Assembly (NCBI RefSeq): GCF_001482405.1
Contig: NZ_LPXO01000004.1
Coordinates: 1-64,000, forward strand
Source: Pseudoponticoccus marisrubri
GTDB taxonomy: Bacteria > Pseudomonadota > Alphaproteobacteria > Rhodobacterales > Rhodobacteraceae
Direction of reading: 5' to 3'
DNA: 64,000 bases
Made by a program: the position numbers and the translations under genes. The notes beneath the pieces are model-generated. The model had not been told where the DNA came from and made no database searches. It worked only from the letters and a program-made list of their open reading frames with translations. Numbering within the stretch: the stretch's first letter is position 1; each line of letters opens with the position of its first letter. This document shows, one piece after another, positions 1-64,000 of this stretch.

Positions 1-372
1 GAGCGGCGCGCCGCGCCCTCGGACGAGAGCTACCTGCGGGTGCAGACGGGCCGCCAGTTCGGCCCCTTTGCCGAGGCCGCGGGGCTGTCTTCCGATGAAC
101 ATGGCGCGACCTGGCTCGGCTACGGCCTGACATGGCCGGTGCGGCTGGGACCGTTCTACGCGGAACTTCACCTGATGCCCGGGCTCTACTGGCCCGGCGA
201 CGGGTTCGACCTGGGCGGACCGATGGTGTTCCGCTCCGGCATCGAGCTGGGGGTGGAGCTGTTCGGCCACGGGGTGGGGATCGGCTACGATCACCGCTCG
301 CATGCCGGGATCTTCGGAAGAAACCCCGGGATCGAGACCGTGATGCTGCGCCTGGGGCGCAGGGTCGACTAG
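1..372 (+). CDS. PagL-like lipid A deacylase (acyloxyacyl hydrolase), 3' part
   Basis: The reading frame is open from the first base of the window to a TAG stop, so only the C-terminal 123 residues are present and the start lies upstream. The protein is rich in alternating hydrophobic and aromatic residues with many glycines, as in a small outer-membrane beta-barrel. Near its end it has a YDHRSHAG motif followed by NPGIE. This matches the His-x-Ser active site and downstream Glu of PagL-type lipid A 3-O-deacylases, which remove an acyl chain from lipid A in the outer membrane. The assignment rests on this motif and the barrel-like pattern and is an inference. The gene ends about 37 nt before rRNA-like sequence begins, which is an odd neighbour. 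Confidence 0.65.
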   Translation, partial: ERRAAPSDESYLRVQTGRQFGPFAEAAGLSSDEHGATWLGYGLTWPVRLGPFYAELHLMPGLYWPGDGFDLGGPMVFRSGIELGVELFGHGVGIGYDHRSHAGIFGRNPGIETVMLRLGRRVD

Positions 373-408
373 ACGCGACGCGTCAGGGTTATCATAAGTG
401 TCCAGTCT

Positions 409-2695
<2,287 letters not shown>

Positions 2696-2800
2696 TCCAG
2701 TAACAGCAAGGTTACTCAGGACAATAAGCATACACACCGTAACAGTGTCGCTCGGACAACGGCTCGAAAGAGTGTTGATTGAATTGCACCTGGAATGGAC

Positions 2801-2844
2801 GGGTGTGGGGCCCGCGTTGTCGCCTTCGGCGAAACGCTACACCC
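2801..2844 (+). other. Spacer stem-loop between 23S and 5S
   Basis: In the 185-nt 23S-5S spacer, GGGTGT (2801-2806) pairs with ACACCC (2839-2844). Inside it, GCGTT (2814-2818) pairs with AACGC (2833-2837) and TCGCC (2820-2824) with GGCGA (2828-2832) around a small loop. A second hairpin, GCCCCTTCCGGGGC, lies at 2853-2866, just before 5S. Such stems in rRNA spacers are normally processing sites for RNase III or RNase E; that role is inferred. No tRNA gene is visible in the spacer. Confidence 0.5.
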
Positions 2845-2879
2845 CACCAGTCGCCCCTTCCGGGGCAACTTGGTTCTTC

Positions 2880-3000
2880 CTCGGTTTGGTGGTCATAGCA
2901 CGAGCAAAACACCCGGCTCCATTCCGAACCCGGCCGTTAAGTGCCGTCGCGCCAATGGTACTGCGTCTCAAGACGTGGGAGAGTAGGTCACCGCCAAACC
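2880..3000 (+). rRNA. rrf: 5S rRNA
   Basis: A 5S rRNA gene of about 120 nt. It is recognised by GGTTTGGTGGTCATAGC at the 5' end, the loop region CACCCGGCTCCATTCCGAAC, and the 3' strand GGGAGAGTAGGTCACCGCCAAACC, whose end pairs with the 5' end to form helix I. It lies 185 nt after the 23S 3' end, in the usual operon order, and is followed 50 nt later by a strong terminator. Ends are good to a few bases. Confidence 0.95.
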
Positions 3001-3049
3001 TAGTAAGAACCAAGAAAACACTCTCAATACGATAAAAAACAAACAAAAC

Positions 3050-3084
3050 AAAAGGCCCCGCCAGAAAAACTGGCGGGGCCTTTT
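3050..3084 (+). terminator. Intrinsic terminator, probably bidirectional
   Basis: A perfect 15-bp inverted repeat, AAAAGGCCCCGCCAG (3050-3064) and CTGGCGGGGCCTTTT (3070-3084), surrounds a five-A loop. On the plus strand it ends the rRNA operon with a TTTT run. On the minus strand the stem is followed by a much longer T-rich stretch (complement of 3026-3050), so it can also stop transcription arriving from tamB, although tamB ends 327 nt away. Confidence 0.9.
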
Positions 3085-3410
3085 GACGTTTGACGTTCCA
3101 AACAGAAAACACCACCGCGAAACGCGCGATCCTTCCCGGGAAACCCGGGACAAGTCGGTGAACCGAAACCGTGCGCAACGCTCGGACCACCGGGGAACCG
3201 CCGGCGTCAAAACCGGGCGAGCGCCCGGGCGGGACACCGCCACATTGACCTTCCAAGAACCTCGGGCACGCACAACCCGGTTGCGCACGCGATTGCAGGG
3301 AAGGGTGCTGTGCCATGGCGGGCCTGTGTGGCTATCACCCACGCCCAAAGGACGATGGCCCCAAGGCCACCTCTCACGTGCAGAGGGGGCGGCCAACCCG
3401 GCTGCCCGGC
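3085..3410. other. Intergenic stretch without a recognised gene
   Basis: Between the rRNA terminator and the tamB stop codon I find no supported gene on either strand and no tRNA, although an initiator tRNA often follows rRNA operons in this group. The only local structure is a small hairpin, CCCGGG-AAA-CCCGGG, at 3135-3149. The open frames crossing this stretch look like chance GC-rich frames. Confidence 0.5.
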
Positions 3411-6400
3411 TCAGTAATCCCGTTCGAAGAAGATCCCGATCCCGCTGTCGCCGTCCGAGCCCAGCCGGCCCCGGACCGTCACGTCGGAATTGATGTTCAG
3501 GTTCAGGTTGATCTCGCTCTCGCCCTCGGCATTTACCGTCACATCCGTGTAGATGTTGTCCGAGATGTACTTGCCCACGCGCGCCTGCGCCGTGCCGTCG
3601 GCATCCGTCCCGATATCGAGATCATCGACGCCCAGCCCGCCGCGCAGCTGTTCGGTCAGGCCAAGACCTCCTTCACCCGACAGGGTCCGCACCGCCGCGG
3701 CCAGCTGCACCGCCTGCAGGGCGGAGAGGCTCGACAGGTCCCGGCCGAACAGAAACAGCGCCAGCACCTCGTCCTGTGGCAGCGAGGGGGTCGAGGACAC
3801 GATCAGCTCGGGTGCCGAGGCCGGCCCGGCGATGCGGATCTCGATGGCGACATCCTCGACCTCGGAACTGGCGAGGAAATCGATCACCGGGTCGAAGCTG
3901 CCCCGCAGGCTGACCGAGCCCTCGTCCAGCGTCAGCCGGCGGCCCAGAAGGTCCAGCCGGCCGCGGATCAGGTCGAACTGCCCGACCGGCAGGATGTCAT
4001 TGGTCGTTCCCGTCAGCCGCAGGCTGCCGCCCAGCTCGGCATCCAGGCCCCGGCCGCGCACGAAGATCCGGCTGGGCGCGTTGACCAGCAGGTTCAGCGG
4101 ATAGGCGGGGCCGCTTCCGGCCTCGGCCTCACCGCTCTCGGTCAGCCCCGCGAACATCAGCGTGCGCTGAACATCCGCCGGCGGGTTGCGGTGCTCCAGC
4201 CCGTCCAGCACCGAATAGGAGGGGCCGATCTGCGGGATGCGCAGCTCCACCGTGTCGAGATCGATCGCCCCGCCGATCCGCGCGCCCCCGGCCAGCCCGC
4301 CGGTGATCGTCACCCGGCCATTGGCCGTGGTCTCGAACAGGCTCTGCCGCCGCAGATCCGCCTCGACCAGACGCACCACCAGCTCGGACGTGAACGGCGG
4401 CGCCAGCCCGATCGGACCGGAAACCTCCACACGTCCGCCCGTCGACAAACGCCCCCCAAGACCAAGCCGAACCTGCCCGCCAGACAGACGCGCCTCACCC
4501 GACAGACCCGCAATGCTGAGATTGTTGGACGGGTCGGTCAGCCGTGCGCCCTCGGTGCGCAGCACGCCCGAGACCGAGCTCAGTGCCGGGGGACCGTTGA
4601 CCGACAGATCCACGCGCAACGGCCCGCTCAGAGTGCGCGGCGCCAGCCGGCGATTGGCCAGCGACAAGGGCGCCGTGCCGGTGACCGAGAGGTTCAGCCG
4701 GCTGCCCGCGGTGCCCGCCACGTCCAGCGAAATGCCCCCCGGCCCGCTGCCCGAGAGGTCGATCCGCCACGGCCCGCCCGATTGCGTGGCGGTGCCGGTG
4801 ACGGTTGCGCCGCCCGGCAGGTCCGAGGAGATCCGGCGCAGATCGGCCACCGACAGGCGAAAGTCCAGCGCGCTGCTGGTGCCGCCAATGCGGCCATCGA
4901 CGCGCCCGTCCAGTTCGGGGCTGGCCAGCGTCGCGCTGGCAATCTCGATCACGCCATCGCTGCGCCGCGTGGCGCGTGCGTTCAGCCGCAGCGGCCCGCG
5001 CAGGAAGGGATCCAGCGTCGGGTTGTTAAGCGACAGGCCCGAGGCCGTCGCCTCGGCCGCCAGCGTCAGCGGCCCGGCCAGCGCATCGCCCTCGGCCTGC
5101 ACGTCGAAATCGAGCCCTCCGCCCAGCCGGATTCCCGTCAGGCCGGACAGTGCCGACAGCCGCGCGATCCGCCCGGTGGCGCGGCCGTCCACGACCAGCG
5201 AGTCGGTGCCCCGGGACTCGAGCGTGCCGTCGAAATCCAGCACCAGCGTCCCGTCTGTCGACAGCCGGTCCACCACCAGCAGGCCCGCATCGTCGCGGCG
5301 TGCGGCAAGGTCGAAGCGGGTCGTGCCCTGCAGCAGCGGGTCGAGCTGCGGCACAGAGAGGCCCAGGTTCGTGACCTGTCCCTCGGCCGTGGCGTCGAAG
5401 CTCAGCGCCGCAAGGTCACCCTCGCCCTCGACGGTGACCTGCGCCGCGCCCGACAGGCGACGGTCGGCGAGGTTCGAGAACAGCGACAGCTGCGGCGCAT
5501 CGGCAAAGAGCCGGCCCGAGACCGTTTCGGGCGTGGTGCCGCGCACCGTCAGCGCGCCATCGAAATCCACCGTGGCCGGGCCGTCGATGCGCAGCCGGTC
5601 CACTGTCAGCAGCCCGCCGGCATCGCGGCTGGCCGACAGGTCGATCCGCGCCTGCCCGCGCAGGATCGGGTCCACCTGCGGCACCGAGAGACTCAGCGCA
5701 TTGGTCGTGCCGGTCGCGTCAATATCGAAGCTTTGCGCCAGCGCGTCGCCCGTGCCGGTGACACGCAGCGTGGCAGCACCGGACAGGGGCCGCCCGGCAA
5801 GGTCCGAGAAGACCTGAGCGCGCGAGATCTCGGCGTCCAGCTCGCCCTCGACGGCCAGCGCCTCGCGCCCGTCGCCGGTGAGCGTGCCGTCAAAGCGCAG
5901 CCGCGCGGCATCGGGCACCTGCCCATCGGCCACCACGGTCCAGACCGTATCGTCCTGCGTGGCGTCCAGCGCCAGCGTGCTGCGCCCCGTGACGCCGGGC
6001 AGGACCAGCCCGGTCTCGGCGATCTCGGCATCCAGCGCGATCCGGCTGGCGCCGGTGTTCAGCCGCGCGGTGCCCTCGATCCGGGCGGCTTCGGTGGCGA
6101 TGCGGATCAGTTCGGCGGTCAGCCCGGCCTCGCTGCGCCGCGCCTCAACCCGCAACGCGCCGACGCCTGCCAGAAGCGGGTCGGCCTGCGGAATGCCGGT
6201 GGACAGCCCGCGCGTCGTGCCGTCGAGCACAAGGTCGAAGCCGCCCGAGACGGGCTGTACCTGTCCGGTGACGTCCAGCCGCGCGGCGCCGCCCAGTTCC
6301 ACCCCGGCCAGCGGGGCGAAACGGCCCAGGTCCTCGGCGGTGACGCTCAGATCGGGGCGCACGTCCAGCTCGATCCGGCCATCCAGCCCGGCGATCTCGA

Positions 6401-7799
6401 CCCGGCCCGTCAGGCCGTAATCCGCGCCGGCGAGGTCCATCTCCTCCAGCACGAAGGGTGTGCCCTGCTCCCAGTCGAAAGAGACCTCGCCGCGCAGCGT
6501 CTCTCCAAGCGCGGCGGCCAGCGCATCATCGTCGGGCACCACGCCGCCGGCATCCAGCGTCAAGGCGCCCTCGACGGCCCGGCTGTCACGCGACAGCGTG
6601 CCGGTGCCGGAAAAGACCACCTGCTCGATCGTGATGTCGTCGCGCTGCAGCCGTTCGACCCGCGCCTCGATCTGCCAGCCATTGCTCTGCGTTCCGTCGA
6701 AGCGCCCCGACAGGTCCACGCGGCCCACCCGGGTCGGCGTGCCGGGCAGGGGCAGCAGGACGCGTTGGCTTTCGGGCGGCACGATCTGCCCGTCGAGGTC
6801 CAGCCGCACCGGCCAGCCATCGGGCGCGAGCTCGGCCGCGCCCTGCAGGTCCAGCGCCTCGGCCGACAGCTCCAGCGGGTCGAGCGTGATCGCCCCGTCC
6901 GCGCCGCGCGCGCCCTCGGCGACCAGCCGCACGTCGCGGCCCAGGAATTCACGATAGGCGGGGGTGAAGACCGGGGCGAGATCGCCGCCGATATCCACGG
7001 CAAAGCTTTGCGACTGGTCATCGCCATCGGCCCGCAGCGTGACCGAGCCGGCCAGCCGTTCCTGCCCGTCCGTGTCCAGCCGCACGCGGGCCTCGAAATC
7101 GTCGATCGGCGCCTCGCCTTCGACGGAAAGCGCCAGCGAGGGGCGGCCGGGCAGGGTCAGCGCGTTGGCGACGATGCCGTCGGCGGGTTCGGTCAGCGAC
7201 AGGTCCAACCCCAGCACGCGCGAGGCGTTGGAATACGCGCCGTCCAGCGTCAGCGCGCCGCCCTCGTCCAGCCGGTCGATGCTCAGCTGCGCATTGCCTT
7301 CGCCATCGGCCAGCTCGGCCGCGCCGCTCAGAGTGACCACCGCCGCCTCGCCAAACAGCGGCGCGCCCAGTTCGGCGCGCTCGATCGTCAGGTCGGCCAG
7401 CCGGATCGAGACCGGCAGCTCGGGCAGCGAGAAGGGGCTGCGCGCCTCGGGCGAGGGCAGCGGCTCGGGCCCCGCGACGGGCAACCGTGGCAGAGACAGC
7501 GTGCCGACCGAGATCTCGTCGATCTCGATCCGCCCCTGCAGCAGCGCGCTGCGCGTCCAGACCAGCGCCACCTCGTCCAGCACCAGCCATTCGCCCTCGG
7601 GATCGGTGACGACGATCCGGTCGATCGTGGCGCGCGAGCTGAGCGCGCCGGCAAACCCCTCGAGCCGCACGGTGCGGCCGGGGCCCGACAGCGCATCCTC
7701 CAGCAGGCCCTGGATGAAGCCGCGGTCGCTGTCCTGCGCCTGCGCGCTCAGCGAGCCGGGCAGAAGGAGAAGCAGGAGGGAAACCAGAAGATGTCGCAT
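3411..7799 (-). CDS. tamB: Translocation and assembly module subunit TamB
   Basis: A protein of about 1462 residues, long and repetitive as usual for TamB/AsmA-like inner-membrane-anchored proteins (DUF490). It spans the periplasm and works with TamA in outer-membrane protein assembly or lipid transport. A hydrophobic N-terminal signal or anchor (RHLLVSLLLLLLPGSLSA) is followed by many repeats of the form LxLSVPQxDPxLxGxxRxDLxA that predict a long beta-helical groove. The C-terminal 350 residues carry the conserved DUF490 block and end in FFERDY, a beta-barrel-like aromatic terminus. The ATG at 7799 shares one base with the tamA stop (TGATG), implying translational coupling; a TTG one codon upstream is less likely. 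A 1498-codon antisense frame over it is a composition artefact. Confidence 0.93.
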   Translation of the reverse strand: MRHLLVSLLLLLLPGSLSAQAQDSDRGFIQGLLEDALSGPGRTVRLEGFAGALSSRATIDRIVVTDPEGEWLVLDEVALVWTRSALLQGRIEIDEISVGTLSLPRLPVAGPEPLPSPEARSPFSLPELPVSIRLADLTIERAELGAPLFGEAAVVTLSGAAELADGEGNAQLSIDRLDEGGALTLDGAYSNASRVLGLDLSLTEPADGIVANALTLPGRPSLALSVEGEAPIDDFEARVRLDTDGQERLAGSVTLRADGDDQSQSFAVDIGGDLAPVFTPAYREFLGRDVRLVAEGARGADGAITLDPLELSAEALDLQGAAELAPDGWPVRLDLDGQIVPPESQRVLLPLPGTPTRVGRVDLSGRFDGTQSNGWQIEARVERLQRDDITIEQVVFSGTGTLSRDSRAVEGALTLDAGGVVPDDDALAAALGETLRGEVSFDWEQGTPFVLEEMDLAGADYGLTGRVEIAGLDGRIELDVRPDLSVTAEDLGRFAPLAGVELGGAARLDVTGQVQPVSGGFDLVLDGTTRGLSTGIPQADPLLAGVGALRVEARRSEAGLTAELIRIATEAARIEGTARLNTGASRIALDAEIAETGLVLPGVTGRSTLALDATQDDTVWTVVADGQVPDAARLRFDGTLTGDGREALAVEGELDAEISRAQVFSDLAGRPLSGAATLRVTGTGDALAQSFDIDATGTTNALSLSVPQVDPILRGQARIDLSASRDAGGLLTVDRLRIDGPATVDFDGALTVRGTTPETVSGRLFADAPQLSLFSNLADRRLSGAAQVTVEGEGDLAALSFDATAEGQVTNLGLSVPQLDPLLQGTTRFDLAARRDDAGLLVVDRLSTDGTLVLDFDGTLESRGTDSLVVDGRATGRIARLSALSGLTGIRLGGGLDFDVQAEGDALAGPLTLAAEATASGLSLNNPTLDPFLRGPLRLNARATRRSDGVIEIASATLASPELDGRVDGRIGGTSSALDFRLSVADLRRISSDLPGGATVTGTATQSGGPWRIDLSGSGPGGISLDVAGTAGSRLNLSVTGTAPLSLANRRLAPRTLSGPLRVDLSVNGPPALSSVSGVLRTEGARLTDPSNNLSIAGLSGEARLSGGQVRLGLGGRLSTGGRVEVSGPIGLAPPFTSELVVRLVEADLRRQSLFETTANGRVTITGGLAGGARIGGAIDLDTVELRIPQIGPSYSVLDGLEHRNPPADVQRTLMFAGLTESGEAEAGSGPAYPLNLLVNAPSRIFVRGRGLDAELGGSLRLTGTTNDILPVGQFDLIRGRLDLLGRRLTLDEGSVSLRGSFDPVIDFLASSEVEDVAIEIRIAGPASAPELIVSSTPSLPQDEVLALFLFGRDLSSLSALQAVQLAAAVRTLSGEGGLGLTEQLRGGLGVDDLDIGTDADGTAQARVGKYISDNIYTDVTVNAEGESEINLNLNINSDVTVRGRLGSDGDSGIGIFFERDY

Positions 7800-9616
7800 C
7801 AAAACGCCTGACCGATACCAAGATAGAACTGAACGCCGTCGCCCGTCTCGCCGGCCACCGGCCCGGCCACGTCGAGGCGGATCGGGCCGACCACGGTGTT
7901 GTAGCGCAGGCCCAGACCGGCACCCGCGTGCCAGTCGCCGCTGCCGTCCACAAGGCTTTCGGGGCCGACATAGCCGGCATCGGCAAAGGCCACGACGCCG
8001 AAGGTGTCGCTCAGCTTGACCCGTGCCTCGCCCGACAGGCCGGCAAAGCTGCGCCCGCCAAGCCGCGTGCCGCCGTAATCCACGTCGAGCGACTCGAAGG
8101 GCTGGCCGCGCACCGTGCCGCCGCCGCCGGAATAGAACAGGTAGTCGGGCGGGGCGTCCTGCGCCGAGGGCCCGAACAGCGCGCCCAGCTGCGCCCGCCC
8201 GGCAAGGACCAGCCCGTCATCCTCGCCGAAGGCCCGGTAAGTGCGGGCATCGAAATAGAGCCGCGCGCCATTCTCGCCGCTGTCGAACTCGGTGAAGGGC
8301 TCCAGCTCGGTGCGCAGGTAATAGCCCTCGGTCGGGTTCACCTGGTTGTCGCGCGCGTCATAGGTCAGCGCAAAGGGGATCGAGAAGACCGTCAGCTCGC
8401 GCGTGGGATATTCGCCATTGGGCAGCTTGGGCAGGTAGCGGTCGGTGACGCGCGAATAGCTGAGCGCGATACCCAGCTCGCCCTGCAGCCGGTCCGAGAA
8501 GGTACGGCTGACGCCGATGCCCAGGTTCGCCTTCTCCTCGATGAAATCCGGCTCGTCGCTATAGCTCAGCCCGGCCTCGGCATAGGCCAGCGTCTCGGCG
8601 CCGTAGACGGCGGGCTTCTCCAGCCGCGTGTTCAGGCTGTAATCCGGCCCGCTTTCGGTGCCGCCCAGCTGGCTGATCTCGGCATCGAAGCGGAACCGCT
8701 CGGCCCCGCCGAAGAAGTTCCGATGCAGCCAGAAGCCCGACAGGGTCAGCCCCTCGAGCGAGCTCAGCTCGATCCCGGCGCCGAAACGGCGCGGCTTGCG
8801 GTCGACCACGTCGATGCGGATGTCCATGCTGCCATCGGCGCCCACCGCCTCGCCCTCGGTCAGGTCGACCGAGCGGAAGGTGCCGGTGCGGCGCAGCCGT
8901 TCGGCCGCATCCTCGACCTCGCCCGGGGCAAAGACCGCGCCGCGCGGGATGCCCGCGATCTGGCGCACGCGGCCCGGTTTCACGTCGGTCTCGCCGGTCA
9001 CCACCACGTCGCCGAAGCTGACCCGCGGCCCCGGGGAGACGTCCACCGCCACGTCCAGCCGTGCATCGCCATGCCGCGCCGTGATCGACTGGCCCGAGAT
9101 CGCCGCCTTGGCATGGCCGGCCTCGCGCCATCCCGTCACGGCGCCCTGCGCGGCATCCCGCACCACGGTGGCCAGCGCCGGGGCGCCGCGGTTGAACTCG
9201 GACACCGGCGCATCCCCGGGGGCCAGCGGCGCGACCGAGACCTGGCCGAAGCGGAAGGGCCGGCCGGGGTCGATCACCACGTCGACGCGACCGATCCGGT
9301 CGGGCACGGACAGCGGCTCGATCAGCGCGGCCTCGCGCCCGTCGATCAGGATGCGCACCGAGGCCGAGTAGTAGCCCTGCGCGTAAAGCGCCTCGACCAG
9401 CCGGGTGTAGTCGGACAGCGCGGCGGCAAACACGTCCTGCGCGGGCTCGCTGCCATCCTCGGGCAGCTGCGCCAGAAGCGACGCGTCCCGCAGCCGCTCC
9501 AGCAGCGCTGGCCCCGAGGCGTTCTGCAGCCGGAAATCCAGCTTGTTCATCGCCCCGGCACCGGGGGCGCTGGACAGAAGCGCAGCGCCAATCACCACCA
9601 GACCCCACCGCCGCAT
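7799..9616 (-). CDS. tamA: Outer-membrane assembly protein TamA (Omp85 family)
   Basis: A protein of about 605 residues with a signal peptide (MRRWGLVVIGAALLSSAPGAGA), a POTRA-rich N-terminal half and a C-terminal 16-stranded Omp85 barrel domain. The barrel shows typical motifs such as GGGGTVRGQPFESLD and the closing GVQFYLGIGQAF. It is the outer-membrane partner of TamB, whose gene follows with a one-base overlap. ATG codons at 9649, 9625 and 9616 are in frame. I chose 9616 because AGGA sits 8 nt upstream and because it gives a clean signal peptide. Using 9649 would add 11 residues. Confidence 0.92.
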   Translation of the reverse strand: MRRWGLVVIGAALLSSAPGAGAMNKLDFRLQNASGPALLERLRDASLLAQLPEDGSEPAQDVFAAALSDYTRLVEALYAQGYYSASVRILIDGREAALIEPLSVPDRIGRVDVVIDPGRPFRFGQVSVAPLAPGDAPVSEFNRGAPALATVVRDAAQGAVTGWREAGHAKAAISGQSITARHGDARLDVAVDVSPGPRVSFGDVVVTGETDVKPGRVRQIAGIPRGAVFAPGEVEDAAERLRRTGTFRSVDLTEGEAVGADGSMDIRIDVVDRKPRRFGAGIELSSLEGLTLSGFWLHRNFFGGAERFRFDAEISQLGGTESGPDYSLNTRLEKPAVYGAETLAYAEAGLSYSDEPDFIEEKANLGIGVSRTFSDRLQGELGIALSYSRVTDRYLPKLPNGEYPTRELTVFSIPFALTYDARDNQVNPTEGYYLRTELEPFTEFDSGENGARLYFDARTYRAFGEDDGLVLAGRAQLGALFGPSAQDAPPDYLFYSGGGGTVRGQPFESLDVDYGGTRLGGRSFAGLSGEARVKLSDTFGVVAFADAGYVGPESLVDGSGDWHAGAGLGLRYNTVVGPIRLDVAGPVAGETGDGVQFYLGIGQAF

Positions 9617-9807
9617 GCCCGTCATCCTGTCAATAAAACCTGCTCGCATGGCCCGAATCGTAGTGCATGACTGCCCCGCCTGCCATGCAAATCACCGGCA
9701 TCGCGCCCCGTTGGGCAGAAACCGGCAGGGCAGGGCGGGCGCCGGCGGCGCCCCCCCATGTCACAGGACACAGCGTTACCCCCGGGGCCCCGCGGCCGAC
9801 ACGATAC

Positions 9808-9836
9808 TTGACGCTCCGGGGACGATGACATATCCC
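9808..9836 (+). promoter_or_regulatory. Probable promoter of tRNA-Gly
   Basis: TTGACG at 9808-9813 and TATCCC at 9831-9836 are separated by 17 bp, a sigma70-type arrangement. Transcription would start near 9843, a few bases before the mature tRNA 5' end at 9851. The -35 box is close to consensus and the -10 box is weak. The call rests on position and spacing. Confidence 0.45.
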
Positions 9837-9850
9837 TTCCGTCAGCCCGA

Positions 9851-9924
9851 GCGGGCGTTGTGTAATGGTAAGACCCTTGCCTTCCAAGCAAGAGATACGG
9901 GTTCGATTCCCGTCGCCCGCTCCA
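9851..9924 (+). tRNA. tRNA-Gly (anticodon TCC)
   Basis: Acceptor arms GCGGGCG (9851-9857) and CGCCCGC (9914-9920) pair perfectly, followed by discriminator T and an encoded CCA (9922-9924). The anticodon loop CTTCCAA gives anticodon TCC, reading GGA and GGG. The T arm GGGTTCGATTCCC is canonical and the D loop contains the usual AATGGTAAG. It lies alone between tamA (minus) and an ABC exporter gene (plus). There is no sign of integration at its 3' end. Confidence 0.97.
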
Positions 9925-10021
9925 TCTCCTCGCCCCTGCACCGCCGCGGCCCGCGTCAACTGGGCGCTTGACCCCCGGGACAGGCGTGGCACAAACCGGC
10001 GGCGCAACAGGAGGAGGCGAG

Positions 10022-11821
10022 ATGGCCCGCACCCAAGACACGTCCGGCACCAGGGACGAGCGCGCGAAATCGCGCAAGCTGGGATCGCTCGCGGCGTTGT
10101 GGCCGTTCATGCGCCCCTATGGCGCGCTGATGACGGCTGCGTTGGTCGCGCTGGTGGCGACCGCCTGCGTGTCACTGGCCCTGCCGCTGGCCGTGCGCCG
10201 CGTGGTCGACAATTTCCGGGTCGAGGACGGCGCCCTGCTGGACCAGTATTTCGGCGCCGCGCTGGGGCTGGCCGCGCTGCTGGCCCTGGGCACCGCGCTG
10301 CGCTACGCGCTGGTCTCGCGGCTGGGCGAGCGCGTGGTCGCCGATATCCGCAAGGGCGTGTTCGACAAGGTGATCGGCCTCAGCCCCTCCTTTTACGAGA
10401 AGATCATGACCGGCGAGGTGCTCAGCCGGATCACCACCGACACGACGCTGATCCAGTCGGTGATCGGCTCGTCGGTGTCGGTCGCGCTGCGCAACATCCT
10501 GCTGTTCATCGGCGGGCTGATCCTGATGCTGTTCACCTCGCCCAAGCTGACCGGGCTGGTGCTGCTGATCGTGCCGGCGGTGGTGGTGCCGATCCTCGTG
10601 CTGGGCCGCCGCCTGCGCCGGCTCAGCCGCGAGAACCAGGACTGGATCGCGGAATCCTCGGGCAATGCCTCCGAGGCGCTGACCAGCGTGCAGACCGTGC
10701 AGGCCTATACCCACGAGGCGCTGTCGCGCGCCGCCTTCTCGGACGTGACCGAGAAGAGCTTTGACGCCGCGCGCCGCCGGATCTGGACCCGCGCCGGCAT
10801 GACGGCCATCGTGATCTTCCTCGTCTTCACCGGCATCGTGGGCGTGCTCTGGGTCGGGGCCTGGGACGTGCGTGCCGGCGGCATGAGCGCGGGCTCGCTG
10901 ATCCAGTTCGTGATCTACGCGGTGATGGTGGCCGGCGCCGTGGGCGCGCTGTCCGAGATCTTCGGCGAGTTGCAGCGCGCCGCCGGCGCGACCGAGCGGC
11001 TGGTGGACCTGCTGCAGGCCGAGGACAGCGTCGAGGACCCCGCCACCCCGCGTCATCTGCCGCAGCCCGTGCGCGGCGAGATCACGTTTGACGACGTCTC
11101 CTTCGCCTACCCGGCGCGGCCCGACATCGCGGCGCTGGACCATGTCTCGCTGACCATCGCGCCGGGCGAGACGGTGGCGCTGGTCGGGCCTTCGGGGGCC
11201 GGCAAGACCACGATCATCCAGCTGATCCAGCGCTTCTACGACCCGGCCTCGGGGCAGGTCTGCCTCGACGGGGTGCCGCTGGCCGAGATGGAGCGCCCGG
11301 CCTTCCGCCAGCACCTTGCGCTGGTGCCGCAGGACCCGGTGATCTTTGCCGCCTCGGCGCGCGAGAACATCCGCTTCGGCCGCCCCGACGCCACCGCCGA
11401 AGAGGTCGAGGCCGCGGCCCGCGCCGCAGCGGCGCATGACTTCCTCGCCGCCCTGCCGCAGGGCTACGACACCTGGCTGGGCGAGCGCGGCGTCATGCTG
11501 TCGGGCGGGCAGAAGCAGCGCGTGGCCATCGCGCGCGCCATCCTGCGCGACGCCCCGGTTCTGCTTCTGGACGAGGCGACCAGCGCGCTGGACGCCGCCA
11601 GCGAGCGCGCCGTGCAGCAGGCGGTCGACCGGCTGTCTCAGGGCCGCACCACCATCATCGTGGCGCACCGTCTGGCCACGGTGAAGAAGGCCGACCGGAT
11701 CGTGGTCATGGAAGAGGGCCGGATCGTCGCCACCGGCACCCATGGCGAGCTGGTGGCCGAGGACGGGCTCTATGCGCGTCTCGCCCGGCTGCAATTCACC
11801 GACGGGCTTGCCGCCGAGTAG
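10022..11821 (+). CDS. ABC exporter, fused permease and ATPase (MsbA-like)
   Basis: A protein of 599 residues in the half-transporter layout: an N-terminal six-helix membrane domain (about 25-310) and a C-terminal nucleotide-binding domain. The latter has Walker A GPSGAGKTT near residue 390, signature LSGGQKQR near 492, and Walker B LLLLDEAT near 515. It probably dimerises and exports a lipid or hydrophobic molecule across the inner membrane; the substrate cannot be read. The ATG at 10022 is preceded by AGGAGG six bases away. An in-frame ATG at 9968 lacks such a site and gives an unlikely N-terminus. It is monocistronic, followed by convergent genes. Confidence 0.9.
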   Translation: MARTQDTSGTRDERAKSRKLGSLAALWPFMRPYGALMTAALVALVATACVSLALPLAVRRVVDNFRVEDGALLDQYFGAALGLAALLALGTALRYALVSRLGERVVADIRKGVFDKVIGLSPSFYEKIMTGEVLSRITTDTTLIQSVIGSSVSVALRNILLFIGGLILMLFTSPKLTGLVLLIVPAVVVPILVLGRRLRRLSRENQDWIAESSGNASEALTSVQTVQAYTHEALSRAAFSDVTEKSFDAARRRIWTRAGMTAIVIFLVFTGIVGVLWVGAWDVRAGGMSAGSLIQFVIYAVMVAGAVGALSEIFGELQRAAGATERLVDLLQAEDSVEDPATPRHLPQPVRGEITFDDVSFAYPARPDIAALDHVSLTIAPGETVALVGPSGAGKTTIIQLIQRFYDPASGQVCLDGVPLAEMERPAFRQHLALVPQDPVIFAASARENIRFGRPDATAEEVEAAARAAAAHDFLAALPQGYDTWLGERGVMLSGGQKQRVAIARAILRDAPVLLLDEATSALDAASERAVQQAVDRLSQGRTTIIVAHRLATVKKADRIVVMEEGRIVATGTHGELVAEDGLYARLARLQFTDGLAAE

Positions 11822-11839
11822 GCGTACGTGCGGCCCGGT

Positions 11840-12697
11840 TTACAACCGGGCCAGCAGCTCCTGCTTCTTGGCGGTGAATTCCTCCTCCGAGAGGATCCCC
11901 TTGTCGCGCAGCGCGGCCAGTTTCTCGAGCTTGGCAAAGATCGCGTCGCTCTCCTCGCCCCCCGCCGCAGGCGCGGCCTGCACGGGCGCCGATGTCGGGA
12001 CAGGGCCGGGCGTGGCCTGCGCGGGCGCGGGTTGAAAAGGCTCCGGCGCCGGGACAGGATCGAGCCGGTGCGCGGCGGGCGCCTCGTCCTGAGCCGGGGT
12101 CACGTCCGGAGCGATCTCATCCGGGGCCGCCGCGCCATCTTGTACCACTGGCAGGTCCGCCAGCCGCACGAGGCCCATCTGGCTGGTGAAGGTGACCGAC
12201 TGGTCGCCGCCCTGCTGCTGCGACACGCCGCCGATCTGGTGCGCGCCGGTGTCATAGACCGTCAGGTCTCCGCCGATCCGGACGGCCAGCCGCCGCGTCG
12301 CCGGGAAATAGGCGTAATGCAGGTCGTTCTGGCTGCCCGAGGCGGCGGGCTGGCCCAGCTCCTCGGGCCACCACGCGGCACTGCTGCCCGGCACGAAGAG
12401 GCTCGCCCCGCCCGCTTCCGGTTGGAAGAGGGTACGTGTCGCCAGCGCACCCGACAGCTCGGCGCAGAGCGCATCGACCCGCGCCTTGAGCGTATTGTTG
12501 AACATGTCCCCGATCATGGTCATCCCGCCCGAGGACCACTGGCCCATGCCACCGAATTCGGGATGCGAGAACTGCGCCTGCGTGCCGCCGCCCTGCGCGA
12601 CGGCCCGCAGCATCTGGGTGACCGCCTCGGGGCTGAACCCGTGCCGGGCGGCCACGTCCTCGACCAATGCCTGGCCGTCTTCCGTCAATCCATTCAT
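11840..12697 (-). CDS. SHOCT-domain protein of unknown function
   Basis: A protein of about 285 residues. The last 30 residues (LEKLAALRDKGILSEEEFTA and following) are a SHOCT domain, a short helical module common at protein C-termini. Before it lies a Pro/Ala-rich linker (about 185-245) with no predicted fold. The N-terminal 170 residues contain a short helix-turn-helix-like stretch and a region describing a soluble domain I do not recognise. The ATG at 12697 follows GGAGG at a good distance; an upstream in-frame ATG at 12781 gives an arginine-rich extension and is rejected. Role unknown. Confidence 0.75.
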   Translation of the reverse strand: MNGLTEDGQALVEDVAARHGFSPEAVTQMLRAVAQGGGTQAQFSHPEFGGMGQWSSGGMTMIGDMFNNTLKARVDALCAELSGALATRTLFQPEAGGASLFVPGSSAAWWPEELGQPAASGSQNDLHYAYFPATRRLAVRIGGDLTVYDTGAHQIGGVSQQQGGDQSVTFTSQMGLVRLADLPVVQDGAAAPDEIAPDVTPAQDEAPAAHRLDPVPAPEPFQPAPAQATPGPVPTSAPVQAAPAAGGEESDAIFAKLEKLAALRDKGILSEEEFTAKKQELLARL

Positions 12698-12782
12698 GCG
12701 GGCCTCCGTGACCGGGCTGCGAGCGCTTCGCCTTGCCATGGCCCTAGCATGCCGCCCCTTGTCCCGACAGCGCAAACGCATG

Positions 12783-12812
12783 AAAAAAGGCGCAAGGGTT
12801 TCCCCCTGCGCC
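12783..12812 (-). terminator. Intrinsic terminator behind ppaC
   Basis: Read on the minus strand, GGCGCAGGGGGAAACCCTTGCGCC forms a hairpin followed by TTTTTT. It begins about 24 nt after the ppaC stop codon. It is a conventional rho-independent terminator and separates ppaC from the SHOCT gene downstream. Confidence 0.8.
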
Positions 12813-12835
12813 CGGTCCGCGAGATGTCGCGCGGC

Positions 12836-13756
12836 TCAGAGCTTGAGATTCGGGATGATCTGCTTCTTGCGGCTCATCACGCCGGGCAGGACCACCGTGT
12901 CACCGCCCACCGTGGCGCCAAAGCTCTTTTCGGCCACGGTCTTGACCAGGTCGTTGGGCACAAGCAGCGTGGCTTCCTCGTTGAGGATGTCGACCACGAA
13001 AAGCAGCACCTGGTCGACCCCGTCCTCCTGCGCGACCTGCGTCATCGATGCCATCAGGCTGTCCTTGCGGTCCAGCACCATGCGCGGCGCCGTGGTCTCC
13101 AGCACCGAGACACGGAACTTGGTGCCCTCGACGGCATATTCCTTGCTGTCCATGCGCAGCAGCTCGGCATCCGAGAAGGCCGAGACGTCGGACTTGGCGG
13201 CGAACATGTCGGCTGCATAGGCTGAGATGTCGACGCCCAGGTCCTCGGCCAGCGCATAGGCAATGGCCTTGTCTTCCTGCGTGGTGGTGGGCGAGCGGAA
13301 TTCCAGCGTGTCGGACAGGATGCAGGTCAGCATCGCGCCCTTCACCGCCTTCGGGGCCTGCGCGAGGTCGTCGCCGATCATCTTGTACATGATGGTGGCG
13401 GTGCAGGCGAGCGGCTCGATCCGGATGTCAATCGGGCCCTTGGTCTCCAGCCCGCCGACCAGCTTGTGGTGGTCGATGATGGCGCGGATGTCGGCGGCGT
13501 TGATGTTCTCCGGCAGCTCGGCAGGGTTGTTGGTGTCCACGATCACGACCGGCGCATCGGCCTCGACGCCCGAGATGATCTCGGGCTTGTCCAGGCCCCA
13601 GTGGCTGAGCATGAAGGCGGCCTCGGTATTGGGTTCGCCCAGCAGGACTGGCTTGGCGGCCTCGCCCTTGATCTCGCTGAGATACCAGGCCCAGATGATC
13701 GGGCTGCCGGTGGAGTCGGTGTCGGGGGACTTGTGGCCGAATACCTGGATGGTCAT
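12836..13756 (-). CDS. ppaC: Manganese-dependent inorganic pyrophosphatase
   Basis: A protein of 306 residues, the normal length for family II pyrophosphatases, which hydrolyse pyrophosphate to two phosphates in the cytoplasm. N-terminal GHKSPDTDS and VDTNNP, the DHH-family IDHHKLVGG motif near residue 95, and C-terminal SRKKQI are the characteristic metal- and substrate-binding motifs. There are no CBS domains, so no nucleotide regulation is expected. It has its own terminator downstream. A double-hairpin repeat lies 100 nt upstream, behind alkB. Confidence 0.96.
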   Translation of the reverse strand: MTIQVFGHKSPDTDSTGSPIIWAWYLSEIKGEAAKPVLLGEPNTEAAFMLSHWGLDKPEIISGVEADAPVVIVDTNNPAELPENINAADIRAIIDHHKLVGGLETKGPIDIRIEPLACTATIMYKMIGDDLAQAPKAVKGAMLTCILSDTLEFRSPTTTQEDKAIAYALAEDLGVDISAYAADMFAAKSDVSAFSDAELLRMDSKEYAVEGTKFRVSVLETTAPRMVLDRKDSLMASMTQVAQEDGVDQVLLFVVDILNEEATLLVPNDLVKTVAEKSFGATVGGDTVVLPGVMSRKKQIIPNLKL

Positions 13757-13857
13757 GGGATGTCCTCGTTCAGGGAATATGATTTGCGCGCCTTCTAGCG
13801 ATCCGCCGGCGGAATGTCACCCCGGCACGGGGGCAGTGCGACGCCATGGGCGCGGCG

Positions 13858-13902
13858 GCAAATTTCATGTATGAAATTTGCAAATTCCGTTCACGGAATT
13901 TG
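13858..13902. repeat. Double palindrome element (copy 1)
   Basis: Two adjoining near-perfect hairpins share a GC: GCAAATTTCAT-gt-ATGAAATTTGC (13858-13881) and GCAAATTCCGT-tc-ACGGAATTTG (13880-13902), arms of 10-11 bp with 2-nt loops. AT-rich against its surroundings. It begins 5 nt after the alkB stop codon on the minus strand. A second copy of the same architecture is at 41632-41677, and a related single palindrome is at 38212-38229. It is likely a dispersed intergenic repeat that may also act as a 3' end or terminator hairpin. Confidence 0.85.
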
Positions 13903-13906
13903 TCGC

Positions 13907-15064
13907 TCAGCGTGGCAGCGGGGTCGCGGCCCTGTTGTAGGGTGTCCAGTCGGTGATGTCGGGATAGTAGCGGCGCCGCCACGCCCGGACCCGGGGGTTC
14001 ATGATCCGGCGCCAGAGCGGCGGGACCATGGCCGCGATCGCCATCACCGCGTAGCCATAGGGCAGCTGCGGCGCCTCGTCCTCGGAATAGGTCTGCAGCA
14101 GCGGGAAGCGGCGGTCGGGCTTGTAGTGGTGGTCGGAATGGCGCTGCAGGTTGATCATCAGCCAGTTCGTCGCCTTGTGCGCCGCGTTCCAGCTGTGGTG
14201 CGGCTGGACATGTTCGTACCGGCCCTCTCCGAGGTGCCGGCGGGTCAGCCCGTAGTGTTCCACGTAATTGACCACTTCCAGCTGCCAGATGGCGGTGCCG
14301 GCCTGCACGAGGAACAGCGTCAGCCCGGTCCAGCCGCCCAGCCCCAGCGCCAGCGCCAGCATCGCGCCCTGCAGCCCGGCATAGGTCCAGAACGGGTTCT
14401 GCCGGTGCCACCAGGGCCGGCCCCTGCGCGCCAGCATGGCGCGTTCGGCGCGGAAGGCCGAGATCAGGCTTTCGCGCAGCACCCGCGGGTAGAAGCGGTG
14501 GAACCCCTCGTTGTAGCGCGCCGTCACCGGGTCGCGCGGCGTGCCGACATAGCGATGATGCACCAGCAGGTGTTCCGAGCGGAAATGCCCGTAGAGCACC
14601 ATGGCCAGCAGCAGGTCGCCCAGCAGCCGCTCGCGCCGGTTGCGCTGGTGCAGCAGCTCATGCGCGTAGACGATGCCCACCGTGCCGGTCATCACGCCGG
14701 TGCCGAAGAAGACGCCGAATTTCTCCAGTCCCGACAGGTGCGTGGCCCGACCAACATACCAGACCAGCCCGAACAGGGTGAGCGCCTGCAGCGGCACCCA
14801 GACCTGCGTCAGCGCCTTGTACCAGAAAAGCTGCGCCTCGGGCGTCTCGGGATCGGCATTCGCGGTGTTCAGCCCCACGGCCAGGTCGATGGCCGAGAAC
14901 AGGTACCAGGTGCAGAGCGGCGTCAGCAGGATCCACCAGCCGCCCATGATCGCCCCGGTCCAGACCAGCGGGATCAGCAGGAAGGACAGCCCGAAGGGCA
15001 GGGCGGCGGTAAAGCTGGCGACCTGGCGCGCGGGGATCATGTCTGTCTGCGGTGTTCCTGTCAT
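13907..15064 (-). CDS. alkB: Alkane 1-monooxygenase (AlkB-type)
   Basis: A protein of 385 residues with about six transmembrane segments and the histidine boxes of membrane di-iron hydroxylases: HELLHQ (about 134), HLLVHHRYVGTPRDP (about 165), the NYVEHYGL box (about 270) and LQRHSDHHY (about 310). The combination is typical of AlkB, which hydroxylates medium-chain alkanes at the terminal carbon using rubredoxin as electron donor. No rubredoxin or rubredoxin reductase gene is adjacent, so electron donors must be elsewhere. Related di-iron hydroxylases with other substrates cannot be fully excluded. Confidence 0.88.
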   Translation of the reverse strand: MTGTPQTDMIPARQVASFTAALPFGLSFLLIPLVWTGAIMGGWWILLTPLCTWYLFSAIDLAVGLNTANADPETPEAQLFWYKALTQVWVPLQALTLFGLVWYVGRATHLSGLEKFGVFFGTGVMTGTVGIVYAHELLHQRNRRERLLGDLLLAMVLYGHFRSEHLLVHHRYVGTPRDPVTARYNEGFHRFYPRVLRESLISAFRAERAMLARRGRPWWHRQNPFWTYAGLQGAMLALALGLGGWTGLTLFLVQAGTAIWQLEVVNYVEHYGLTRRHLGEGRYEHVQPHHSWNAAHKATNWLMINLQRHSDHHYKPDRRFPLLQTYSEDEAPQLPYGYAVMAIAAMVPPLWRRIMNPRVRAWRRRYYPDITDWTPYNRAATPLPR

Positions 15065-15100
15065 GGTCTCCTCCGCCTGCCAGCCTGCCGCATCCCGGTC

Positions 15101-16159
15101 TCAGCCGCCTTGCGCAAGGTCAAACGCCTTGCGCATCACCGTTGGCAGATCGGCGGGGCGAAAATCGGGCGGTTCGATGAATTCTCCGCGGCCGGGCTGG
15201 CGGTCCATGGGCACCAGCGCGGTCTTCACCGTCAGGCGCAGGTGGAAATGGGTGAAGGTGTGGCGCGCCTCCTCGGACAGGGTCTTCCACTCGGCGCGGA
15301 TCGGCGGCGCCTCTTCCGGCGCCGCGCCCCAGTCCGAGCCGGGCCAGCCCAGCATCCCGCCCAGGAGCCCCTTGTCGGGGCGCCGCTCCAGCAGCCAGGC
15401 GCCATCCACCCGCCGCGCGAGATAGGCGATGCCCAGCCGCACCGGCTTGCGCGCCTTGGGCGCCTTCTTCGGCAGTTCGGCCATGGTGCCGGCGGCCCAG
15501 GCGGCGCAGGCGGTGCGCCAGGGGCAGAGCCCGCAGGCCGGGCGGCGCGGCGTGCAGATCGTGGCGCCCAGATCCATCACCGCCTGCGCGTAATCGCCGG
15601 GGCGCGCCTCGGGCGTCAGCCGCGCGGCATGCTCGGTCAGGATCGGTTTGGCGGCGGGCAGAGGGGTGTGCTCGTCGAAGACCCGCGCCATCACCCGCTC
15701 GACATTGCCGTCCACCACGGTCTGCGGATCGTCGAAGGCGATGGCGGCGATGGCGGCGGCCGTGTAGGGCCCGATGCCGGGCAGGCGCAGCAGCGTCGCG
15801 TGATCCCGCGGGAAGCGCCCGCCATGGTCCTCGCTCACCACGCGGGCGCATTTCAGCAGGTTGCGGGCGCGCGCGTAATAGCCCAGCCCGGCCCAGGCGG
15901 CCATGACATCGCCATCCTCGGCCGCGGCCAGCGCCTCGACCGTGGGCCAGCGCGTGGTGAAGGCGTGGAAATAGTCGCGCACCGCCGCCACGGTGGTCTG
16001 CTGCAGCATGATCTCGGACAGCCAGACCCGGTAGGGATCGGGCGCCACGCCACGTGCCCGCGCGGCCGGGCCGACGCGCCAGGGCAGGTCGCGCGCGTGG
16101 CGGTCATACCAGTCCAGCAGGTCCCCGGCATCGGGAATGTGGCAGGCGGTTTCACGCAA
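15101..16159 (-). CDS. mutY: A/G-specific adenine DNA glycosylase
   Basis: A protein of about 352 residues that removes adenine mispaired with 8-oxoguanine. It has the EIMLQQTTV motif, the helix-hairpin-helix LPGIGPYTAAAIAAIAF, and the catalytic-region VDGNVERVMARVF. A [4Fe-4S] cluster signature CTPRRPACGLCPWRTAC has spacing C-x6-C-x2-C-x5-C, and a C-terminal NUDIX-like domain includes LLERRPDKGLLGGMLGWPG. No ATG lies at the right place. I chose TTG at 16159, preceded by GGAAGGA at about 9 nt. The frame stays open further upstream, but that part overlaps the divergent dciA-like gene and has no family similarity. Confidence 0.93.
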   Translation of the reverse strand: MRETACHIPDAGDLLDWYDRHARDLPWRVGPAARARGVAPDPYRVWLSEIMLQQTTVAAVRDYFHAFTTRWPTVEALAAAEDGDVMAAWAGLGYYARARNLLKCARVVSEDHGGRFPRDHATLLRLPGIGPYTAAAIAAIAFDDPQTVVDGNVERVMARVFDEHTPLPAAKPILTEHAARLTPEARPGDYAQAVMDLGATICTPRRPACGLCPWRTACAAWAAGTMAELPKKAPKARKPVRLGIAYLARRVDGAWLLERRPDKGLLGGMLGWPGSDWGAAPEEAPPIRAEWKTLSEEARHTFTHFHLRLTVKTALVPMDRQPGRGEFIEPPDFRPADLPTVMRKAFDLAQGG

Positions 16160-16243
16160 GGGTGAGGGTCCTTCCCGGTTTTGGGGGCTGGCACGCCCCC
16201 GGGCGCTGCCACTACAATAGCCTGTGACGAGAGGATTCAAGCC

Positions 16244-16768
16244 ATGCCGAAACGCAGCACGACGACCTACGGCTTCGCGCGTACATCCAAGCTGCTCGAG
16301 AAGCGGATTCGCAACGCGTCCGAGAGCCGCGGCTTCGCCCAGTCGCGCGTGCTGACCCACTGGGAGGAGGTCGCCGGCGCCGAGATCGCCGCGATTGCCC
16401 GCCCGGTCGAGGTCAGCTATGCCCGGGGCGGCTTCGGCGCCACGCTGACCGTGCTGACCACCGGCGCCAATGCCCCGGTGCTGGACATGCAGCGCGAGCA
16501 GTTGCGCGACCGGATCAACGCGGTCTACGGCTACAACGCCATAGCGCGGATCCGCGTCACCCAGACCGCGGCCAGCGGCTTTGCCGAGGGGCAGGTGGAT
16601 TTCGTCCACCGCAAGACGCCGGAGCAGCCGGCCGAACCCTCGCCCGAGGTGCAGGCCCGCGCCCGCGACGTGGCCGACGGGGTCGGCGATCCCACGCTGA
16701 GGGCGGCGCTTGAACGGCTGGCGGCAAACGTCATATCGAAACAGGGCCGGAACGGACCGGCCCAGTGA
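16244..16768 (+). CDS. DciA-like DUF721 protein
   Basis: A protein of 174 residues starting MPKRSTTTYGFARTSKLL, with the DUF721 block THWEEVAGAEIAAIARPVEV and a later AVYGYNAIARIRVTQTA. DUF721 includes DciA, the helicase-loading protein that replaces DnaC in most bacteria; that this member loads DnaB is an inference. It is transcribed divergently from mutY with an 84-nt gap and followed 25 nt later by a DsbA-like gene. Its C-terminal tail is Pro/Glu-rich and probably disordered. Confidence 0.8.
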   Translation: MPKRSTTTYGFARTSKLLEKRIRNASESRGFAQSRVLTHWEEVAGAEIAAIARPVEVSYARGGFGATLTVLTTGANAPVLDMQREQLRDRINAVYGYNAIARIRVTQTAASGFAEGQVDFVHRKTPEQPAEPSPEVQARARDVADGVGDPTLRAALERLAANVISKQGRNGPAQ

Positions 16769-16793
16769 TCCAGGCAGGAAAGAGGCTTACAAG

Positions 16794-17471
16794 ATGAACA
16801 GGATGCTTCCCGCGGGCGCGCTCGCGCTGGCTCTGATCGGTGGCGGCGCATGGTACGTCACCCAAGGCAGCGGTGCGGCAAATGTCAGCCAGGCCCCCTT
16901 GCCCGGTGCGGCGCAGGCACAGCAGGCGGCGGATGTGGACACCTCGGGCATCACCGAGATGACGCTGGGCGATGCCGAGGCGCCGGTCGAGGTGATCGAG
17001 TATGCCTCCTTCACCTGCCCGCATTGCGCCACCTTCCACACCGAGGTCTTCAAGGATCTCAAGGAAGACTATGTCGACACCGGCAAGGTCAGCTTCACCT
17101 ACCGCGAGGTCTATTTCGACAAGTACGGCATGTGGGCCTCGCTGATCGCGCGCTGCGCCGGCGAAGACCGTTTCTTCGGCATTGTCGACCTGATCTACAA
17201 GGGCCAGAGCACCTGGTCGCGGGCCGGCTCGGATGCGGCGATCGCCGACGAGTTGCGCAAGATCGGCCGGCTGGCGGGCATGGAGAACGACCAGATCGAC
17301 GCCTGCCTGACCGATGGCGACAAGCTGCAGACCCTCGTCGCGTGGTACCAGCAGAACGCGACCGAGCACGGCATCCAGTCGACGCCCTCCTTCGTGATCG
17401 ACGGCGAGACCTACTCGAACATGAGCTATGCCGATTTCTCGGCGATCCTGGACGAACGCCTGGGCGAATGA
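16794..17471 (+). CDS. DsbA-family thiol:disulfide oxidoreductase
   Basis: A protein of 225 residues with an N-terminal hydrophobic signal or anchor (MLPAGALALALIGGGAWYV), a low-complexity linker and a thioredoxin-like DsbA domain. The active site is CPHC in EYASFTCPHCATFH (about residue 80), and the cis-Pro loop is STPSFVIDG near 200. It probably forms or isomerises disulfides in the periplasm. The ATG at 16794 has AGGAAAGAGG upstream. An earlier in-frame start would overlap the preceding gene and lack a signal peptide. Its stop overlaps the start of the CoA-transferase gene (ATGA). Confidence 0.9.
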   Translation: MNRMLPAGALALALIGGGAWYVTQGSGAANVSQAPLPGAAQAQQAADVDTSGITEMTLGDAEAPVEVIEYASFTCPHCATFHTEVFKDLKEDYVDTGKVSFTYREVYFDKYGMWASLIARCAGEDRFFGIVDLIYKGQSTWSRAGSDAAIADELRKIGRLAGMENDQIDACLTDGDKLQTLVAWYQQNATEHGIQSTPSFVIDGETYSNMSYADFSAILDERLGE

Positions 17472-18592
17472 CATCCGCGCCACGCGGGCCCCTCGAGGGG
17501 CTGAAGGTCATCGAACTGGCGCGCATCCTGGCCGGCCCCTGGGCCGGCCAGACGCTGGCCGACCTGGGCGCCGACGTGCTCAAGATCGAAAGCCCGGCGG
17601 GCGATGACACCCGCCGCTGGGGCCCGCCCTTCATCGACCGCGAGGGCGACCGCTCGGCCGCCTATTTCCACTCCTGCAACCGCGGCAAGCGCTCCGAGGT
17701 GGTCGACCTGGCCAGCCCCGAGGGGCAGGCGCGGATGCGCGCGCTGGTGACCGAGGCGGATGTGCTGATCGAGAATTTCAAGGTCGGCGGGCTGGCGAAA
17801 TACGGGCTGGATTATGCCAGCGTCGCGCAGGTCAATCCCCGGCTGATCTACTGCTCGATCACCGGGTTCGGGCAGGACGGCCCCTATGCGCATCGCGCGG
17901 GCTATGACTACATCATCCAGGGCATGTCGGGCTTCATGTCGATCACCGGCGAGCCCGACGGCCAGCCGCAGCGCGCCGGCGTGGCGATCACCGACCTGTT
18001 CACCGGGCTCTACAGCGTCAACGCGATCCTTGCCGCGCTGCACCAGCGCGACCGCACCGGCCGGGGCCAGCATGTCGACATGGCGCTGCTGGACTGTGCC
18101 GTGGCGGCCATGGCGAACCAGTCGCTGAACTACCTCTCCACCGGCACGCCGCCGGGGCGGACCGGCAACTGGCACCCCAACCTGACGCCCTACCAGGTCT
18201 TCGACTGCGCCGACGGCCATATCATCATCGCCACCGGCAACGATGCTCAGTACCAGCGGCTCTGCCGCCTGCTGGGGCTGGAGGAGATGGCCGAGGCGCC
18301 CGAGTTCCTGACCAATTCCGACCGCATCGCGCATCGCGACGAGATGACCCGCCGCCTGACCGAGGCCACGTCGCGGCGCAGCGCCGCCGACCTGCTGGCC
18401 GCCTGCGAGGCCGAGGGCGTGCCCGCCGGGCCGATCAACGACATGGCGGCGGTCTTTGCCGATCCGCAGATCGTGGCCCGCGGCTTGCAGATCGCGCCCG
18501 AGGGCGTGCCGGGCGTGCGCGCGCCCTTCCGTTTCTCGGATGCGGATCTGGTGCTGGACCGGCCCGCGCCGCGGCTGGACCAGCAGGAGTGA
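17468..18592 (+). CDS. CaiB/BaiF-family CoA-transferase (class III)
   Basis: A protein of 374 residues starting with PLEGLKVIELARILAGPWAG. It has the family features LGADVLKIESPAGDDTRRWGPP, SCNRGKRSEVVDL, and DYIIQGMSGFMSITGEPDG, in which the catalytic Asp of this family normally lies just upstream. These enzymes move CoA between organic acids; the acids cannot be read from sequence. The ATG overlaps the DsbA-like stop by four bases, so translation is probably coupled although the functions seem unrelated. Some members are mislabelled carnitine or formyl-CoA transferases, so no specific name is given. Confidence 0.9.
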   Translation: MTSAPRGPLEGLKVIELARILAGPWAGQTLADLGADVLKIESPAGDDTRRWGPPFIDREGDRSAAYFHSCNRGKRSEVVDLASPEGQARMRALVTEADVLIENFKVGGLAKYGLDYASVAQVNPRLIYCSITGFGQDGPYAHRAGYDYIIQGMSGFMSITGEPDGQPQRAGVAITDLFTGLYSVNAILAALHQRDRTGRGQHVDMALLDCAVAAMANQSLNYLSTGTPPGRTGNWHPNLTPYQVFDCADGHIIIATGNDAQYQRLCRLLGLEEMAEAPEFLTNSDRIAHRDEMTRRLTEATSRRSAADLLAACEAEGVPAGPINDMAAVFADPQIVARGLQIAPEGVPGVRAPFRFSDADLVLDRPAPRLDQQE

Positions 18593-18601
18593 CCGGGCGC
18601 A

Positions 18602-18627
18602 GGTGACGGCGCCGCGGCGCCGTCACC
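18602..18627. terminator. 26-bp perfect palindrome between convergent genes
   Basis: GGTGACGGCGCCG followed directly by its exact complement CGGCGCCGTCACC sits in the 42-nt gap between the CoA-transferase stop (plus) and a saccharopine dehydrogenase stop (minus). It can form a strong stem on either transcript, but there is no T run on either side. It is probably a shared 3'-end hairpin. Confidence 0.6.
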
Positions 18628-18634
18628 CACCCTC

Positions 18635-19762
18635 TCAGATCGTGTGATCGACCACCATCAGGTGCTGGGCAAGGGCCTGCACCTCGTCCATCCAGCGTGT
18701 CACCAGCCGCGGATCCGACGGTGCGGCGCTGACGCCGGCCGGGATTTCGCGCGACAGAACCGCCTCCACCGCCAGCGAGACCGGGATCGAGACCAGCCGC
18801 GCCATGGCCGTGCCGCGCGCATCGCCCCAGGCATCCATCACGTAGGTCTTGTGCCAGATCGTGCCCGACGGCCCGTCGGCCTGCAGCGAGACGCAGAGCA
18901 CCACGCGGTCGGGCTCGCCCGGCGCATAGGCGTTCTCCATCAGAAGCTGGTCGGCGATCTCCTGCAGGCGCGCCTCGTCGGCCTCGCCCACCTCGGCAAA
19001 GATCTCCTTCCACGCCTCGGACCAGCCGTTCAGCCGCAGCGTGCCGCGCACGAAATCGCGGATCTTCCAGCCGTCCATGCCATAGGCCTCGATGAAGGGC
19101 AGCGAATCGCGGTTCGGGTAGACCTCGAAGCTTTCGGGCTGCGGCAGCGGCGCGTCATAGCGGCTCAACGCGTCCCAGGGATGCGCCACCTCCAACTCCG
19201 AGAAATGCCGGATCGAGCGCGAGGGCGAGCGCAGCGCCTTCAGCACGCCCACCGGCGCCCAGGAGAACTTGTAGCGGAAGGCGTTGGGGATCTTCGGCAC
19301 GCCGCCGCAATAGGAGGTGAACGAGATCGCGTTGTCCGGGTCATAGGCGGTCGAGGCGCGGTAATCGGCCACCAGCGCATGCGCCATCAGGTGGTCGATG
19401 CCCGGGTCCAGCCCGACCTCTCCCACGATCCGCGTGTCGGTCTCGCGCGCGCGGGCGTCCAGCCCCTGCATCTCGGGCGAGATGTAGGAAGAGCTGACGA
19501 AATGCGCGCCTGTCTCCATGGCCAGCTCGGCCAGTGGCACGTGCCAGTCCGCCGGCAGCATCGAGACGACGACGTCCCCCGCCGACAGCTGCGCTGCCAG
19601 CGCGCCCTTGTCGAAGACCTCGATCCGGTCGGTCAGGTCGCCGACCGCCACATGGGCCTTCTCCTTCGTCCGGTTCCAGACGGTTACGTCGCGCCCGTCC
19701 TCGATCAGCCGCCTCAGGCCGGGGACAGAGGACAGGCCGGTGCCACACCAATGGATCGTCAT
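18635..19762 (-). CDS. Saccharopine dehydrogenase family (LYS9-like)
   Basis: A protein of 375 residues with an N-terminal Rossmann NAD(P) fold (IHWCGTGLSSVPGLRRLI, then VTVWNRT) and a saccharopine dehydrogenase C-terminal domain (GLDPGIDHLMAH, SYCGGVPKIPNAFRYKFSWAPVG). LYS9-type enzymes convert saccharopine to glutamate and aminoadipate semialdehyde. It forms a two-gene unit with the LYS1-like gene upstream, whose stop overlaps this start by four bases, so both steps of a saccharopine route for lysine breakdown are encoded together. That direction is inferred; no other lysine gene is nearby. Confidence 0.85.
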   Translation of the reverse strand: MTIHWCGTGLSSVPGLRRLIEDGRDVTVWNRTKEKAHVAVGDLTDRIEVFDKGALAAQLSAGDVVVSMLPADWHVPLAELAMETGAHFVSSSYISPEMQGLDARARETDTRIVGEVGLDPGIDHLMAHALVADYRASTAYDPDNAISFTSYCGGVPKIPNAFRYKFSWAPVGVLKALRSPSRSIRHFSELEVAHPWDALSRYDAPLPQPESFEVYPNRDSLPFIEAYGMDGWKIRDFVRGTLRLNGWSEAWKEIFAEVGEADEARLQEIADQLLMENAYAPGEPDRVVLCVSLQADGPSGTIWHKTYVMDAWGDARGTAMARLVSIPVSLAVEAVLSREIPAGVSAAPSDPRLVTRWMDEVQALAQHLMVVDHTI

Positions 19763-20811
19763 GGCTGCTCCTTCGGTTTGTGTGTCTCGTAATAGACCCG
19801 CGCGCGGCCCCAGACGCCCGCGTCAAGGTCGTCCAGCGTCTTCAGGTGGGGCAGAAGCTGCGCCGCGAAATCCTGCGCGCTTTCCAGCGGCAGCAGCGAG
19901 GGCAGGTTGTCGATCGCCATCACGTCCAGCGGCGGATCGGCAAAGACGCGGGTCACGGGGCTCTGCCAGTCGGTCTCGCGGTCATAGACCTTGACGGGCG
20001 AGAAATCGCTCTGCGGATCGCAGGCAATGTCGCCGATCACCCGCAGCCGCCGCGGCATCTGCGGCGCCGAGGCCGGCACGAAGACCGGGCAGCCGGGCCG
20101 CGCCAGGATGCAGTTGAAGAACAGGTCGTGCTCCAGCACCTCCGGGAAGGGGCCGCCATGCGCGGTCTCTGCCATGTCCCAGCCGGTCACCGGCAGCTCC
20201 AGCGCCGCGCAGAGCGCGCTGGCCCCGCGCCCCACCCGTCCCAGCGCGCCGATCACCAGCGCGCTCGGCCGGGCCGTGCCAAGGGCGCCGCGCAGATCGT
20301 CCAGCAGCGCCTCGGAACTGGCCCAGGTCGTGACCGGCGGGCAGATCCCGCCCGTCGCCTGCGCCGCATAGGCCAGAACCGAGACGGCCGCCCCCGCATA
20401 GCCCGCCCAGTAGCCGAAGGCGGCCACGCGCCGGCCCTGCGCATCCTCGAGATATTCCAGGTCGTAGAGCGTGCCGCCCCCGGCCGCGAAGCGCCGCAGC
20501 AGCCGCTGCCCGGATTCCTGCCCCTTGTAGGCATGGCCGAACATGATGTGGCGATGGGGCAGGGGCGTGTCGGCCTCGGGCAGTTCCTTCAGGCCCAGGA
20601 TGATTGCGTCGCGCGGGGCGTCGTGCCAGCTGCCCTCGGCCGCGATCTCTGCCCCGGCCTGCGCGTAGTCCGCCGTGGGGATGACGCGGTGCGGGCTCTC
20701 CTCGACCGTCACGCGCATGCCCTGCGCGATCAGCTGAGCGACCCCCTCGGGCAGGATGGCGGTGCGCTGTTCGTTCGGGCGGCTTTCGGCGCGGATCCAG
20801 AGATGGGTCAT
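19759..20811 (-). CDS. Saccharopine dehydrogenase, lysine-forming type (LYS1-like)
   Basis: A protein of 350 residues beginning THLWIRAESRPNEQRTAILP, the alanine-dehydrogenase/LYS1-type N-terminal domain. A Rossmann segment ALVIGALGRVGRGASAL follows, and a C-terminal IDNLPSLLPLESAQDF block is characteristic of lysine-forming saccharopine dehydrogenases. It interconverts lysine plus 2-oxoglutarate with saccharopine using NAD(H). It is the first gene of a coupled pair with the LYS9-like gene. In bacteria the pair normally works in lysine catabolism; this is known for the family and inferred here. Confidence 0.88.
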   Translation of the reverse strand: MTHLWIRAESRPNEQRTAILPEGVAQLIAQGMRVTVEESPHRVIPTADYAQAGAEIAAEGSWHDAPRDAIILGLKELPEADTPLPHRHIMFGHAYKGQESGQRLLRRFAAGGGTLYDLEYLEDAQGRRVAAFGYWAGYAGAAVSVLAYAAQATGGICPPVTTWASSEALLDDLRGALGTARPSALVIGALGRVGRGASALCAALELPVTGWDMAETAHGGPFPEVLEHDLFFNCILARPGCPVFVPASAPQMPRRLRVIGDIACDPQSDFSPVKVYDRETDWQSPVTRVFADPPLDVMAIDNLPSLLPLESAQDFAAQLLPHLKTLDDLDAGVWGRARVYYETHKPKEQP

Positions 20812-20856
20812 GGGGCCTCGTGTCTTGGGCGCCGCCCGATGGCGGCGGGCGCGGCG

Positions 20857-21516
20857 TTACAGGTGGCTGCGGGCATGGCGCCGCGCGGGCGTGTCCAGGT
20901 GCGGCAGCGCGTTGAACTGGGTCATGGCCAGGCCGGTGGGCAGGGGCTGGATGCGGTGGACCGAGCTGTTCTCGATCGCCAGGCACAGATGCGCCATGGC
21001 CGGCAGGTCCAGCCCCATCACCAGCCGCATCGCCATGCCGATCAGCCCGCCCGAGGTCACGACCAGCGCGCGCCCCTCGCCACCGGCGATCTCCTGCAGC
21101 GCGTCGCGCACCCGGGTCTCGAAGCTCTCCCAGCGCTCGGGTGCCCCCTCGATGCGGCCGTCGCGCCAGTGGCGCAGCAGGGTCGGCAGGTGCTGCACGA
21201 ACCCCTCGCGATCCTGCGGCACGGCGATGCCGTGCTCGCGCTCCAGCGCCTGCGCCATGTCGAAATAGGCCATCTCGTTCAGGCGGGGGTCCTGCACCGT
21301 GCCATGCAGGCTCTGCGCGCCGATGCCCTCGGCGGTCTCGACATGGCGGCGCAGCGTGCCGGTATGGATGCGGGCAAAGACGTCGCCGGCCTCGCGGAAA
21401 TGCGCGCCCAGCCAGCGCGCCTGCTGCCAGCCCAGATCGCTCAGACGGTCATATTCGCCTTCGCTGCGCGCGCTGCTGTTGGCCTGCCCGTGCCGGACGA
21501 GGGTGATGAAGGACAT
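20857..21516 (-). CDS. Histidine phosphatase family protein
   Basis: A protein of 219 residues with the phosphohistidine motif TLVRHGQAN at the N-terminus. It also has SDLGWQQARWLG, the second arginine region HTGTLRRHVETAEGI, and a late VVTSGGLIGMAM in place of the usual second-His motif (often VSHGG). The second catalytic His appears replaced by Ser-Gly, although related variants are known. Substrate unknown; members range from phosphoglycerate mutases to broad phosphatases. The ATG at 21516 follows GGGAGC; the longer in-frame extension upstream to 21621 is poor. Confidence 0.82.
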   Translation of the reverse strand: MSFITLVRHGQANSSARSEGEYDRLSDLGWQQARWLGAHFREAGDVFARIHTGTLRRHVETAEGIGAQSLHGTVQDPRLNEMAYFDMAQALEREHGIAVPQDREGFVQHLPTLLRHWRDGRIEGAPERWESFETRVRDALQEIAGGEGRALVVTSGGLIGMAMRLVMGLDLPAMAHLCLAIENSSVHRIQPLPTGLAMTQFNALPHLDTPARRHARSHL

Positions 21517-21669
21517 GATCGCTCCCGATGCTCGACCCCGCTCATATCGGGGCCGCGCGCGGAAAGAAAGCCATGCGCGCCCGTCACCCCCGCTGCCCGT
21601 GCGGGCGGCCCCACTGGTCAATCCGCGGCACCTGCGTTAAACAGCCCCGATCCATCAGTGGAGGGTGAC

Positions 21670-22482
21670 GTGAACCTAGATCAGGGCGGGCGGGTGACCC
21701 GCGACGGCATTCGGATCTATCAGCCGGCGGATTTCGCCGGCATGCAGGCGGCCGGGGAACTGGCGGCGCGGATCCTCGACGAGGTGGCCGCGCATGTCTT
21801 CGTGGGCCAGACCACCGGCGCGATCGACGATTTCATCCGCACCCGGGTGGAAGAGGCCGGGGCGATCTCGGCCACGATCGGCTACAAGGGCTACCAGCAC
21901 GCCTCCTGCATCAGCGTGAACCACGTGGTCTGCCACGGCATCCCGGGTGACAAGAAGCTCAAGGATGGTGACATCCTGAACATCGACGTCACGGTGATCG
22001 TGGATGGCTGGTACGGCGACACCTCGCGCATGTACGTGGCCGGCAAGCTGTCGCGCAAGGCCGAGCGGCTGATCCAGGTCACCCATGACGCGCTGATGAA
22101 GGGGATCGAGGCGGTCCGGCCGGGCAACACCTTCGGCGATATCGGCGCCGCGATCCAGGAGTTCGTCGAGGCGCAGCGCATGTCGGTGGTGCGCGACTTC
22201 TGCGGCCATGGCCTGGGCCGGGTGTTCCACGCGCCGCCCAACGTGCTGCATTACGGCCGCCCCGGCACCGGCCCCGTGCTGGAAGAGGGCATGTTCTTCA
22301 CCATCGAGCCGATGGTCAATCTCGGCCGCGCCGAGACCAAGGTGCTGGCCGATGAATGGACCGCCGTGACCCGCGACAAGTCGCTCTCGGCCCAGTTCGA
22401 GCATTCGGTCGGCGTGACCGCGGACGGGGTGCAGATCTTCACCCCCTCGCCCGCGGGCCGGTTTCACCCCACCTACGGCTGA
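21670..22482 (+). CDS. map: Type I methionine aminopeptidase
   Basis: A protein of 270 residues that removes N-terminal methionine after deformylation. The metal ligands appear in order: LNIDVTVIVDGWYGDTSRMY (two Asp), CGHGLGRVFHAPPNVLHYG (His), FFTIEPMVNLG (Glu) and FEHSVGVTADG (Glu). Substrate-binding His lies in SCISVNHVVCHGIP. The start is GTG at 21670 with GGAGGG upstream at a good distance. The frame is open for a long way upstream, but that part is antisense to the saccharopine genes. Deformylase genes in this window (58-59.5 kb) act just before it in N-terminal processing. Confidence 0.96.
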   Translation: MNLDQGGRVTRDGIRIYQPADFAGMQAAGELAARILDEVAAHVFVGQTTGAIDDFIRTRVEEAGAISATIGYKGYQHASCISVNHVVCHGIPGDKKLKDGDILNIDVTVIVDGWYGDTSRMYVAGKLSRKAERLIQVTHDALMKGIEAVRPGNTFGDIGAAIQEFVEAQRMSVVRDFCGHGLGRVFHAPPNVLHYGRPGTGPVLEEGMFFTIEPMVNLGRAETKVLADEWTAVTRDKSLSAQFEHSVGVTADGVQIFTPSPAGRFHPTYG

Positions 22483-22601
22483 CCCGCCCTGATCCACCGG
22501 GGCGCGTGCCGCGCGCAGGTCGGTTCGCGTTCAGGCCACGCAGGCCTTGGGGAGGAGACCTCCCCAAACCCCTCCCGGCGCCCGGCCCGACGCGCGCGCC
22601 C

Positions 22602-22660
22602 TCTTTCATCTTTCCGGAAATACTCCGGGGGAGGCTCGCAGAGCCGGGGGCAGCGCCCCC
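22602..22660. repeat. Dispersed intergenic repeat (copy A)
   Basis: TTTCATCTTTCC-GG-AAATACTCCGGGG, followed by hairpins GGCTCGCAGAGCC and GGGGGCAGCGCCCCC. The first 27 nt match a second copy at 54545-54571 at all but two positions, while the following hairpins differ in sequence. Nearby upstream (22548-22577) GGGGAGG and CCTCCCC repeats make another stem. It lies between map (plus) and the MBL gene (minus), in a 229-nt gap with no gene. It may work as a transcript 3' end. Confidence 0.75.
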
Positions 22661-22711
22661 ATGCGACCGCACCGCCTGTGGCACCGGCCCGAAAGGCGGC
22701 CGCCCCCCCTG

Positions 22712-23680
22712 TCACCACTGCCAGAGCGCCGGCACGAAGCGATAGCTGTCGCCCTCGGCCATGACATGGCCCACCCCGGGGAAGGGGAAGTGGTAGCCCA
22801 GCACCGCCATCCGGTCGGTTGCCGCCATGTCCAGCAGGCGCCGGCGGGTAGCCACGGTCTGCGCCCCGTCCATGTCGAAGCTGTTCACCCAGTCGGGATG
22901 GGCGAAATTCATGTAGGCGTGGTTCATCGAATCCCCCAGCGCGATCAGCTGCTGCCCGGCGCTTTCGACCACCACCGCTATGTGCCCCGGCGTATGGCCC
23001 GGCGTGTCGATCACGCGGATGCCCGGCGCCACCTCCTGCTCATGCGCCAGCAGTTGCCATTCGGCGCCCTCGACCTGGATCGAGTTCACCGCGCCCACCA
23101 CGAATTGCTGCAGATCGGCAGGCACGGTGCTGGCCAGCCCCTCCTGCATCCAGAAATCGCGCTCCGCCCGGCCAAGGAAATACTGCGCGTCAGGCAGGAT
23201 TGCCTCGTCGAAATCGTCGCGCACCCCCCAGATGTGGTCGGGATGGGCATGGGTGATCACCACATGGGTGATGCTGGCCGGGTCGATGTCCGCCCGCTCG
23301 AGATTGCCCATCAGCGCCCCGGCGGTGGGCATGAAGCGATTGCCCGAGCCCAGGTCGACCAGCACCTTTGCCGCGCCCAGCTCGATCACCAGGTGGTTGG
23401 TGTGGGAATAATTGGTCTCGGTCGACAGGAAGTGACGCCGCAGGAAGGCCTGCACCTCTGCGGGATCGGCATTCACGCCCAGCCCGTCCGCCGGGATCTC
23501 GAGCCGCCCGTCCGAAACCACGGTCAACGCCGCCTCGCCCAGCGTGAAGCGGAAATGCGACGGGTTCGCAGAGGCCGGCGCCCCCAGCGTCTGCGCGCGG
23601 CCCTGCGCCGGCAGGGTCAGCGCGGGCATGGCGGCGGCCATGGCCAAGATGTCGCGGCGCGACGGACGGAAAGTCGACAT
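22712..23680 (-). CDS. Tat-exported MBL-fold metallo-hydrolase
   Basis: A protein of 322 residues starting MSTFRPSRRDILAMAAAMPA, a twin-arginine signal, so it is probably folded in the cytoplasm and exported to the periplasm. The metallo-beta-lactamase core has the metal motif THAHPDHIWG (near residue 135), the later GHTPGHIAVVV, LGDSMNHAY and a final His in VLGYHFPFPGVGH. The substrate could be a lactone, ester or sulfur compound; I cannot tell. The ATG at 23680 follows GGGAGGACCCC. A 30-bp palindrome ends 12 nt upstream of the start, suggesting repression by a TetR/MarR-like protein not encoded next door. Confidence 0.88.
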   Translation of the reverse strand: MSTFRPSRRDILAMAAAMPALTLPAQGRAQTLGAPASANPSHFRFTLGEAALTVVSDGRLEIPADGLGVNADPAEVQAFLRRHFLSTETNYSHTNHLVIELGAAKVLVDLGSGNRFMPTAGALMGNLERADIDPASITHVVITHAHPDHIWGVRDDFDEAILPDAQYFLGRAERDFWMQEGLASTVPADLQQFVVGAVNSIQVEGAEWQLLAHEQEVAPGIRVIDTPGHTPGHIAVVVESAGQQLIALGDSMNHAYMNFAHPDWVNSFDMDGAQTVATRRRLLDMAATDRMAVLGYHFPFPGVGHVMAEGDSYRFVPALWQW

Positions 23681-23691
23681 GGGGTCCTCCC

Positions 23692-23721
23692 GATATTCAT
23701 TCATTCGAATGAAAGGATATC
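23692..23721. promoter_or_regulatory. Palindromic operator-like site upstream of MBL gene
   Basis: GATAT-N3-TTCATTCGAATGAA-N3-ATATC is symmetric about 23706/23707, with a perfect 14-bp core (23700-23713) and symmetric outer arms. It lies 12-41 bp upstream of the MBL-hydrolase start. Its length and symmetry fit a dimeric TetR- or MarR-type operator. The cognate regulator is not in the window. Confidence 0.6.
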
Positions 23722-23749
23722 AGGCGGGGCCGCGAAATCCAGCCCGCTC

Positions 23750-23932
23750 TCAGGGATCCTCGGGATTGGGCGGGCGCATCAGCAGGTGCAGCAGGGTCGA
23801 GCCGCCCAGCGGCGAGGCGCAATCGCTGACAAGCAGCGGGCCGCGTGGCAGCGGTGGCGGGGCGGGCGCCGGGGTGTCGCGCGGCTCGGCCCGTGCCGCG
23901 GGCAGGGACCAATTGAGAGATGCAGCAAACAT
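23750..23932 (-). CDS. Possible small protein, unknown
   Basis: A 60-codon frame between rsmD and the MBL gene. The product is Pro/Ala-rich with no signal peptide or motif I recognise and ends PPNPEDP. There is no convincing ribosome-binding site before its ATG. It is listed only because the 297-nt gap is otherwise empty apart from the palindrome; it may well not be a gene. Confidence 0.25.
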   Translation of the reverse strand: MFAASLNWSLPAARAEPRDTPAPAPPPLPRGPLLVSDCASPLGGSTLLHLLMRPPNPEDP

Positions 23933-23977
23933 GGGATCAGCATAGCAGATCGGCGCCCGCCGCGCAGCATCGCCGTG

Positions 23978-24547
23978 TCAGGTCGCGCCCCCGGACGCGC
24001 GCAGCAGCGTGACATGGGTGTCGCCGTAGCGCCGTGTCTCGACCGCGTCAAAGCCCGGCGGCGCGGGTTGCGGGGCGCTTTCCTCCCAGACGATCAGCGC
24101 GCCCGGGGCCAGCCAGCCTTGCGCCTGCGCCCCGCTCAGCGCGGTCTCGCCCAGCCCCGCGCCATAGGGCGGATCGAGGAAGACGAGCGCGCAGGGCGCC
24201 TCGGCCGGGGGCAGGCGCGTGGCGTCGCAGCCGAGGACACGCGCCCGGTCGGCACAGCCCAGAAGCTCGACATTCTGCCGCAACAGGCGCAAGGCAACGC
24301 GGCCCCGGTCGACGAAGCTGCAGGAGGTGGCGCCGCGTGACAGCGCCTCCAGCCCCAGCGCCCCGGTGCCGGCAAAGAGGTCCAGCACGCGCGCGCCCTC
24401 GAAGGGATCGCCGAAGCGCCCGCCGGCCAGCATGTTGAACAGCGCCTCGCGCACCCGGTCGGTGGTGGGGCGCAGATGCGCGCCGGCATCGCCCCTGCCC
24501 ACGGCGGCCAGCCGCCGGCCGCGCCAGTCGCCCGCGATGATCCTCAC
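23978..24547 (-). CDS. rsmD: 16S rRNA (guanine-966-N2)-methyltransferase
   Basis: A protein of 189 residues starting MRIIAGDWRGRRL, the conserved RsmD N-terminus, followed by RPTTDRVREALFNML. The SAM-binding motif is VLDLFAGTGALGLEALSRGA and the catalytic motif VFLDPPYG is near residue 125. It methylates G966 of 16S rRNA during 30S assembly. Its ATG overlaps the stop of the upstream flavoprotein gene by four bases (ATGA), so the two are co-translated. Confidence 0.95.
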   Translation of the reverse strand: MRIIAGDWRGRRLAAVGRGDAGAHLRPTTDRVREALFNMLAGGRFGDPFEGARVLDLFAGTGALGLEALSRGATSCSFVDRGRVALRLLRQNVELLGCADRARVLGCDATRLPPAEAPCALVFLDPPYGAGLGETALSGAQAQGWLAPGALIVWEESAPQPAPPGFDAVETRRYGDTHVTLLRASGGAT

Positions 24548-25749
24548 GCCTTGAGCAGCGGCTTGAGATTGGCGGAGGGGTCGGCGACCACGGCGGGGTC
24601 GGCGCTCTTGCCCGCCTCGATCAGGCGTTTGCCGACCATGTAGGCGCGGCTGTCATTCATCGCGTCCACCGCAAGCAGCTTGTCACCGGCATAGTACCAA
24701 TGCGACTGTGCGCCCTCGGCCTTGCGCGTGACGATCCGGTCATAGCCGGTGTTGAGCCCGGCGATCTGCAGCTTGCACTCATACTGGTCCGACCAGAACC
24801 ACGGCTTGGCCACGTAGGCCCGGCCGGCCCCCATGATGTTGTCGGCCACCAGCTCGCCCATGTCGATCGCGTTGCCCACCGATTCCAGCCGCATCCGCGC
24901 ATCGCCCGCCGGGAAGGAGGCGCAGTCGCCGGCCGCCCAGATCCGCGGGTCCGAGGTCTGGCCCAGCGCGTTCACGCTGATGCCGTTGTCGATCTCCAGC
25001 CCCGCCGCCTCGGCCAGCGCCGTGGCCGGCGTGATGCCCACGCCCACGATGGCGAAATCGATCTCGATCGTGCTCCCGTCGCCCAGCTCGGCCCCGGTCA
25101 CATGGGTGTCGCCCAGCAGGCGGACCAGCCCGGTGCCCTCGCGGATGTCGACGCCCTGCGCGGCATGCAGATCGCGGAAATAGTCCGAGGTCTCGGGCGC
25201 GGCGACGCGTTGCAGGATGCGCTCGGCCGCCTCGACCAGCACGACCTTCAGGCCCAGTTTCGCGGCCACCGCCGCGGCCTCCAGCCCGATATAGCCGCCG
25301 CCCACGATCAGCACGCGCGCGCCTTTGGTGAAGCGCGGCGCCATCGCGTCCACGTCGCGCAGGGTGCGCACCACGTGCACCCCCTCCAGCTCGCCCCCGA
25401 TGGCGGCGGGCAGGCGCCGCGGCACCGACCCGGTGCAAAGCGCCAGCTGGTCATAGGCAAAGCTGTGGCCCCCCGCCACGACCTGTTGGTCGGCGCGGTC
25501 GATCGCCACCGCCGTGTCCGACAGGTGCAGCGTCACGTCATTGTCGGCATAGAAGCTCTCGGGCCGCAGGAACAGGCGGTCCAGCGTCATCCTGCCCAGC
25601 AGGTAATCCTTGGACAAGGGCGGGCGCTGGTAGGGCACCACGGGTTCCTCGCCGATCACCGTCACCGGATCACGATAGCCCTGCGCGCGCAGCCGCGCCA
25701 CGAGCGAGGCCGCCGCCTGCCCGGCCCCGATCACCACAACACCGCTCAT
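24544..25749 (-). CDS. FAD-dependent ferredoxin/rubredoxin reductase-type oxidoreductase
   Basis: A protein of about 401 residues with two dinucleotide-binding motifs: VVVIGAGQAAASLVARL (FAD) and VLIVGGGYIGLEAAAVAAKL (NAD), plus IWAAGDCASFP. PYQRPPLSKDYLLG is typical of reductases feeding electrons to ferredoxins of Rieske oxygenases or P450s. The ATG at 25749 follows GGAGGA; the first in-frame ATG (25764) has none. It is translationally coupled to rsmD downstream. The partner ferredoxin is not here. AlkB at 13.9 kb needs a rubredoxin reductase, but linking the two would be guesswork. Confidence 0.9.
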   Translation of the reverse strand: MSGVVVIGAGQAAASLVARLRAQGYRDPVTVIGEEPVVPYQRPPLSKDYLLGRMTLDRLFLRPESFYADNDVTLHLSDTAVAIDRADQQVVAGGHSFAYDQLALCTGSVPRRLPAAIGGELEGVHVVRTLRDVDAMAPRFTKGARVLIVGGGYIGLEAAAVAAKLGLKVVLVEAAERILQRVAAPETSDYFRDLHAAQGVDIREGTGLVRLLGDTHVTGAELGDGSTIEIDFAIVGVGITPATALAEAAGLEIDNGISVNALGQTSDPRIWAAGDCASFPAGDARMRLESVGNAIDMGELVADNIMGAGRAYVAKPWFWSDQYECKLQIAGLNTGYDRIVTRKAEGAQSHWYYAGDKLLAVDAMNDSRAYMVGKRLIEAGKSADPAVVADPSANLKPLLKA

Positions 25750-25831
25750 CTGCTCCTCCGCCATTTGTTTGTTCCGCGGCTAGGCTATAGTCCCGTCATC
25801 AGGAAACGCAAACGCAAGGAGATACGGGACA

Positions 25832-26320
25832 ATGGTGATTTCGGTGGGCGACAAGCTGCCCGAGGCAAAGCTGGTGCGGATGGGCGCCGATGGCCCCGAG
25901 ACGGTCGATCTGGACAGCCTGACCAAGGGCCGCAAGGTGGTGATCTTCGCGCTGCCGGGGGCCTTCACGGGCACCTGCACCACGGCCCATGTGCCCAGCT
26001 TCATGCGCACCAAGGCCGATTTCGACGACAAGGGCGTGGACGAGATCATCTGCATCTCGGTCAACGACCCGTTCGTGATGGATGCCTGGGGCAAGTCCAC
26101 CGGCGCGACCGAGGCCGGGCTGACCTTTCTCGGCGATGCCGATGCGTCCTTCACCAAGGCGATGGGCATGGATTTCTCGGCCCCGCCGGCCGGGCTGATC
26201 GACCGGTCCAAGCGCTACGCGATGTATGTCGAGGACGGCATGATCAAGCTGCTGCAGGCCGAGGACAGCCCGGGCACCTGCGAGGTCTCGGGCGGCGAGG
26301 CCATGCTCTCGGCGATCTGA
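25832..26320 (+). CDS. Peroxiredoxin, Prx5/glutaredoxin-dependent type
   Basis: A protein of 162 residues with the active-site stretch LPGAFTGTCTTAHVPSF, peroxidatic Cys49 and the conserved Thr46. It reduces hydrogen peroxide and alkyl peroxides. KGVDEIICISVNDPFVMDAWG is typical of the Prx5 subfamily, which usually uses glutaredoxin or thioredoxin. Length and lack of extra domains fit. It is transcribed divergently from the flavoprotein gene and faces phhB, with a hairpin in between. Confidence 0.95.
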   Translation: MVISVGDKLPEAKLVRMGADGPETVDLDSLTKGRKVVIFALPGAFTGTCTTAHVPSFMRTKADFDDKGVDEIICISVNDPFVMDAWGKSTGATEAGLTFLGDADASFTKAMGMDFSAPPAGLIDRSKRYAMYVEDGMIKLLQAEDSPGTCEVSGGEAMLSAI

Positions 26321-26328
26321 GTCGGGGC

Positions 26329-26353
26329 GGGCGGCCGGTGCGCCCGGCCGCCC
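26329..26353. terminator. GC-rich hairpin between convergent genes
   Basis: GGGCGGCCGG (26329-26338) pairs exactly with CCGGCCGCCC (26344-26353) around a five-base loop, 8 nt after the peroxiredoxin stop and 16 nt before the phhB stop on the other strand. It has only a short GTTT after it. It is probably a shared transcript end. Confidence 0.55.
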
Positions 26354-26368
26354 CCGTTTCACGTGGGC

Positions 26369-26662
26369 TCAGCTGAGCCCGTCCAGCTTGCGCGCCATCT
26401 TGGCGTCGAGCGAGGACAGCCCGCCCACGTCATGCGTGGTCAGCGTGACCTCGACCTTGTTGTAGACATTCGACCATTCGGGATGGTGATCCCATTTCTC
26501 GGCATAGAGCGCGGCCTTGGTCATCCATGCGAAGGCGGCCACGAAATTCTCGAACTCGAAGGTCTTGTGGATCGCGTCCTGGCCGTCGACCATGGCCCAG
26601 CCGGTGGCAAAAAGCGGCTCCAGCACCGTCTTGCGGGCGGTATCCGACAGTTTCTCGGTCAT
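26369..26662 (-). CDS. phhB: Pterin-4a-carbinolamine dehydratase
   Basis: A protein of 97 residues, the usual length. It carries the family motifs [35 protein letters not shown] and [13 protein letters not shown], whose histidines form the active site. It regenerates tetrahydrobiopterin after aromatic amino acid hydroxylation. No phenylalanine hydroxylase gene is nearby. The ATG overlaps the stop of the acyltransferase gene upstream by four bases. Confidence 0.95.
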
Positions 26663-27855
26663 TCCTGTTCCTCCTGCCTGTCCTTGCGGAACGGCCCATA
26701 GGCGGTGAGGATCTCGATATCCTCGCCCACCGCGGCGCGTTCCGCCGTGAGATAACGGGCCACCGCGTCGCGGAACCCTGCATCGGCGAGCCAGTGCAGC
26801 GAATGGGTCTCTGCCGGCAGATACCCGCGCGCCAGCTTGTGCTCGCCCTGCGCCCCCGCCTCGACCCTTTTCAGCCCGTGTTCAATGGCGAAATCGATGG
26901 CCTGATAGTAACACGCTTCGAAATGCAGGCAGGGATGATCCTCGACGCAGCCCCAGTATCGGCCGAAAAGCGCCTCGCGGCCGATGAAGTTCAGCGCACC
27001 GGCCACATAGTCGCCGTCCCGCTCGGCCATGACCAGCGCGATGTCGTCGCGCAGCTCGGCCTGCGCGATCTCGAAGAACTCCCGCGTCAGGTAGGGCGAG
27101 CCCCATTTCCGCGCGCCGGTGTCCTGGTAGAAGATCCAGAACGCGTCCCAGTGCTCGGGGCGGATGGCATCGCCGGTCAGCATGTGGATCCTGCCGCCGA
27201 AATCTTGCGCGGTGCGGCGTTCCTTGCGGATGTTCTTGCGCTTGCGCGAACTCAGCGAGGCCAGGAAGGCGTCGAAATCGGCATAGTCGCGATTGTACCA
27301 GTGGAATTGCTGGGTCGTGCGGCGCAGCAGGCCCATCTCCTCGCCGGCCTCGGCCTCTGCCCGCGTGCAGAAGGTCGCGTGCAGCGAAGACAGCCCGTAA
27401 TTCTCGGCGAACTGGATCGCCCCCTGCACCAGCGCCGACAGGCCCGTCGCCTCCAGCCCCGGCCGTGTCAGAAACCGCCGCCCGGTCGCCGGGGTGAAGG
27501 GCACCGCGATCTGCAGCTTGGGGTAATAGCGCCCGCCCGCATTCTCCAGCGCATGGGCCCAGCTGTGGTCGAAGATGTACTCGCCCTGGCTGTGCCCCTT
27601 GGCATAGAGCGGCGCCACCGCGATCACCTGCTCCTCCATCCGCGCCACGAGGTAATGCGGCTCCCAGCCGGTGCCCGGCCCGACCGAGCCGCTATCCTCC
27701 AGCGCCTTGAGGAACCGGTAGGTGGTGAACGGGTCGACCGGGCGCCCCTCGGCCGCCTCGGGGCAGGCGCAGGCATCCCAATCCGCTTGGGCGATCTGCG
27801 ACAGGTCGGACAGCGCGTCGACCGTGACGATGGGGGCGTGGCTCTGATCGGTCAT
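26659..27855 (-). CDS. COG3146-type acyltransferase (GNAT/FemAB-like)
   Basis: A protein of 398 residues with the features of the DUF482/COG3146 family related to FemAB-type acyltransferases: [56 protein letters not shown] and [14 protein letters not shown]. The natural substrate of this family is not established; FemX-like peptidoglycan or cell-surface modification has been suggested. The start at ATG 27855 is chosen over an in-frame TTG at 27867; neither has a strong ribosome-binding site. It is coupled to phhB. Confidence 0.85.
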
Positions 27856-27889
27856 GGCACAAGGCAATCTGGCATGCCCGGCCCGGGGT

Positions 27890-28645
27890 TCAAGGCGCGT
27901 AGCCTTCGAAGGTGATGTTGTCCGCCACCCGCCGCGCCGCTGCCTCTTCCGCGGGCGAGCGGATCGTCCATGTCAGCACCGGCAGCCCCTCGGACCGGAT
28001 CTCGGCCAGGCGCGGCGCGTCCAGCGCGCGGTGGTCATGGCTGACGAAAGAGCCGCCCACGCGCGACAGGTCACCGATCGCGGTCAGCGCGGCGCGCCGC
28101 TCCTCGGGCACCTCCGGCCAGTCCGCGGCGGCAAAGGCGCAGGTGGTCAGGCCGCGCGGGAGGGCGGGCACGGCCCGGCCCAGCGCGGTCATGCTGTGCG
28201 GGTTGAAGGACATGCAGGCCACCGGCCCGGCATAGCCGGACAGCGCTGCGGCCGCGGCCTCCTCCAGCGCGCCAACCCCGGGGCCCAGTGCGCCATCCTG
28301 GTCCTTGATCTCGACCAGCAGCGGCACGCGCCCGCCCACGATCTGCAGGATCTCGGACAGGGTCGGGATCCCCTCGTCGCCGCCCGACAGCGCGATTCGG
28401 GCCAGCGCGTCGGCATCCCGGGCGCGGACCGGCCCGCTCTCGCCGGTCAGCCGGTCCAGCGTCTCGTCGTGGAACACCATGGCCACGCCATCGCGCGACA
28501 GCTGCAGGTCGATCTCGATCCCGTAGCCCGCCTCGATCGCGGCCCGCACCGCGGCGCGCGAGTTCTCGGGCCGGCCCGCCGCGCGGTCATGCAGCGCGCG
28601 ATGGGCCAGCGGGACGCTCAGGAAGGGCTCGGGCAGGGACGTCAT
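27890..28645 (-). CDS. Glycerophosphodiester phosphodiesterase
   Basis: A protein of about 251 residues with the GDPD core: AHRALHDRAAGRPENSR near the N-terminus (catalytic His and Asn), GIEIDLQLSRDGVAMVFHDETLDRLTG with the Glu-x-Asp pair and second His, and VEIKD. It is a cytoplasmic phosphodiesterase releasing glycerol 3-phosphate from deacylated phospholipids. The start codon is ATG at 28645, sharing a base with the RidA stop (TGATG); a GTG one codon earlier is also possible. Confidence 0.92.
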   Translation of the reverse strand: MTSLPEPFLSVPLAHRALHDRAAGRPENSRAAVRAAIEAGYGIEIDLQLSRDGVAMVFHDETLDRLTGESGPVRARDADALARIALSGGDEGIPTLSEILQIVGGRVPLLVEIKDQDGALGPGVGALEEAAAAALSGYAGPVACMSFNPHSMTALGRAVPALPRGLTTCAFAAADWPEVPEERRAALTAIGDLSRVGGSFVSHDHRALDAPRLAEIRSEGLPVLTWTIRSPAEEAAARRVADNITFEGYAP

Positions 28646-29109
28646 CACGCGATCTCGAAGATGCCTTCGATCTCGACCGCCACGTTGAAGGGCAGGGCGC
28701 CCGCCGACACGGCCGAGCGCGAATGCCGGCCCGCATCGCCCAGCACCTCGACCAGGAGGTCCGAGGCACCGTTGATCACCTTGGGCTGGTCACCGAATTC
28801 GGGGGTGGAGTTGACGAAGCCGGTCAGCTTGACCACCCGGGTCAGCCGCGACAGGTCGCCACCGCAGGCCGCGCGCACCTGTGCCAGCAGGCTCAGCGCG
28901 CAATGCCGCGCCGCGTCGGCCCCGGCCTCCACGTCCAGCTCGGCCCCCAGCTTGCCGGTGATCAGCGCGCCATCGGACATGCTGACCTGGCCCGAGACGA
29001 AGACGAGATTGCCGCTGGTCACGTAGGGCACGTAATTCGCGGCCGGGGCGGGGGCATCCGGCAGGCTCAGGCCCAGCTCGCTCAGGCGGGTTTCGACGGC
29101 ATTGCTCAT
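28645..29109 (-). CDS. RidA family protein (YjgF/YER057c/UK114)
   Basis: A protein of 154 residues with the family features YVTSGNLVFVSGQVS, ALSLLAQVRAACGGDLSRL, TRVVKLTGFVNSTPEF, and a C-terminal RSAVSAGALPFNVAVEIEG that includes the conserved Arg for the RidA active site. RidA hydrolyses reactive enamine and imine intermediates. This longer 150-residue type with SELGLSLPDA at its start is a RidA subfamily often found without PLP genes. Start ATG 29109. It is first in a two-gene unit with the phosphodiesterase. Confidence 0.92.
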   Translation of the reverse strand: MSNAVETRLSELGLSLPDAPAPAANYVPYVTSGNLVFVSGQVSMSDGALITGKLGAELDVEAGADAARHCALSLLAQVRAACGGDLSRLTRVVKLTGFVNSTPEFGDQPKVINGASDLLVEVLGDAGRHSRSAVSAGALPFNVAVEIEGIFEIA

Positions 29110-29316
29110 GGCGCTCTCCTTGCAGGGCTGTTCGCGCGCGACGCTAGACGCCTGCCGGGGCAAAGGAAATCCCCCGCAGGCAGGAAACCGTGCCACGGGC
29201 GCGGCCCGGCGGCAGGGGCGTCAGGCCGGCCACGCGCGGCCGAGGCCGGCGGGCGCAGCCCCGCCGGACGAGAGGCCCTGCGCGCCGCAAGGCGCTCCTT
29301 CTGACAGGACACTGTG
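29110..29316. other. Gap of about 200 nt with no gene
   Basis: Nothing coding is supported here. A short inverted repeat, CTGACA-N8-TGTCAG, at 29299-29318 spans the HlyD-type gene's stop codon on the minus strand and could be part of its transcript end, but there is no T run. Confidence 0.4.
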
Positions 29317-30621
29317 TCAGCTTTCGCGGAAGGCCTTGGCAAAATAGTCGGTGAAGGGCTTGACCAGATAGGCCAGCGGCGTGCGGTCCTCAGTGCGGAT
29401 GAAGGCCTCCACCGGCATGCCGGGGATCAGGGTCGAGCCCTCGGGCAGCCGTTCAAGCTCCCCCTCGCTCAGCACGATCTCGGCCCGGTAATAGCGGATG
29501 CGCGAGGATTCGTCCTCGAACGCGTCGGCCGAGATCTGCACCACCGTGCCGAACAGCTCGGGCGTGCGCCGCTGGTCCAGCGACGAGAAGCGCAGCGACA
29601 CCTCCTGGTCGACGAAAAGCTGGTCGATATGGATCGGCTCCACCTGCGCGGCGATCACCAGCGGCCGGTCCTGCGGCACGATGAACAGCACCGGGTCGGC
29701 CGGCCGGATGACCGAGCGTTCGGCAAAGACCGTCAGCCCGTAGATCACGCCCGAGACCGGCGCGGTGATCTCCATCCGGGTCAGCTGCTCCTTGATCGAA
29801 CGGCGGCGCTCGGCCAGCTCGCGTTCGCGGAACTGCAGGTCGCGCAGCTCGGTGATGGCCTCCTCGCGGCGCCGCGTCTCGAGGCCGAGGATCTGGATGT
29901 CCAGCTCGGTGATGCGGCCCTCGGCCTGCGCCTTCTGCGCCGTCAGCTCGCCCACGCTGCCCGACAGGCGCGACTTCTCGCGCTGCAGCGCGAGCACCTC
30001 GCTGGCCCGGGTCAGCCCGCCGGCCAGCAGCTCCTCCTTGTTGACCAGCTCGGTCTCGATCAGCTCCAGCTGCTCGGACAGGGCGGTCTGCTGCGCCTCG
30101 ATGCCCAGCACCTGGTCGCGGATCTGGTCGCCGCGCTTGTCCAGCTGCTCGATCTCGCGCGCCACCGAATCGCGCCGCGCGATGAACAGGTTGCGCTGCC
30201 CGTCGACCAGCTCGGCCACCTCGGCATCGGTCTCGGCCCGCTCCAGCAGCGCCTCGGGAAAGACGATCTCCTCCGAGACATCCCGCTCGGCCTGCAGCCG
30301 GGCGCGCCGCGCCATCAGCTCGTAATACTGGCCCTCGACGATGGTCAGCTCCGAGCGCAGCAGCGTCGGGTCCAGCTTGATCAGCACGTCACCCGCGGCC
30401 ACCGTGTCGCCCTCGTCCACGAGGATCTCCGAGACGACGCCGCCATCGGGATGCTGAACCACCTGCCGGTTCTGGTCCACCTCGATCGAGCCAGAGGCGA
30501 TGATCGCGCCCGAGATATTGGTGGTGGCGGCCCATGTGCCGAAGCCCCCCACCAGGATGGCCAGCGCGATCAGGCCCAGCGTCATGGGCGCGCGCAGGGA
30601 AAATTTCTGGGTCTCGCTCAT
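29317..30621 (-). CDS. Type I secretion membrane-fusion protein (HlyD family)
   Basis: A protein of 434 residues with one N-terminal transmembrane helix (APMTLGLIALAILVGGFGTWAA), a lipoyl-like half (SGAIIASGSIEVDQNRQ), a long charged coiled coil (about 90-280) and a C-terminal beta domain including MPVEAFIRTEDRTPLAYLVKPF. It links an inner-membrane ABC transporter to a TolC-like outer-membrane channel in type I protein secretion. The ATG at 30621 overlaps the ABC gene stop by four bases; the earlier frame is not part of the family. No TolC and no RTX-type substrate gene is adjacent. Confidence 0.92.
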   Translation of the reverse strand: MSETQKFSLRAPMTLGLIALAILVGGFGTWAATTNISGAIIASGSIEVDQNRQVVQHPDGGVVSEILVDEGDTVAAGDVLIKLDPTLLRSELTIVEGQYYELMARRARLQAERDVSEEIVFPEALLERAETDAEVAELVDGQRNLFIARRDSVAREIEQLDKRGDQIRDQVLGIEAQQTALSEQLELIETELVNKEELLAGGLTRASEVLALQREKSRLSGSVGELTAQKAQAEGRITELDIQILGLETRRREEAITELRDLQFRERELAERRRSIKEQLTRMEITAPVSGVIYGLTVFAERSVIRPADPVLFIVPQDRPLVIAAQVEPIHIDQLFVDQEVSLRFSSLDQRRTPELFGTVVQISADAFEDESSRIRYYRAEIVLSEGELERLPEGSTLIPGMPVEAFIRTEDRTPLAYLVKPFTDYFAKAFRES

Positions 30622-32351
30622 CTCACCCCTCCCGGGCCGGCATTCTGCTGGATCTGCTGGTGGTTCTGCACCATCTTGCGCAGCACCTCGTCCTTGGGCC
30701 CGAAAGCCGCGCGGCTGCCGCCCTCGATCATCAGCAACAGGTCGCATTCACGGATCGCCGCCGGCCGGTGCGCCATGATCAGCACCGATTTGCCCTGCTC
30801 CTTGAAGCTGCGGATCGCCTTGTTCACCGCTTCCGAGCCCTCGTTGTCGAGATTGGAATTCGGCTCGTCCAGCACCAGCAGCACCGGGTCGCCATACATG
30901 GCGCGGGCCAGCCCGATGCGCTGCATCTGCCCGCCCGACAGTCGCCCGCCCGCGGCGGTGACCCGCGTGTCATAGCCCTGCGGCAGTTTCAGGATCATCT
31001 CATGCGCATCGGCCTTCTGCGCCGCCGCGACCACCTGTTCGGCATCGGGCTGCGGCGACAGGCGGGCGATATTCTCGGCGATGGTGCCGTCGAACAGCGT
31101 GACGCGCTGCGGCAGGTAGCCCACGTGCTGGCCCAGCACGTCCGGGCCGTACTGGTCCAGCGAGGCACCGTCGAGCCGGATCTTGCCGCCCGCCGGTCGC
31201 CAGATGCCGGTCAGCGCGCGCGCCAGCGTCGACTTGCCCGAGCCCGACGGCCCGATGACGCCGACGGCCTGCCCCGGGGCCAGGCTGAACGAGACCAGCC
31301 GCAGCGCCGCCTGCTGCTCGCCCGGCGGCACCACGGTCAGCTGCTGCACGTCCAGCTGCGCCTTGGGCCGCGGCAGCGCGGTGCGCTCCGCCTCGGGCGG
31401 CACCTCGCTCAGCAGCTGGGCCAGGTTGGCCCAGCCCTTGCGCGCCCGCTCGACCAGCGCCCATTGCCCGATGGCCAGCTCGATCGGTGCCAGCGCACGG
31501 CCCGTCAGGATCGAGCCCGCGATCATCGCCCCCGGCGTCAGCTCGTTCTGCAGAACGAGGTAGGCGCCCAGACCCAGCATGGCCGATTGCAGCAGCAGCC
31601 GGAAGGACTTGGTCATCGTGGTGAAGGTGCCGGTCAGGTCCGCGCTCTTGATCTGCCCCTCGAGCGAGGCGGCCCGCGCCTGCATCCAGCGCAGGAAGGC
31701 AAAGCGGCGCATCCCCAGCGCCTGCACCATCTCGGCCTCCTGCCGGATCTGCTCGGCGGTCTTCTCGGCCTGCATCACGGCCATGTTGGACTTCACCGCG
31801 GGCGCGCGGGTGACCCACTGGTTGACCACGGTGATCACCACCAGCACCGCGCCGCCGGTCAACGCCAGAAGGCCCAGCCACGGATGGAAGATCGAGATGG
31901 CGATCAGGAAGACCGGCGTCCAGGGGATGTCGAACCCGGCCATCAGCACGGGCGAGGACATCAGGCGCTGGATCGATTCGAGGTCGCGCAGCCCGGTCTG
32001 GGCCAGCTCGTCCGGCTGCACCGCCGAGCGGCGCACCACCGCGTCGAAGACCCGCAGATCCAGCGCGTTCTGGAACCGGGCCGCCACCCGGCCCATGACA
32101 CGGCCGCGCACATAGTCGAGGATCCCCATCATCGAGTAGAGGAAGACCACCAGCACCGACAGCGCGATCAGCGTCGCCTCCGAGCGCGAGCCCAGCACGC
32201 GGTCATAGACCTGCAGCATGTAGAGCGGGCCGGTCAGCATCAGCAGGTTCACGAAGAAGCTGAAAATCGCGACGAACCAGTAATAGGGCCGGCTCTGACG
32301 CCGCGCCGCCTTCAACTCGTCGAGGCCGGTATTCTTTCGTGTCGTACTCAT
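30618..32351 (-). CDS. Type I secretion ABC transporter (PrtD-like permease/ATPase)
   Basis: A protein of 577 residues with an N-terminal membrane domain beginning RPYYWFVAIFSFFVNLLML, typical of PrtD/AprD-type exporters without a leader-peptidase domain. The C-terminal ATPase has Walker A GPSGSGKST, signature LSGGQMQR and Walker B VLLVLDEPNSNLD. Its last 30 residues are Gln-rich. It energises secretion of an unknown protein together with the HlyD-type partner encoded next. The substrate must be elsewhere, as the flanking genes are mla-type and RidA. Confidence 0.93.
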   Translation of the reverse strand: MSTTRKNTGLDELKAARRQSRPYYWFVAIFSFFVNLLMLTGPLYMLQVYDRVLGSRSEATLIALSVLVVFLYSMMGILDYVRGRVMGRVAARFQNALDLRVFDAVVRRSAVQPDELAQTGLRDLESIQRLMSSPVLMAGFDIPWTPVFLIAISIFHPWLGLLALTGGAVLVVITVVNQWVTRAPAVKSNMAVMQAEKTAEQIRQEAEMVQALGMRRFAFLRWMQARAASLEGQIKSADLTGTFTTMTKSFRLLLQSAMLGLGAYLVLQNELTPGAMIAGSILTGRALAPIELAIGQWALVERARKGWANLAQLLSEVPPEAERTALPRPKAQLDVQQLTVVPPGEQQAALRLVSFSLAPGQAVGVIGPSGSGKSTLARALTGIWRPAGGKIRLDGASLDQYGPDVLGQHVGYLPQRVTLFDGTIAENIARLSPQPDAEQVVAAAQKADAHEMILKLPQGYDTRVTAAGGRLSGGQMQRIGLARAMYGDPVLLVLDEPNSNLDNEGSEAVNKAIRSFKEQGKSVLIMAHRPAAIRECDLLLMIEGGSRAAFGPKDEVLRKMVQNHQQIQQNAGPGGVR

Positions 32352-32541
32352 GAGCGCCTGTCCGCCTTCGATCGTGTTCCGGGCCGCCTGTCTGCCATGT
32401 GTGCTGGTCTTTCTTGTCGCCGATATGCCACAAGCCGGATTAATAAGGCATCCATGGATGGGTCCCGGGAATATGCTACTAAATCGTCTTGTAGGGAAAT
32501 CGGCCGGTTTCCCAAAGCCATTTGATCAAGGAGCGCAGCAG

Positions 32542-33294
32542 ATGCGTGCCATGCGTGCGGTTTTCGCAGCCAGCCTCGTCTCGGCCGTCGCGGCCTGCTC
32601 GGTCCCCGGGCCGGGCGAGGCGCCCGACGGGATCCACGACCCCTACGAGGCGACCAATCGCAAGGTCCACGCCTTCAACCGCAACGTGGATCAGGCCTTT
32701 TTCAGCGGCTCGCGGCGCGAGACACGCGAGCCCGGCCCCGTGGCGCAGGATTTCCAGCTGCTGGTCGGCAATTTCGCCGACACGGTCTCGCTGCCGCGCA
32801 CGGTGGTGAACCAGGTGCTGCAGGGCCGGCTGGGGGCCGCCTCGCGCAACACGCTGCGCTTCTCGCTCAATGCCACGCTGGGCTTCGGGGGGCTGGGCGA
32901 TTTCGCCTCAGAGCTGGGGCTGGAGCGGGACGAATCCGATTTCGGCGAAACGCTGGCGGTCTGGGGCGTGCCCGAGGGCGCCTACCAGACCCTGCCGCTG
33001 ATCGGCCCCTCGACCGAGCGCGACACGGCCGGGCGGGTCGTGGATCTTTTCACCGACCCGCTGAGTTACGTTGTTCCAAGGCCGCAACGCTACGTGGGCA
33101 CCGCGGCACGCGCGCTGGACACGGTCGGCGAGCGTGCGCGCTACTCTGGCGCGGTCGAGGATGTTCTGTATGACAGCGCCGACGGCTATGCCCAGCTGCG
33201 CCTGATCTACCTGCAGAACCGCCGGTTCGAACTTGGAGAGGATGCCCCGGGCGGCGAGATCGACCCGATGGCGATTGATACGGAAGGATTTTGA
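32542..33294 (+). CDS. mlaA: Phospholipid-transport lipoprotein MlaA (VacJ)
   Basis: A protein of 250 residues with a lipoprotein signal (MRAMRAVFAASLVSAVAAC, lipobox Cys at 19). MlaA-type motifs follow: DPYEATNRKVHAFNRNVDQAF, NTLRFSLNATLGFGGLGDFA, and DFGETLAVWGVPEGAYQTLPLIGP with STERD. It sits in the outer membrane and removes phospholipids from the outer leaflet to MlaC. The ATG at 32542 follows AAGGAGCG. A longer upstream frame is not part of the protein. The MlaC-like gene begins right after it. Confidence 0.94.
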   Translation: MRAMRAVFAASLVSAVAACSVPGPGEAPDGIHDPYEATNRKVHAFNRNVDQAFFSGSRRETREPGPVAQDFQLLVGNFADTVSLPRTVVNQVLQGRLGAASRNTLRFSLNATLGFGGLGDFASELGLERDESDFGETLAVWGVPEGAYQTLPLIGPSTERDTAGRVVDLFTDPLSYVVPRPQRYVGTAARALDTVGERARYSGAVEDVLYDSADGYAQLRLIYLQNRRFELGEDAPGGEIDPMAIDTEGF

Positions 33295-33295
33295 G

Positions 33296-33883
33296 ATGAC
33301 CCTGCAGCTGACCCGCCGTCATTTTCTGTACGGTGCCGCGGCCTGCGCCGCGCTGCCTGCCACCGCCCATGCCCTGACCGAGAGCCAGGCGCGCGGCATG
33401 GTCAACGGGCTGGTGGGCGAGATCAACCGCGTCATCGCCTCGGGCAAGTCCGAGCGCGCCATGTACGGCGATTTCGAGCGGATCTTCAAGAAATACGCCG
33501 ATACCCGCACCATCGCGGCCTATGCGATGGGGGTCGATGCGCGGCGCGCCTCGAACGCGCAGCGCGCCGCCTTCACCGAGGCCTTCACCGGTTACATCTC
33601 GCGCAAGTATGGCGCGCGCTTCCGCGAGTTCCGCGGCGGCCAGCTCGAGGTGACCGGGGTCAAGCGGGTCAAGAACTACTACCAGGTGGGCACCACCGCC
33701 TACCTGCCGGGCGAGTCGCCCTTCGCGGTCGATTTCCACGTCTCGGACAACAACAGGTTCTTCAACCTTTATATCGAGGGGGTGAACATGCTGCTGACCG
33801 AACGCTCCGAGATCGGCGCCATGCTCGACCGGCGCCGCGGCGATATCGACGCGATGATCGCCGACCTGCGCAAGGCGGGCTGA
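33296..33883 (+). CDS. MlaC-like periplasmic phospholipid-binding protein
   Basis: A protein of 195 residues with a twin-arginine-type signal (LTRRHFLYGAAACAALPA) and an MlaC/Ttg2D domain: SRKYGARFREFRGGQLEVTG, RVKNYYQVGT, and FHVSDNNRFFNLYIEGVNMLLTERSEIGAML. It carries phospholipid from MlaA to the inner-membrane Mla ABC transporter. The ATG follows the mlaA stop by one base, so they form an operon. The mlaFEDB transporter genes are absent from this window, as is usual for split Mla systems in this group. Confidence 0.88.
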   Translation: MTLQLTRRHFLYGAAACAALPATAHALTESQARGMVNGLVGEINRVIASGKSERAMYGDFERIFKKYADTRTIAAYAMGVDARRASNAQRAAFTEAFTGYISRKYGARFREFRGGQLEVTGVKRVKNYYQVGTTAYLPGESPFAVDFHVSDNNRFFNLYIEGVNMLLTERSEIGAMLDRRRGDIDAMIADLRKAG

Positions 33884-33888
33884 TCCCG

Positions 33889-33919
33889 GCCCGCAGGGTG
33901 GCTTGGCCATCCTGCGGGC
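33889..33919. terminator. Hairpin between MlaC-like gene and PBP gene
   Basis: GCCCGCAGG (33889-33897) and CCTGCGGGC (33911-33919) form a 9-bp stem with further TGG/CCA pairing inside. It sits in the 45-nt gap between two convergent genes. No T run follows, so it may act with Rho or as a stability hairpin. Confidence 0.5.
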
Positions 33920-33928
33920 GCCGGCGGC

Positions 33929-36124
33929 TCAGTTGCCGCCCAAGATGTCGCGCAGCACCTGCTGCAGCACGCCCTCGCGCACCCGTTCCCGACCACGATC
34001 ATCGACCTGCGGCGCGGGCTGCGGCGCCTGCTGGCGCGGCTCGGGCGCGGCCACGGGGCGGGCCGGGGCCTCCATCGGCAGGGGGCGCACGGGCAGCCCC
34101 TCGTGCACCCGGGTCATGACCTCGCCCCAGATCTCGGCCGGCAGGCCGCCGCCCGTCACCCCGGTCAGCGGCGTGTTGTCGTCATAGCCCATCCAGACAC
34201 CGGCCACGTAATCGGCGGTGAAGCCCACGAACCATGCATCCCGCGCCTCCTGGCTGGTGCCGGTCTTGCCTGCCGCCGGGCGCTCGCCCAGCCGCGCCCG
34301 CCGGCCCGAGCCTTCCGAGACAACCTTCTCCATCATCCAGGTCAGCTGCGCCGCCGCGCCGGGGCGGATCACCCGCTCGCCGATGCCGCCGCCCGCACCC
34401 ATCAGCGCATCATTGTCGCCGCGCAGGCGCAGCTCGCGCAGCCCGTAGGGCGTGACCGACGACCCGCCGTTCAGGATGCCGGCATAGGCGCCGGTCATCT
34501 CGATCAGCGTGGCCTCGGACGTGCCGAGCGCCATGGCCGGCGTATCATGCAGATCGCGCACGATGCCGAAATCCCGCGCCACGCGCATCACCAGGTCGCG
34601 CCCCACCGATTCCGAGACCTTCACCGCGGGGATGTTCAACGAGTGTTTCAGCGCGTCGGTCAGCGTCACACGGCCCTTGTAATTGCGCGTGTAATTCTCG
34701 GGGCACCATTGGCCCGAACCGGGGATGTTCATGCAGAAGGGCTCGTCCACCACCGTGTCCAGCGGCGAATGCCCCAGCTCCAGCGCGGTGGCATAGACGA
34801 AGGGCTTGAAGGCAGAGCCGGTTTGCCGCACCGCTTGCGACGCGCGGTTGAACAGCCCCGTGGCATCCGTGTCGCGCCCGCCCACCATCGCGCGCACCGC
34901 GCCATCGGCGGTCATCACCACCACGGCCACCTCGGCCTCGGACCCCTCGCGCACCTTCTCCGAGAACACCTTGTCCACCGCCGCGGCCGTCGCGGCCTGC
35001 AGCCGGGGATCGAAGGTGGTGGCGATCACCACGTCCTCGGTCGTGTCGCGGGTGAAGAATTCCGGGCCCGACTGCATCACCCAGTCGGCGAAATAGCCGC
35101 CCTTCAGCCCGCCGGCCGCCTCGGACAAGGTGGCGGGCTGGTTCTGGTAGCGGGTCATCTCGGCCTCGCTCAGATAGCCCTGCTCGTGCATCAGGCGCAG
35201 CACCGTGGCCGCCCGGTCCTGCGAGCGCTTGAGGTTCGAGGTCGGAGCGAGCCGCGTCGGCGCGGTCAGAAGCCCCGCGATCATCGCCGCCTCGGCCGGG
35301 TTCAGCGCCGCGGCGGGTTTCGAGAAATAGCGCTGTGCCGCCGCCTCGGCCCCGTAGGCCCCGCCGCCCATATAGGCACGGTTGAGATAGATCGAGAGGA
35401 TCTCGTTCTTGCTGTACTTGGCCTCCATCGCCATGGCGTAGATGGCTTCCTTGGCCTTGCGCGCCAGTGACGAGCGCCGGCAATCGGCGATGTAATCGGC
35501 CTCGCTGTCCCATTCCTCGGGATCGAAGACCGTGCCCAGGCAGAGCAGCTTGGCGGTCTGCTGCGTGATAGTCGAGCCGCCATGGCCCGACAGCGCGCTG
35601 CGCCCCTCGCTCAGGTTGATGCGGATGGCGCCCGCGATGCCGCGCGGCGAGACCCCGAAATGGCGATAGAAGCGCCGGTCCTCGGTGGCGACCACCGCGT
35701 TCTTCAGATGCGGCGAGACGCTGTCGGCGGTCACCACGCCGCCGAACTGGTCGCCGCGCAGGGCAAAGACCTCGCCCCGCCGGTCGAGCAGCGTGACCGA
35801 GCCGCGGGCCCGCCCGTCCACCTGCGCCGAGGCCTCGGGCAGGGTGGAATGCACGTACCAGACCGCCGCGCCGATGATCAGCGCCACGACCACTGTGGCC
35901 GACAGGGTGACGCGCCAGACCAGCCGCAGGATCCAGCGGACCAGCGCGGTGATCAGCCCGATCGGCCCCCGGCGTTGGCGGGCGGGCTTGCGCGCGGGTT
36001 TGCGCGCCGGCTTGCGCTTGGGAGCCGGCTTGGCCTGCCCCTTGCCCGCGGCCTTGGGGCCGGGGGATTTCGGATAGCGACGATCCGCGACAAGCCGCTT
36101 CGGCTTCCGTCCATTGGTACTCAT
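33929..36124 (-). CDS. Class A penicillin-binding protein (PBP1A type)
   Basis: A protein of 731 residues: a basic N-terminal tail with repeated RKPA units (about 35-50), one transmembrane segment (74-92), a glycosyltransferase domain with catalytic Glu148 in ATEDRRFYRHFG, and a transpeptidase domain with SxxK in GSAFKPF, SLN and KTGTS motifs. The C-terminal 60 residues are Pro/Gln-rich. It polymerises and cross-links peptidoglycan outside the inner membrane. The ATG at 36124 is preferred over a TTG further upstream. The N-terminal basic repeat is unusual and would lie in the cytoplasm. Confidence 0.93.
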   Translation of the reverse strand: MSTNGRKPKRLVADRRYPKSPGPKAAGKGQAKPAPKRKPARKPARKPARQRRGPIGLITALVRWILRLVWRVTLSATVVVALIIGAAVWYVHSTLPEASAQVDGRARGSVTLLDRRGEVFALRGDQFGGVVTADSVSPHLKNAVVATEDRRFYRHFGVSPRGIAGAIRINLSEGRSALSGHGGSTITQQTAKLLCLGTVFDPEEWDSEADYIADCRRSSLARKAKEAIYAMAMEAKYSKNEILSIYLNRAYMGGGAYGAEAAAQRYFSKPAAALNPAEAAMIAGLLTAPTRLAPTSNLKRSQDRAATVLRLMHEQGYLSEAEMTRYQNQPATLSEAAGGLKGGYFADWVMQSGPEFFTRDTTEDVVIATTFDPRLQAATAAAVDKVFSEKVREGSEAEVAVVVMTADGAVRAMVGGRDTDATGLFNRASQAVRQTGSAFKPFVYATALELGHSPLDTVVDEPFCMNIPGSGQWCPENYTRNYKGRVTLTDALKHSLNIPAVKVSESVGRDLVMRVARDFGIVRDLHDTPAMALGTSEATLIEMTGAYAGILNGGSSVTPYGLRELRLRGDNDALMGAGGGIGERVIRPGAAAQLTWMMEKVVSEGSGRRARLGERPAAGKTGTSQEARDAWFVGFTADYVAGVWMGYDDNTPLTGVTGGGLPAEIWGEVMTRVHEGLPVRPLPMEAPARPVAAPEPRQQAPQPAPQVDDRGRERVREGVLQQVLRDILGGN

Positions 36125-36379
36125 GAGAAAACGCTGCCCGTACTTTTGTTGTCCCGACAATACCGCGTCTGCCGGGGAATGTTGACCATCCCCGACCCGC
36201 GCCAGGCTTTATTTTACGCCTAAAAAGTGGGCGACAATCAAATAATGCACAAAAATTATACGCAAACCCAGGATGAAGCCGGCCGGAAAGCGCGCTTTTC
36301 CTTCTATTTCCCCGCCTCCGGCCTCTTTTCTGCAGGGGCCAAGGCGGGGGCAGCCTCCGCGCGACCAAAGGGGACCAAG
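36125..36379. other. Intergenic region between PBP and glnK
   Basis: A 255-nt divergent region. It holds an inverted repeat, GGAAAGCG with CGCTTTTCC, at 36283-36303, and a GC-rich segment just upstream of glnK. I looked for a sigma54 promoter (GG-N10-GC type) and for clear NtrC half-site pairs and found none that convinced me. The transcript start is not visible. Confidence 0.4.
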
Positions 36380-36718
36380 GTGAAACTGATCATTGCAACG
36401 ATCAAGCCGTTCAAGCTGGAGGAAGTGCGGGAAGCGCTTACCGGGATCGGCGTGCGCGGCATGATGGTAACGGAAATCAAGGGCTTCGGCTCTCAATCCG
36501 GCCATACCGAAATCTACCGCGGCGCCGAATACGCCGTGAATTTCGTGCCGAAAATCAAGCTCGAAATCGTCGTGTCTGCGGCCATGGCCGATCAGGTGAT
36601 CGAGACCATCAAGACCACTGCCCAGACCGGCAAGATCGGCGACGGCAAGATCTTCGTACTCGACGTGAGCCAGGCCGTGCGGGTGCGCACCGGCGAAACC
36701 GACGCAGACGCGCTCTGA
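36380..36718 (+). CDS. glnK: P-II nitrogen regulatory protein
   Basis: A protein of 112 residues, the standard PII length, starting MKLIIATIKPFKLEEVREAL from a GTG codon with AAAGGGGA upstream. The T-loop RGAEYAVNFVPK carries Tyr51, the uridylylation site, and GDGKIFVLDVSQAVRVRTGE is the B/C-loop region. PII senses 2-oxoglutarate, ATP and ADP and controls the ammonium channel AmtB, whose gene follows 32 nt later. An in-frame ATG upstream would add about 50 residues unlike any PII protein. Confidence 0.96.
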   Translation: MKLIIATIKPFKLEEVREALTGIGVRGMMVTEIKGFGSQSGHTEIYRGAEYAVNFVPKIKLEIVVSAAMADQVIETIKTTAQTGKIGDGKIFVLDVSQAVRVRTGETDADAL

Positions 36719-36750
36719 CGCGACCAGGGATACAAGAGGGAATCGCATAT

Positions 36751-38088
<1,338 letters not shown>

Positions 38089-38120
38089 GTCCTCCTTCCA
38101 CTCAGTCTGACAGAGCACTG

Positions 38121-38147
38121 GCCCGGGCGCACGCGCCCGGGTTTTTT
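38121..38147 (+). terminator. Intrinsic terminator of glnK-amtB
   Basis: CCCGGGCG (38122-38129) pairs with CGCCCGGG (38134-38141) and is followed by TTTTTT. A textbook rho-independent terminator closing the glnK-amtB operon. Confidence 0.92.
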
Positions 38148-38211
38148 GCTGCCCGGATCCCGGGTCTGATCGTGGCGGGCAGGGTGCTGCCCGAAATGAC
38201 GAAAATCCGGC

Positions 38212-38229
38212 CCGTTTCGTACGAAACGG
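38212..38229. repeat. 18-bp perfect palindrome, related to double-palindrome elements
   Basis: CCGTTTCGTACGAAACGG is its own reverse complement. It lies 20 nt behind the stop of the FCD regulator on the minus strand. The TTTCGT/ACGAAA arms resemble the first hairpin of the element at 41632-41655, so I treat it tentatively as a shorter member of the same family. It could alternatively be a protein-binding site. Confidence 0.5.
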
Positions 38230-38249
38230 CGCATTCCAGAGCGCGGGTC

Positions 38250-39020
38250 TCAGCCCCGGTCGATCTCGCGGCGCAGCCGCTGGCGGGCGATCGCCTCGTT
38301 CGCCTCGGCCTTGCGATCGGCAAAGAGCGCCGCCTCGACATAGCCCAGATGCGCCTCCACCGCCGCCCGCGCCGCGCCCGGGTCGCGCGCCTGCAGCGCG
38401 TCGTTGATCGCCCGGTGCTGGTCCAGCAGCGCCTCGCGCGTGGTGCGCTGCTTGAACATGATCTGACGGTTGTAGAACACGCCCTCGCGCAGCAGCTGGT
38501 ACATGGCGCGCATCATGTGCAGCATGATGACATTGTGGCTGGCCTCGATGATCGCCAGGTGGAAATCCGCATCCAATTGCGCCTCCTCGGCCGGGTTGCG
38601 CTTGCCATGGGCGATTTCCATCTTGGAAAACAGAGCGTTGATGACCTCCAGGTCGGTCGCCGTGCCGAGCTTTGCAGCGCGCTCGGCCGCCAGCCCCTCC
38701 ATGTCGCGCCGGAAGGACAGGTAGTCGAACACCGCCTCGTCATGGTTGGCGAAAAGCCCGATCAGCGCCTCGGAGAAGGCCGATCCCAGCACGTCCGAGA
38801 CATAGATCCCCGCTCCCGCCCGCGCATCCAGCAGCCCGCGCGCCTGCAGCTCGGACACCGCCTCGCGCAGCGAGGGGCGCGACACCCCCAGCCGCTCGGA
38901 CAGCTCGCGCTCGGAGGGCAGTCGTTCGCCCGGGCGCAGCACGCCACGCAGGATCAACAGTTCGATCTGCTCGACAACGGCAGAGGAGAGTTTCTCGGGC
39001 TTGACCCTCTGGAACGGCAT
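38250..39020 (-). CDS. GntR/FadR-family transcriptional regulator with FCD domain
   Basis: A protein of about 256 residues: an N-terminal winged helix-turn-helix (QIELLILRGVLRPGERLPSE, RLGVSRPSLREAVSELQARG) and a C-terminal all-helical FCD ligand domain with metal-binding histidines (DADFHLAIIEASHN, DQHRAINDAL, EAHLGYV). FCD regulators usually respond to small organic acids such as lactate, pyruvate or glycolate; the ligand here is unknown. I chose ATG 39020, giving MPFQRVKPEKLSSAVVEQI, a common N-terminus; ATG 39050 is also possible. It stands alone between amtB and moaE. Confidence 0.88.
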   Translation of the reverse strand: MPFQRVKPEKLSSAVVEQIELLILRGVLRPGERLPSERELSERLGVSRPSLREAVSELQARGLLDARAGAGIYVSDVLGSAFSEALIGLFANHDEAVFDYLSFRRDMEGLAAERAAKLGTATDLEVINALFSKMEIAHGKRNPAEEAQLDADFHLAIIEASHNVIMLHMMRAMYQLLREGVFYNRQIMFKQRTTREALLDQHRAINDALQARDPGAARAAVEAHLGYVEAALFADRKAEANEAIARQRLRREIDRG

Positions 39021-39084
39021 GGACGGATCCGGTGAAGCAACGCTGCGCATGACTTAGCCGCAATCGGGGCGCGGCGGAAAGGGG

Positions 39085-39540
39085 TCACCAGCGACGCAGC
39101 GCTGCCTCGTCCTCGTCCCGGGCCGCGACCCAGCCCGCGCCGTCCGCGCCATGTTCCTTCTTCCAGAAGGGCGCGCGGGATTTCAGGTAATCCATCAGGA
39201 AATCGGCCGCCTCGAAGGCCGCCTTGCGGTGCCGCGCGGCGGTGGCGACCATCATGATGCGCTCGCCCGCCTGCAGGGGGCCATGCCGGTGGATCACCAG
39301 CACCTCGCCCAGCGACCAGCGGGTCGCGGCCTCCTGCGCGATGGCCTCCAGCGCCTTCTCGGTCATGCCGGGATAATGCTCGATCTCCATGCGCTGCAGG
39401 TCACCATCCGCGTCGCGCACCACCCCGGTAAAGGTGACCACGGCGCCCAGATCCGTGCGCCCGGCGGCAAACCGGTCGGCCTCGGCGCCGAAATCGAAGG
39501 GCGCCTGCTGCACGACGATGCGGATGCGCGGCGCGCCCAT
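39085..39540 (-). CDS. moaE: Molybdopterin synthase catalytic subunit MoaE
   Basis: A protein of 151 residues with MoaE features: GAVVTFTGVVRDADGDL, MEIEHYPGMTEKAL, VIHRHGPLQAGERIMMVATAARHRKAAFEAADFLMDYLKSRAPFWKKE. The conserved Lys residues near the end act in sulfur transfer. It uses the MoaD thiocarboxylate to turn cyclic pyranopterin monophosphate into molybdopterin. It is directly downstream of moaD with a one-base gap. Confidence 0.96.
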   Translation of the reverse strand: MGAPRIRIVVQQAPFDFGAEADRFAAGRTDLGAVVTFTGVVRDADGDLQRMEIEHYPGMTEKALEAIAQEAATRWSLGEVLVIHRHGPLQAGERIMMVATAARHRKAAFEAADFLMDYLKSRAPFWKKEHGADGAGWVAARDEDEAALRRW

Positions 39541-39541
39541 C

Positions 39542-39787
39542 TCAGCCCCCGGTCATCGGCGGGAAGAAGGCGACCTCGCGCACGCCGTCCAGCGGCGCAT
39601 CGAAATCGGCCAGCTCCTGGTCCACGGCCACGCGCAGCGCGCCCAGATCCGAGAAGGCCATGGCATAACGATCCTCGCGGGCGCGCAGCTCCTCGACCAG
39701 CTCGGCCACGGTGGCGGCCCCGGTCTCGACCCGCTCCTTCGGCAGGCCGATCCGCTCGCGGACCCAGGCGAAATAGAGCACCTCCAT
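39542..39787 (-). CDS. moaD: Molybdopterin synthase sulfur-carrier subunit MoaD
   Basis: A protein of 81 residues starting MEVLYFAWVRERIGL and ending in the double glycine TGG, which is required for C-terminal thiocarboxylation in MoaD-type ubiquitin-like carriers. VAFFPPMTGG is the typical tail. It works with MoaE, encoded next. Its ATG shares one base with the pgsA stop (TGATG), linking cofactor and phospholipid genes in one operon, an arrangement often seen in this group. Confidence 0.95.
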   Translation of the reverse strand: MEVLYFAWVRERIGLPKERVETGAATVAELVEELRAREDRYAMAFSDLGALRVAVDQELADFDAPLDGVREVAFFPPMTGG

Positions 39788-40452
39788 CAGCTCTCCTCCT
39801 TGAGATGCGGGGCGGCCTTGCGGAAATAGTCGATCCCGGTGATCAGGGTCAGCGCGGCGGCGATCCAGAGCAGCGCCAGCCCGATATGCCCGGCCCAGAT
39901 CATGCCGGTATATTTCCAGCGCAGGCCCAGCTCGTCCGGGACGCGGCCGGCCATGACCTCGTCGAACATGGCCTGGTCCATCCCGTAGCTCGACATGCCG
40001 AGATAGTGTTCAAAGACGCCCTGCGCGAAGAGCACGGCGATCGCCACCATCTGCGCGGTGGTCTTCCACTTGGCCAGCTTGGTCACCTTCAGCGTGCCGG
40101 CCGTGTCGCCGAGGTATTCGCGCAGTCCCGAGACGAAGACCTCGCGGAACAGGATCACCGTAGCGGGCAGCACCAGCCAGGGCGACATCGAGGAATAGCC
40201 CACGATCACCATCAGCGCGATGACCACCATCGCCTTGTCGGCAATCGGGTCCAGCATTGCGCCCAGCTTGGTCTCCTGCTTCCAGGTGCGCGCCAGGTGG
40301 CCGTCGAACCAGTCGGTCGCGGCAGCGCCCACGAAGAGCAGCAATGCCGCCCAGTCGGCGAAGGGGCGCGAGAAATACAGGAACATCACCGCCACGCCGG
40401 GGGCGGCGAGCAGGCGCAGGACCGTCAGGATATTCGGCAGGTTCAGCTTCAT
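39787..40452 (-). CDS. pgsA: CDP-diacylglycerol-glycerol-3-phosphate phosphatidyltransferase
   Basis: A protein of 221 residues with the CDP-alcohol phosphatidyltransferase signature (D-G-x2-A-R-x8-G-x3-D-x3-D) in FDGHLARTWKQETKLGAMLDPIADK. About five membrane helices. It makes phosphatidylglycerol phosphate in the inner membrane. NLPNILTVLRLLAAPGVAV is the typical start. ATG 40452 is chosen; the longer frame upstream is a basic, non-family stretch. Confidence 0.95.
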   Translation of the reverse strand: MKLNLPNILTVLRLLAAPGVAVMFLYFSRPFADWAALLLFVGAAATDWFDGHLARTWKQETKLGAMLDPIADKAMVVIALMVIVGYSSMSPWLVLPATVILFREVFVSGLREYLGDTAGTLKVTKLAKWKTTAQMVAIAVLFAQGVFEHYLGMSSYGMDQAMFDEVMAGRVPDELGLRWKYTGMIWAGHIGLALLWIAAALTLITGIDYFRKAAPHLKEES

Positions 40453-40507
40453 CGTCTCCGTCCTAGCGGGTAACGACCGGCGGCGAAAGGTGTTCCGCGC
40501 GCGCCCC

Positions 40508-41239
40508 TCATCGGCGCGCCTGCCGGTCGAGCCGTTCGACGAAGGCGGCGCGCGCCGCGGGCAGCGGCCGGTCGCCCAGCGAGGCGGCAAGATGATGCGA
40601 CAGGAAATGCCCCGTCACCCCCAGCGCCTGGACGATCTCGGCATCCTCGGCCGCGCCGTGGCCCAGCAGCACCTCGGGCAGGGGCAGCAGCCGGTCGGCC
40701 CAGGCCCCGGCGCCCGCCCGCGTCACCGCGCGTCCGGATTTCGGCGAGACATGGGTCAGCCCCTCGGTGGCGCCGGTGACGGCGCAGCATGACAGGTCCA
40801 GCCCGAAGCCCATCTCCTCGAGCAGGGCCAGCTCCCAGCGGAGGTAGGCCAGCGGCCAGAGCGTGACCTGGTCGAGCAGGTCCAGAAGGGTTTCGGTGCG
40901 GCGGTAGAGACCGGGATGGGGTTCGCGTTCCGGCAGGCAGAAGGTCAGCAGCGCGGTGACCGCGTTCAGCCCGGCCAGCGTCACCCGGTGGGACATGGCG
41001 ATGGCGGCCCGCGCGCGCTGCGGCTCGGCCGTGAAGGTGCCCATGTGGTCCTCGAGCCGCGCGCGCCAGGCAAGGTCCAGCTGCGCGCCGGGCTGCAGCA
41101 TCGGGGCCTGCCGGCGCGAGGCGCCGCCGCGCACGATGCCCGCATGCCGGCCATGCCCGGGCGTGAACACGTCGAGGATCAGGCCGCTTTCGCCATGTTT
41201 CCGTGTGCCCAGAAGGATCCCGGTGTCGCGCCACTCCAT
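40508..41239 (-). CDS. recO: DNA repair protein RecO
   Basis: A protein of 243 residues starting [19 protein letters not shown], the OB-fold N-terminal domain of RecO, and continuing into the helical RecO C-domain ([22 protein letters not shown], where other members have a zinc-binding Cys cluster; here only a CC pair is present). RecO helps RecA displace SSB in recombinational repair. It lies in the conserved rnc-era-recO neighbourhood. Confidence 0.92.
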
Positions 41240-41276
41240 GGCGCTTAGATGGGCGGGGCATGGCGTGCCGGCAAGG

Positions 41277-41606
41277 TCATGCCAGCCCGTCCTCGTCCAG
41301 CAGGTGCCGCCCCTGCCGGTCCTCGACCTCGATCACCCAGAGATCGGGATCGGCGCGGCGCTGGCGGGCGATGGCCGCGTCGACGCCGGGCTCGTCGCCC
41401 GCGACCAGCTCGGACCAGCGGCGCGCGCCGGTCTCGAGGTCGAACCCGCGGGTGAAGGCCCGCGCCTGACCATCCAGCGTGGCCAGCTTGACCAGCACCG
41501 CGCCAGCCGTGTCATCGCCATGGGCCACGACGAAGGCCGGGATGTCCACCAGCCGTAGCCGCGCCAGGTAGGCGTCCACCCAGAAGCGCGCGGTCAGCCG
41601 GCTCAT
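41277..41606 (-). CDS. DUF1491 family protein
   Basis: A protein of 109 residues, the normal length, with the family pattern [37 protein letters not shown] and [26 protein letters not shown]1491 is restricted mainly to alphaproteobacteria and has no established function. Its position between era and recO is common in this group. No signal peptide or membrane segment. Confidence 0.85.
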
Positions 41607-41631
41607 GACCGCCCCCGTCCCACAGGCGCGC

Positions 41632-41677
41632 GCAAATTTCGTTCACGAAATTTGCAAATTCCGTCCACGGAATTTGC
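41632..41677. repeat. Double palindrome element (copy 2)
   Basis: Two overlapping perfect hairpins: GCAAATTTCGT-tc-ACGAAATTTGC (41632-41655) and GCAAATTCCGT-cc-ACGGAATTTGC (41654-41677), each with 11-bp arms. It has the same architecture as 13858-13902, with changes in compensating pairs in the first hairpin (CAT/ATG there, CGT/ACG here). It starts 20 nt behind the era stop on the minus strand and 26 nt before the next gene. Confidence 0.85.
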
Positions 41678-41696
41678 CTGCGCGGGTGGAGAGGTC

Positions 41697-42605
41697 TCAG
41701 GCATTGCCGTCCCGGAAATCAAGGCCCATCTCGGAATAGCGCTCCGCCTCCTCGAGCCAGGATTCGCGTACCTTGACCTGCAGGAACAGGTGCACCTTCC
41801 GGCCCAGGAACTCCTCCAGCTCTTCGCGCGCCGCCTTCGAGATCGCTTTGATCGTTTCGCCCTTGTGGCCCAGCACGATTCCCTTGTGGCCGTCGCGGAC
41901 CACGTAGATCATCTGGTCGACCCGGGCCGAGCCGTCCTTGCGTTCCTGCCAGCTCTCGGTCTCGACCGTCAGCTGGTAGGGCAGTTCCTGGTGCAGCCGC
42001 AGCGTCAGTTTCTCGCGCGTCATCTCGGCCGCGATCATGCGCAGCGGCAGGTCGGCGATCTGGTCCTCGGGGTAGAGCCACGGCCCCTCGGGCAGTTCCT
42101 CGGCCAGCCAGCGGCGCAGGTCCTCGACCCCGTGGCCCTTCTCGGCCGAGATCAGGAAGGTGCGCTCGAAGGCGTAGCGCTCGTTCAGAGCCTCGGTCAG
42201 GGCCAGCAGCGCCGGCGCCTCCACCCGGTCGATCTTGTTGATGGCCAGCGCCACGCGACGGCCCCGCGGCAGCTCGGCCAGCCCCTCGAGGATGCGCGCC
42301 ACCCCGTCGGTCATTCCGCGATGCGCCTCGACCAGCAGCACCACGATATCGGCATCGGCGGCCCCGCCCCAGGCCGCGGCGACCATCGCTCGGTCCAGCC
42401 GGCGGCGCGGGCGGAACAGGCCCGGCGTGTCGACGAAGACCATCTGGCTGTCGCCCTCGATCGCCACGCCGCGGATCCGCGCGCGTGTCGTCTGGACCTT
42501 GTGGGTCACGATGGAGACCTTGGCGCCGACCATGCGATTGGTCAGCGTGGATTTGCCCGCGTTGGGCTCTCCGATCAGGGCGATGAAACCGGCCTTGGTG
42601 GTCAT
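41697..42605 (-). CDS. era: GTPase Era
   Basis: A protein of 302 residues with G1 GEPNAGKST, G2 region VQTTRARIRG, G3 DTPG, G4 NKID, and a C-terminal KH domain (GHKGETIKAISKAAREELEEFLG). Era binds the 3' end of 16S rRNA and assists 30S assembly. The ATG at 42605 gives the typical start MTTKAGFIALIG. Part of the rnc-era-recO neighbourhood, but an MFS gene is inserted between rnc and era here. Confidence 0.96.
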   Translation of the reverse strand: MTTKAGFIALIGEPNAGKSTLTNRMVGAKVSIVTHKVQTTRARIRGVAIEGDSQMVFVDTPGLFRPRRRLDRAMVAAAWGGAADADIVVLLVEAHRGMTDGVARILEGLAELPRGRRVALAINKIDRVEAPALLALTEALNERYAFERTFLISAEKGHGVEDLRRWLAEELPEGPWLYPEDQIADLPLRMIAAEMTREKLTLRLHQELPYQLTVETESWQERKDGSARVDQMIYVVRDGHKGIVLGHKGETIKAISKAAREELEEFLGRKVHLFLQVKVRESWLEEAERYSEMGLDFRDGNA

Positions 42606-42672
42606 GTGTGCTCTCGTCTGGTGGCGCGCTGCAGTAGCGCATTTTCGCGTCGGACGCCATGGGGCATGACGG

Positions 42673-43800
42673 TCACGGGGTGCGCAGCCGTGCGGCCAAG
42701 GCAACGATCAGCAGGGCGAAGCCCGCCAGCAGCAGCAGCGCCACCTGCAGCGAGGTGGCCGCGGCGACGAAGCCGATCACCGGCGGGCCGAGCAGCATGC
42801 CGCCATAGCCCAGCGTGGCCACGCTGGCCAGCGCGCGCCCGGGCGAGACGTCGGGGTCGTTGGCCGCGCGCGAGAAGGCCAGCGGCACGATCACCGCGTA
42901 GCCCAGCCCCATCAGCGCGAACCCCGCCAGCGCCAGCCAGAACGTCCCGCCCGCGACCGCGGTCACCACGCCCAGTGCCGCGACGGCGCCGAAGAGCCGC
43001 GCGGTGCGCACCGGGCCCATCCATTGTACGGCGCGGTCGCCGGCCAGCCGCATCGCCACCATTGCGACCGAGAAGACCGCGTAGCCCAGGGCCGCCTGCG
43101 CCTCGGTGACCGAAAGCTCGGTGGCGAGAAAGACGGCGCTCCAATCCGCCATGGCGCCTTCGCCGATCGAGGCGCTGAAGGCGATCAGCCCGACCAGCAC
43201 CAGCGGCCCGCGGGGCAGGGCGAAGACCGCGCCGCCGCCGCTGCGGGCCGAGTGCCAGGCGATCCAGGCGAAAGGCAGGGTCAGCACCGCCACCGCGCCA
43301 CCGGCCAGCCAGAAATGCGCCACCGGTGCCAGCCCCGACTGCACGGCCAGGTAGCCCGCCCCGGCCCCCAAGCCGGCGCCAAGGCTGAACATGGCGTGGA
43401 AGAAATTCATCGTGGGTCGGGCAAGGTGACGTTCCACCTCGGCGGCCCAGCCATTCATCGCCACGTCCATCGCGCCATGGGTTGCACCGAAGAGCAGCAG
43501 GACCGCTGCCAGCACCGGCACGGAGGGCGCAAGCGGGAGCGCCAGCAGCGCGGCGAGATAGGCCATGGCCGTCCAGCGGGTGACACGCAGCGCGCCCAGC
43601 CGGTCGATCAGCCCGCCCGCCACCGGGAAGGACAGGATGGCCCCCAGCGCAAGGCAGAGCAGCAGCAGGCCCAGCATGTCCTCGCTCAGGTCGAACCGCG
43701 TCTTGAAGGCCGGGATGCGCGAGGCCCAGACCCCGAACAGCGCACCGTTGAACAGGAAGACGGCGCTCACTGCGCGTCTCGGCGTGCGCAGCGCCATCAT
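42673..43800 (-). CDS. Major facilitator superfamily transporter
   Basis: A protein of 375 residues with about 12 membrane helices and MFS loop motifs (VAGGLIDRLGALRVTRWTAM between helices 2 and 3; MNGWAAEVERHLARPTMNFFHAMFSLGAG). Similar in shape to YbjJ-like transporters, which were first annotated as fucose permease-like; the substrate is unknown. Its ATG at 43800 overlaps by four bases a 17-codon leader ORF that carries the only good ribosome-binding site, so translation is probably coupled. It interrupts the usual rnc-era pair. Confidence 0.85.
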   Translation of the reverse strand: MMALRTPRRAVSAVFLFNGALFGVWASRIPAFKTRFDLSEDMLGLLLLCLALGAILSFPVAGGLIDRLGALRVTRWTAMAYLAALLALPLAPSVPVLAAVLLLFGATHGAMDVAMNGWAAEVERHLARPTMNFFHAMFSLGAGLGAGAGYLAVQSGLAPVAHFWLAGGAVAVLTLPFAWIAWHSARSGGGAVFALPRGPLVLVGLIAFSASIGEGAMADWSAVFLATELSVTEAQAALGYAVFSVAMVAMRLAGDRAVQWMGPVRTARLFGAVAALGVVTAVAGGTFWLALAGFALMGLGYAVIVPLAFSRAANDPDVSPGRALASVATLGYGGMLLGPPVIGFVAAATSLQVALLLLAGFALLIVALAARLRTP

Positions 43801-43850
43801 GTGCGCAGGTCCATGACGGCGCGCGGGCCGGGGCGGAACAATCGGGGCAT
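43797..43850 (-). CDS. 17-codon leader ORF upstream of MFS gene
   Basis: Read on the minus strand, AAAGGAGA is followed 6 nt later by ATG and 17 sense codons (MPRLFRPGPRAVMDLRT), then TGA. The stop overlaps the MFS start codon as ATGA. It is too short for a folded protein and has four Arg residues. It may be a translationally coupled leader that controls entry to the MFS gene, or simply a device supplying a ribosome-binding site. Confidence 0.5.
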   Translation of the reverse strand: MPRLFRPGPRAVMDLRT

Positions 43851-43923
43851 GGGCGGTCTCCTTTCCGGGACCGCGCTATCGCGGATCGCGACCCGATGCC
43901 AGAGGCCGGGCCCTGCGCGTCGC

Positions 43924-44601
43924 TCAGTCCAGCCGGTCCAGCAGGGCGCGGGCCGCGGCCTGTTCGGCCTGCCGTTTGGACTTGGCGCTGGAGGCGGCGC
44001 TTTCGCCGTTGGAGAGCTGCGCCTCGATCGTGAAGACGGGGGCATGATCGGGGCCCGAGCGGCCGGTCTCGCGATAGGCTGGCGGCGGCAGGCCACGCGC
44101 CTGCGCCCATTCCTGCAAGGCGGTCTTGGCGTCTTTGCTGTCCTCGTCCACATTGGCGATCCGCGCGCCCCAGAGCCGCAGGATCAGCGCCTTGGCCTCG
44201 GCAAAGCCGCCATCGAGATAGACCGCCGCGATCACCGCCTCGGTCGCGTCGCCCAGAAGCGCCATCTTGCGGCGCCCGCCGGACATCTGCTCGGACCGGC
44301 CCAGCTTGAGCGCGGCACCCAGGTCGACCTGCCGCGCGACATCGGCGCAGGTCTCCTTGCGCACCAGCGCGTTGTAGCGCGGGGCCAGCTGGCCCTCGGT
44401 GGCGCCGGGATCGCCGGCCAGCAGCGCCTCGGCCATCACGAGGCCCAGCACGCGGTCGCCGAGGAATTCCAGCCGCTGGTTGTCGTCGCGCCCGGGCCCC
44501 GACATCGAGGCATGGGTGAGCGCACGCCGCAGCAGGCGGGGATCCGCGAAACGGTAGCCCAGCCGCTCCTGCAGCGCGATCAGCTCGGCGGCGACCTTCA
44601 T
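43924..44601 (-). CDS. rnc: Ribonuclease III
   Basis: A protein of 225 residues with the nuclease signature [14 protein letters not shown] and acidic residues in [18 protein letters not shown], plus a C-terminal double-stranded RNA-binding domain ([31 protein letters not shown]). It processes rRNA precursors and would be the enzyme expected to excise the 23S intervening sequence at about 1.1 kb. The ATG overlaps the lepB stop by four bases. Confidence 0.97.
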
Positions 44602-45431
44602 TCGATCTTCTTGAAGAACCGATCGCCGCGCCAGGTCCAGAAGAACAGCATGGACCGCCCGGCGGACGAGAACATGACGCGGCCGGCGCGGCCCACGAGA
44701 TTTTCATAGGGCACGAAGCCGACACCGCCGGCGATATTGGGCACGCGGCTGTCCGAGGAATTGTCGCGGTTGTCGCCCATGAAGAAGTAATGCCCCTCGG
44801 GCACGGTATAGACCGGCGTGTTGTCCGAGCCCTGGCTGGCGATGTTCAGGATCGAATGGCTGTGGCCGTTGGGCAGGGTCTCGATGAATTTCTGCTTCTC
44901 GCAGACGCCGCCGGGGCCGACCGGCCCGTTCGAGCAGCGCGGGCGCAGGCGCTGCGGGCCTTGCGGTGCCGCGATCTCCTCGAAGATGCCGTCGGGCACG
45001 ACCTCGACCGGCGCGTCATTGATGTGCAGCACGCCACTGCGGACCTGCAGCCGTTCGCCGGGCAGGCCGACCAGCCGCTTGATGAAGTCGCGCCCGGTGA
45101 CCGGGTGGCGGAAGACCACCACGTCGCCGCGTTGCGGCTCGCCGCCGAACAGGCGCGTGTTGTCGCCATCGGCCCAGCCGCAGAAATCCTGCGCGTCGAT
45201 GTCGATGCCGAAGCGCGGGATGATGATCGAGGGGCAGGAGGCGTAGGAATAGCCATAGGCCATCTTGTTGACGAAGAGGAAATCGCCGATCAGCAACGTG
45301 TCCTTCATCGAGCCGGACGGGATCCAGAAGGGCTGGAACAGGAAGGTGCGGAAGATGCCCGCGATCAGCAGCGCATAGACGATCGTCTTGATCGTCTCCA
45401 GAATGCCGCCCTTTTTCTCGTCACTTGCCAT
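44598..45431 (-). CDS. lepB: Signal peptidase I
   Basis: A protein of 277 residues with one N-terminal transmembrane helix ([19 protein letters not shown]) and the Ser-Lys dyad: Ser in [14 protein letters not shown], Lys in [13 protein letters not shown]. Box E is [17 protein letters not shown]. It removes signal peptides from exported proteins at the inner membrane. ATG 45431 gives MASDEKKGG. The extra 20 residues of a longer frame are unlikely. Followed immediately by rnc, the usual order. Confidence 0.96.
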
Positions 45432-45529
45432 GCATCTGCCCCTTGCCCGCGCGATCCCGCGCTTCATGGGCGGCAGGGCAGGGCGTGTCAAGGCGACAGG
45501 TCGGTCGCGGGCGCGCCTGCCTCCGGCGA

Positions 45530-45958
45530 TCAGCCAATCGCAGCCCCCGGGGCGACGGTGCCCTCGGGCAGCGCCTCGATCACCACGAAGGCCTGCGCCC
45601 AGGGGTGGTCGTCGGTCAGGGTGACGTGGATGATCGCCTCGAACCCGGCGGGCGTCATGGCGGCAAGACGCTCCTGCGCCCAGCCGGTCACGTGCATCAC
45701 CGGCTGGCCGCTGCGCAGGTTGGTGACGGACATGTCCTTCCAGGCGATGCCCATGCGCAGCCCGGTTCCCAGCGCCTTTGAGCAGGCCTCCTTGGCGGCC
45801 CAGCGCTTGGCATAGGTGCCCGCCACGTCGGCGCGACGCTCGGCCTTGGCCTGCTCGGTCTCAGTGAAGACACGGTTGCGGAACCGGTCTCCGAAGCGCT
45901 CGAGCGTGCGCTCGATCCGCTCGATATTGGCCAGGTCGGTTCCGATGCCGAGGATCAT
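45530..45958 (-). CDS. acpS: Holo-[acyl-carrier-protein] synthase
   Basis: A protein of 142 residues starting [15 protein letters not shown] (metal-binding Asp8), with the second motif [16 protein letters not shown] containing the catalytic Glu. It transfers 4'-phosphopantetheine from CoA to acyl carrier protein. The pdxJ-acpS-lepB order is a standard proteobacterial arrangement, here with one extra gene between pdxJ and acpS. Confidence 0.96.
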
Positions 45959-45977
45959 GTGCAGATGGTCCGTCCGG

Positions 45978-46445
45978 TCACAGCAGCAATTCGCCGCGGA
46001 TCTCGCCGGTGGCCTGGTTCAGGGTGAAGCTGAGCGTCGTCCAGACCAGCTGTTCATGGCCCAGCTGGTAGATCTGCACCGGCACGGCAAAAGTCAGCCC
46101 GGTGGCCGGGTCGTAGCTGGCGGTCAGCTCGTCGAAGCGCATCCCGGAAAAGCCCATCCCGTTCGTGCCGATCACCTTGCACTGGCGGTCGCCCAGCTCG
46201 GCGAAGGGGGGCGAGAGCACCAGCAGGTAGGCCCAGCCGGCGGCGGGCTCGATCGTGTCGAGAAAGGCGATGCGGGTCTTGCCGTTCGAGAAGGTGCGGC
46301 TGTTGTCCTCCCATGGCTCCACGATGTTGCGCGCGCTGGCCTGCCAGTCGCAGTCCGACACCTCGACCGAGGGCATGTCAGTGTCCGCCCAGCCGGCGCT
46401 GGCGGTGGCGAGCCCGAGGCTCAGGACGGCGGCAAGGCGGATCAT
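45978..46445 (-). CDS. Secreted hypothetical protein
   Basis: A protein of 155 residues with a clear signal peptide ([20 protein letters not shown]) and a mature part with two Cys (SDCDWQ and RQCKVIG) that could form a disulfide. The C-terminal half has a repeated [16 protein letters not shown] and [11 protein letters not shown] pattern, suggesting a beta-rich fold. I do not recognise the family. It sits between pdxJ and acpS on the same strand and may be co-transcribed with them. Confidence 0.7.
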
Positions 46446-46523
46446 GGCGGCGCGGTGCTCCGGCAGGGGGTGGATTCGCGGATCAGGTTAGCATGCGGTC
46501 GCGGGCAGGGAACGTCCCATTAC

Positions 46524-47282
46524 TCAGCCCTCGGCGCGGGCCACGTCCATCAGGCGGCGCATCTCGGCGATGGCCGGCTGCAGCCCGCGGAAGATCGCCT
46601 CGCCGATCAGGAAATGGCCGATATTCAGCTCCATCACCTCGGGGAAGGCGGCGACGGGCATGACGGTCTCGTAGGTCAGCCCGTGCCCGGCATGGACCTC
46701 GAGCCCCAGCGAATGCGCCAGGGCCGACATCTCGCGCATGCGCTCCAGCTCGGCATCGCGGGCAGCGAGATCGCCCTCGGCGTGGAAATCGCAATAGGCG
46801 CCGGTGTGCAGCTCGATCACCTGCGCGCCGATCCGGTGCGCGGCCTCGATCTGGCGGGCATCGGCGGCGATGAAGATCGACACGCGGCAGCCGGCCTCGC
46901 GCAGGGGGGCGATGAAATGCGCCAGCCGGTTCTCTTCGCGGGCCACTTCCAGCCCGCCCTCGGTGGTGCGCTCCTCGCGCTTCTCGGGCACGATGCAGAC
47001 CGCGTGCGGCTTGTGGCGCAGGGCGATCTTCTGCATCTCCTCGGTCGCGGCCATCTCGAAGTTCAGCGGCAGGGCCAGCGCGCCCATCAGCCCCTCGATA
47101 TCGGCATCCGAGATATGGCGGCGATCTTCGCGCAGATGTGCCGTGATGCCGTCGGCGCCGGCTGCCTCGGCCAGTTTCGCGGCCCGGATCGGGTCGGGAT
47201 AGGCGCTGCCGCGCGCGTTGCGCACGGTGGCGACGTGGTCGATGTTCACGCCAAGGCGCAGACGCCCCGCATACTCGGTCAT
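46524..47282 (-). CDS. pdxJ: Pyridoxine 5'-phosphate synthase
   Basis: A protein of 252 residues starting [24 protein letters not shown], with [21 protein letters not shown] and [12 protein letters not shown]. It condenses 3-amino-2-oxopropyl phosphate with deoxyxylulose 5-phosphate to make vitamin B6. All hallmark residues (His, Glu and Arg in the TIM barrel) appear present. First gene of the pdxJ-acpS-lepB-rnc stretch. Confidence 0.97.
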
Positions 47283-47363
47283 CGGATGCCCTCCAGAGAT
47301 TTGATCAAAACCTAGTCCGGCCCCGCGGGAAAGAAAACCGCCAAAGCGGCGCGAACAGCGGTC

Positions 47364-48011
47364 TCAGTCGGCGCGGCCCTCGGCCTTCTTTTTCTTGAGT
47401 GCGGCCAGCTTTTCCTTGAGCACGCCCTTGCGGCGGTTCTGGTAGGCGGTGATCAGCGGCAGCGAAACGTAATAGGCGATGATCCCGCAGATGATGCCGG
47501 GGATGATCCCGCCGATCATGTAGGGAAAGAACACCTCGTCATAGAAGATGCGCAGGTCGTTCCAGTTCGCGTCGCGCGCGGTGAAGAGCGCGCGCAGATT
47601 GTCCCAGAGATCCTCGCCCGCCTTGATGAATTTCCGGCCGAGGTTGCCCTTGTGGTCGGGCGGCACGCGGTCCTGCAGGCCCAGCAGCCAGTAGCCGGTC
47701 TTCATCGCGATGACGCCGATCGGCACGTAGGTCAGCGGGTTGCCGAAGAAGGTGGCCAGGATCGCCGCCAGCATGTTGCCGCGCATGATGAAGGCCAGCG
47801 CCGCCGAGATCACGAAATGCAGCCCGTAGAACGGGGTAAAGCTGGTGAAGACGCCGGCAAAGATGCCGCGGGCGATCTTTTCGGGCGGGTCGGGCAGGCG
47901 GTTCAGACGATGGCGCACATAGCGCGCGGCGCGCGCCCATCCGCCTTTCGGCCAGAGCGTCTCCCAGAGGATCTGCCAGACCGGTCGCCTGTCGCGTCGC
48001 TTGAAGACCAC
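47364..48011 (-). CDS. DUF2062 membrane protein
   Basis: A protein of 215 residues with DUF2062 hallmarks: ARGIFAGVFTSFTPFYGLHFVISAALAFIMRGNMLAAILATFFGNPLTY. It has about three membrane segments and a Lys-rich cytoplasmic end (KKKKAEGRAD). The function is not established; some relatives are fused to glycosyltransferases. It follows rsh by 21 nt, a common neighbour in this group. Confidence 0.88.
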   Translation of the reverse strand: MVFKRRDRRPVWQILWETLWPKGGWARAARYVRHRLNRLPDPPEKIARGIFAGVFTSFTPFYGLHFVISAALAFIMRGNMLAAILATFFGNPLTYVPIGVIAMKTGYWLLGLQDRVPPDHKGNLGRKFIKAGEDLWDNLRALFTARDANWNDLRIFYDEVFFPYMIGGIIPGIICGIIAYYVSLPLITAYQNRRKGVLKEKLAALKKKKAEGRAD

Positions 48012-48032
48012 GTCCTGCCTTTCCTCGCGTCG

Positions 48033-50171
48033 TCACTCCGCCGCTGCGGGGGCCGCAGCCAACCCGGGATCGCGCCGCCTCTCGACCGAGGCAAGGTCGC
48101 TCTCGGCTTCGAGTGCCGAGATCACGGAATGCAGATGTTCCGCGTCGCGCAAGTCCACATCCACCAGAAGTCGGTAAAAATCCGGTTTCTTGTCTGCAAA
48201 GGTCATGTCCGAGATATTGGCCTTCCGCTCGCCGATCAACGTGCAAATATGTCCCAGAACCCCGGCATCGTTGGTGATCGTCAGGTCCAGCGTGACCGTG
48301 TAGACCGGCGGATGGGTGCCCGCGGCCCAGTGCAGGTCCATCCAGCGGGCCGGCTGGTCCTCATAATCGGCCAGCGTGGCGCAGTCGATGGCATGCACCG
48401 CCACGCCGCGGCCGCGATGCGCCAGGCCCACGATGCGCTCGCCCGGCAGGGGCTGGCAGCAGGGCGCGCGCTCGAATCCCTGGCCATGTTCCAGCCCGAC
48501 CACGGCGCGCTTGACCTCGACATCGCCGTCCTCCTCGATGGCAAGGTCGGGATAGACCGCCTCGACCACCTCGCGCGCGGTGATCTCGGCGCTGCCCAGC
48601 CGCGCCAGCAGCGTCGAGCGGTCATCCATGCGCAGCGTCGCGGCGGCCTTTTCCAGCACCTTGTCGGTGGCCTTCTTGCCGTGATTCTCGAAGGCGGCGC
48701 GCGCCAGTTCGCGGCCCAGCCGGACGAATCGCTCGCGATTGGCTTCGCGCAGGGCGCGGCGGATCGCGGTCTTGGCCTTGCCAGTGGTGGCGATGTCCAG
48801 CCACGTGGCCTGCGGGGTCTGGCCCTCGGCGGTGATGATCTCGACCGACTGGCCGTTCTTCAGCCGGGTCCAGAGCGGCACGCGGATCCCGTCCACCTTG
48901 GCGCCCACGCAGGCCGAGCCGATCCGCGTATGGATGGCATAGGCATAGTCCAGCGGCGTGGCCCCCTTGGGCAGCTTGACCACGTCGCCCTTGGGGGTGA
49001 AGCAGAACACCTTGTCGGTGTACATCTCCAGCTTGACCGCCTCCATGAAGGCGTCGTGATCTTCCTCGGCGTCGAACTGTTCGGTCAGCGAGGCGATCCA
49101 CTTGGCCGGGTCCACGGCAAAGGGGTTCTCGGCCCGCTCGCCGTCGCGATAGGACCAATGCGCGGCGACGCCGGTTTCGGCGACCTCGTGCATCTGGCGG
49201 GTGCGGATCTGCACCTCGACCCGCTTGCCGTCGCGCCCCGAAACGGTGGTGTGGATCGAGCGGTAGCCGTTCGACTTGGGCTGGCTGATATAGTCCTTGA
49301 AGCGCCCCGGCACCGCGCGCCAGCGCTGGTGAATGGCGCCCAGCGTGGCGTAGCAATCGGCATCCTTCTGGGTGATGATGCGAAAGCCATAGATGTCGGA
49401 CAGCCGCGAGAAGCCGATCTTCTTCTCCTGCATCTTGCGCCAGATCGAGTAGGGCTTCTTGGCGCGGCCGAACACCTCGGCCTCGATCCCGGCCTTCTCC
49501 AGCTCGTGGCGCATGTCGTTGGTGATGCGCTGGATGACGTCGCCGGTTTCCTTCTGCAGTGTGATGAAGCGCCGGATGATCGAGGAGCGCCCTTCGGGAT
49601 TCAGCACCCGGAAGGCGAGGTCTTCCAGCTCCTCCCGCATGGATTGCATCCCCATGCGGCCGGCCAGCGGCGCGAAGATCTCCATCGTCTCGCGCGCCTT
49701 CTGCAACTGCTTTTCCTGTCGCATGGCGCGGATCGTGCGCATGTTGTGCAGCCGGTCGGCCAGCTTGACCAGGATCACGCGGAAATCCTTGGACATGGCC
49801 ATGAAGAGCTTGCGGAAATTCTCGGCCTGCCGCGTCTCGGAGCTGGAGAGCTGCAGGTTGGTCAGCTTGGTGACCCCGTCGACCAGGTCGGCGATCTCAT
49901 GGCCGAAGCGTTCGGCGATCTCGGAATAGGTCGAGCGGGTGTCCTCGATCGTGTCGTGCAGCAGCGCGGTGACGATGGTGGCATCGTCCAGCTGCTGCTC
50001 GGTCAGGATCGCGGCAACAGCCACCGGATGCGTGAAATAGGGCTCGCCCGACTTGCGGACCTGCCCGTCATGCATCTGGCGGCCGTAATCGAAGGCCGAG
50101 CGGATCAGCGCTTCGTTCGTTTTCGGATTGTAGTTCCGGACCAGGACGATGAGGTCATCGGCCGAGATCAT
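48033..50171 (-). CDS. rsh: Bifunctional (p)ppGpp synthetase/hydrolase (Rel/SpoT homologue)
   Basis: A protein of 712 residues in the standard order: HD hydrolase domain (DGQVRKSGEPYFTHPVAVAA, LLHDTIEDTRSTYSE), synthetase domain (RAKKPYSIWRKMQ, DIYGFRIITQK, PKSNGYRSIHTTV), TGS domain (VFCFTPKGDVVKLPKGATP) and C-terminal ACT domain. HD and synthetase motifs are intact, so both making and degrading the alarmone is expected. Single long RSH proteins are the rule in alphaproteobacteria. It lies directly downstream of rpoZ, as is widely conserved. Confidence 0.96.
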   Translation of the reverse strand: MISADDLIVLVRNYNPKTNEALIRSAFDYGRQMHDGQVRKSGEPYFTHPVAVAAILTEQQLDDATIVTALLHDTIEDTRSTYSEIAERFGHEIADLVDGVTKLTNLQLSSSETRQAENFRKLFMAMSKDFRVILVKLADRLHNMRTIRAMRQEKQLQKARETMEIFAPLAGRMGMQSMREELEDLAFRVLNPEGRSSIIRRFITLQKETGDVIQRITNDMRHELEKAGIEAEVFGRAKKPYSIWRKMQEKKIGFSRLSDIYGFRIITQKDADCYATLGAIHQRWRAVPGRFKDYISQPKSNGYRSIHTTVSGRDGKRVEVQIRTRQMHEVAETGVAAHWSYRDGERAENPFAVDPAKWIASLTEQFDAEEDHDAFMEAVKLEMYTDKVFCFTPKGDVVKLPKGATPLDYAYAIHTRIGSACVGAKVDGIRVPLWTRLKNGQSVEIITAEGQTPQATWLDIATTGKAKTAIRRALREANRERFVRLGRELARAAFENHGKKATDKVLEKAAATLRMDDRSTLLARLGSAEITAREVVEAVYPDLAIEEDGDVEVKRAVVGLEHGQGFERAPCCQPLPGERIVGLAHRGRGVAVHAIDCATLADYEDQPARWMDLHWAAGTHPPVYTVTLDLTITNDAGVLGHICTLIGERKANISDMTFADKKPDFYRLLVDVDLRDAEHLHSVISALEAESDLASVERRRDPGLAAAPAAAE

Positions 50172-50202
50172 GGGCGATCATCCTCCGGTCCGGCGTGGCG
50201 GG

Positions 50203-50556
50203 TCACCCCTGGCCCTGCGCCTCCATGAGTGCGCGCAGCAGCTTCTCTTCGGACATGTCGTCTTCCTGAGGCTTGTCCTGCTCGGCACCCATGAGCAGTG
50301 CCATGGCATCGTCCTCGGGCTCGTCCACCTCGATCTGGGTCTGGTTCGACTCGATCAGGCGTTCGCGCAGCTCGTCGGTGGACTGGGTCTCCTCGGCGAT
50401 TTCGCGCAGGGCGACGACCGGGTTCTTGTCATTGTCGCGATCGACCGTGATGGCCGCGCCGGACGAGATCTCGCGCGCCCGGTGAGCGGCGAGCATCACC
50501 AGCTCGAACCGGTTGGGTACCTTGTCAACGCAATCTTCTACCGTCACGCGGGCCAT
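50203..50556 (-). CDS. rpoZ: RNA polymerase omega subunit
   Basis: A protein of 117 residues starting [28 protein letters not shown], the omega signature, with the conserved [16 protein letters not shown]. The C-terminal 55 residues are acidic and Gln/Glu-rich, typical of alphaproteobacterial omega. It stabilises beta' in RNA polymerase. Placed upstream of rsh, mirroring the rpoZ-spoT link seen in many proteobacteria. Confidence 0.96.
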
Positions 50557-50619
50557 GTAAACGCTCCACCTATGTCAAGGATGCATTAAGGTGTCAGATG
50601 TAACGGGCATGGCGCGGAT

Positions 50620-51195
50620 TTACAAGGCGATTCCCGGCAGCGGCACGGCAGAGGCCCGCTGCTCGGCGGGCAGGTGCGCCAGCAGGCTCGCGACATCCTG
50701 TCGCAGAAGCGGGTGGACCCAGCCCGGCGCGATGTCGGCCAGCGGCACCAGCACGAAGGCCCGGTCCTGCAGCCGCGGATGCGGCAGTACCAACTGCCCC
50801 GGCGTCGCGCTGCGCTGCGCATCAAGGGGCAGCTCGCGCCATTCAGCCTGCGTCTGCACATCGGGCAGAACCTGCGGCCCGGCGGCCAGCAGGTCGAGAT
50901 CCAGCGTCCGGCTGCCCCAGCGCACCTGCCGCGCCCGCCCCAGCCCGGCCTCGACATCATGCAGGATCTCCAGCAGCCGGGCCGGGGAGCACGCCGCGCC
51001 TACCGCGGCGCAGGCATTCACGTAATCGGGCCCTGCACCTGTAGGGAAACAGGGGGTCCGGAAGAAGCGACTGACGCGGCGTAGCCTTACATCGCGGTTG
51101 CGCAATTCAACCAGAGCGGTAGAGAGGGTCGCGGCGGGGTCGCCCGCCTGCGAACCGAGGTTGGATCCGAGTGCAATCAAGAATTCTTGTACCAT
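50620..51195 (-). CDS. folK: 2-amino-4-hydroxy-6-hydroxymethyldihydropteridine pyrophosphokinase
   Basis: A protein of 191 residues with HPPK features: FLIALGSNLGSQAGDPAATL, VSRFFRTPCFPTGAGPDYVNACA, and RWGSRTLDLDLLAAGP with the paired Asp metal ligands, then LPHPRLQDRAFVLVPLADIAP. It transfers pyrophosphate from ATP to the pterin in folate synthesis. No dihydropteroate synthase gene is next to it. It is divergent from the NYN gene across a 141-nt gap. Confidence 0.95.
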   Translation of the reverse strand: MVQEFLIALGSNLGSQAGDPAATLSTALVELRNRDVRLRRVSRFFRTPCFPTGAGPDYVNACAAVGAACSPARLLEILHDVEAGLGRARQVRWGSRTLDLDLLAAGPQVLPDVQTQAEWRELPLDAQRSATPGQLVLPHPRLQDRAFVLVPLADIAPGWVHPLLRQDVASLLAHLPAEQRASAVPLPGIAL

Positions 51196-51336
51196 AGAGA
51201 GCGATCCGCTATCCTTGAGGATATATTGTGGTTCTTGAACAGGCCGGAAAAACCCTTACCCTCTGCAGACCGGGTCCGCCATTCCACTCACACTCACGGC
51301 GTTTTCGGCGGGCCATTTTTGGCGAAAGGACATTTG

Positions 51337-51909
51337 ATGTTTTACAAGGACGAACGGCTTGCGCTGTTCATCGACGGGTCGAACCTCTACGCCGCCGCGA
51401 AGGCGCTGGGCTTCGACATAGACTACAAGTTGCTCCGGCAAGAATTCGCGCGTCGCGGGAAGATGGTGCGCGCGTTTTATTACACCGCCCTGCTGGAGAA
51501 TGACGAGTACTCGCCGATCCGCCCGCTGGTGGACTGGCTGCATTACAACGGTTTCAGCATGGTGACGAAGCCGGCCAAGGAATATACCGACAGCCAGGGC
51601 CGCCGGAAGGTCAAGGGCAACATGGATATCGAGCTGACGGTCGATGCCATGGAGCTTGCGCCGCGCGTGGACCACATCGTGCTGTTCTCGGGCGATGGCG
51701 ACTTCCGTCCGCTGGTCGAGAGCCTGCAGCGGCAGGGCGTGCGCGTCTCGGTCGTCTCGACCATCCGCTCGCAGCCGCCGATGATCGCCGACGAGCTGCG
51801 CCGCCAGGCCGACAACTTCATCGAGCTGGACGAGCTGCGCGAGGTCATCGGCCGCCCGCCGCGCGAACAGCAGGTGGAGCGCAACTTCGAGGTTGCCAGC
51901 AGCAAGTAA
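51337..51909 (+). CDS. NYN-domain protein (LabA/DUF88-like)
   Basis: A protein of 190 residues with a PIN-like NYN domain: ERLALFIDGSNLYAAAKALG with the first acidic residue, GNMDIELTVDAMELA, and HIVLFSGDGDFRPLVESLQRQGVRVSV. Four conserved Asp residues suggest a metal-dependent ribonuclease, as proposed for the NYN family. The ATG at 51337 has AAAGGA upstream. An in-frame start 150 nt earlier overlaps folK and lacks a good site. It is transcribed toward the yqaA-like gene. Confidence 0.9.
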   Translation: MFYKDERLALFIDGSNLYAAAKALGFDIDYKLLRQEFARRGKMVRAFYYTALLENDEYSPIRPLVDWLHYNGFSMVTKPAKEYTDSQGRRKVKGNMDIELTVDAMELAPRVDHIVLFSGDGDFRPLVESLQRQGVRVSVVSTIRSQPPMIADELRRQADNFIELDELREVIGRPPREQQVERNFEVASSK

Positions 51910-51945
51910 GGGGCAGCGTCCTTATGGGGATGAGGGCAACCTGCC

Positions 51946-52383
51946 ATGTGGGGTGAGGCCGCCGCCTTGGGCGGCCTTTTCCTTGCCGCCTTCGGCGCGG
52001 CCACCTTCCTGCCCTTCCAGTCCGAGATCGTCTTTGCCGCGATGCAGCTGCGCGATGCCTGGCCGATCGTGACGCTGGTGGTCGTGGCCTCGATCGGCAA
52101 CACGCTGGGCTCGGCGGTGAACTACGCGATGGGGCTGGGCGCCGAGCGCTTCAAGCACCGCCGCTGGTTTCCCGCCACCGAGGCGCAGCTGGCCCGCGCG
52201 CAGGCCTGGTACCAGCGCTGGGGCGTCTGGTCGCTGCTGCTGTCCTGGGCGCCGCTGGGCGACGCGATCACGCTGGTGGCCGGCGTCATGCGCACCCCGC
52301 TCTGGCTGTTCCTCGCGCTTGTCGGCTTCGCCAAGACCGTGCGCTACATCATCTTCGCCGCGCTGACGGCGGGGTTTCTCTAG
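51946..52383 (+). CDS. YqaA-family membrane protein (DedA-like)
   Basis: A protein of 145 residues with about four membrane segments and the YqaA features ATFLPFQSEIVFAAM, VASIGNTLGSAVNYAMGLG, and a C-terminal SLLLSWAPLGDAITLVAGVMR. It belongs to the SNARE-associated/DedA superfamily of inner-membrane transporters; its own substrate is unknown. The TAG stop lies in a CTAG that also provides the stop of the convergent cytochrome gene. Confidence 0.87.
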   Translation: MWGEAAALGGLFLAAFGAATFLPFQSEIVFAAMQLRDAWPIVTLVVVASIGNTLGSAVNYAMGLGAERFKHRRWFPATEAQLARAQAWYQRWGVWSLLLSWAPLGDAITLVAGVMRTPLWLFLALVGFAKTVRYIIFAALTAGFL

Positions 52384-52817
52384 TCGCCCAGCACGCGCGC
52401 GTTGATGTTGTTATGTGTCTCGATCACCGTGTCCGGCCAGGTGCTCTTGATATAGGCCAGCACGTTCAGGATCTCGTCCTGTGTCAGCGTGTCGCCATAG
52501 CCGGGCATGTTGGACCGGTAATTGCCGCCGATCAGCGCCTCGGTGCCCAGTGTCACGATCCGGACCAGCAGCGGGTCGGCATGGTGCCATGTGTGCCCTG
52601 TCTCGTCATGGGGCGGTGCGGGAAGATAGCCGTCCGCAGTCCGCTCGCGCCAGTTCGGCTCTCCTTCCAGTTCGGCACCGTGACAGGCCGCGCAATACGT
52701 CTCGTATAGCGCGGCCCCCTCGGCCACGCGCGCCGCATCCTCGTAGGGCAACAGCCCCGCGGCCACAGAAGACCCGGCCAGCATCACAAGGATCGTCGGG
52801 GTTGTCAGTCGTCGCAT
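52380..52817 (-). CDS. Periplasmic c-type cytochrome, single haem
   Basis: A protein of 145 residues with a signal peptide (MRRLTTPTILVMLAGSSVAAG) and one haem-binding motif CAACH at residues 42-46. The likely axial Met lies in the SNMPGYGDTLTQDEILNVLAYIKS segment. It belongs to the small class I cytochrome c family; the redox partner is unknown. ATG 52817 is chosen over a longer frame that lacks a signal peptide. Its stop codon overlaps that of yqaA on the other strand. Confidence 0.9.
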   Translation of the reverse strand: MRRLTTPTILVMLAGSSVAAGLLPYEDAARVAEGAALYETYCAACHGAELEGEPNWRERTADGYLPAPPHDETGHTWHHADPLLVRIVTLGTEALIGGNYRSNMPGYGDTLTQDEILNVLAYIKSTWPDTVIETHNNINARVLGD

Positions 52818-52939
52818 CGCTCTCCTCCTGCCGCGAACCCTTTTGAAGCACCCTCCAGCGCGGGAAGGGCAAGACAATTCCGCGCGGGGCTGGACGGGTC
52901 CTTGCGCAATCATTAGGTCGGACACCAAGGAGACGTGCC

Positions 52940-53887
52940 ATGACTTCAGCCCTGACCCTCTACCTCGCCGCCCCGCGCGGCTTCTGCGCCGGTGTCGACC
53001 GGGCGATCAAGATCGTCGAGATGGCGCTGTCGAAATGGGGGGCGCCGGTCTACGTGCGCCACGAGATCGTGCACAACAAATACGTCGTCGACGACCTGCG
53101 CGCCAAGGGCGCCGTCTTCGTCGAGGAGCTGGAAGACTGCCCCGATGACCGGCCAGTGATCTTTTCCGCCCATGGCGTGCCCAAGGCCGTTCCGGCCGAG
53201 GCCGCCCGGCGCGAGATGATCTACGTGGATGCCACCTGTCCGCTGGTCTCCAAGGTCCATATCGAGGCCGCGCGCCATTCCGAGAACGGGCTGCAGATGA
53301 TCATGATCGGTCACGCCGGCCACCCCGAGACCGTGGGCACCATGGGCCAGCTGCCCGATGGCGAGGTGTTGCTGGTCGAGACGGTCGAGGATGTGGCCCA
53401 TGTCCAGGTCCGCGATCCCGAGCGGCTCGCCTTCGTCACCCAGACCACCCTGTCGGTGGATGACACGGCCGAGATCGTCGCCGCCCTGCAGGCCCGCTTC
53501 CCCTCCATCGTCGGCCCGCACAAGGAAGATATCTGCTACGCCACCACCAACCGGCAGGAAGCGGTCAAGGCCATCGCACCCAGGGCCGATGCGCTACTGG
53601 TCGTAGGCGCGCCCAACTCGTCGAACTCCAAGCGGCTGGTCGAGGTCGCCCGCCGCGCCGGCTGCGACTATGCTCAGCTGGTGCAGCGCGCGGCCGATAT
53701 CGACTGGCGCGCGCTTGAGGGGGTGCACAGCGTCGGCATCACCGCCGGGGCCAGCGCGCCCGAGGTGCTGATCGACGAGGTGGTCGACGCCTTCCGCACC
53801 CGTTTCGACGTGACGGTCGAGACGGTCGAGACCGCAGAAGAGAATGTCGAGTTCAAGGTGCCCCGCGTGCTGAGACAACCGGCCTGA
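52940..53887 (+). CDS. ispH: 4-hydroxy-3-methylbut-2-enyl diphosphate reductase
   Basis: A protein of 315 residues starting [22 protein letters not shown], with the three cluster cysteines in [17 protein letters not shown] and [11 protein letters not shown]. It is the last enzyme of the non-mevalonate isoprenoid pathway, making IPP and DMAPP with a [4Fe-4S] cluster. The ATG follows AAGGAGA. A LysE-type gene follows 20 nt later. Confidence 0.97.
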
Positions 53888-53907
53888 CGCCCGACGGAGA
53901 CCAAGTC

Positions 53908-54519
53908 ATGACCCTTGCCTTCCTGCTGACCGCCTTCATCGTCTGCCTGGCACCGGGTCTTGGCGTCATCTACACGCTGTCGGTCACGCTGGGCCGCGGC
54001 CTCGGCCCGGGGCTCTGGGCAGTGGCGGGCTGCACGTTGGCCACGGCGGTGCATCTGGGCCTCGCGCTGGCCGGGCTTGCCGCGGTGCTGCATGCCTCGG
54101 CGCTGCTCTTTGCCGCGATCAAATATGCCGGGGTCGCTTACCTGCTCTGGATGGCCTGGGGCACTCTGCAGGGGCAGGGCGCGCTGGACGTCCAAGCCGA
54201 GACGCGCCCCGGGCCGGCATCGCGCATCATCCGGCGCGGCGTGCTGATCAACCTGCTCAACCCCAAGCTGCCCATGTTCTTCATGGCCTTCCTGCCGCAA
54301 TTCATCGCCCAAGGCGACCCGGCCCCCACGGCGCGGCTGATCGAGCTGGGGCTGGCCTTCGTCGCCATGACCGGCGCGGTCTTTGCCGGCTACGCGCTGG
54401 CCGCAGGCTGGCTGCGCGCCCGCGTGGTGGAAAGCCCCCGCGCCATGGCCTGGCTGCGCCGCGCCTTCGCCGCCTCCTTCGCCGGGCTGGGGCTCAAGCT
54501 CGCGGCCGAGCGCGCCTGA
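53908..54519 (+). CDS. LysE-family amino acid exporter (RhtB type)
   Basis: A protein of 203 residues with five to six membrane helices and the LysE/RhtB pattern: FIVCLAPGLGVIYTLSVTLGRG, LLFAAIKYAGVAYLLWMAW, and FRRGVLINLLNPKLPMFFMAFLPQF-like NLLNPKLPMFF. These proteins export amino acids or homoserine lactones; the substrate is open. It is probably co-transcribed with ispH and followed by a dispersed repeat. Confidence 0.88.
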   Translation: MTLAFLLTAFIVCLAPGLGVIYTLSVTLGRGLGPGLWAVAGCTLATAVHLGLALAGLAAVLHASALLFAAIKYAGVAYLLWMAWGTLQGQGALDVQAETRPGPASRIIRRGVLINLLNPKLPMFFMAFLPQFIAQGDPAPTARLIELGLAFVAMTGAVFAGYALAAGWLRARVVESPRAMAWLRRAFAASFAGLGLKLAAERA

Positions 54520-54544
54520 CCGCGGCATCGGGCGATGGCCTTTC

Positions 54545-54595
54545 CTTTCATCTTTCCCTAAATACTCCGGGGAGCGCGAGGGGCCGGCCCCTCGC
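54545..54595. repeat. Dispersed intergenic repeat (copy B)
   Basis: TTTCATCTTTCC-CT-AAATACTCCGGGG, matching copy A (22602-22628) except at two positions. It is followed by a perfect 20-bp palindrome, GCGAGGGGCCGGCCCCTCGC, at 54576-54595. It lies between a LysE-type gene and a DUF3429 gene on the same strand. The conserved leader plus a variable hairpin at both sites suggests a family of 3'-end elements. Confidence 0.75.
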
Positions 54596-54631
54596 TTCCC
54601 GACATCTCCTTCGGCGCAGAGGTTTCGCCCC

Positions 54632-55084
54632 GTGCACCAGATCCCCCGCTCCGCCCTGATCCTCGGCCTGGCCGGTGTGCTGCCCTTCGCCTGGGGCGCG
54701 CTGACGCTCCTCTGGGACGGGCTCGCCCAGTGGGGCCTGCAAACCCTCGGGCCGCGTTTCGTGGGGCCCTATGTGCAGCTCTTCTACGGGGCGGTGATCC
54801 TCTCCTTCATGTCCGGTGTGCTCTGGGGGTTTGCCACGCGGGCCGAGGGCGACCGCGCCGCGCTGGGATACGGGCTGTCGGTGATCCCGGCGCTCTGGGC
54901 CTTCTTCACCACCGGCGGCGGGCCGGACAGCGCGGGGCTCAGCCTGATCGCGGGCTTCGTGGGGCTGCTGGCGCTCGACTGGCAGTTCTGGCGCTGGAGG
55001 CTGGCACCGCGCTGGTGGCTGGCGCTGCGCCTGCTGCTGACCGCGCTGGTGGTGCTCTGCCTCGGCATCGGGGTGCTGATATGA
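54632..55084 (+). CDS. DUF3429 membrane protein
   Basis: A protein of 150 residues with about four to five hydrophobic segments (ALILGLAGVLPFAWGALTLLW, LFYGAVILSFMSGVLWGFATR, WWLALRLLLTALVVLCLGIG). DUF3429 proteins are small membrane proteins of unknown function. The GTG start at 54632 follows AGAGG at 9 nt. Its stop overlaps the methyltransferase start (ATGA). Confidence 0.8.
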   Translation: MHQIPRSALILGLAGVLPFAWGALTLLWDGLAQWGLQTLGPRFVGPYVQLFYGAVILSFMSGVLWGFATRAEGDRAALGYGLSVIPALWAFFTTGGGPDSAGLSLIAGFVGLLALDWQFWRWRLAPRWWLALRLLLTALVVLCLGIGVLI

Positions 55085-55671
55085 GCGATCCCGAAACCAT
55101 CCGCGTCTATGACAGCCGCGCCGGCGAGTATGCAAGGGTCACCGCAAGCGACGGGCCTGACGCTACGCTGCAGGCCTTCATCGCGGCATTGCCGCCGGGC
55201 GGCCGCGTTCTGGATCTCGGCTGCGGGCCCGGGCTTTCGGCGGGTCACATGGCGGCGGCGGGCCTGGAGGTCGAGGCGTGGGACGCCTCGGCCGAGATGG
55301 TGGCGCTGGCCGCCGCCCGGCCCGGCGTCACCGCGCGGCAGGCCGTGTTCGAGGATCTGCAGGCCGAGGCCGCCTATGACGGGGTCTGGGCCAATTTCAG
55401 CCTGCTGCACGCGCCGCGCGCTGCCATGCCGGGGCATCTTGCCGCGATCAAGCGTGCGCTGAAGCCCGCCGGTCTGCTGCATCTCGGCCTCAAGACCGGC
55501 GAGGGCGCGCGGCGCGACGCGCTTGGCCGGCACTACACCTATTACACGCAAGATGCGCTGTTCGACCTGTTGCGGGCCGCGGGGCTGCGTCCGGGCCCGG
55601 CCCGGCACGGGGCCGATACCGGGCTGGACGGGGTCGTGGCGCCCTGGATCACGGTGACCGCCCATGCCTGA
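55081..55671 (+). CDS. Class I SAM-dependent methyltransferase
   Basis: A protein of 196 residues with motif [20 protein letters not shown], motif II region [18 protein letters not shown] and motif IV-like [16 protein letters not shown]. The substrate is not clear; related small methyltransferases act on various metabolites. It overlaps DUF3429 upstream by four bases and rnhA downstream by eight. Confidence 0.88.
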
Positions 55672-56128
55672 GCTTTTCGCCTATACCGACGGGGCCTGTT
55701 CCGGAAATCCCGGGCCGGGGGGCTGGGGCGTGCTGCTGCGCGCCACCGAGGGCGAGACCATCCTGAAGGAGCGCGAGCTGAATGGCGGCGAGGCGCAGAC
55801 CACCAACAACCGGATGGAGCTCCTGGCCGCGATCAACGCGCTCGAGCAGTTGGCCCGCCCCTCGACCATCACCATCGTCACCGACAGCGCCTATGTGAAG
55901 AACGGCGTCACCGGCTGGATCCATGGCTGGAAGCGCAACGGCTGGAAGACCGCCGCCAAGAAGCCGGTCAAGAATGTCGAGCTCTGGCAGCGGTTGGATG
56001 CGGCGCAGCAGCGCCACGACGTGACCTGGCAATGGGTCAAGGGCCATGCCGGCCACCCCGAGAACGAGCGCGCCGACGAGCTGGCCCGCGCCGGCATGGC
56101 CCCGTTCAAGCCCGCCCGCTCGGGCTGA
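55664..56128 (+). CDS. rnhA: Ribonuclease HI
   Basis: A protein of 154 residues with the RNase HI catalytic set: Asp9 in [14 protein letters not shown], Glu in [12 protein letters not shown], Asp in [10 protein letters not shown], and the Asp in the C-terminal [11 protein letters not shown] with preceding His in KGHAGHPEN. It degrades RNA in RNA-DNA hybrids. It overlaps the methyltransferase gene by eight bases. Confidence 0.97.
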
Positions 56129-56132
56129 GACG

Positions 56133-56753
56133 ATGAGCTTCCTCGGCCTGCTCGACCATGCCTCGGTGCTGGTCTTCGCGCTGACCGGGGCGCTGGTGGC
56201 CAGCCGGGCGCAGCTGGACCTGATCGGCTTTGCCTTCTTCGCCAGCCTGACCGGGCTGGGTGGCGGGACCCTGCGCGACGTGCTGCTGGATCGCACGCCG
56301 CTCTGGATCGCGCAGCCGGGCTACTTGGGCGTCGCCTGTGCCGCGGCGCTGCTGGTTTTCTTCACCGCGCATCTGCTGGAAAGCCGCTACCGAGCGCTGC
56401 TCTGGCTGGATGCCGCCGCTTTGGCGGTCGCGGTGGCGGCCGGGGCGGGCATCGCGCTCGAGATGGGCCAGCCGGCGGCGATCGTTGTGGTCATGGGCGT
56501 GGCCACCGGCTGTGCCGGCGGGCTGGCGCGCGACGTGGTGGCCAACGAGGTGCCGCTGATCCTGAAACAGGGCGAGCTCTATGTCAGCTGCGCGGTGGCC
56601 GGGTCGGCCGTGGCGGTGGCGCTGTCGGCTCTGGACCAGTCGCAGCTGGTGTCCGGGCTGGCCTGCGCGGCCAGCACCTTCGCGCTGCGGGCGGGCTCTC
56701 TGGCGCTGGGATGGCGCCTGCCGGTCTACAAGCCGCGCCCGCCGCGCCGCTAG
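56133..56753 (+). CDS. TRIC/UPF0126-type trimeric cation channel
   Basis: A protein of 206 residues with two tandem UPF0126 repeats: FLGLLDHASVLVFALTGALVASRAQLDLIG-like opening, FASLTGLGGGTLRDVLLDR, and VMGVATGCAGGLARDVVANEVP. Six to seven membrane helices. Bacterial members form homotrimeric cation channels like animal TRIC. The ATG at 56133 is close to the rnhA stop. Confidence 0.88.
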   Translation: MSFLGLLDHASVLVFALTGALVASRAQLDLIGFAFFASLTGLGGGTLRDVLLDRTPLWIAQPGYLGVACAAALLVFFTAHLLESRYRALLWLDAAALAVAVAAGAGIALEMGQPAAIVVVMGVATGCAGGLARDVVANEVPLILKQGELYVSCAVAGSAVAVALSALDQSQLVSGLACAASTFALRAGSLALGWRLPVYKPRPPRR

Positions 56754-56756
56754 CCG

Positions 56757-57932
56757 CTACTGCAGGTCGGCAAAGACCTTCTGCAGCCGCTCGCCCGCCT
56801 CGACCACCCGCGCGCGCGGCGTGGCAAGGTTGAAGCGCAGGAAATGATCGCCCCCCGTGCCGAAAGTGGGGCCGCGATTGACGGCGATCCGCGCCTGTTT
56901 CTCGACCCGCTCCAGCGCCTCGGGCAGGGCCATGCCGGTGCCCTCGAAATCCACCCAGGACAGGTAGGTCGCCTCCAGCGGCATCGAGCGCAGGCCGGGG
57001 ATCGCGTTCACCGCCTCGTCGAACACCTTGCGGTTGCCGTCGAGATAGGCGCAAAGCGCGTCGATCCAGGCCGCACCTTCGGGCGAATAGGCCGCCGTGG
57101 CCATGTGCATGGCAAAGGCATTGGGCCCCATGCCCATCGCCTGCATCCGGCGGGCAAAGCGTGCCCGCAGATCCTTGTCGGGGATGATGACATTGCCGGT
57201 ATGGATGCCGGCGAGGTTGAAGCTCTTGGTCGTGGCCGACATCATCACCAGCCGCTCGGAGACGCGGTCGTCGACCAGCGCCATGGGCACATGGGTATGG
57301 CCCGGCATCACCAGGTCCTGGTGGATCTCGTCCGAGATCAGGATCAGGTCATGCCGGCGGGCGAACTCGGCCACGCCCTTCAGCTCGGCCCGGCTCCAGA
57401 CCCGGCCGCCGGGATTGTGCGGGCTGCACAGGATGACCATGCGCTCTTCGCCGGTCATCAACGCGTCATAGGCGTCGAAATCCATCTCGTAGCGGCCATC
57501 GTTCAGGGTCAGCGGGCATTCTACCACGCGCCGCCCCGCCGCCTCGATCACCCGCGCGAAGGCATGGTAGACCGGCGTGAACAGCACCACGCCGTCGCCC
57601 GGCTGGGTGTAGGTGTCAAGGCACATCCCCACGCCGTTGACCAGCCCGTGGGTCGAGAACACCCAGGACGGGTCCAGCGCCCAGCCATGCCGCGTCTCGT
57701 GCCACCAGCGGATGGCCTCGAGATAGGCGCGGTCATCGCCGAAATAGCCGAAGATGCCGTGATCGACCATGCCCTGCAGCGCCGCGGTCACGCAGTCGGG
57801 CGGGCGGAAATCCATGTCGGCCACCCACATGGCCAGCCCGTCCGAGGCCGGCACGCCATAGCGCGCCTCCATCATGTCCCATTTCATGCAATGCGTGCCG
57901 ACGCGGTCGATCTCTTCGTCAAAACGGCTCAT
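56757..57932 (-). CDS. PatB/MalY-type PLP-dependent C-S lyase or aminotransferase
   Basis: A protein of 391 residues with the PatB/MalY family pattern: GLAMWVADMDFRPPDCV, HGIFGYFGDD, CSPHNPGGRVWS, LILISDEIHQDLVMPGHTHV, and the PLP lysine in SATTKSFNLAGIHTGN. Such enzymes cleave cystathionine or cysteine conjugates. The ATG at 57932 follows GGAAAGGA; the much longer upstream frame is antisense to def1. Convergent with the channel gene. Confidence 0.9.
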   Translation of the reverse strand: MSRFDEEIDRVGTHCMKWDMMEARYGVPASDGLAMWVADMDFRPPDCVTAALQGMVDHGIFGYFGDDRAYLEAIRWWHETRHGWALDPSWVFSTHGLVNGVGMCLDTYTQPGDGVVLFTPVYHAFARVIEAAGRRVVECPLTLNDGRYEMDFDAYDALMTGEERMVILCSPHNPGGRVWSRAELKGVAEFARRHDLILISDEIHQDLVMPGHTHVPMALVDDRVSERLVMMSATTKSFNLAGIHTGNVIIPDKDLRARFARRMQAMGMGPNAFAMHMATAAYSPEGAAWIDALCAYLDGNRKVFDEAVNAIPGLRSMPLEATYLSWVDFEGTGMALPEALERVEKQARIAVNRGPTFGTGGDHFLRFNLATPRARVVEAGERLQKVFADLQ

Positions 57933-58046
57933 GGTCTGTCCTTTCCTTTCGGGCCGGGGCCCGTCTCGGCCGCACGCTAGAGCGATGCGCGCGCAACCGA
58001 AAGGGGCCGCTTGCGCGACGGCGCGGCACGGCTTACATCGCGGACC

Positions 58047-58565
58047 ATGAAACGGCCCATCATCCTGCACCCCGACCCGCGGCTCAAGAAGGTCTGCCCG
58101 CCGGTCGACGACCTGTCCGACGACCTGCGCGTGCTGGCCGACGACATGCTCGAGACCATGTATGACGCGCCGGGGATCGGCCTGGCCGCGCCGCAGATCG
58201 GCGTGCTGTCGCGGCTGATCGTGCTGGACTGCGTCAAGGCCGACGAGGCGGCTCCGCGCCCGCTGGTGATGTTCAACCCGCGGATCGTCTCCGCCTCGGA
58301 CGAGATGAACGTCTACGAAGAGGGCTGCCTGTCGATCCCCGACCAGTATGCCGACGTGGAGCGCCCCGCCGAGGTCGAGGTCGAGTGGCTGGACCGCAAC
58401 GGTGCCCTGCAGCGCGAGGGCTTCGACGGGCTCTGGGCGACCTGCGTGCAGCACGAGATCGACCATCTCGATGGCAAGCTCTTCATCGACTATCTCAAGC
58501 CGCTCAAGCGTCAGCTGATCACCCGCAAGATGGTCAAGCTCAAGCGCGAGAAGGCCCGCGCATGA
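58047..58565 (+). CDS. def: Peptide deformylase 1
   Basis: A protein of 172 residues with all three deformylase motifs: GIGLAAPQIG (43-52), EGCLS with metal ligand Cys94, and HEIDH (136-140) with His136, His140 and catalytic Glu137. It removes the formyl group from nascent proteins. It is the first of three tandem def-like genes leading to fmt. Its stop overlaps the next start (ATGA). Confidence 0.97.
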   Translation: MKRPIILHPDPRLKKVCPPVDDLSDDLRVLADDMLETMYDAPGIGLAAPQIGVLSRLIVLDCVKADEAAPRPLVMFNPRIVSASDEMNVYEEGCLSIPDQYADVERPAEVEVEWLDRNGALQREGFDGLWATCVQHEIDHLDGKLFIDYLKPLKRQLITRKMVKLKREKARA

Positions 58566-59059
58566 GCCTGCGCGAGATCCTGCACTGGCCCGATCCGAGA
58601 CTGGCCCAGCCCGCCGCCCCCGTGACCGACCCGGCCGAAATGGCCGAGCTGATCGGCGACATGTTCGAGACGATGTATGATGCGCCGGGCCGCGGGCTGG
58701 CTGCGCCGCAGGTGGGCGTTTCGGCCCGGGTCTTCGTGATGGATACCGGCTGGAAGGATGGCGAGATGACGCCCATCGCCTGCATCAACCCGCAGATCCT
58801 CTGGCGCTCGGATACGGTGGCCACGGGCGGCGAGGGGTGCTTGTCGGTGCCCGGCGTCACCGCCGAGGTCCCCCGCGCCACCGAGATCGTGCTGGGCTAT
58901 ACCGACATCAACGGCGCCGCGCAGGAGCGGCACCTGACCGGCGCCGACGCGATCTTTGCGCAGCATGAATACGACCATCTCGACGGCGTGATGCATTTCG
59001 ACCGGCTCTCGGCTCCGGCGCGCGACGCGCTGCTGGCCGAGTACGAGTCTCGCGCGTGA
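58562..59059 (+). CDS. Peptide deformylase 2
   Basis: A protein of 165 residues and a paralogue of the gene before it. Motifs: GRGLAAPQVG, EGCLSVPG with Cys93, and HEYDH with His135, Glu136 and His139. The metal ligands and catalytic Glu are intact, so it is probably active; only the second residue of motif 1 is unusual (Arg for Ile/Val). It overlaps genes on both sides by four bases. Confidence 0.93.
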   Translation: MSLREILHWPDPRLAQPAAPVTDPAEMAELIGDMFETMYDAPGRGLAAPQVGVSARVFVMDTGWKDGEMTPIACINPQILWRSDTVATGGEGCLSVPGVTAEVPRATEIVLGYTDINGAAQERHLTGADAIFAQHEYDHLDGVMHFDRLSAPARDALLAEYESRA

Positions 59060-59553
59060 CCGTCCGGCCCTTCGTGCCCTGGCCCGATGCGCGGCTGCGC
59101 ACCGCCGCCGATCCGGTGGAGGCCGTGACCGACGAGATCCGCGCCATCTGGCAGGACATGATCGACACGATGGAGGCGATGCCGGGCGTCGGGCTGGCCG
59201 CGCCGCAGATCGGCGTCCTGCTGCGCCTTGCCGTGGTCGATGCCTCCGAGGCGCGCGGGCAGGCCGTCCGCATGGCCAATCCCGAGATCCTGCATGCCAG
59301 CGTGCAGCTGCGCGACCACGAAGAGGCCAGCCCGAACCTGCCCGGCGTCTCGGCCAAGGTCTCGCGCCCCCGCGCGGTCACGGTGCGCTATCTCGACGAG
59401 AGCGGGACGCCGGTCGAGAAGGACTTCGTGGGGCTCTGGGCCACCTCGGTGCAGCACCAGGTCGACCATCTCGACGGGCGGCTCTATGTCGACCGGCTGA
59501 GCAAGACGCGCCGCGACATGCTGCTGCGCAAGGCGCGCAAGCTGGCCCGCTGA
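59056..59553 (+). CDS. Degenerate peptide deformylase paralogue, probably inactive
   Basis: A protein of 165 residues that keeps the fold: GVGLAAPQIG (44-53) and HQVDH (134-138). Where active enzymes have EGCLS, it has EASPN, so the metal-binding Cys is replaced (Ser92 aligns). The catalytic Glu in HExDH is Gln135. Both metal His remain. Without Cys and Glu, deformylase activity is not expected. It starts with GTG and overlaps deformylase 2 by four bases (GTGA). The frame is intact, so it is a pseudoenzyme candidate rather than a pseudogene. Confidence 0.9.
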   Translation: MTVRPFVPWPDARLRTAADPVEAVTDEIRAIWQDMIDTMEAMPGVGLAAPQIGVLLRLAVVDASEARGQAVRMANPEILHASVQLRDHEEASPNLPGVSAKVSRPRAVTVRYLDESGTPVEKDFVGLWATSVQHQVDHLDGRLYVDRLSKTRRDMLLRKARKLAR

Positions 59554-59625
59554 GCCCGCCCCCTTGGCGCGGGGCGGTGCAGCGGATATCTGGACGGTGA
59601 CGCGGCAACAGGCGAGGCACAGGCG

Positions 59626-60537
59626 ATGCGGGTGATCTTCATGGGCTCTCCGGACTTCTCGGTGCCGGTTCTGGACGCGCTGGTCGCGGCCGGGCACGAG
59701 ATTGCAGCCGTCTATTGCCAGCCCCCGCGCCCCGCCGGGCGCGGCAAGAAGGACCGCCCGACCCCGGTGCAGGCCCGCGCCGAAGACCTGGGCCTCGAGG
59801 TGCGTCACCCTGTCAGCCTGCGCGGGGCCGAGGAGCAGGCGGCGCTGGCCGCGCTCAAGGCCGATATCGCCGTGGTCGTGGCCTACGGGCTGATCCTGCC
59901 GCAGGCGGTGCTGGACGCGCCGGCGCGCGGCTGTCTCAACATCCATGCCTCGCTGCTGCCGCGCTGGCGCGGCGCGGCGCCGATCCACCGGGCAATCATG
60001 GCGGGCGACGCGCAGACCGGCATCTGCATCATGGAGATGGAGGCCGGGCTGGACACCGGCCCCGTGCTGCTGCGCGAGGCCACGCCGATCGGGCCCACAG
60101 AGACCACGGGCGAGCTGCATGACCGGCTGAGCGCACTGGGCGCGCGGCTGATCTGCGAGGCGCTGGACCGGCTCGACACGCTGACCCCGCAGCCCCAGCC
60201 CGAGGCCGGCGTCACCTATGCAGCCAAGATCGACAAGGCCGAGGCCGCGATCGACTGGGCCCGCCCGGCGGCCGAGGTCTCGCAGCAGATCCGCGGATTG
60301 TCGCCCTTTCCCGGCGCCTGGACGCAGCATGGCGCGGCACGGCTGAAACTGCTGGGCGCCGAAATCGTGGCCGGGCAGGGCGCGCCGGGGACCGTCCTGG
60401 ATGCCGGCTTCACTGTCGCCTGCGGCACCGACGCCCTGCGCATCACCCGCGCGCAACGCGCCGGCCGCGGCGCGCAGGATGCCGACAGCTTCCTGCGCGG
60501 CCACCCGCTGCCCGCCGGCACCATTCTGGGAGGATAG
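59626..60537 (+). CDS. fmt: Methionyl-tRNA formyltransferase
   Basis: A protein of 303 residues starting [18 protein letters not shown], with the formyl-tetrahydrofolate motif [20 protein letters not shown] and a C-terminal OB-like tRNA-binding domain. It formylates initiator Met-tRNA, the reaction whose product the preceding def genes reverse on proteins. It follows the def cluster by 72 nt. Confidence 0.97.
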
Positions 60538-60539
60538 CC

Positions 60540-60782
60540 ATGTTTCCGGTCATCATCGGCACCGTCGTCATCGCGGGCATCGTGGGCTATGCCTCGGAAC
60601 GGACGGGCTTCACCCGCAACGGCATCCTGCCCAGCATCATCATCTGCGTCGGCGGCGCCTTCCTGTTCTACTTCGTGACGCTGATGTTCGGCTTCGGCTT
60701 TCGCTCGCCCGGGCTGAACGCGATCGTGGCCTCGATCGGCGCGCTGCTGATCGTGCCCACCCACTGGCGCGGGCGGCGCTGA
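60540..60782 (+). CDS. Small membrane protein, transglycosylase-associated-like
   Basis: A protein of 80 residues with two to three hydrophobic segments: IIGTVVIAGIVGYASE, ILPSIIICVGGAFLFYFVTL and AIVASIGALLIVP. The layout resembles the GlsB/YeaQ/YmgE family, but the similarity is not strong. It starts two bases after fmt, so it is probably co-translated. Function unknown. Confidence 0.65.
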   Translation: MFPVIIGTVVIAGIVGYASERTGFTRNGILPSIIICVGGAFLFYFVTLMFGFGFRSPGLNAIVASIGALLIVPTHWRGRR

Positions 60783-60852
60783 GACGGATGGCCGCGCAGC
60801 CAGCATGTGCCGCCTGTGGCAGGCTGGTCCCCGGCAATAGGGAGACAGCGGC

Positions 60853-61089
60853 ATGAGCATCGTCTGGCTGATCATCGTCGGCGCGGCAGCCGGCTTTCTG
60901 GCGACACGGTTGATGCGCATCGAGGCCGGCATCGTGCAGACCGTGGCCATCGGCATGGCCGGCGCGCTGATCGGCGGGCTGGTGATCCGGTTCCTGCTGG
61001 TCATCTCGGGCCTCCTGGCCGGGCTGGTGGGCGCGGTGCTGGGCGCGCTCCTGCTGATCTGGCTGTGGAAAACCGTCTTCGAGCGCTGA
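60853..61089 (+). CDS. GlsB/YeaQ/YmgE family small membrane protein
   Basis: A protein of 78 residues with alternating hydrophobic and glycine-rich segments (MSIVWLIIVGAAAGFLA, IVQTVAIGMAGALIGGLVIRF, LVGAVLGALLLIWLW), typical of the transglycosylase-associated small membrane family linked to stress. It has AGGGAGA upstream of the ATG. It follows the 80-residue protein by 70 nt and shares its size, so the two may be diverged relatives. Confidence 0.78.
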   Translation: MSIVWLIIVGAAAGFLATRLMRIEAGIVQTVAIGMAGALIGGLVIRFLLVISGLLAGLVGAVLGALLLIWLWKTVFER

Positions 61090-61194
61090 TCCGCCGCCCG
61101 GTCTGTGCATTCCTGCGGGATCTCCTGCGCAGGCACGGGCGTTTGAGCGTCAGGGCGCATGGCCTAGCTATGTCCCAACGCGCAGGAGGATCAC

Positions 61195-62184
61195 ATGGGC
61201 CAATTGGTCAACGGAGAATGGAAAACCGGGCAGGTCGCCCCGACCTCGAAGGATGGCAGCTTTCAGCGGCAAGACTCGTCCTTCCGCAACTGGGTGACAT
61301 CCGACGGCCGACCGGGCCCCAGCGGCGAGGGCGGCTTCGAGGCCGCGCGCGACCGCTATCACCTCTATGTCAGCTATGCCTGTCCCTGGGCGCACCGGGC
61401 GCTGATCTTCCGCAAACTCAAGGGGCTGGAGGATCTGATCGGCGTCAGCGTGGTGCATCCCGACATGCTCGACGATGGCTGGACCTTCGATCTCGACCGG
61501 CGCGGCGCCACGGGCGACCGGCTTTACGGGTCGCGCTTCATGCGCGAGATCTACACCCGGGCCGAGCCGCGCGCGACCACCAAGGTCACCGTGCCGGTGC
61601 TCTGGGACCGCCAGTACGAGACCATCGTCAGCAATGAAAGCGCCGAAATCATCCGCATGTTCAACAGCGCCTTCGACGGGCTGACCGGGAATAGCGACGA
61701 TTACTGGCCGGCGCATCTGCGCGACGAGATCGAGCCGGTGAACGCGCGCATCTACGACACGGTGAACAACGGCGTCTACAAGGCGGGCTTTGCCCGCTCG
61801 CAAGAGGCCTATGACGCCGCGGTGGGGCCCCTGTTCGAAACGCTGGACTGGATCGAGGAACGCCTGTCGCGCCGCCGCTACCTCATGGGCGCACAGGTGA
61901 CAGAGGCGGATTGGCGGCTCTTCACCACGCTGATCCGCTTCGACAAGGTCTATCACGGCCACTTCAAGTGCAACCGCAACCGCATCGTCGATTTCCCGAA
62001 CATGTGGGGGTATCTGCGTGAGCTCTACCAGTGGCCGGGCGTTGCCGAGACGGTGGATTTCGACCACATCACGCGGCATTACCATTACAGCCACGAGACG
62101 GTGAACCCGCATCGCATCGTGCCGATCGGGCCCGCGCTGGACCTGACGGCGCCGCATGGCCGCGGGGCACTGGCCGCCGCCTGA
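61195..62184 (+). CDS. Glutathionyl-hydroquinone reductase family (YqjG/Xi-class GST)
   Basis: A protein of 329 residues with the xi-class active-site motif CPWAHR (Cys63) in YACPWAHRALIFRKLKG. The family's C-terminal helical domain includes NNGVYKAGFARSQEAYDAAV and MGAQVTEADWRLFTTLIRFD. These enzymes reduce glutathionyl-hydroquinones. Length and motif order fit. It is preceded by AGGAGG and transcribed toward the receiver gene. Confidence 0.93.
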   Translation: MGQLVNGEWKTGQVAPTSKDGSFQRQDSSFRNWVTSDGRPGPSGEGGFEAARDRYHLYVSYACPWAHRALIFRKLKGLEDLIGVSVVHPDMLDDGWTFDLDRRGATGDRLYGSRFMREIYTRAEPRATTKVTVPVLWDRQYETIVSNESAEIIRMFNSAFDGLTGNSDDYWPAHLRDEIEPVNARIYDTVNNGVYKAGFARSQEAYDAAVGPLFETLDWIEERLSRRRYLMGAQVTEADWRLFTTLIRFDKVYHGHFKCNRNRIVDFPNMWGYLRELYQWPGVAETVDFDHITRHYHYSHETVNPHRIVPIGPALDLTAPHGRGALAAA

Positions 62185-62190
62185 GGGGGC

Positions 62191-62553
62191 TTACGGCGCG
62201 CGGGCGTAATGCTCGACCATCGTGGCGAGGTCCGATGGCGCCGTGCTGCTGGGCAGGAAGGCGCAGGCATTGGCGCAATGCCGGAAGATCGAGCCATCCG
62301 AGAAGAACGAGGTGTTCGTGACGAAGATCACGCGCGCCTCGGGCTGGCGGTACTGGGCGATATCCGACACCGCCAGCGCGCTGCCCTCATCCAGCACCAG
62401 GTCGAGGATGATGACGTCGAAATCCTCGCGCGCCAGCGCCGCGACGGCATCGTTCTGGGCGCGCGCCAGGCTCACGCGGGCGCCCATGCGCTTGAGGTGG
62501 CCCTGCCACAGCTGCGCCAGCGGGGCGCTGCTTTCCACGATCAGAACCCGCAC
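62191..62553 (-). CDS. Atypical single-domain response regulator receiver
   Basis: A protein of about 120 residues made only of a receiver domain. The phosphorylatable Asp51 in VIILDLVL and Thr79 in VIFVTNT are present. The acidic pair at the start is only half kept (VESS), and the conserved Lys after LP is replaced (P101/S102). Phosphorylation chemistry may therefore be altered. GTG 62553 follows GGAGG at 5 nt; in-frame ATG 62565 is an alternative. A CtrA-type site lies 62 nt upstream. Confidence 0.82.
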   Translation of the reverse strand: MRVLIVESSAPLAQLWQGHLKRMGARVSLARAQNDAVAALAREDFDVIILDLVLDEGSALAVSDIAQYRQPEARVIFVTNTSFFSDGSIFRHCANACAFLPSSTAPSDLATMVEHYARAP

Positions 62554-62614
62554 GACCACCTCCATGAAGAGACACGGCATTTGACGCAACTTGTTCCGTT
62601 TTCGTTTACAATCG

Positions 62615-62629
62615 TTAAGGCCGGATTAA
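62615..62629. promoter_or_regulatory. CtrA-consensus binding site
   Basis: TTAA (62615-62618), seven bases, then TTAA (62626-62629), followed by C: an exact match to the alphaproteobacterial CtrA consensus TTAA-N7-TTAA(C). It lies between the divergent receiver gene (start 62553) and the MltB-type gene (start 62749), 62 nt from the former and 120 nt from the latter. In a GC-rich genome an exact match by chance is uncommon. Which gene it controls is not known. Confidence 0.6.
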
Positions 62630-62748
62630 CGGGGCGCAGGAAATTTGACCGGTCGGTCCAGCAGGCCCCCGCCCATCGGCGGAACTCGGCTTGCCCCGTC
62701 CGGCGGCTTCGTTAGGGTATGGCCGACGCGAACATACGAGGATCCCCC

Positions 62749-63924
62749 ATGCGCCTTCCGGCACTCCTTCTCGGTCTCCTGGCCGGGACCGCGGCCTTCG
62801 CCCAGGATGTCCCCTGCGGCGGAAGCTTTGCGCAATTCAAGGCCGACATGGCCGACGAGGCCATCGCCCGCGGGCATGACCCGGCAACGGTGCAGCGCTT
62901 CTTCGCGCCGATCTCGCAAAGCGCCTCGGTGCTGCGGGCCGACCAGCGGCAGGGCATCTTCCAGGACCCGTTCATCACCTTCTCGCGCAAGCTGATCAGC
63001 CAGAACCGGCTGGATCGCGGCCGCCAGATGGCCAGCCGCTACGAGGCGGTGTTCGACCGCATCCAGCGCGACTACGGCATCGCGCCGGGCGTGCTGCTGG
63101 CCTTCTGGGCCTTCGAGACCGATTACGGCGCCTTCCAGGGTGATTTCAACACCGCCAATGCGCTGGTCACGCTGGCCCATGACTGCCGGCGCCCCGAGAT
63201 CTTCCGCCCGCAGGTCTTCGCCGCGCTCTCGCTCTACGAGCAGGGCGATTTCGACCCGGCCACCACGACCGGCGCCTGGGCGGGCGAGATCGGCATGGTG
63301 CAGATGCTGCCCAAGGACATCCTCGAAAACGGCGTGGACGGCGATGGCGACGGGCATGTGACGCTCAAGACCTCCGCCCCCGACGCGCTGATGTCCGGCG
63401 CCAAGATGCTGTCCCATCTCGGCTGGCGCCCGGGCGAGCCGTGGTTGCAGGAGGTGGTGCTGCCCGCCGATTTCGACTGGTCGCAGGCCGGGCTGCAGGT
63501 CACGCGCAGCGTGGCCGACTGGGAACAGCTGGGCGTGCAGGCCCGGCAGGGCGTGCTGGATGACGGCCGGCTCGAGGCCTCGATCATCGTGCCGCAGGGC
63601 CGCGGCGGCCCGGCCTTCATCGCCTACCCGAATTTCCGCGTCTATTTCGAGTGGAACCAGAGCTTCACCTACGTGCTGACCGCCGCCTATTTCGGAACGC
63701 GGCTCGAAGGCGCGCCGGTCTATGACGCGGGCAATCCCGCGCCGGGCCTGTCGAGCGCGCAGATGAAGCAGCTGCAACGCAAGCTCGACGCCATGGGCTA
63801 TGACGTGGGCGAGATCGACGGCATCCTGGGGGCCGGCACCCGCTCGGCCGTGCGCGACGTCCAGCAGCAGCTGGGCCTGCCCGCCGATGCCTGGCCCACG
63901 CCGGACCTGCTGAACCGGTTGTGA
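62749..63924 (+). CDS. MltB-type lytic murein transglycosylase with PG-binding domain
   Basis: A protein of 391 residues: a signal peptide (MRLPALLLGLLAGTAAFAQ), an MltB/SLT-2 type catalytic domain with the Glu in FWAFETDYGAFQGDFNT, EIGMVQMLPKDILENGVDGDGDGH and MLSHLGWRPGEPWLQEVVLP, and a C-terminal peptidoglycan-binding domain (MKQLQRKLDAMGYDVGEIDG). It cleaves glycan strands forming anhydro ends. ATG 62749 has GAGG upstream. Confidence 0.94.
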   Translation: MRLPALLLGLLAGTAAFAQDVPCGGSFAQFKADMADEAIARGHDPATVQRFFAPISQSASVLRADQRQGIFQDPFITFSRKLISQNRLDRGRQMASRYEAVFDRIQRDYGIAPGVLLAFWAFETDYGAFQGDFNTANALVTLAHDCRRPEIFRPQVFAALSLYEQGDFDPATTTGAWAGEIGMVQMLPKDILENGVDGDGDGHVTLKTSAPDALMSGAKMLSHLGWRPGEPWLQEVVLPADFDWSQAGLQVTRSVADWEQLGVQARQGVLDDGRLEASIIVPQGRGGPAFIAYPNFRVYFEWNQSFTYVLTAAYFGTRLEGAPVYDAGNPAPGLSSAQMKQLQRKLDAMGYDVGEIDGILGAGTRSAVRDVQQQLGLPADAWPTPDLLNRL

Positions 63925-63940
63925 GCCGGCCGGGGTTCGC

Positions 63941-64000
63941 ATGACGATCCACAGGCTCGATCTGCAACCGGGGGAGGGGATCCCCAACAACCCCTCCCTG
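63941..64000 (+). CDS. Start of a YjlB-like cupin protein (cut by window end)
   Basis: The last 60 nt open a frame beginning ATG at 63941, whose first 20 codons read MTIHRLDLQPGEGIPNNPSL. The IPNNP pattern near the start is typical of YjlB-type cupins, which usually continue PVLLY. The rest lies outside the window, so only the N-terminus can be judged. Part of this stretch (63981-64000) also resembles a GC-rich hairpin, so a non-coding reading is not excluded. Confidence 0.5.
   Translation, partial: MTIHRLDLQPGEGIPNNPSL

Follow-up and report, generated by a model that had tools for sequence, protein, structure and literature searches.

A conserved pseudo-deformylase in the peptide deformylase gene clusters of Rhodobacteraceae

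The window, meaning the whole stretch of 64,000 nucleotides analysed here, corresponds to positions 1-64,000 of contig NZ_LPXO01000004.1 (assembly GCF_001482405.1) of Pseudoponticoccus marisrubri, a member of the family Rhodobacteraceae. Three peptide deformylase (PDF) genes lie head to tail within it and are followed by fmt, all on the + strand. These three genes are also the only matches to PF01327 in the whole assembly. The genes, and the elements of the third PDF, are as follows.

58047..58565, + strand: def1, a canonical peptide deformylase with the motifs EGCLS and HEIDH and a basic C-terminal helix
58562..59059, + strand: def2, a PDF with EGCLS and HEYDH intact, without the full basic ribosome-contact set; optional and fast-evolving
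59056..59553, + strand: def3, the pseudo-deformylase, with a GTG start, 165 amino acids and no internal stop
59185..59208, + strand: Def3 motif I, GVGLAAPQ (residues 44-51), intact
59323..59337, + strand: Def3 motif II, EASPN (residues 90-94), with the metal-binding Cys replaced by Ser and Leu91 by Pro
59455..59469, + strand: Def3 motif III, HQVDH (residues 134-138), with the catalytic Glu replaced by Gln and both His kept
59503..59547, + strand: predicted C-terminal helix of Def3 (residues 150-164), basic at the positions of E. coli K150, K157 and K160
59626..60537, + strand: fmt, methionyl-tRNA formyltransferase (TIGR00460, 278.9 bits), downstream of def3

Consecutive PDF genes share four bases, ATGA at 58562-58565 between def1 and def2 and GTGA at 59056-59059 between def2 and def3. 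Within the window, Def1 and Def2 retain EGCLS together with HEIDH or HEYDH, whereas Def3 has EASPN and HQVDH at the same places. A preliminary description of this DNA had proposed that both catalytic residues of def3 are replaced while the reading frame and both histidines are kept, and the translated open reading frame bears this out in each respect. It had further placed def3 in a coupled operon with two active paralogues. The coupling is seen in the overlaps and the motifs of the paralogues are intact; their activity is presumed from those motifs.

The PDF fold also appears to be retained, as had been suggested. Def3 scores 142.7 bits against PF01327 (cut-off 22.8), and its AlphaFold2 model (mean pLDDT 95.4) contains the elements of a PDF followed by a helix at residues 150-164. 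Such a helical C-terminal tail is the mark of type 1 PDFs, and in Def3 it is present in the predicted structure. The model differs by 1.1 Å from E. coli PDF 1bsj (Foldseek TM 0.95), and several E. coli PDF entries, at 1.1-1.4 Å over 163 residues, are among the closest solved structures. The model of Def1 agrees in these elements, and its last helix is longer. Among the NCBIfam models, NF009484 scores best on Def3 with 149.1, under its cut-off of 190, while TIGR00079 (132 bits, cut-off 103.95) and NF001159 (139.4, cut-off 125) both score above theirs. As the latter two exceed curated cut-offs, Def3 is likely to be named a peptide deformylase, and this can mislead tallies of active PDFs.

The gene trio is evidently an instance of the PDF clusters already described for Rhodobacterales. 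According to a 2025 survey (Mol Biol Evol, PMC12690207), PDF genes are clustered in 145 species, 104 of which belong to that order; clusters occur in 98.1 percent of its reference species, with three genes together in 62.5 percent. The rationale for this clustering has been termed elusive (PMC12690207). The clusters themselves are thus known, and the catalytically dead member appears to be the new part: no mention of a uniformly dead member was found in the available text of that account on the Rhodobacterales clusters. A literature search found no other account of Def3, and in the accessible part of a 2010 paper on duplication in R. sphaeroides, deformylases are mentioned for B. subtilis only.

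Orthologues were collected in two ways. The first set holds 101 Def3 loci, made up of the window, 20 near relatives and 80 loci from titled genome records; these 80 are a biased sample, as they were found through six peptide patterns of which one spans the motif. Ser and Gln are present in all 101. The second set is independent of the motif and covers 199 Rhodobacteraceae genomes, one per genus, in which Def3 was called at E 1e-46 or better. It is present at this threshold in 169 genomes. All of these, together with one further genus from a class-wide sample, form the 170 Def3 loci (window included) on which the counts below are based.

An alignment of orthologues had been proposed as the check on the first description, and none of the 170 Def3 sequences restores Cys and Glu. 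Ser occupies the Cys site in 169 and Pro in one (EAPPN, at locus L120), and Gln stands at the Glu site in all 170. A replacement absent from the earlier description is equally uniform: the position of Leu91 is Pro in 170 of 170, and that of E. coli Cys129 is Ser in every case. The residues equivalent to E. coli G43, G45, Q50, E88, R102, H132, D135 and H136 are likewise kept throughout. Def3 therefore has the motif I glycines and glutamine expected of an active PDF and lacks the Cys of motif II and the Glu of motif III. The neighbouring Def1 has both Cys and Glu in all 169 readable cases; in the 170th (locus L178), motif II falls outside the fetched stretch, past its start. In Def2, the two residues are found together in 88 of 89. 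One Def3 (locus L133) has a short insertion in the loop that follows motif II and retains Ser, Pro and Gln.

In a working PDF, the formyl oxygen of the substrate is held by the backbone NH of Leu91 and by Gln50. A proline at the Leu91 site removes this NH; Def3 is thus deprived at once of its metal ligand, its general base and a part of the oxyanion site. The changes are also concentrated around the active site. Of 15 pocket residues, taken from a list in the available part of a published paper, five are fixed differently in Def1 and Def3, as against six of 146 other sites (Fisher p 0.0012). Among the other fixed differences, Def3 has Trp in place of the Ala of Def1 at its position 32, and Met in place of Ala at position 42. 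Loss of catalysis in Def3 is well supported by these sequence comparisons, from which its inactivity is inferred.

A changed rather than a lost activity has also to be considered. All 170 Def3 retain both metal-binding histidines and the Asp close to them, and residue 88 (59317-59319), directly before motif II, is His in 151 of 170, where Def1 has mostly Tyr. His88 could serve as a metal ligand or belong to the pocket. A site of two His, completed by Ser, His88 or Asn94, could hold a metal, or Def3 could perform another chemistry or act on another substrate, for example under oxidative stress when the Cys-Fe site fails. Activity persists in some PDFs despite altered motifs, as in the type 3 PDF of T. 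brucei, and stress-active type 3 PDFs are suggested in the same source (PMC12690207, available text). Against this stands the joint loss of the general base, the thiolate ligand and the NH at position 91 in all 170 sequences, and an altered activity is accordingly judged improbable.

Inactive accessory PDFs of type 3 are known from S. aureus and S. pneumoniae (PMC12690207). Compared by their description in the available text, these resemble Def3 as accessory homologues with altered motifs that are expected to be inactive. Def3 differs from them in keeping the key residues of motif I and altering motifs II and III, in its predicted helical C-terminus, and in the clustering of its gene with def1 and fmt. 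Type 3 is defined in that text by substitutions in motifs I and II (PMC12690207); in Def3, motif II is altered and all 170 sequences retain the glycines and Gln of motif I, and the tree described below contained no type 3 sequence. Def3 resembles a type 1 PDF such as E. coli Def in predicted fold, key motif I residues, both metal histidines, the basic C-terminal helix and the neighbouring fmt; the absence of the metal Cys and the catalytic Glu, Pro at Leu91 and Ser at Cys129 set Def3 apart from it.

Conservation of Def3 was compared with that of its neighbours in the 79 genomes that have all three PDFs and Fmt (3081 pairs). Mean pairwise identity is 0.709 for Def1, 0.696 for Fmt, 0.678 for Def3 and 0.503 for Def2. 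Def3 is more alike than Def2 in 3027 of the 3081 pairs and less alike than Def1 in 2121. Summed dN/dS over nine close pairs is 0.074 for Def1, 0.077 for Def3 and 0.093 for Fmt, and 0.195 for Def2 on two pairs only. In a 67-row tree, the 20 Def3 rows group in a single clade (100/100) whose stem measures 1.18 changes per column, longer than any of its inner branches. The nine Def2 rows form a separate clade (100/100), and the Def1 lineage that was parent to Def3 is not settled by this tree. The history of Def3 looks like a phase of rapid change that gave way to constraint, rather than like decay.

If Def3 were a decaying duplicate, a pseudogene in progress, the loss of its catalytic residues would be expected, and its absence from 30 of the 199 family genomes at the threshold used would fit as well. 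However, all 170 frames are at least 155 amino acids long, dN/dS is as low as that of Def1, and identical substitutions recur across genera. Local decay is ruled out on these three grounds, and a pseudogene in progress has next to no likelihood. A catalytic loss common to the orthologues, combined with purifying selection, is what distinguishes a conserved pseudoenzyme. Def3 has both, and this status is strongly supported by the motif pattern of the 170 loci.

The 30 genomes without Def3 indicate that the protein is not needed everywhere. Twenty of them were searched again, with a PDF match in 19 and none in one; all 22 PDF rows read at the loci of these 20 genomes have Cys and Glu (genome G141 is counted twice). 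An Fmt tree of weak resolution (26 of its 66 inner branches are open, and the bootstrap is unsettled) has the genomes lacking Def3 scattered, some of them close to the outgroup and others among carriers. This suggests several losses within Rhodobacteraceae. Outside the family, no Def3 was found among a class sample of 289 genomes, where the five hits at E 1e-43 or better all belong to Rhodobacteraceae. The screen for the Ser/Pro/Gln pattern covered Alphaproteobacteria, and the pattern may have arisen independently elsewhere. Spread by phage was considered and rejected: tblastn gave 161 phage records, all below 60 percent identity. Among plasmids, 1002 hits were below 60 percent and a single one reached 60-80 percent; the latter lies on a replicon of Pseudorhodobacter turbinis 1.58 Mb in size. 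In genome G141 (loci L135/L152), one of those that lack Def3, there is a second PDF whose motifs have Cys and Glu and whose matched stretch contains an in-frame TAG.

Active PDF of E. coli contacts the ribosome through L149, K150, R153 and K157 (protein uL22) and through K160 and R163 (23S rRNA), according to the available text of PMC12690207. A basic residue occupies each of the K150, K157 and K160 equivalents in 170 of 170 Def3 and 169 of 170 Def1, and none of the 89 Def2 has this complete set. When R163 is counted as well, all four positions are basic in 63 of 170 Def3 as against 169 of 170 Def1. At the position of R153, Met is found in 89 percent of Def3 and in 85 percent of Def1 from the same genomes, and the L149 position of Def3 is usually Val or Thr. 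The C-terminal part carries a mean net charge of +8.1 in Def1, +6.6 in Def3 and -0.9 in Def2. From these tallies, Def1 carries the catalytic and the docking residues, Def2 the catalytic residues without the docking set, and Def3 most of the docking set without the catalytic residues. Docking of Def3 on the ribosome is inferred from the three conserved basic positions of its C-terminal helix; the helix could also have stayed basic by descent or for folding.

In every one of the 170 Def3 loci, def1 precedes def3 on the same strand, whether or not def2 is present; def2 stands between the two in 89 and is absent from 81. In 163 of the 170, the fetched stretch also shows fmt downstream on that strand. 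A start-stop overlap of 1-5 nt is seen at 82 of 126 Def1-Def3 junctions and 112 of 124 Def2-Def3 junctions, in counts that pool the 170 family loci with the 80 titled loci, so that some genomes occur twice. So constant an association, regardless of Def2, and the frequent overlap with def1 would suit a non-catalytic partner of Def1, in a heterodimer or hand-off pair, that stabilises, recruits or restrains the enzyme and does not act on nascent chains. Tandem duplication, however, equally yields this adjacency, and a pure partner would have no need of the basic helix positions that Def1 and Def3 both retain. E. coli PDF, moreover, works as a monomer. A partner role is considered unlikely.

The preferred reading, held with about even confidence, is that Def3 is an ancient, conserved pseudo-deformylase of Rhodobacteraceae that docks on the ribosome and handles or times nascent N-termini. 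On one stem branch, a duplicated PDF would have lost its metal-binding Cys, the Glu that acts as general base and the Leu91 backbone NH, and would have come under strong selection thereafter. Def3 would dock through its C-terminal helix at uL22 and 23S rRNA beside the exit tunnel, as active PDF does. Its non-hydrolysing cleft may hold formyl-Met or Met N-termini as they emerge. This would set the timing of access by Def1 and methionine aminopeptidase, or would shield the chain as an early holdase. The gene overlaps probably tie the expression of def3 to that of def1. Active PDF has been reported to release the deformylated chain slowly and possibly to act as an early chaperone (PMC8712518), and its ribosome site overlaps that of methionine aminopeptidase (PMC8712518, PMC9099147), as far as the available text of these papers goes. 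If Def3 does bind without cutting, this natural PDF would offer a test of the proposed early-chaperone role (PMC8712518).

One member of the cluster lacks the catalytic residues and another lacks the ribosome-contact positions, which would make specialisation rather than gene dosage the reason for PDF clustering. More tentatively, deformylation may be split within these bacteria, with Def1 as the enzyme, Def3 as a ribosome-bound, non-hydrolysing reader of N-termini or early holdase, and thus an exit factor, and Def2 as an optional enzyme working off the ribosome. This reading is put forward with less assurance than the role proposed for Def3. A uniformly disabled look-alike that stands beside a working PDF in many Rhodobacteraceae and retains its presumed ribosome-docking part suggests a non-enzymatic job in protein synthesis, and Def3 offers a testable answer to the question left open on the Rhodobacterales clusters in the available text of PMC12690207.

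Def2 presents the mirror image of Def3, keeping the catalytic pair in nearly all cases and never completing the basic set, and is possibly an off-ribosome deformylase. The sole exception to its catalytic pair is at locus L156, where the middle gene of one genome has lost catalytic residues separately: its motif II reads ENALS and its motif III QVMDH.
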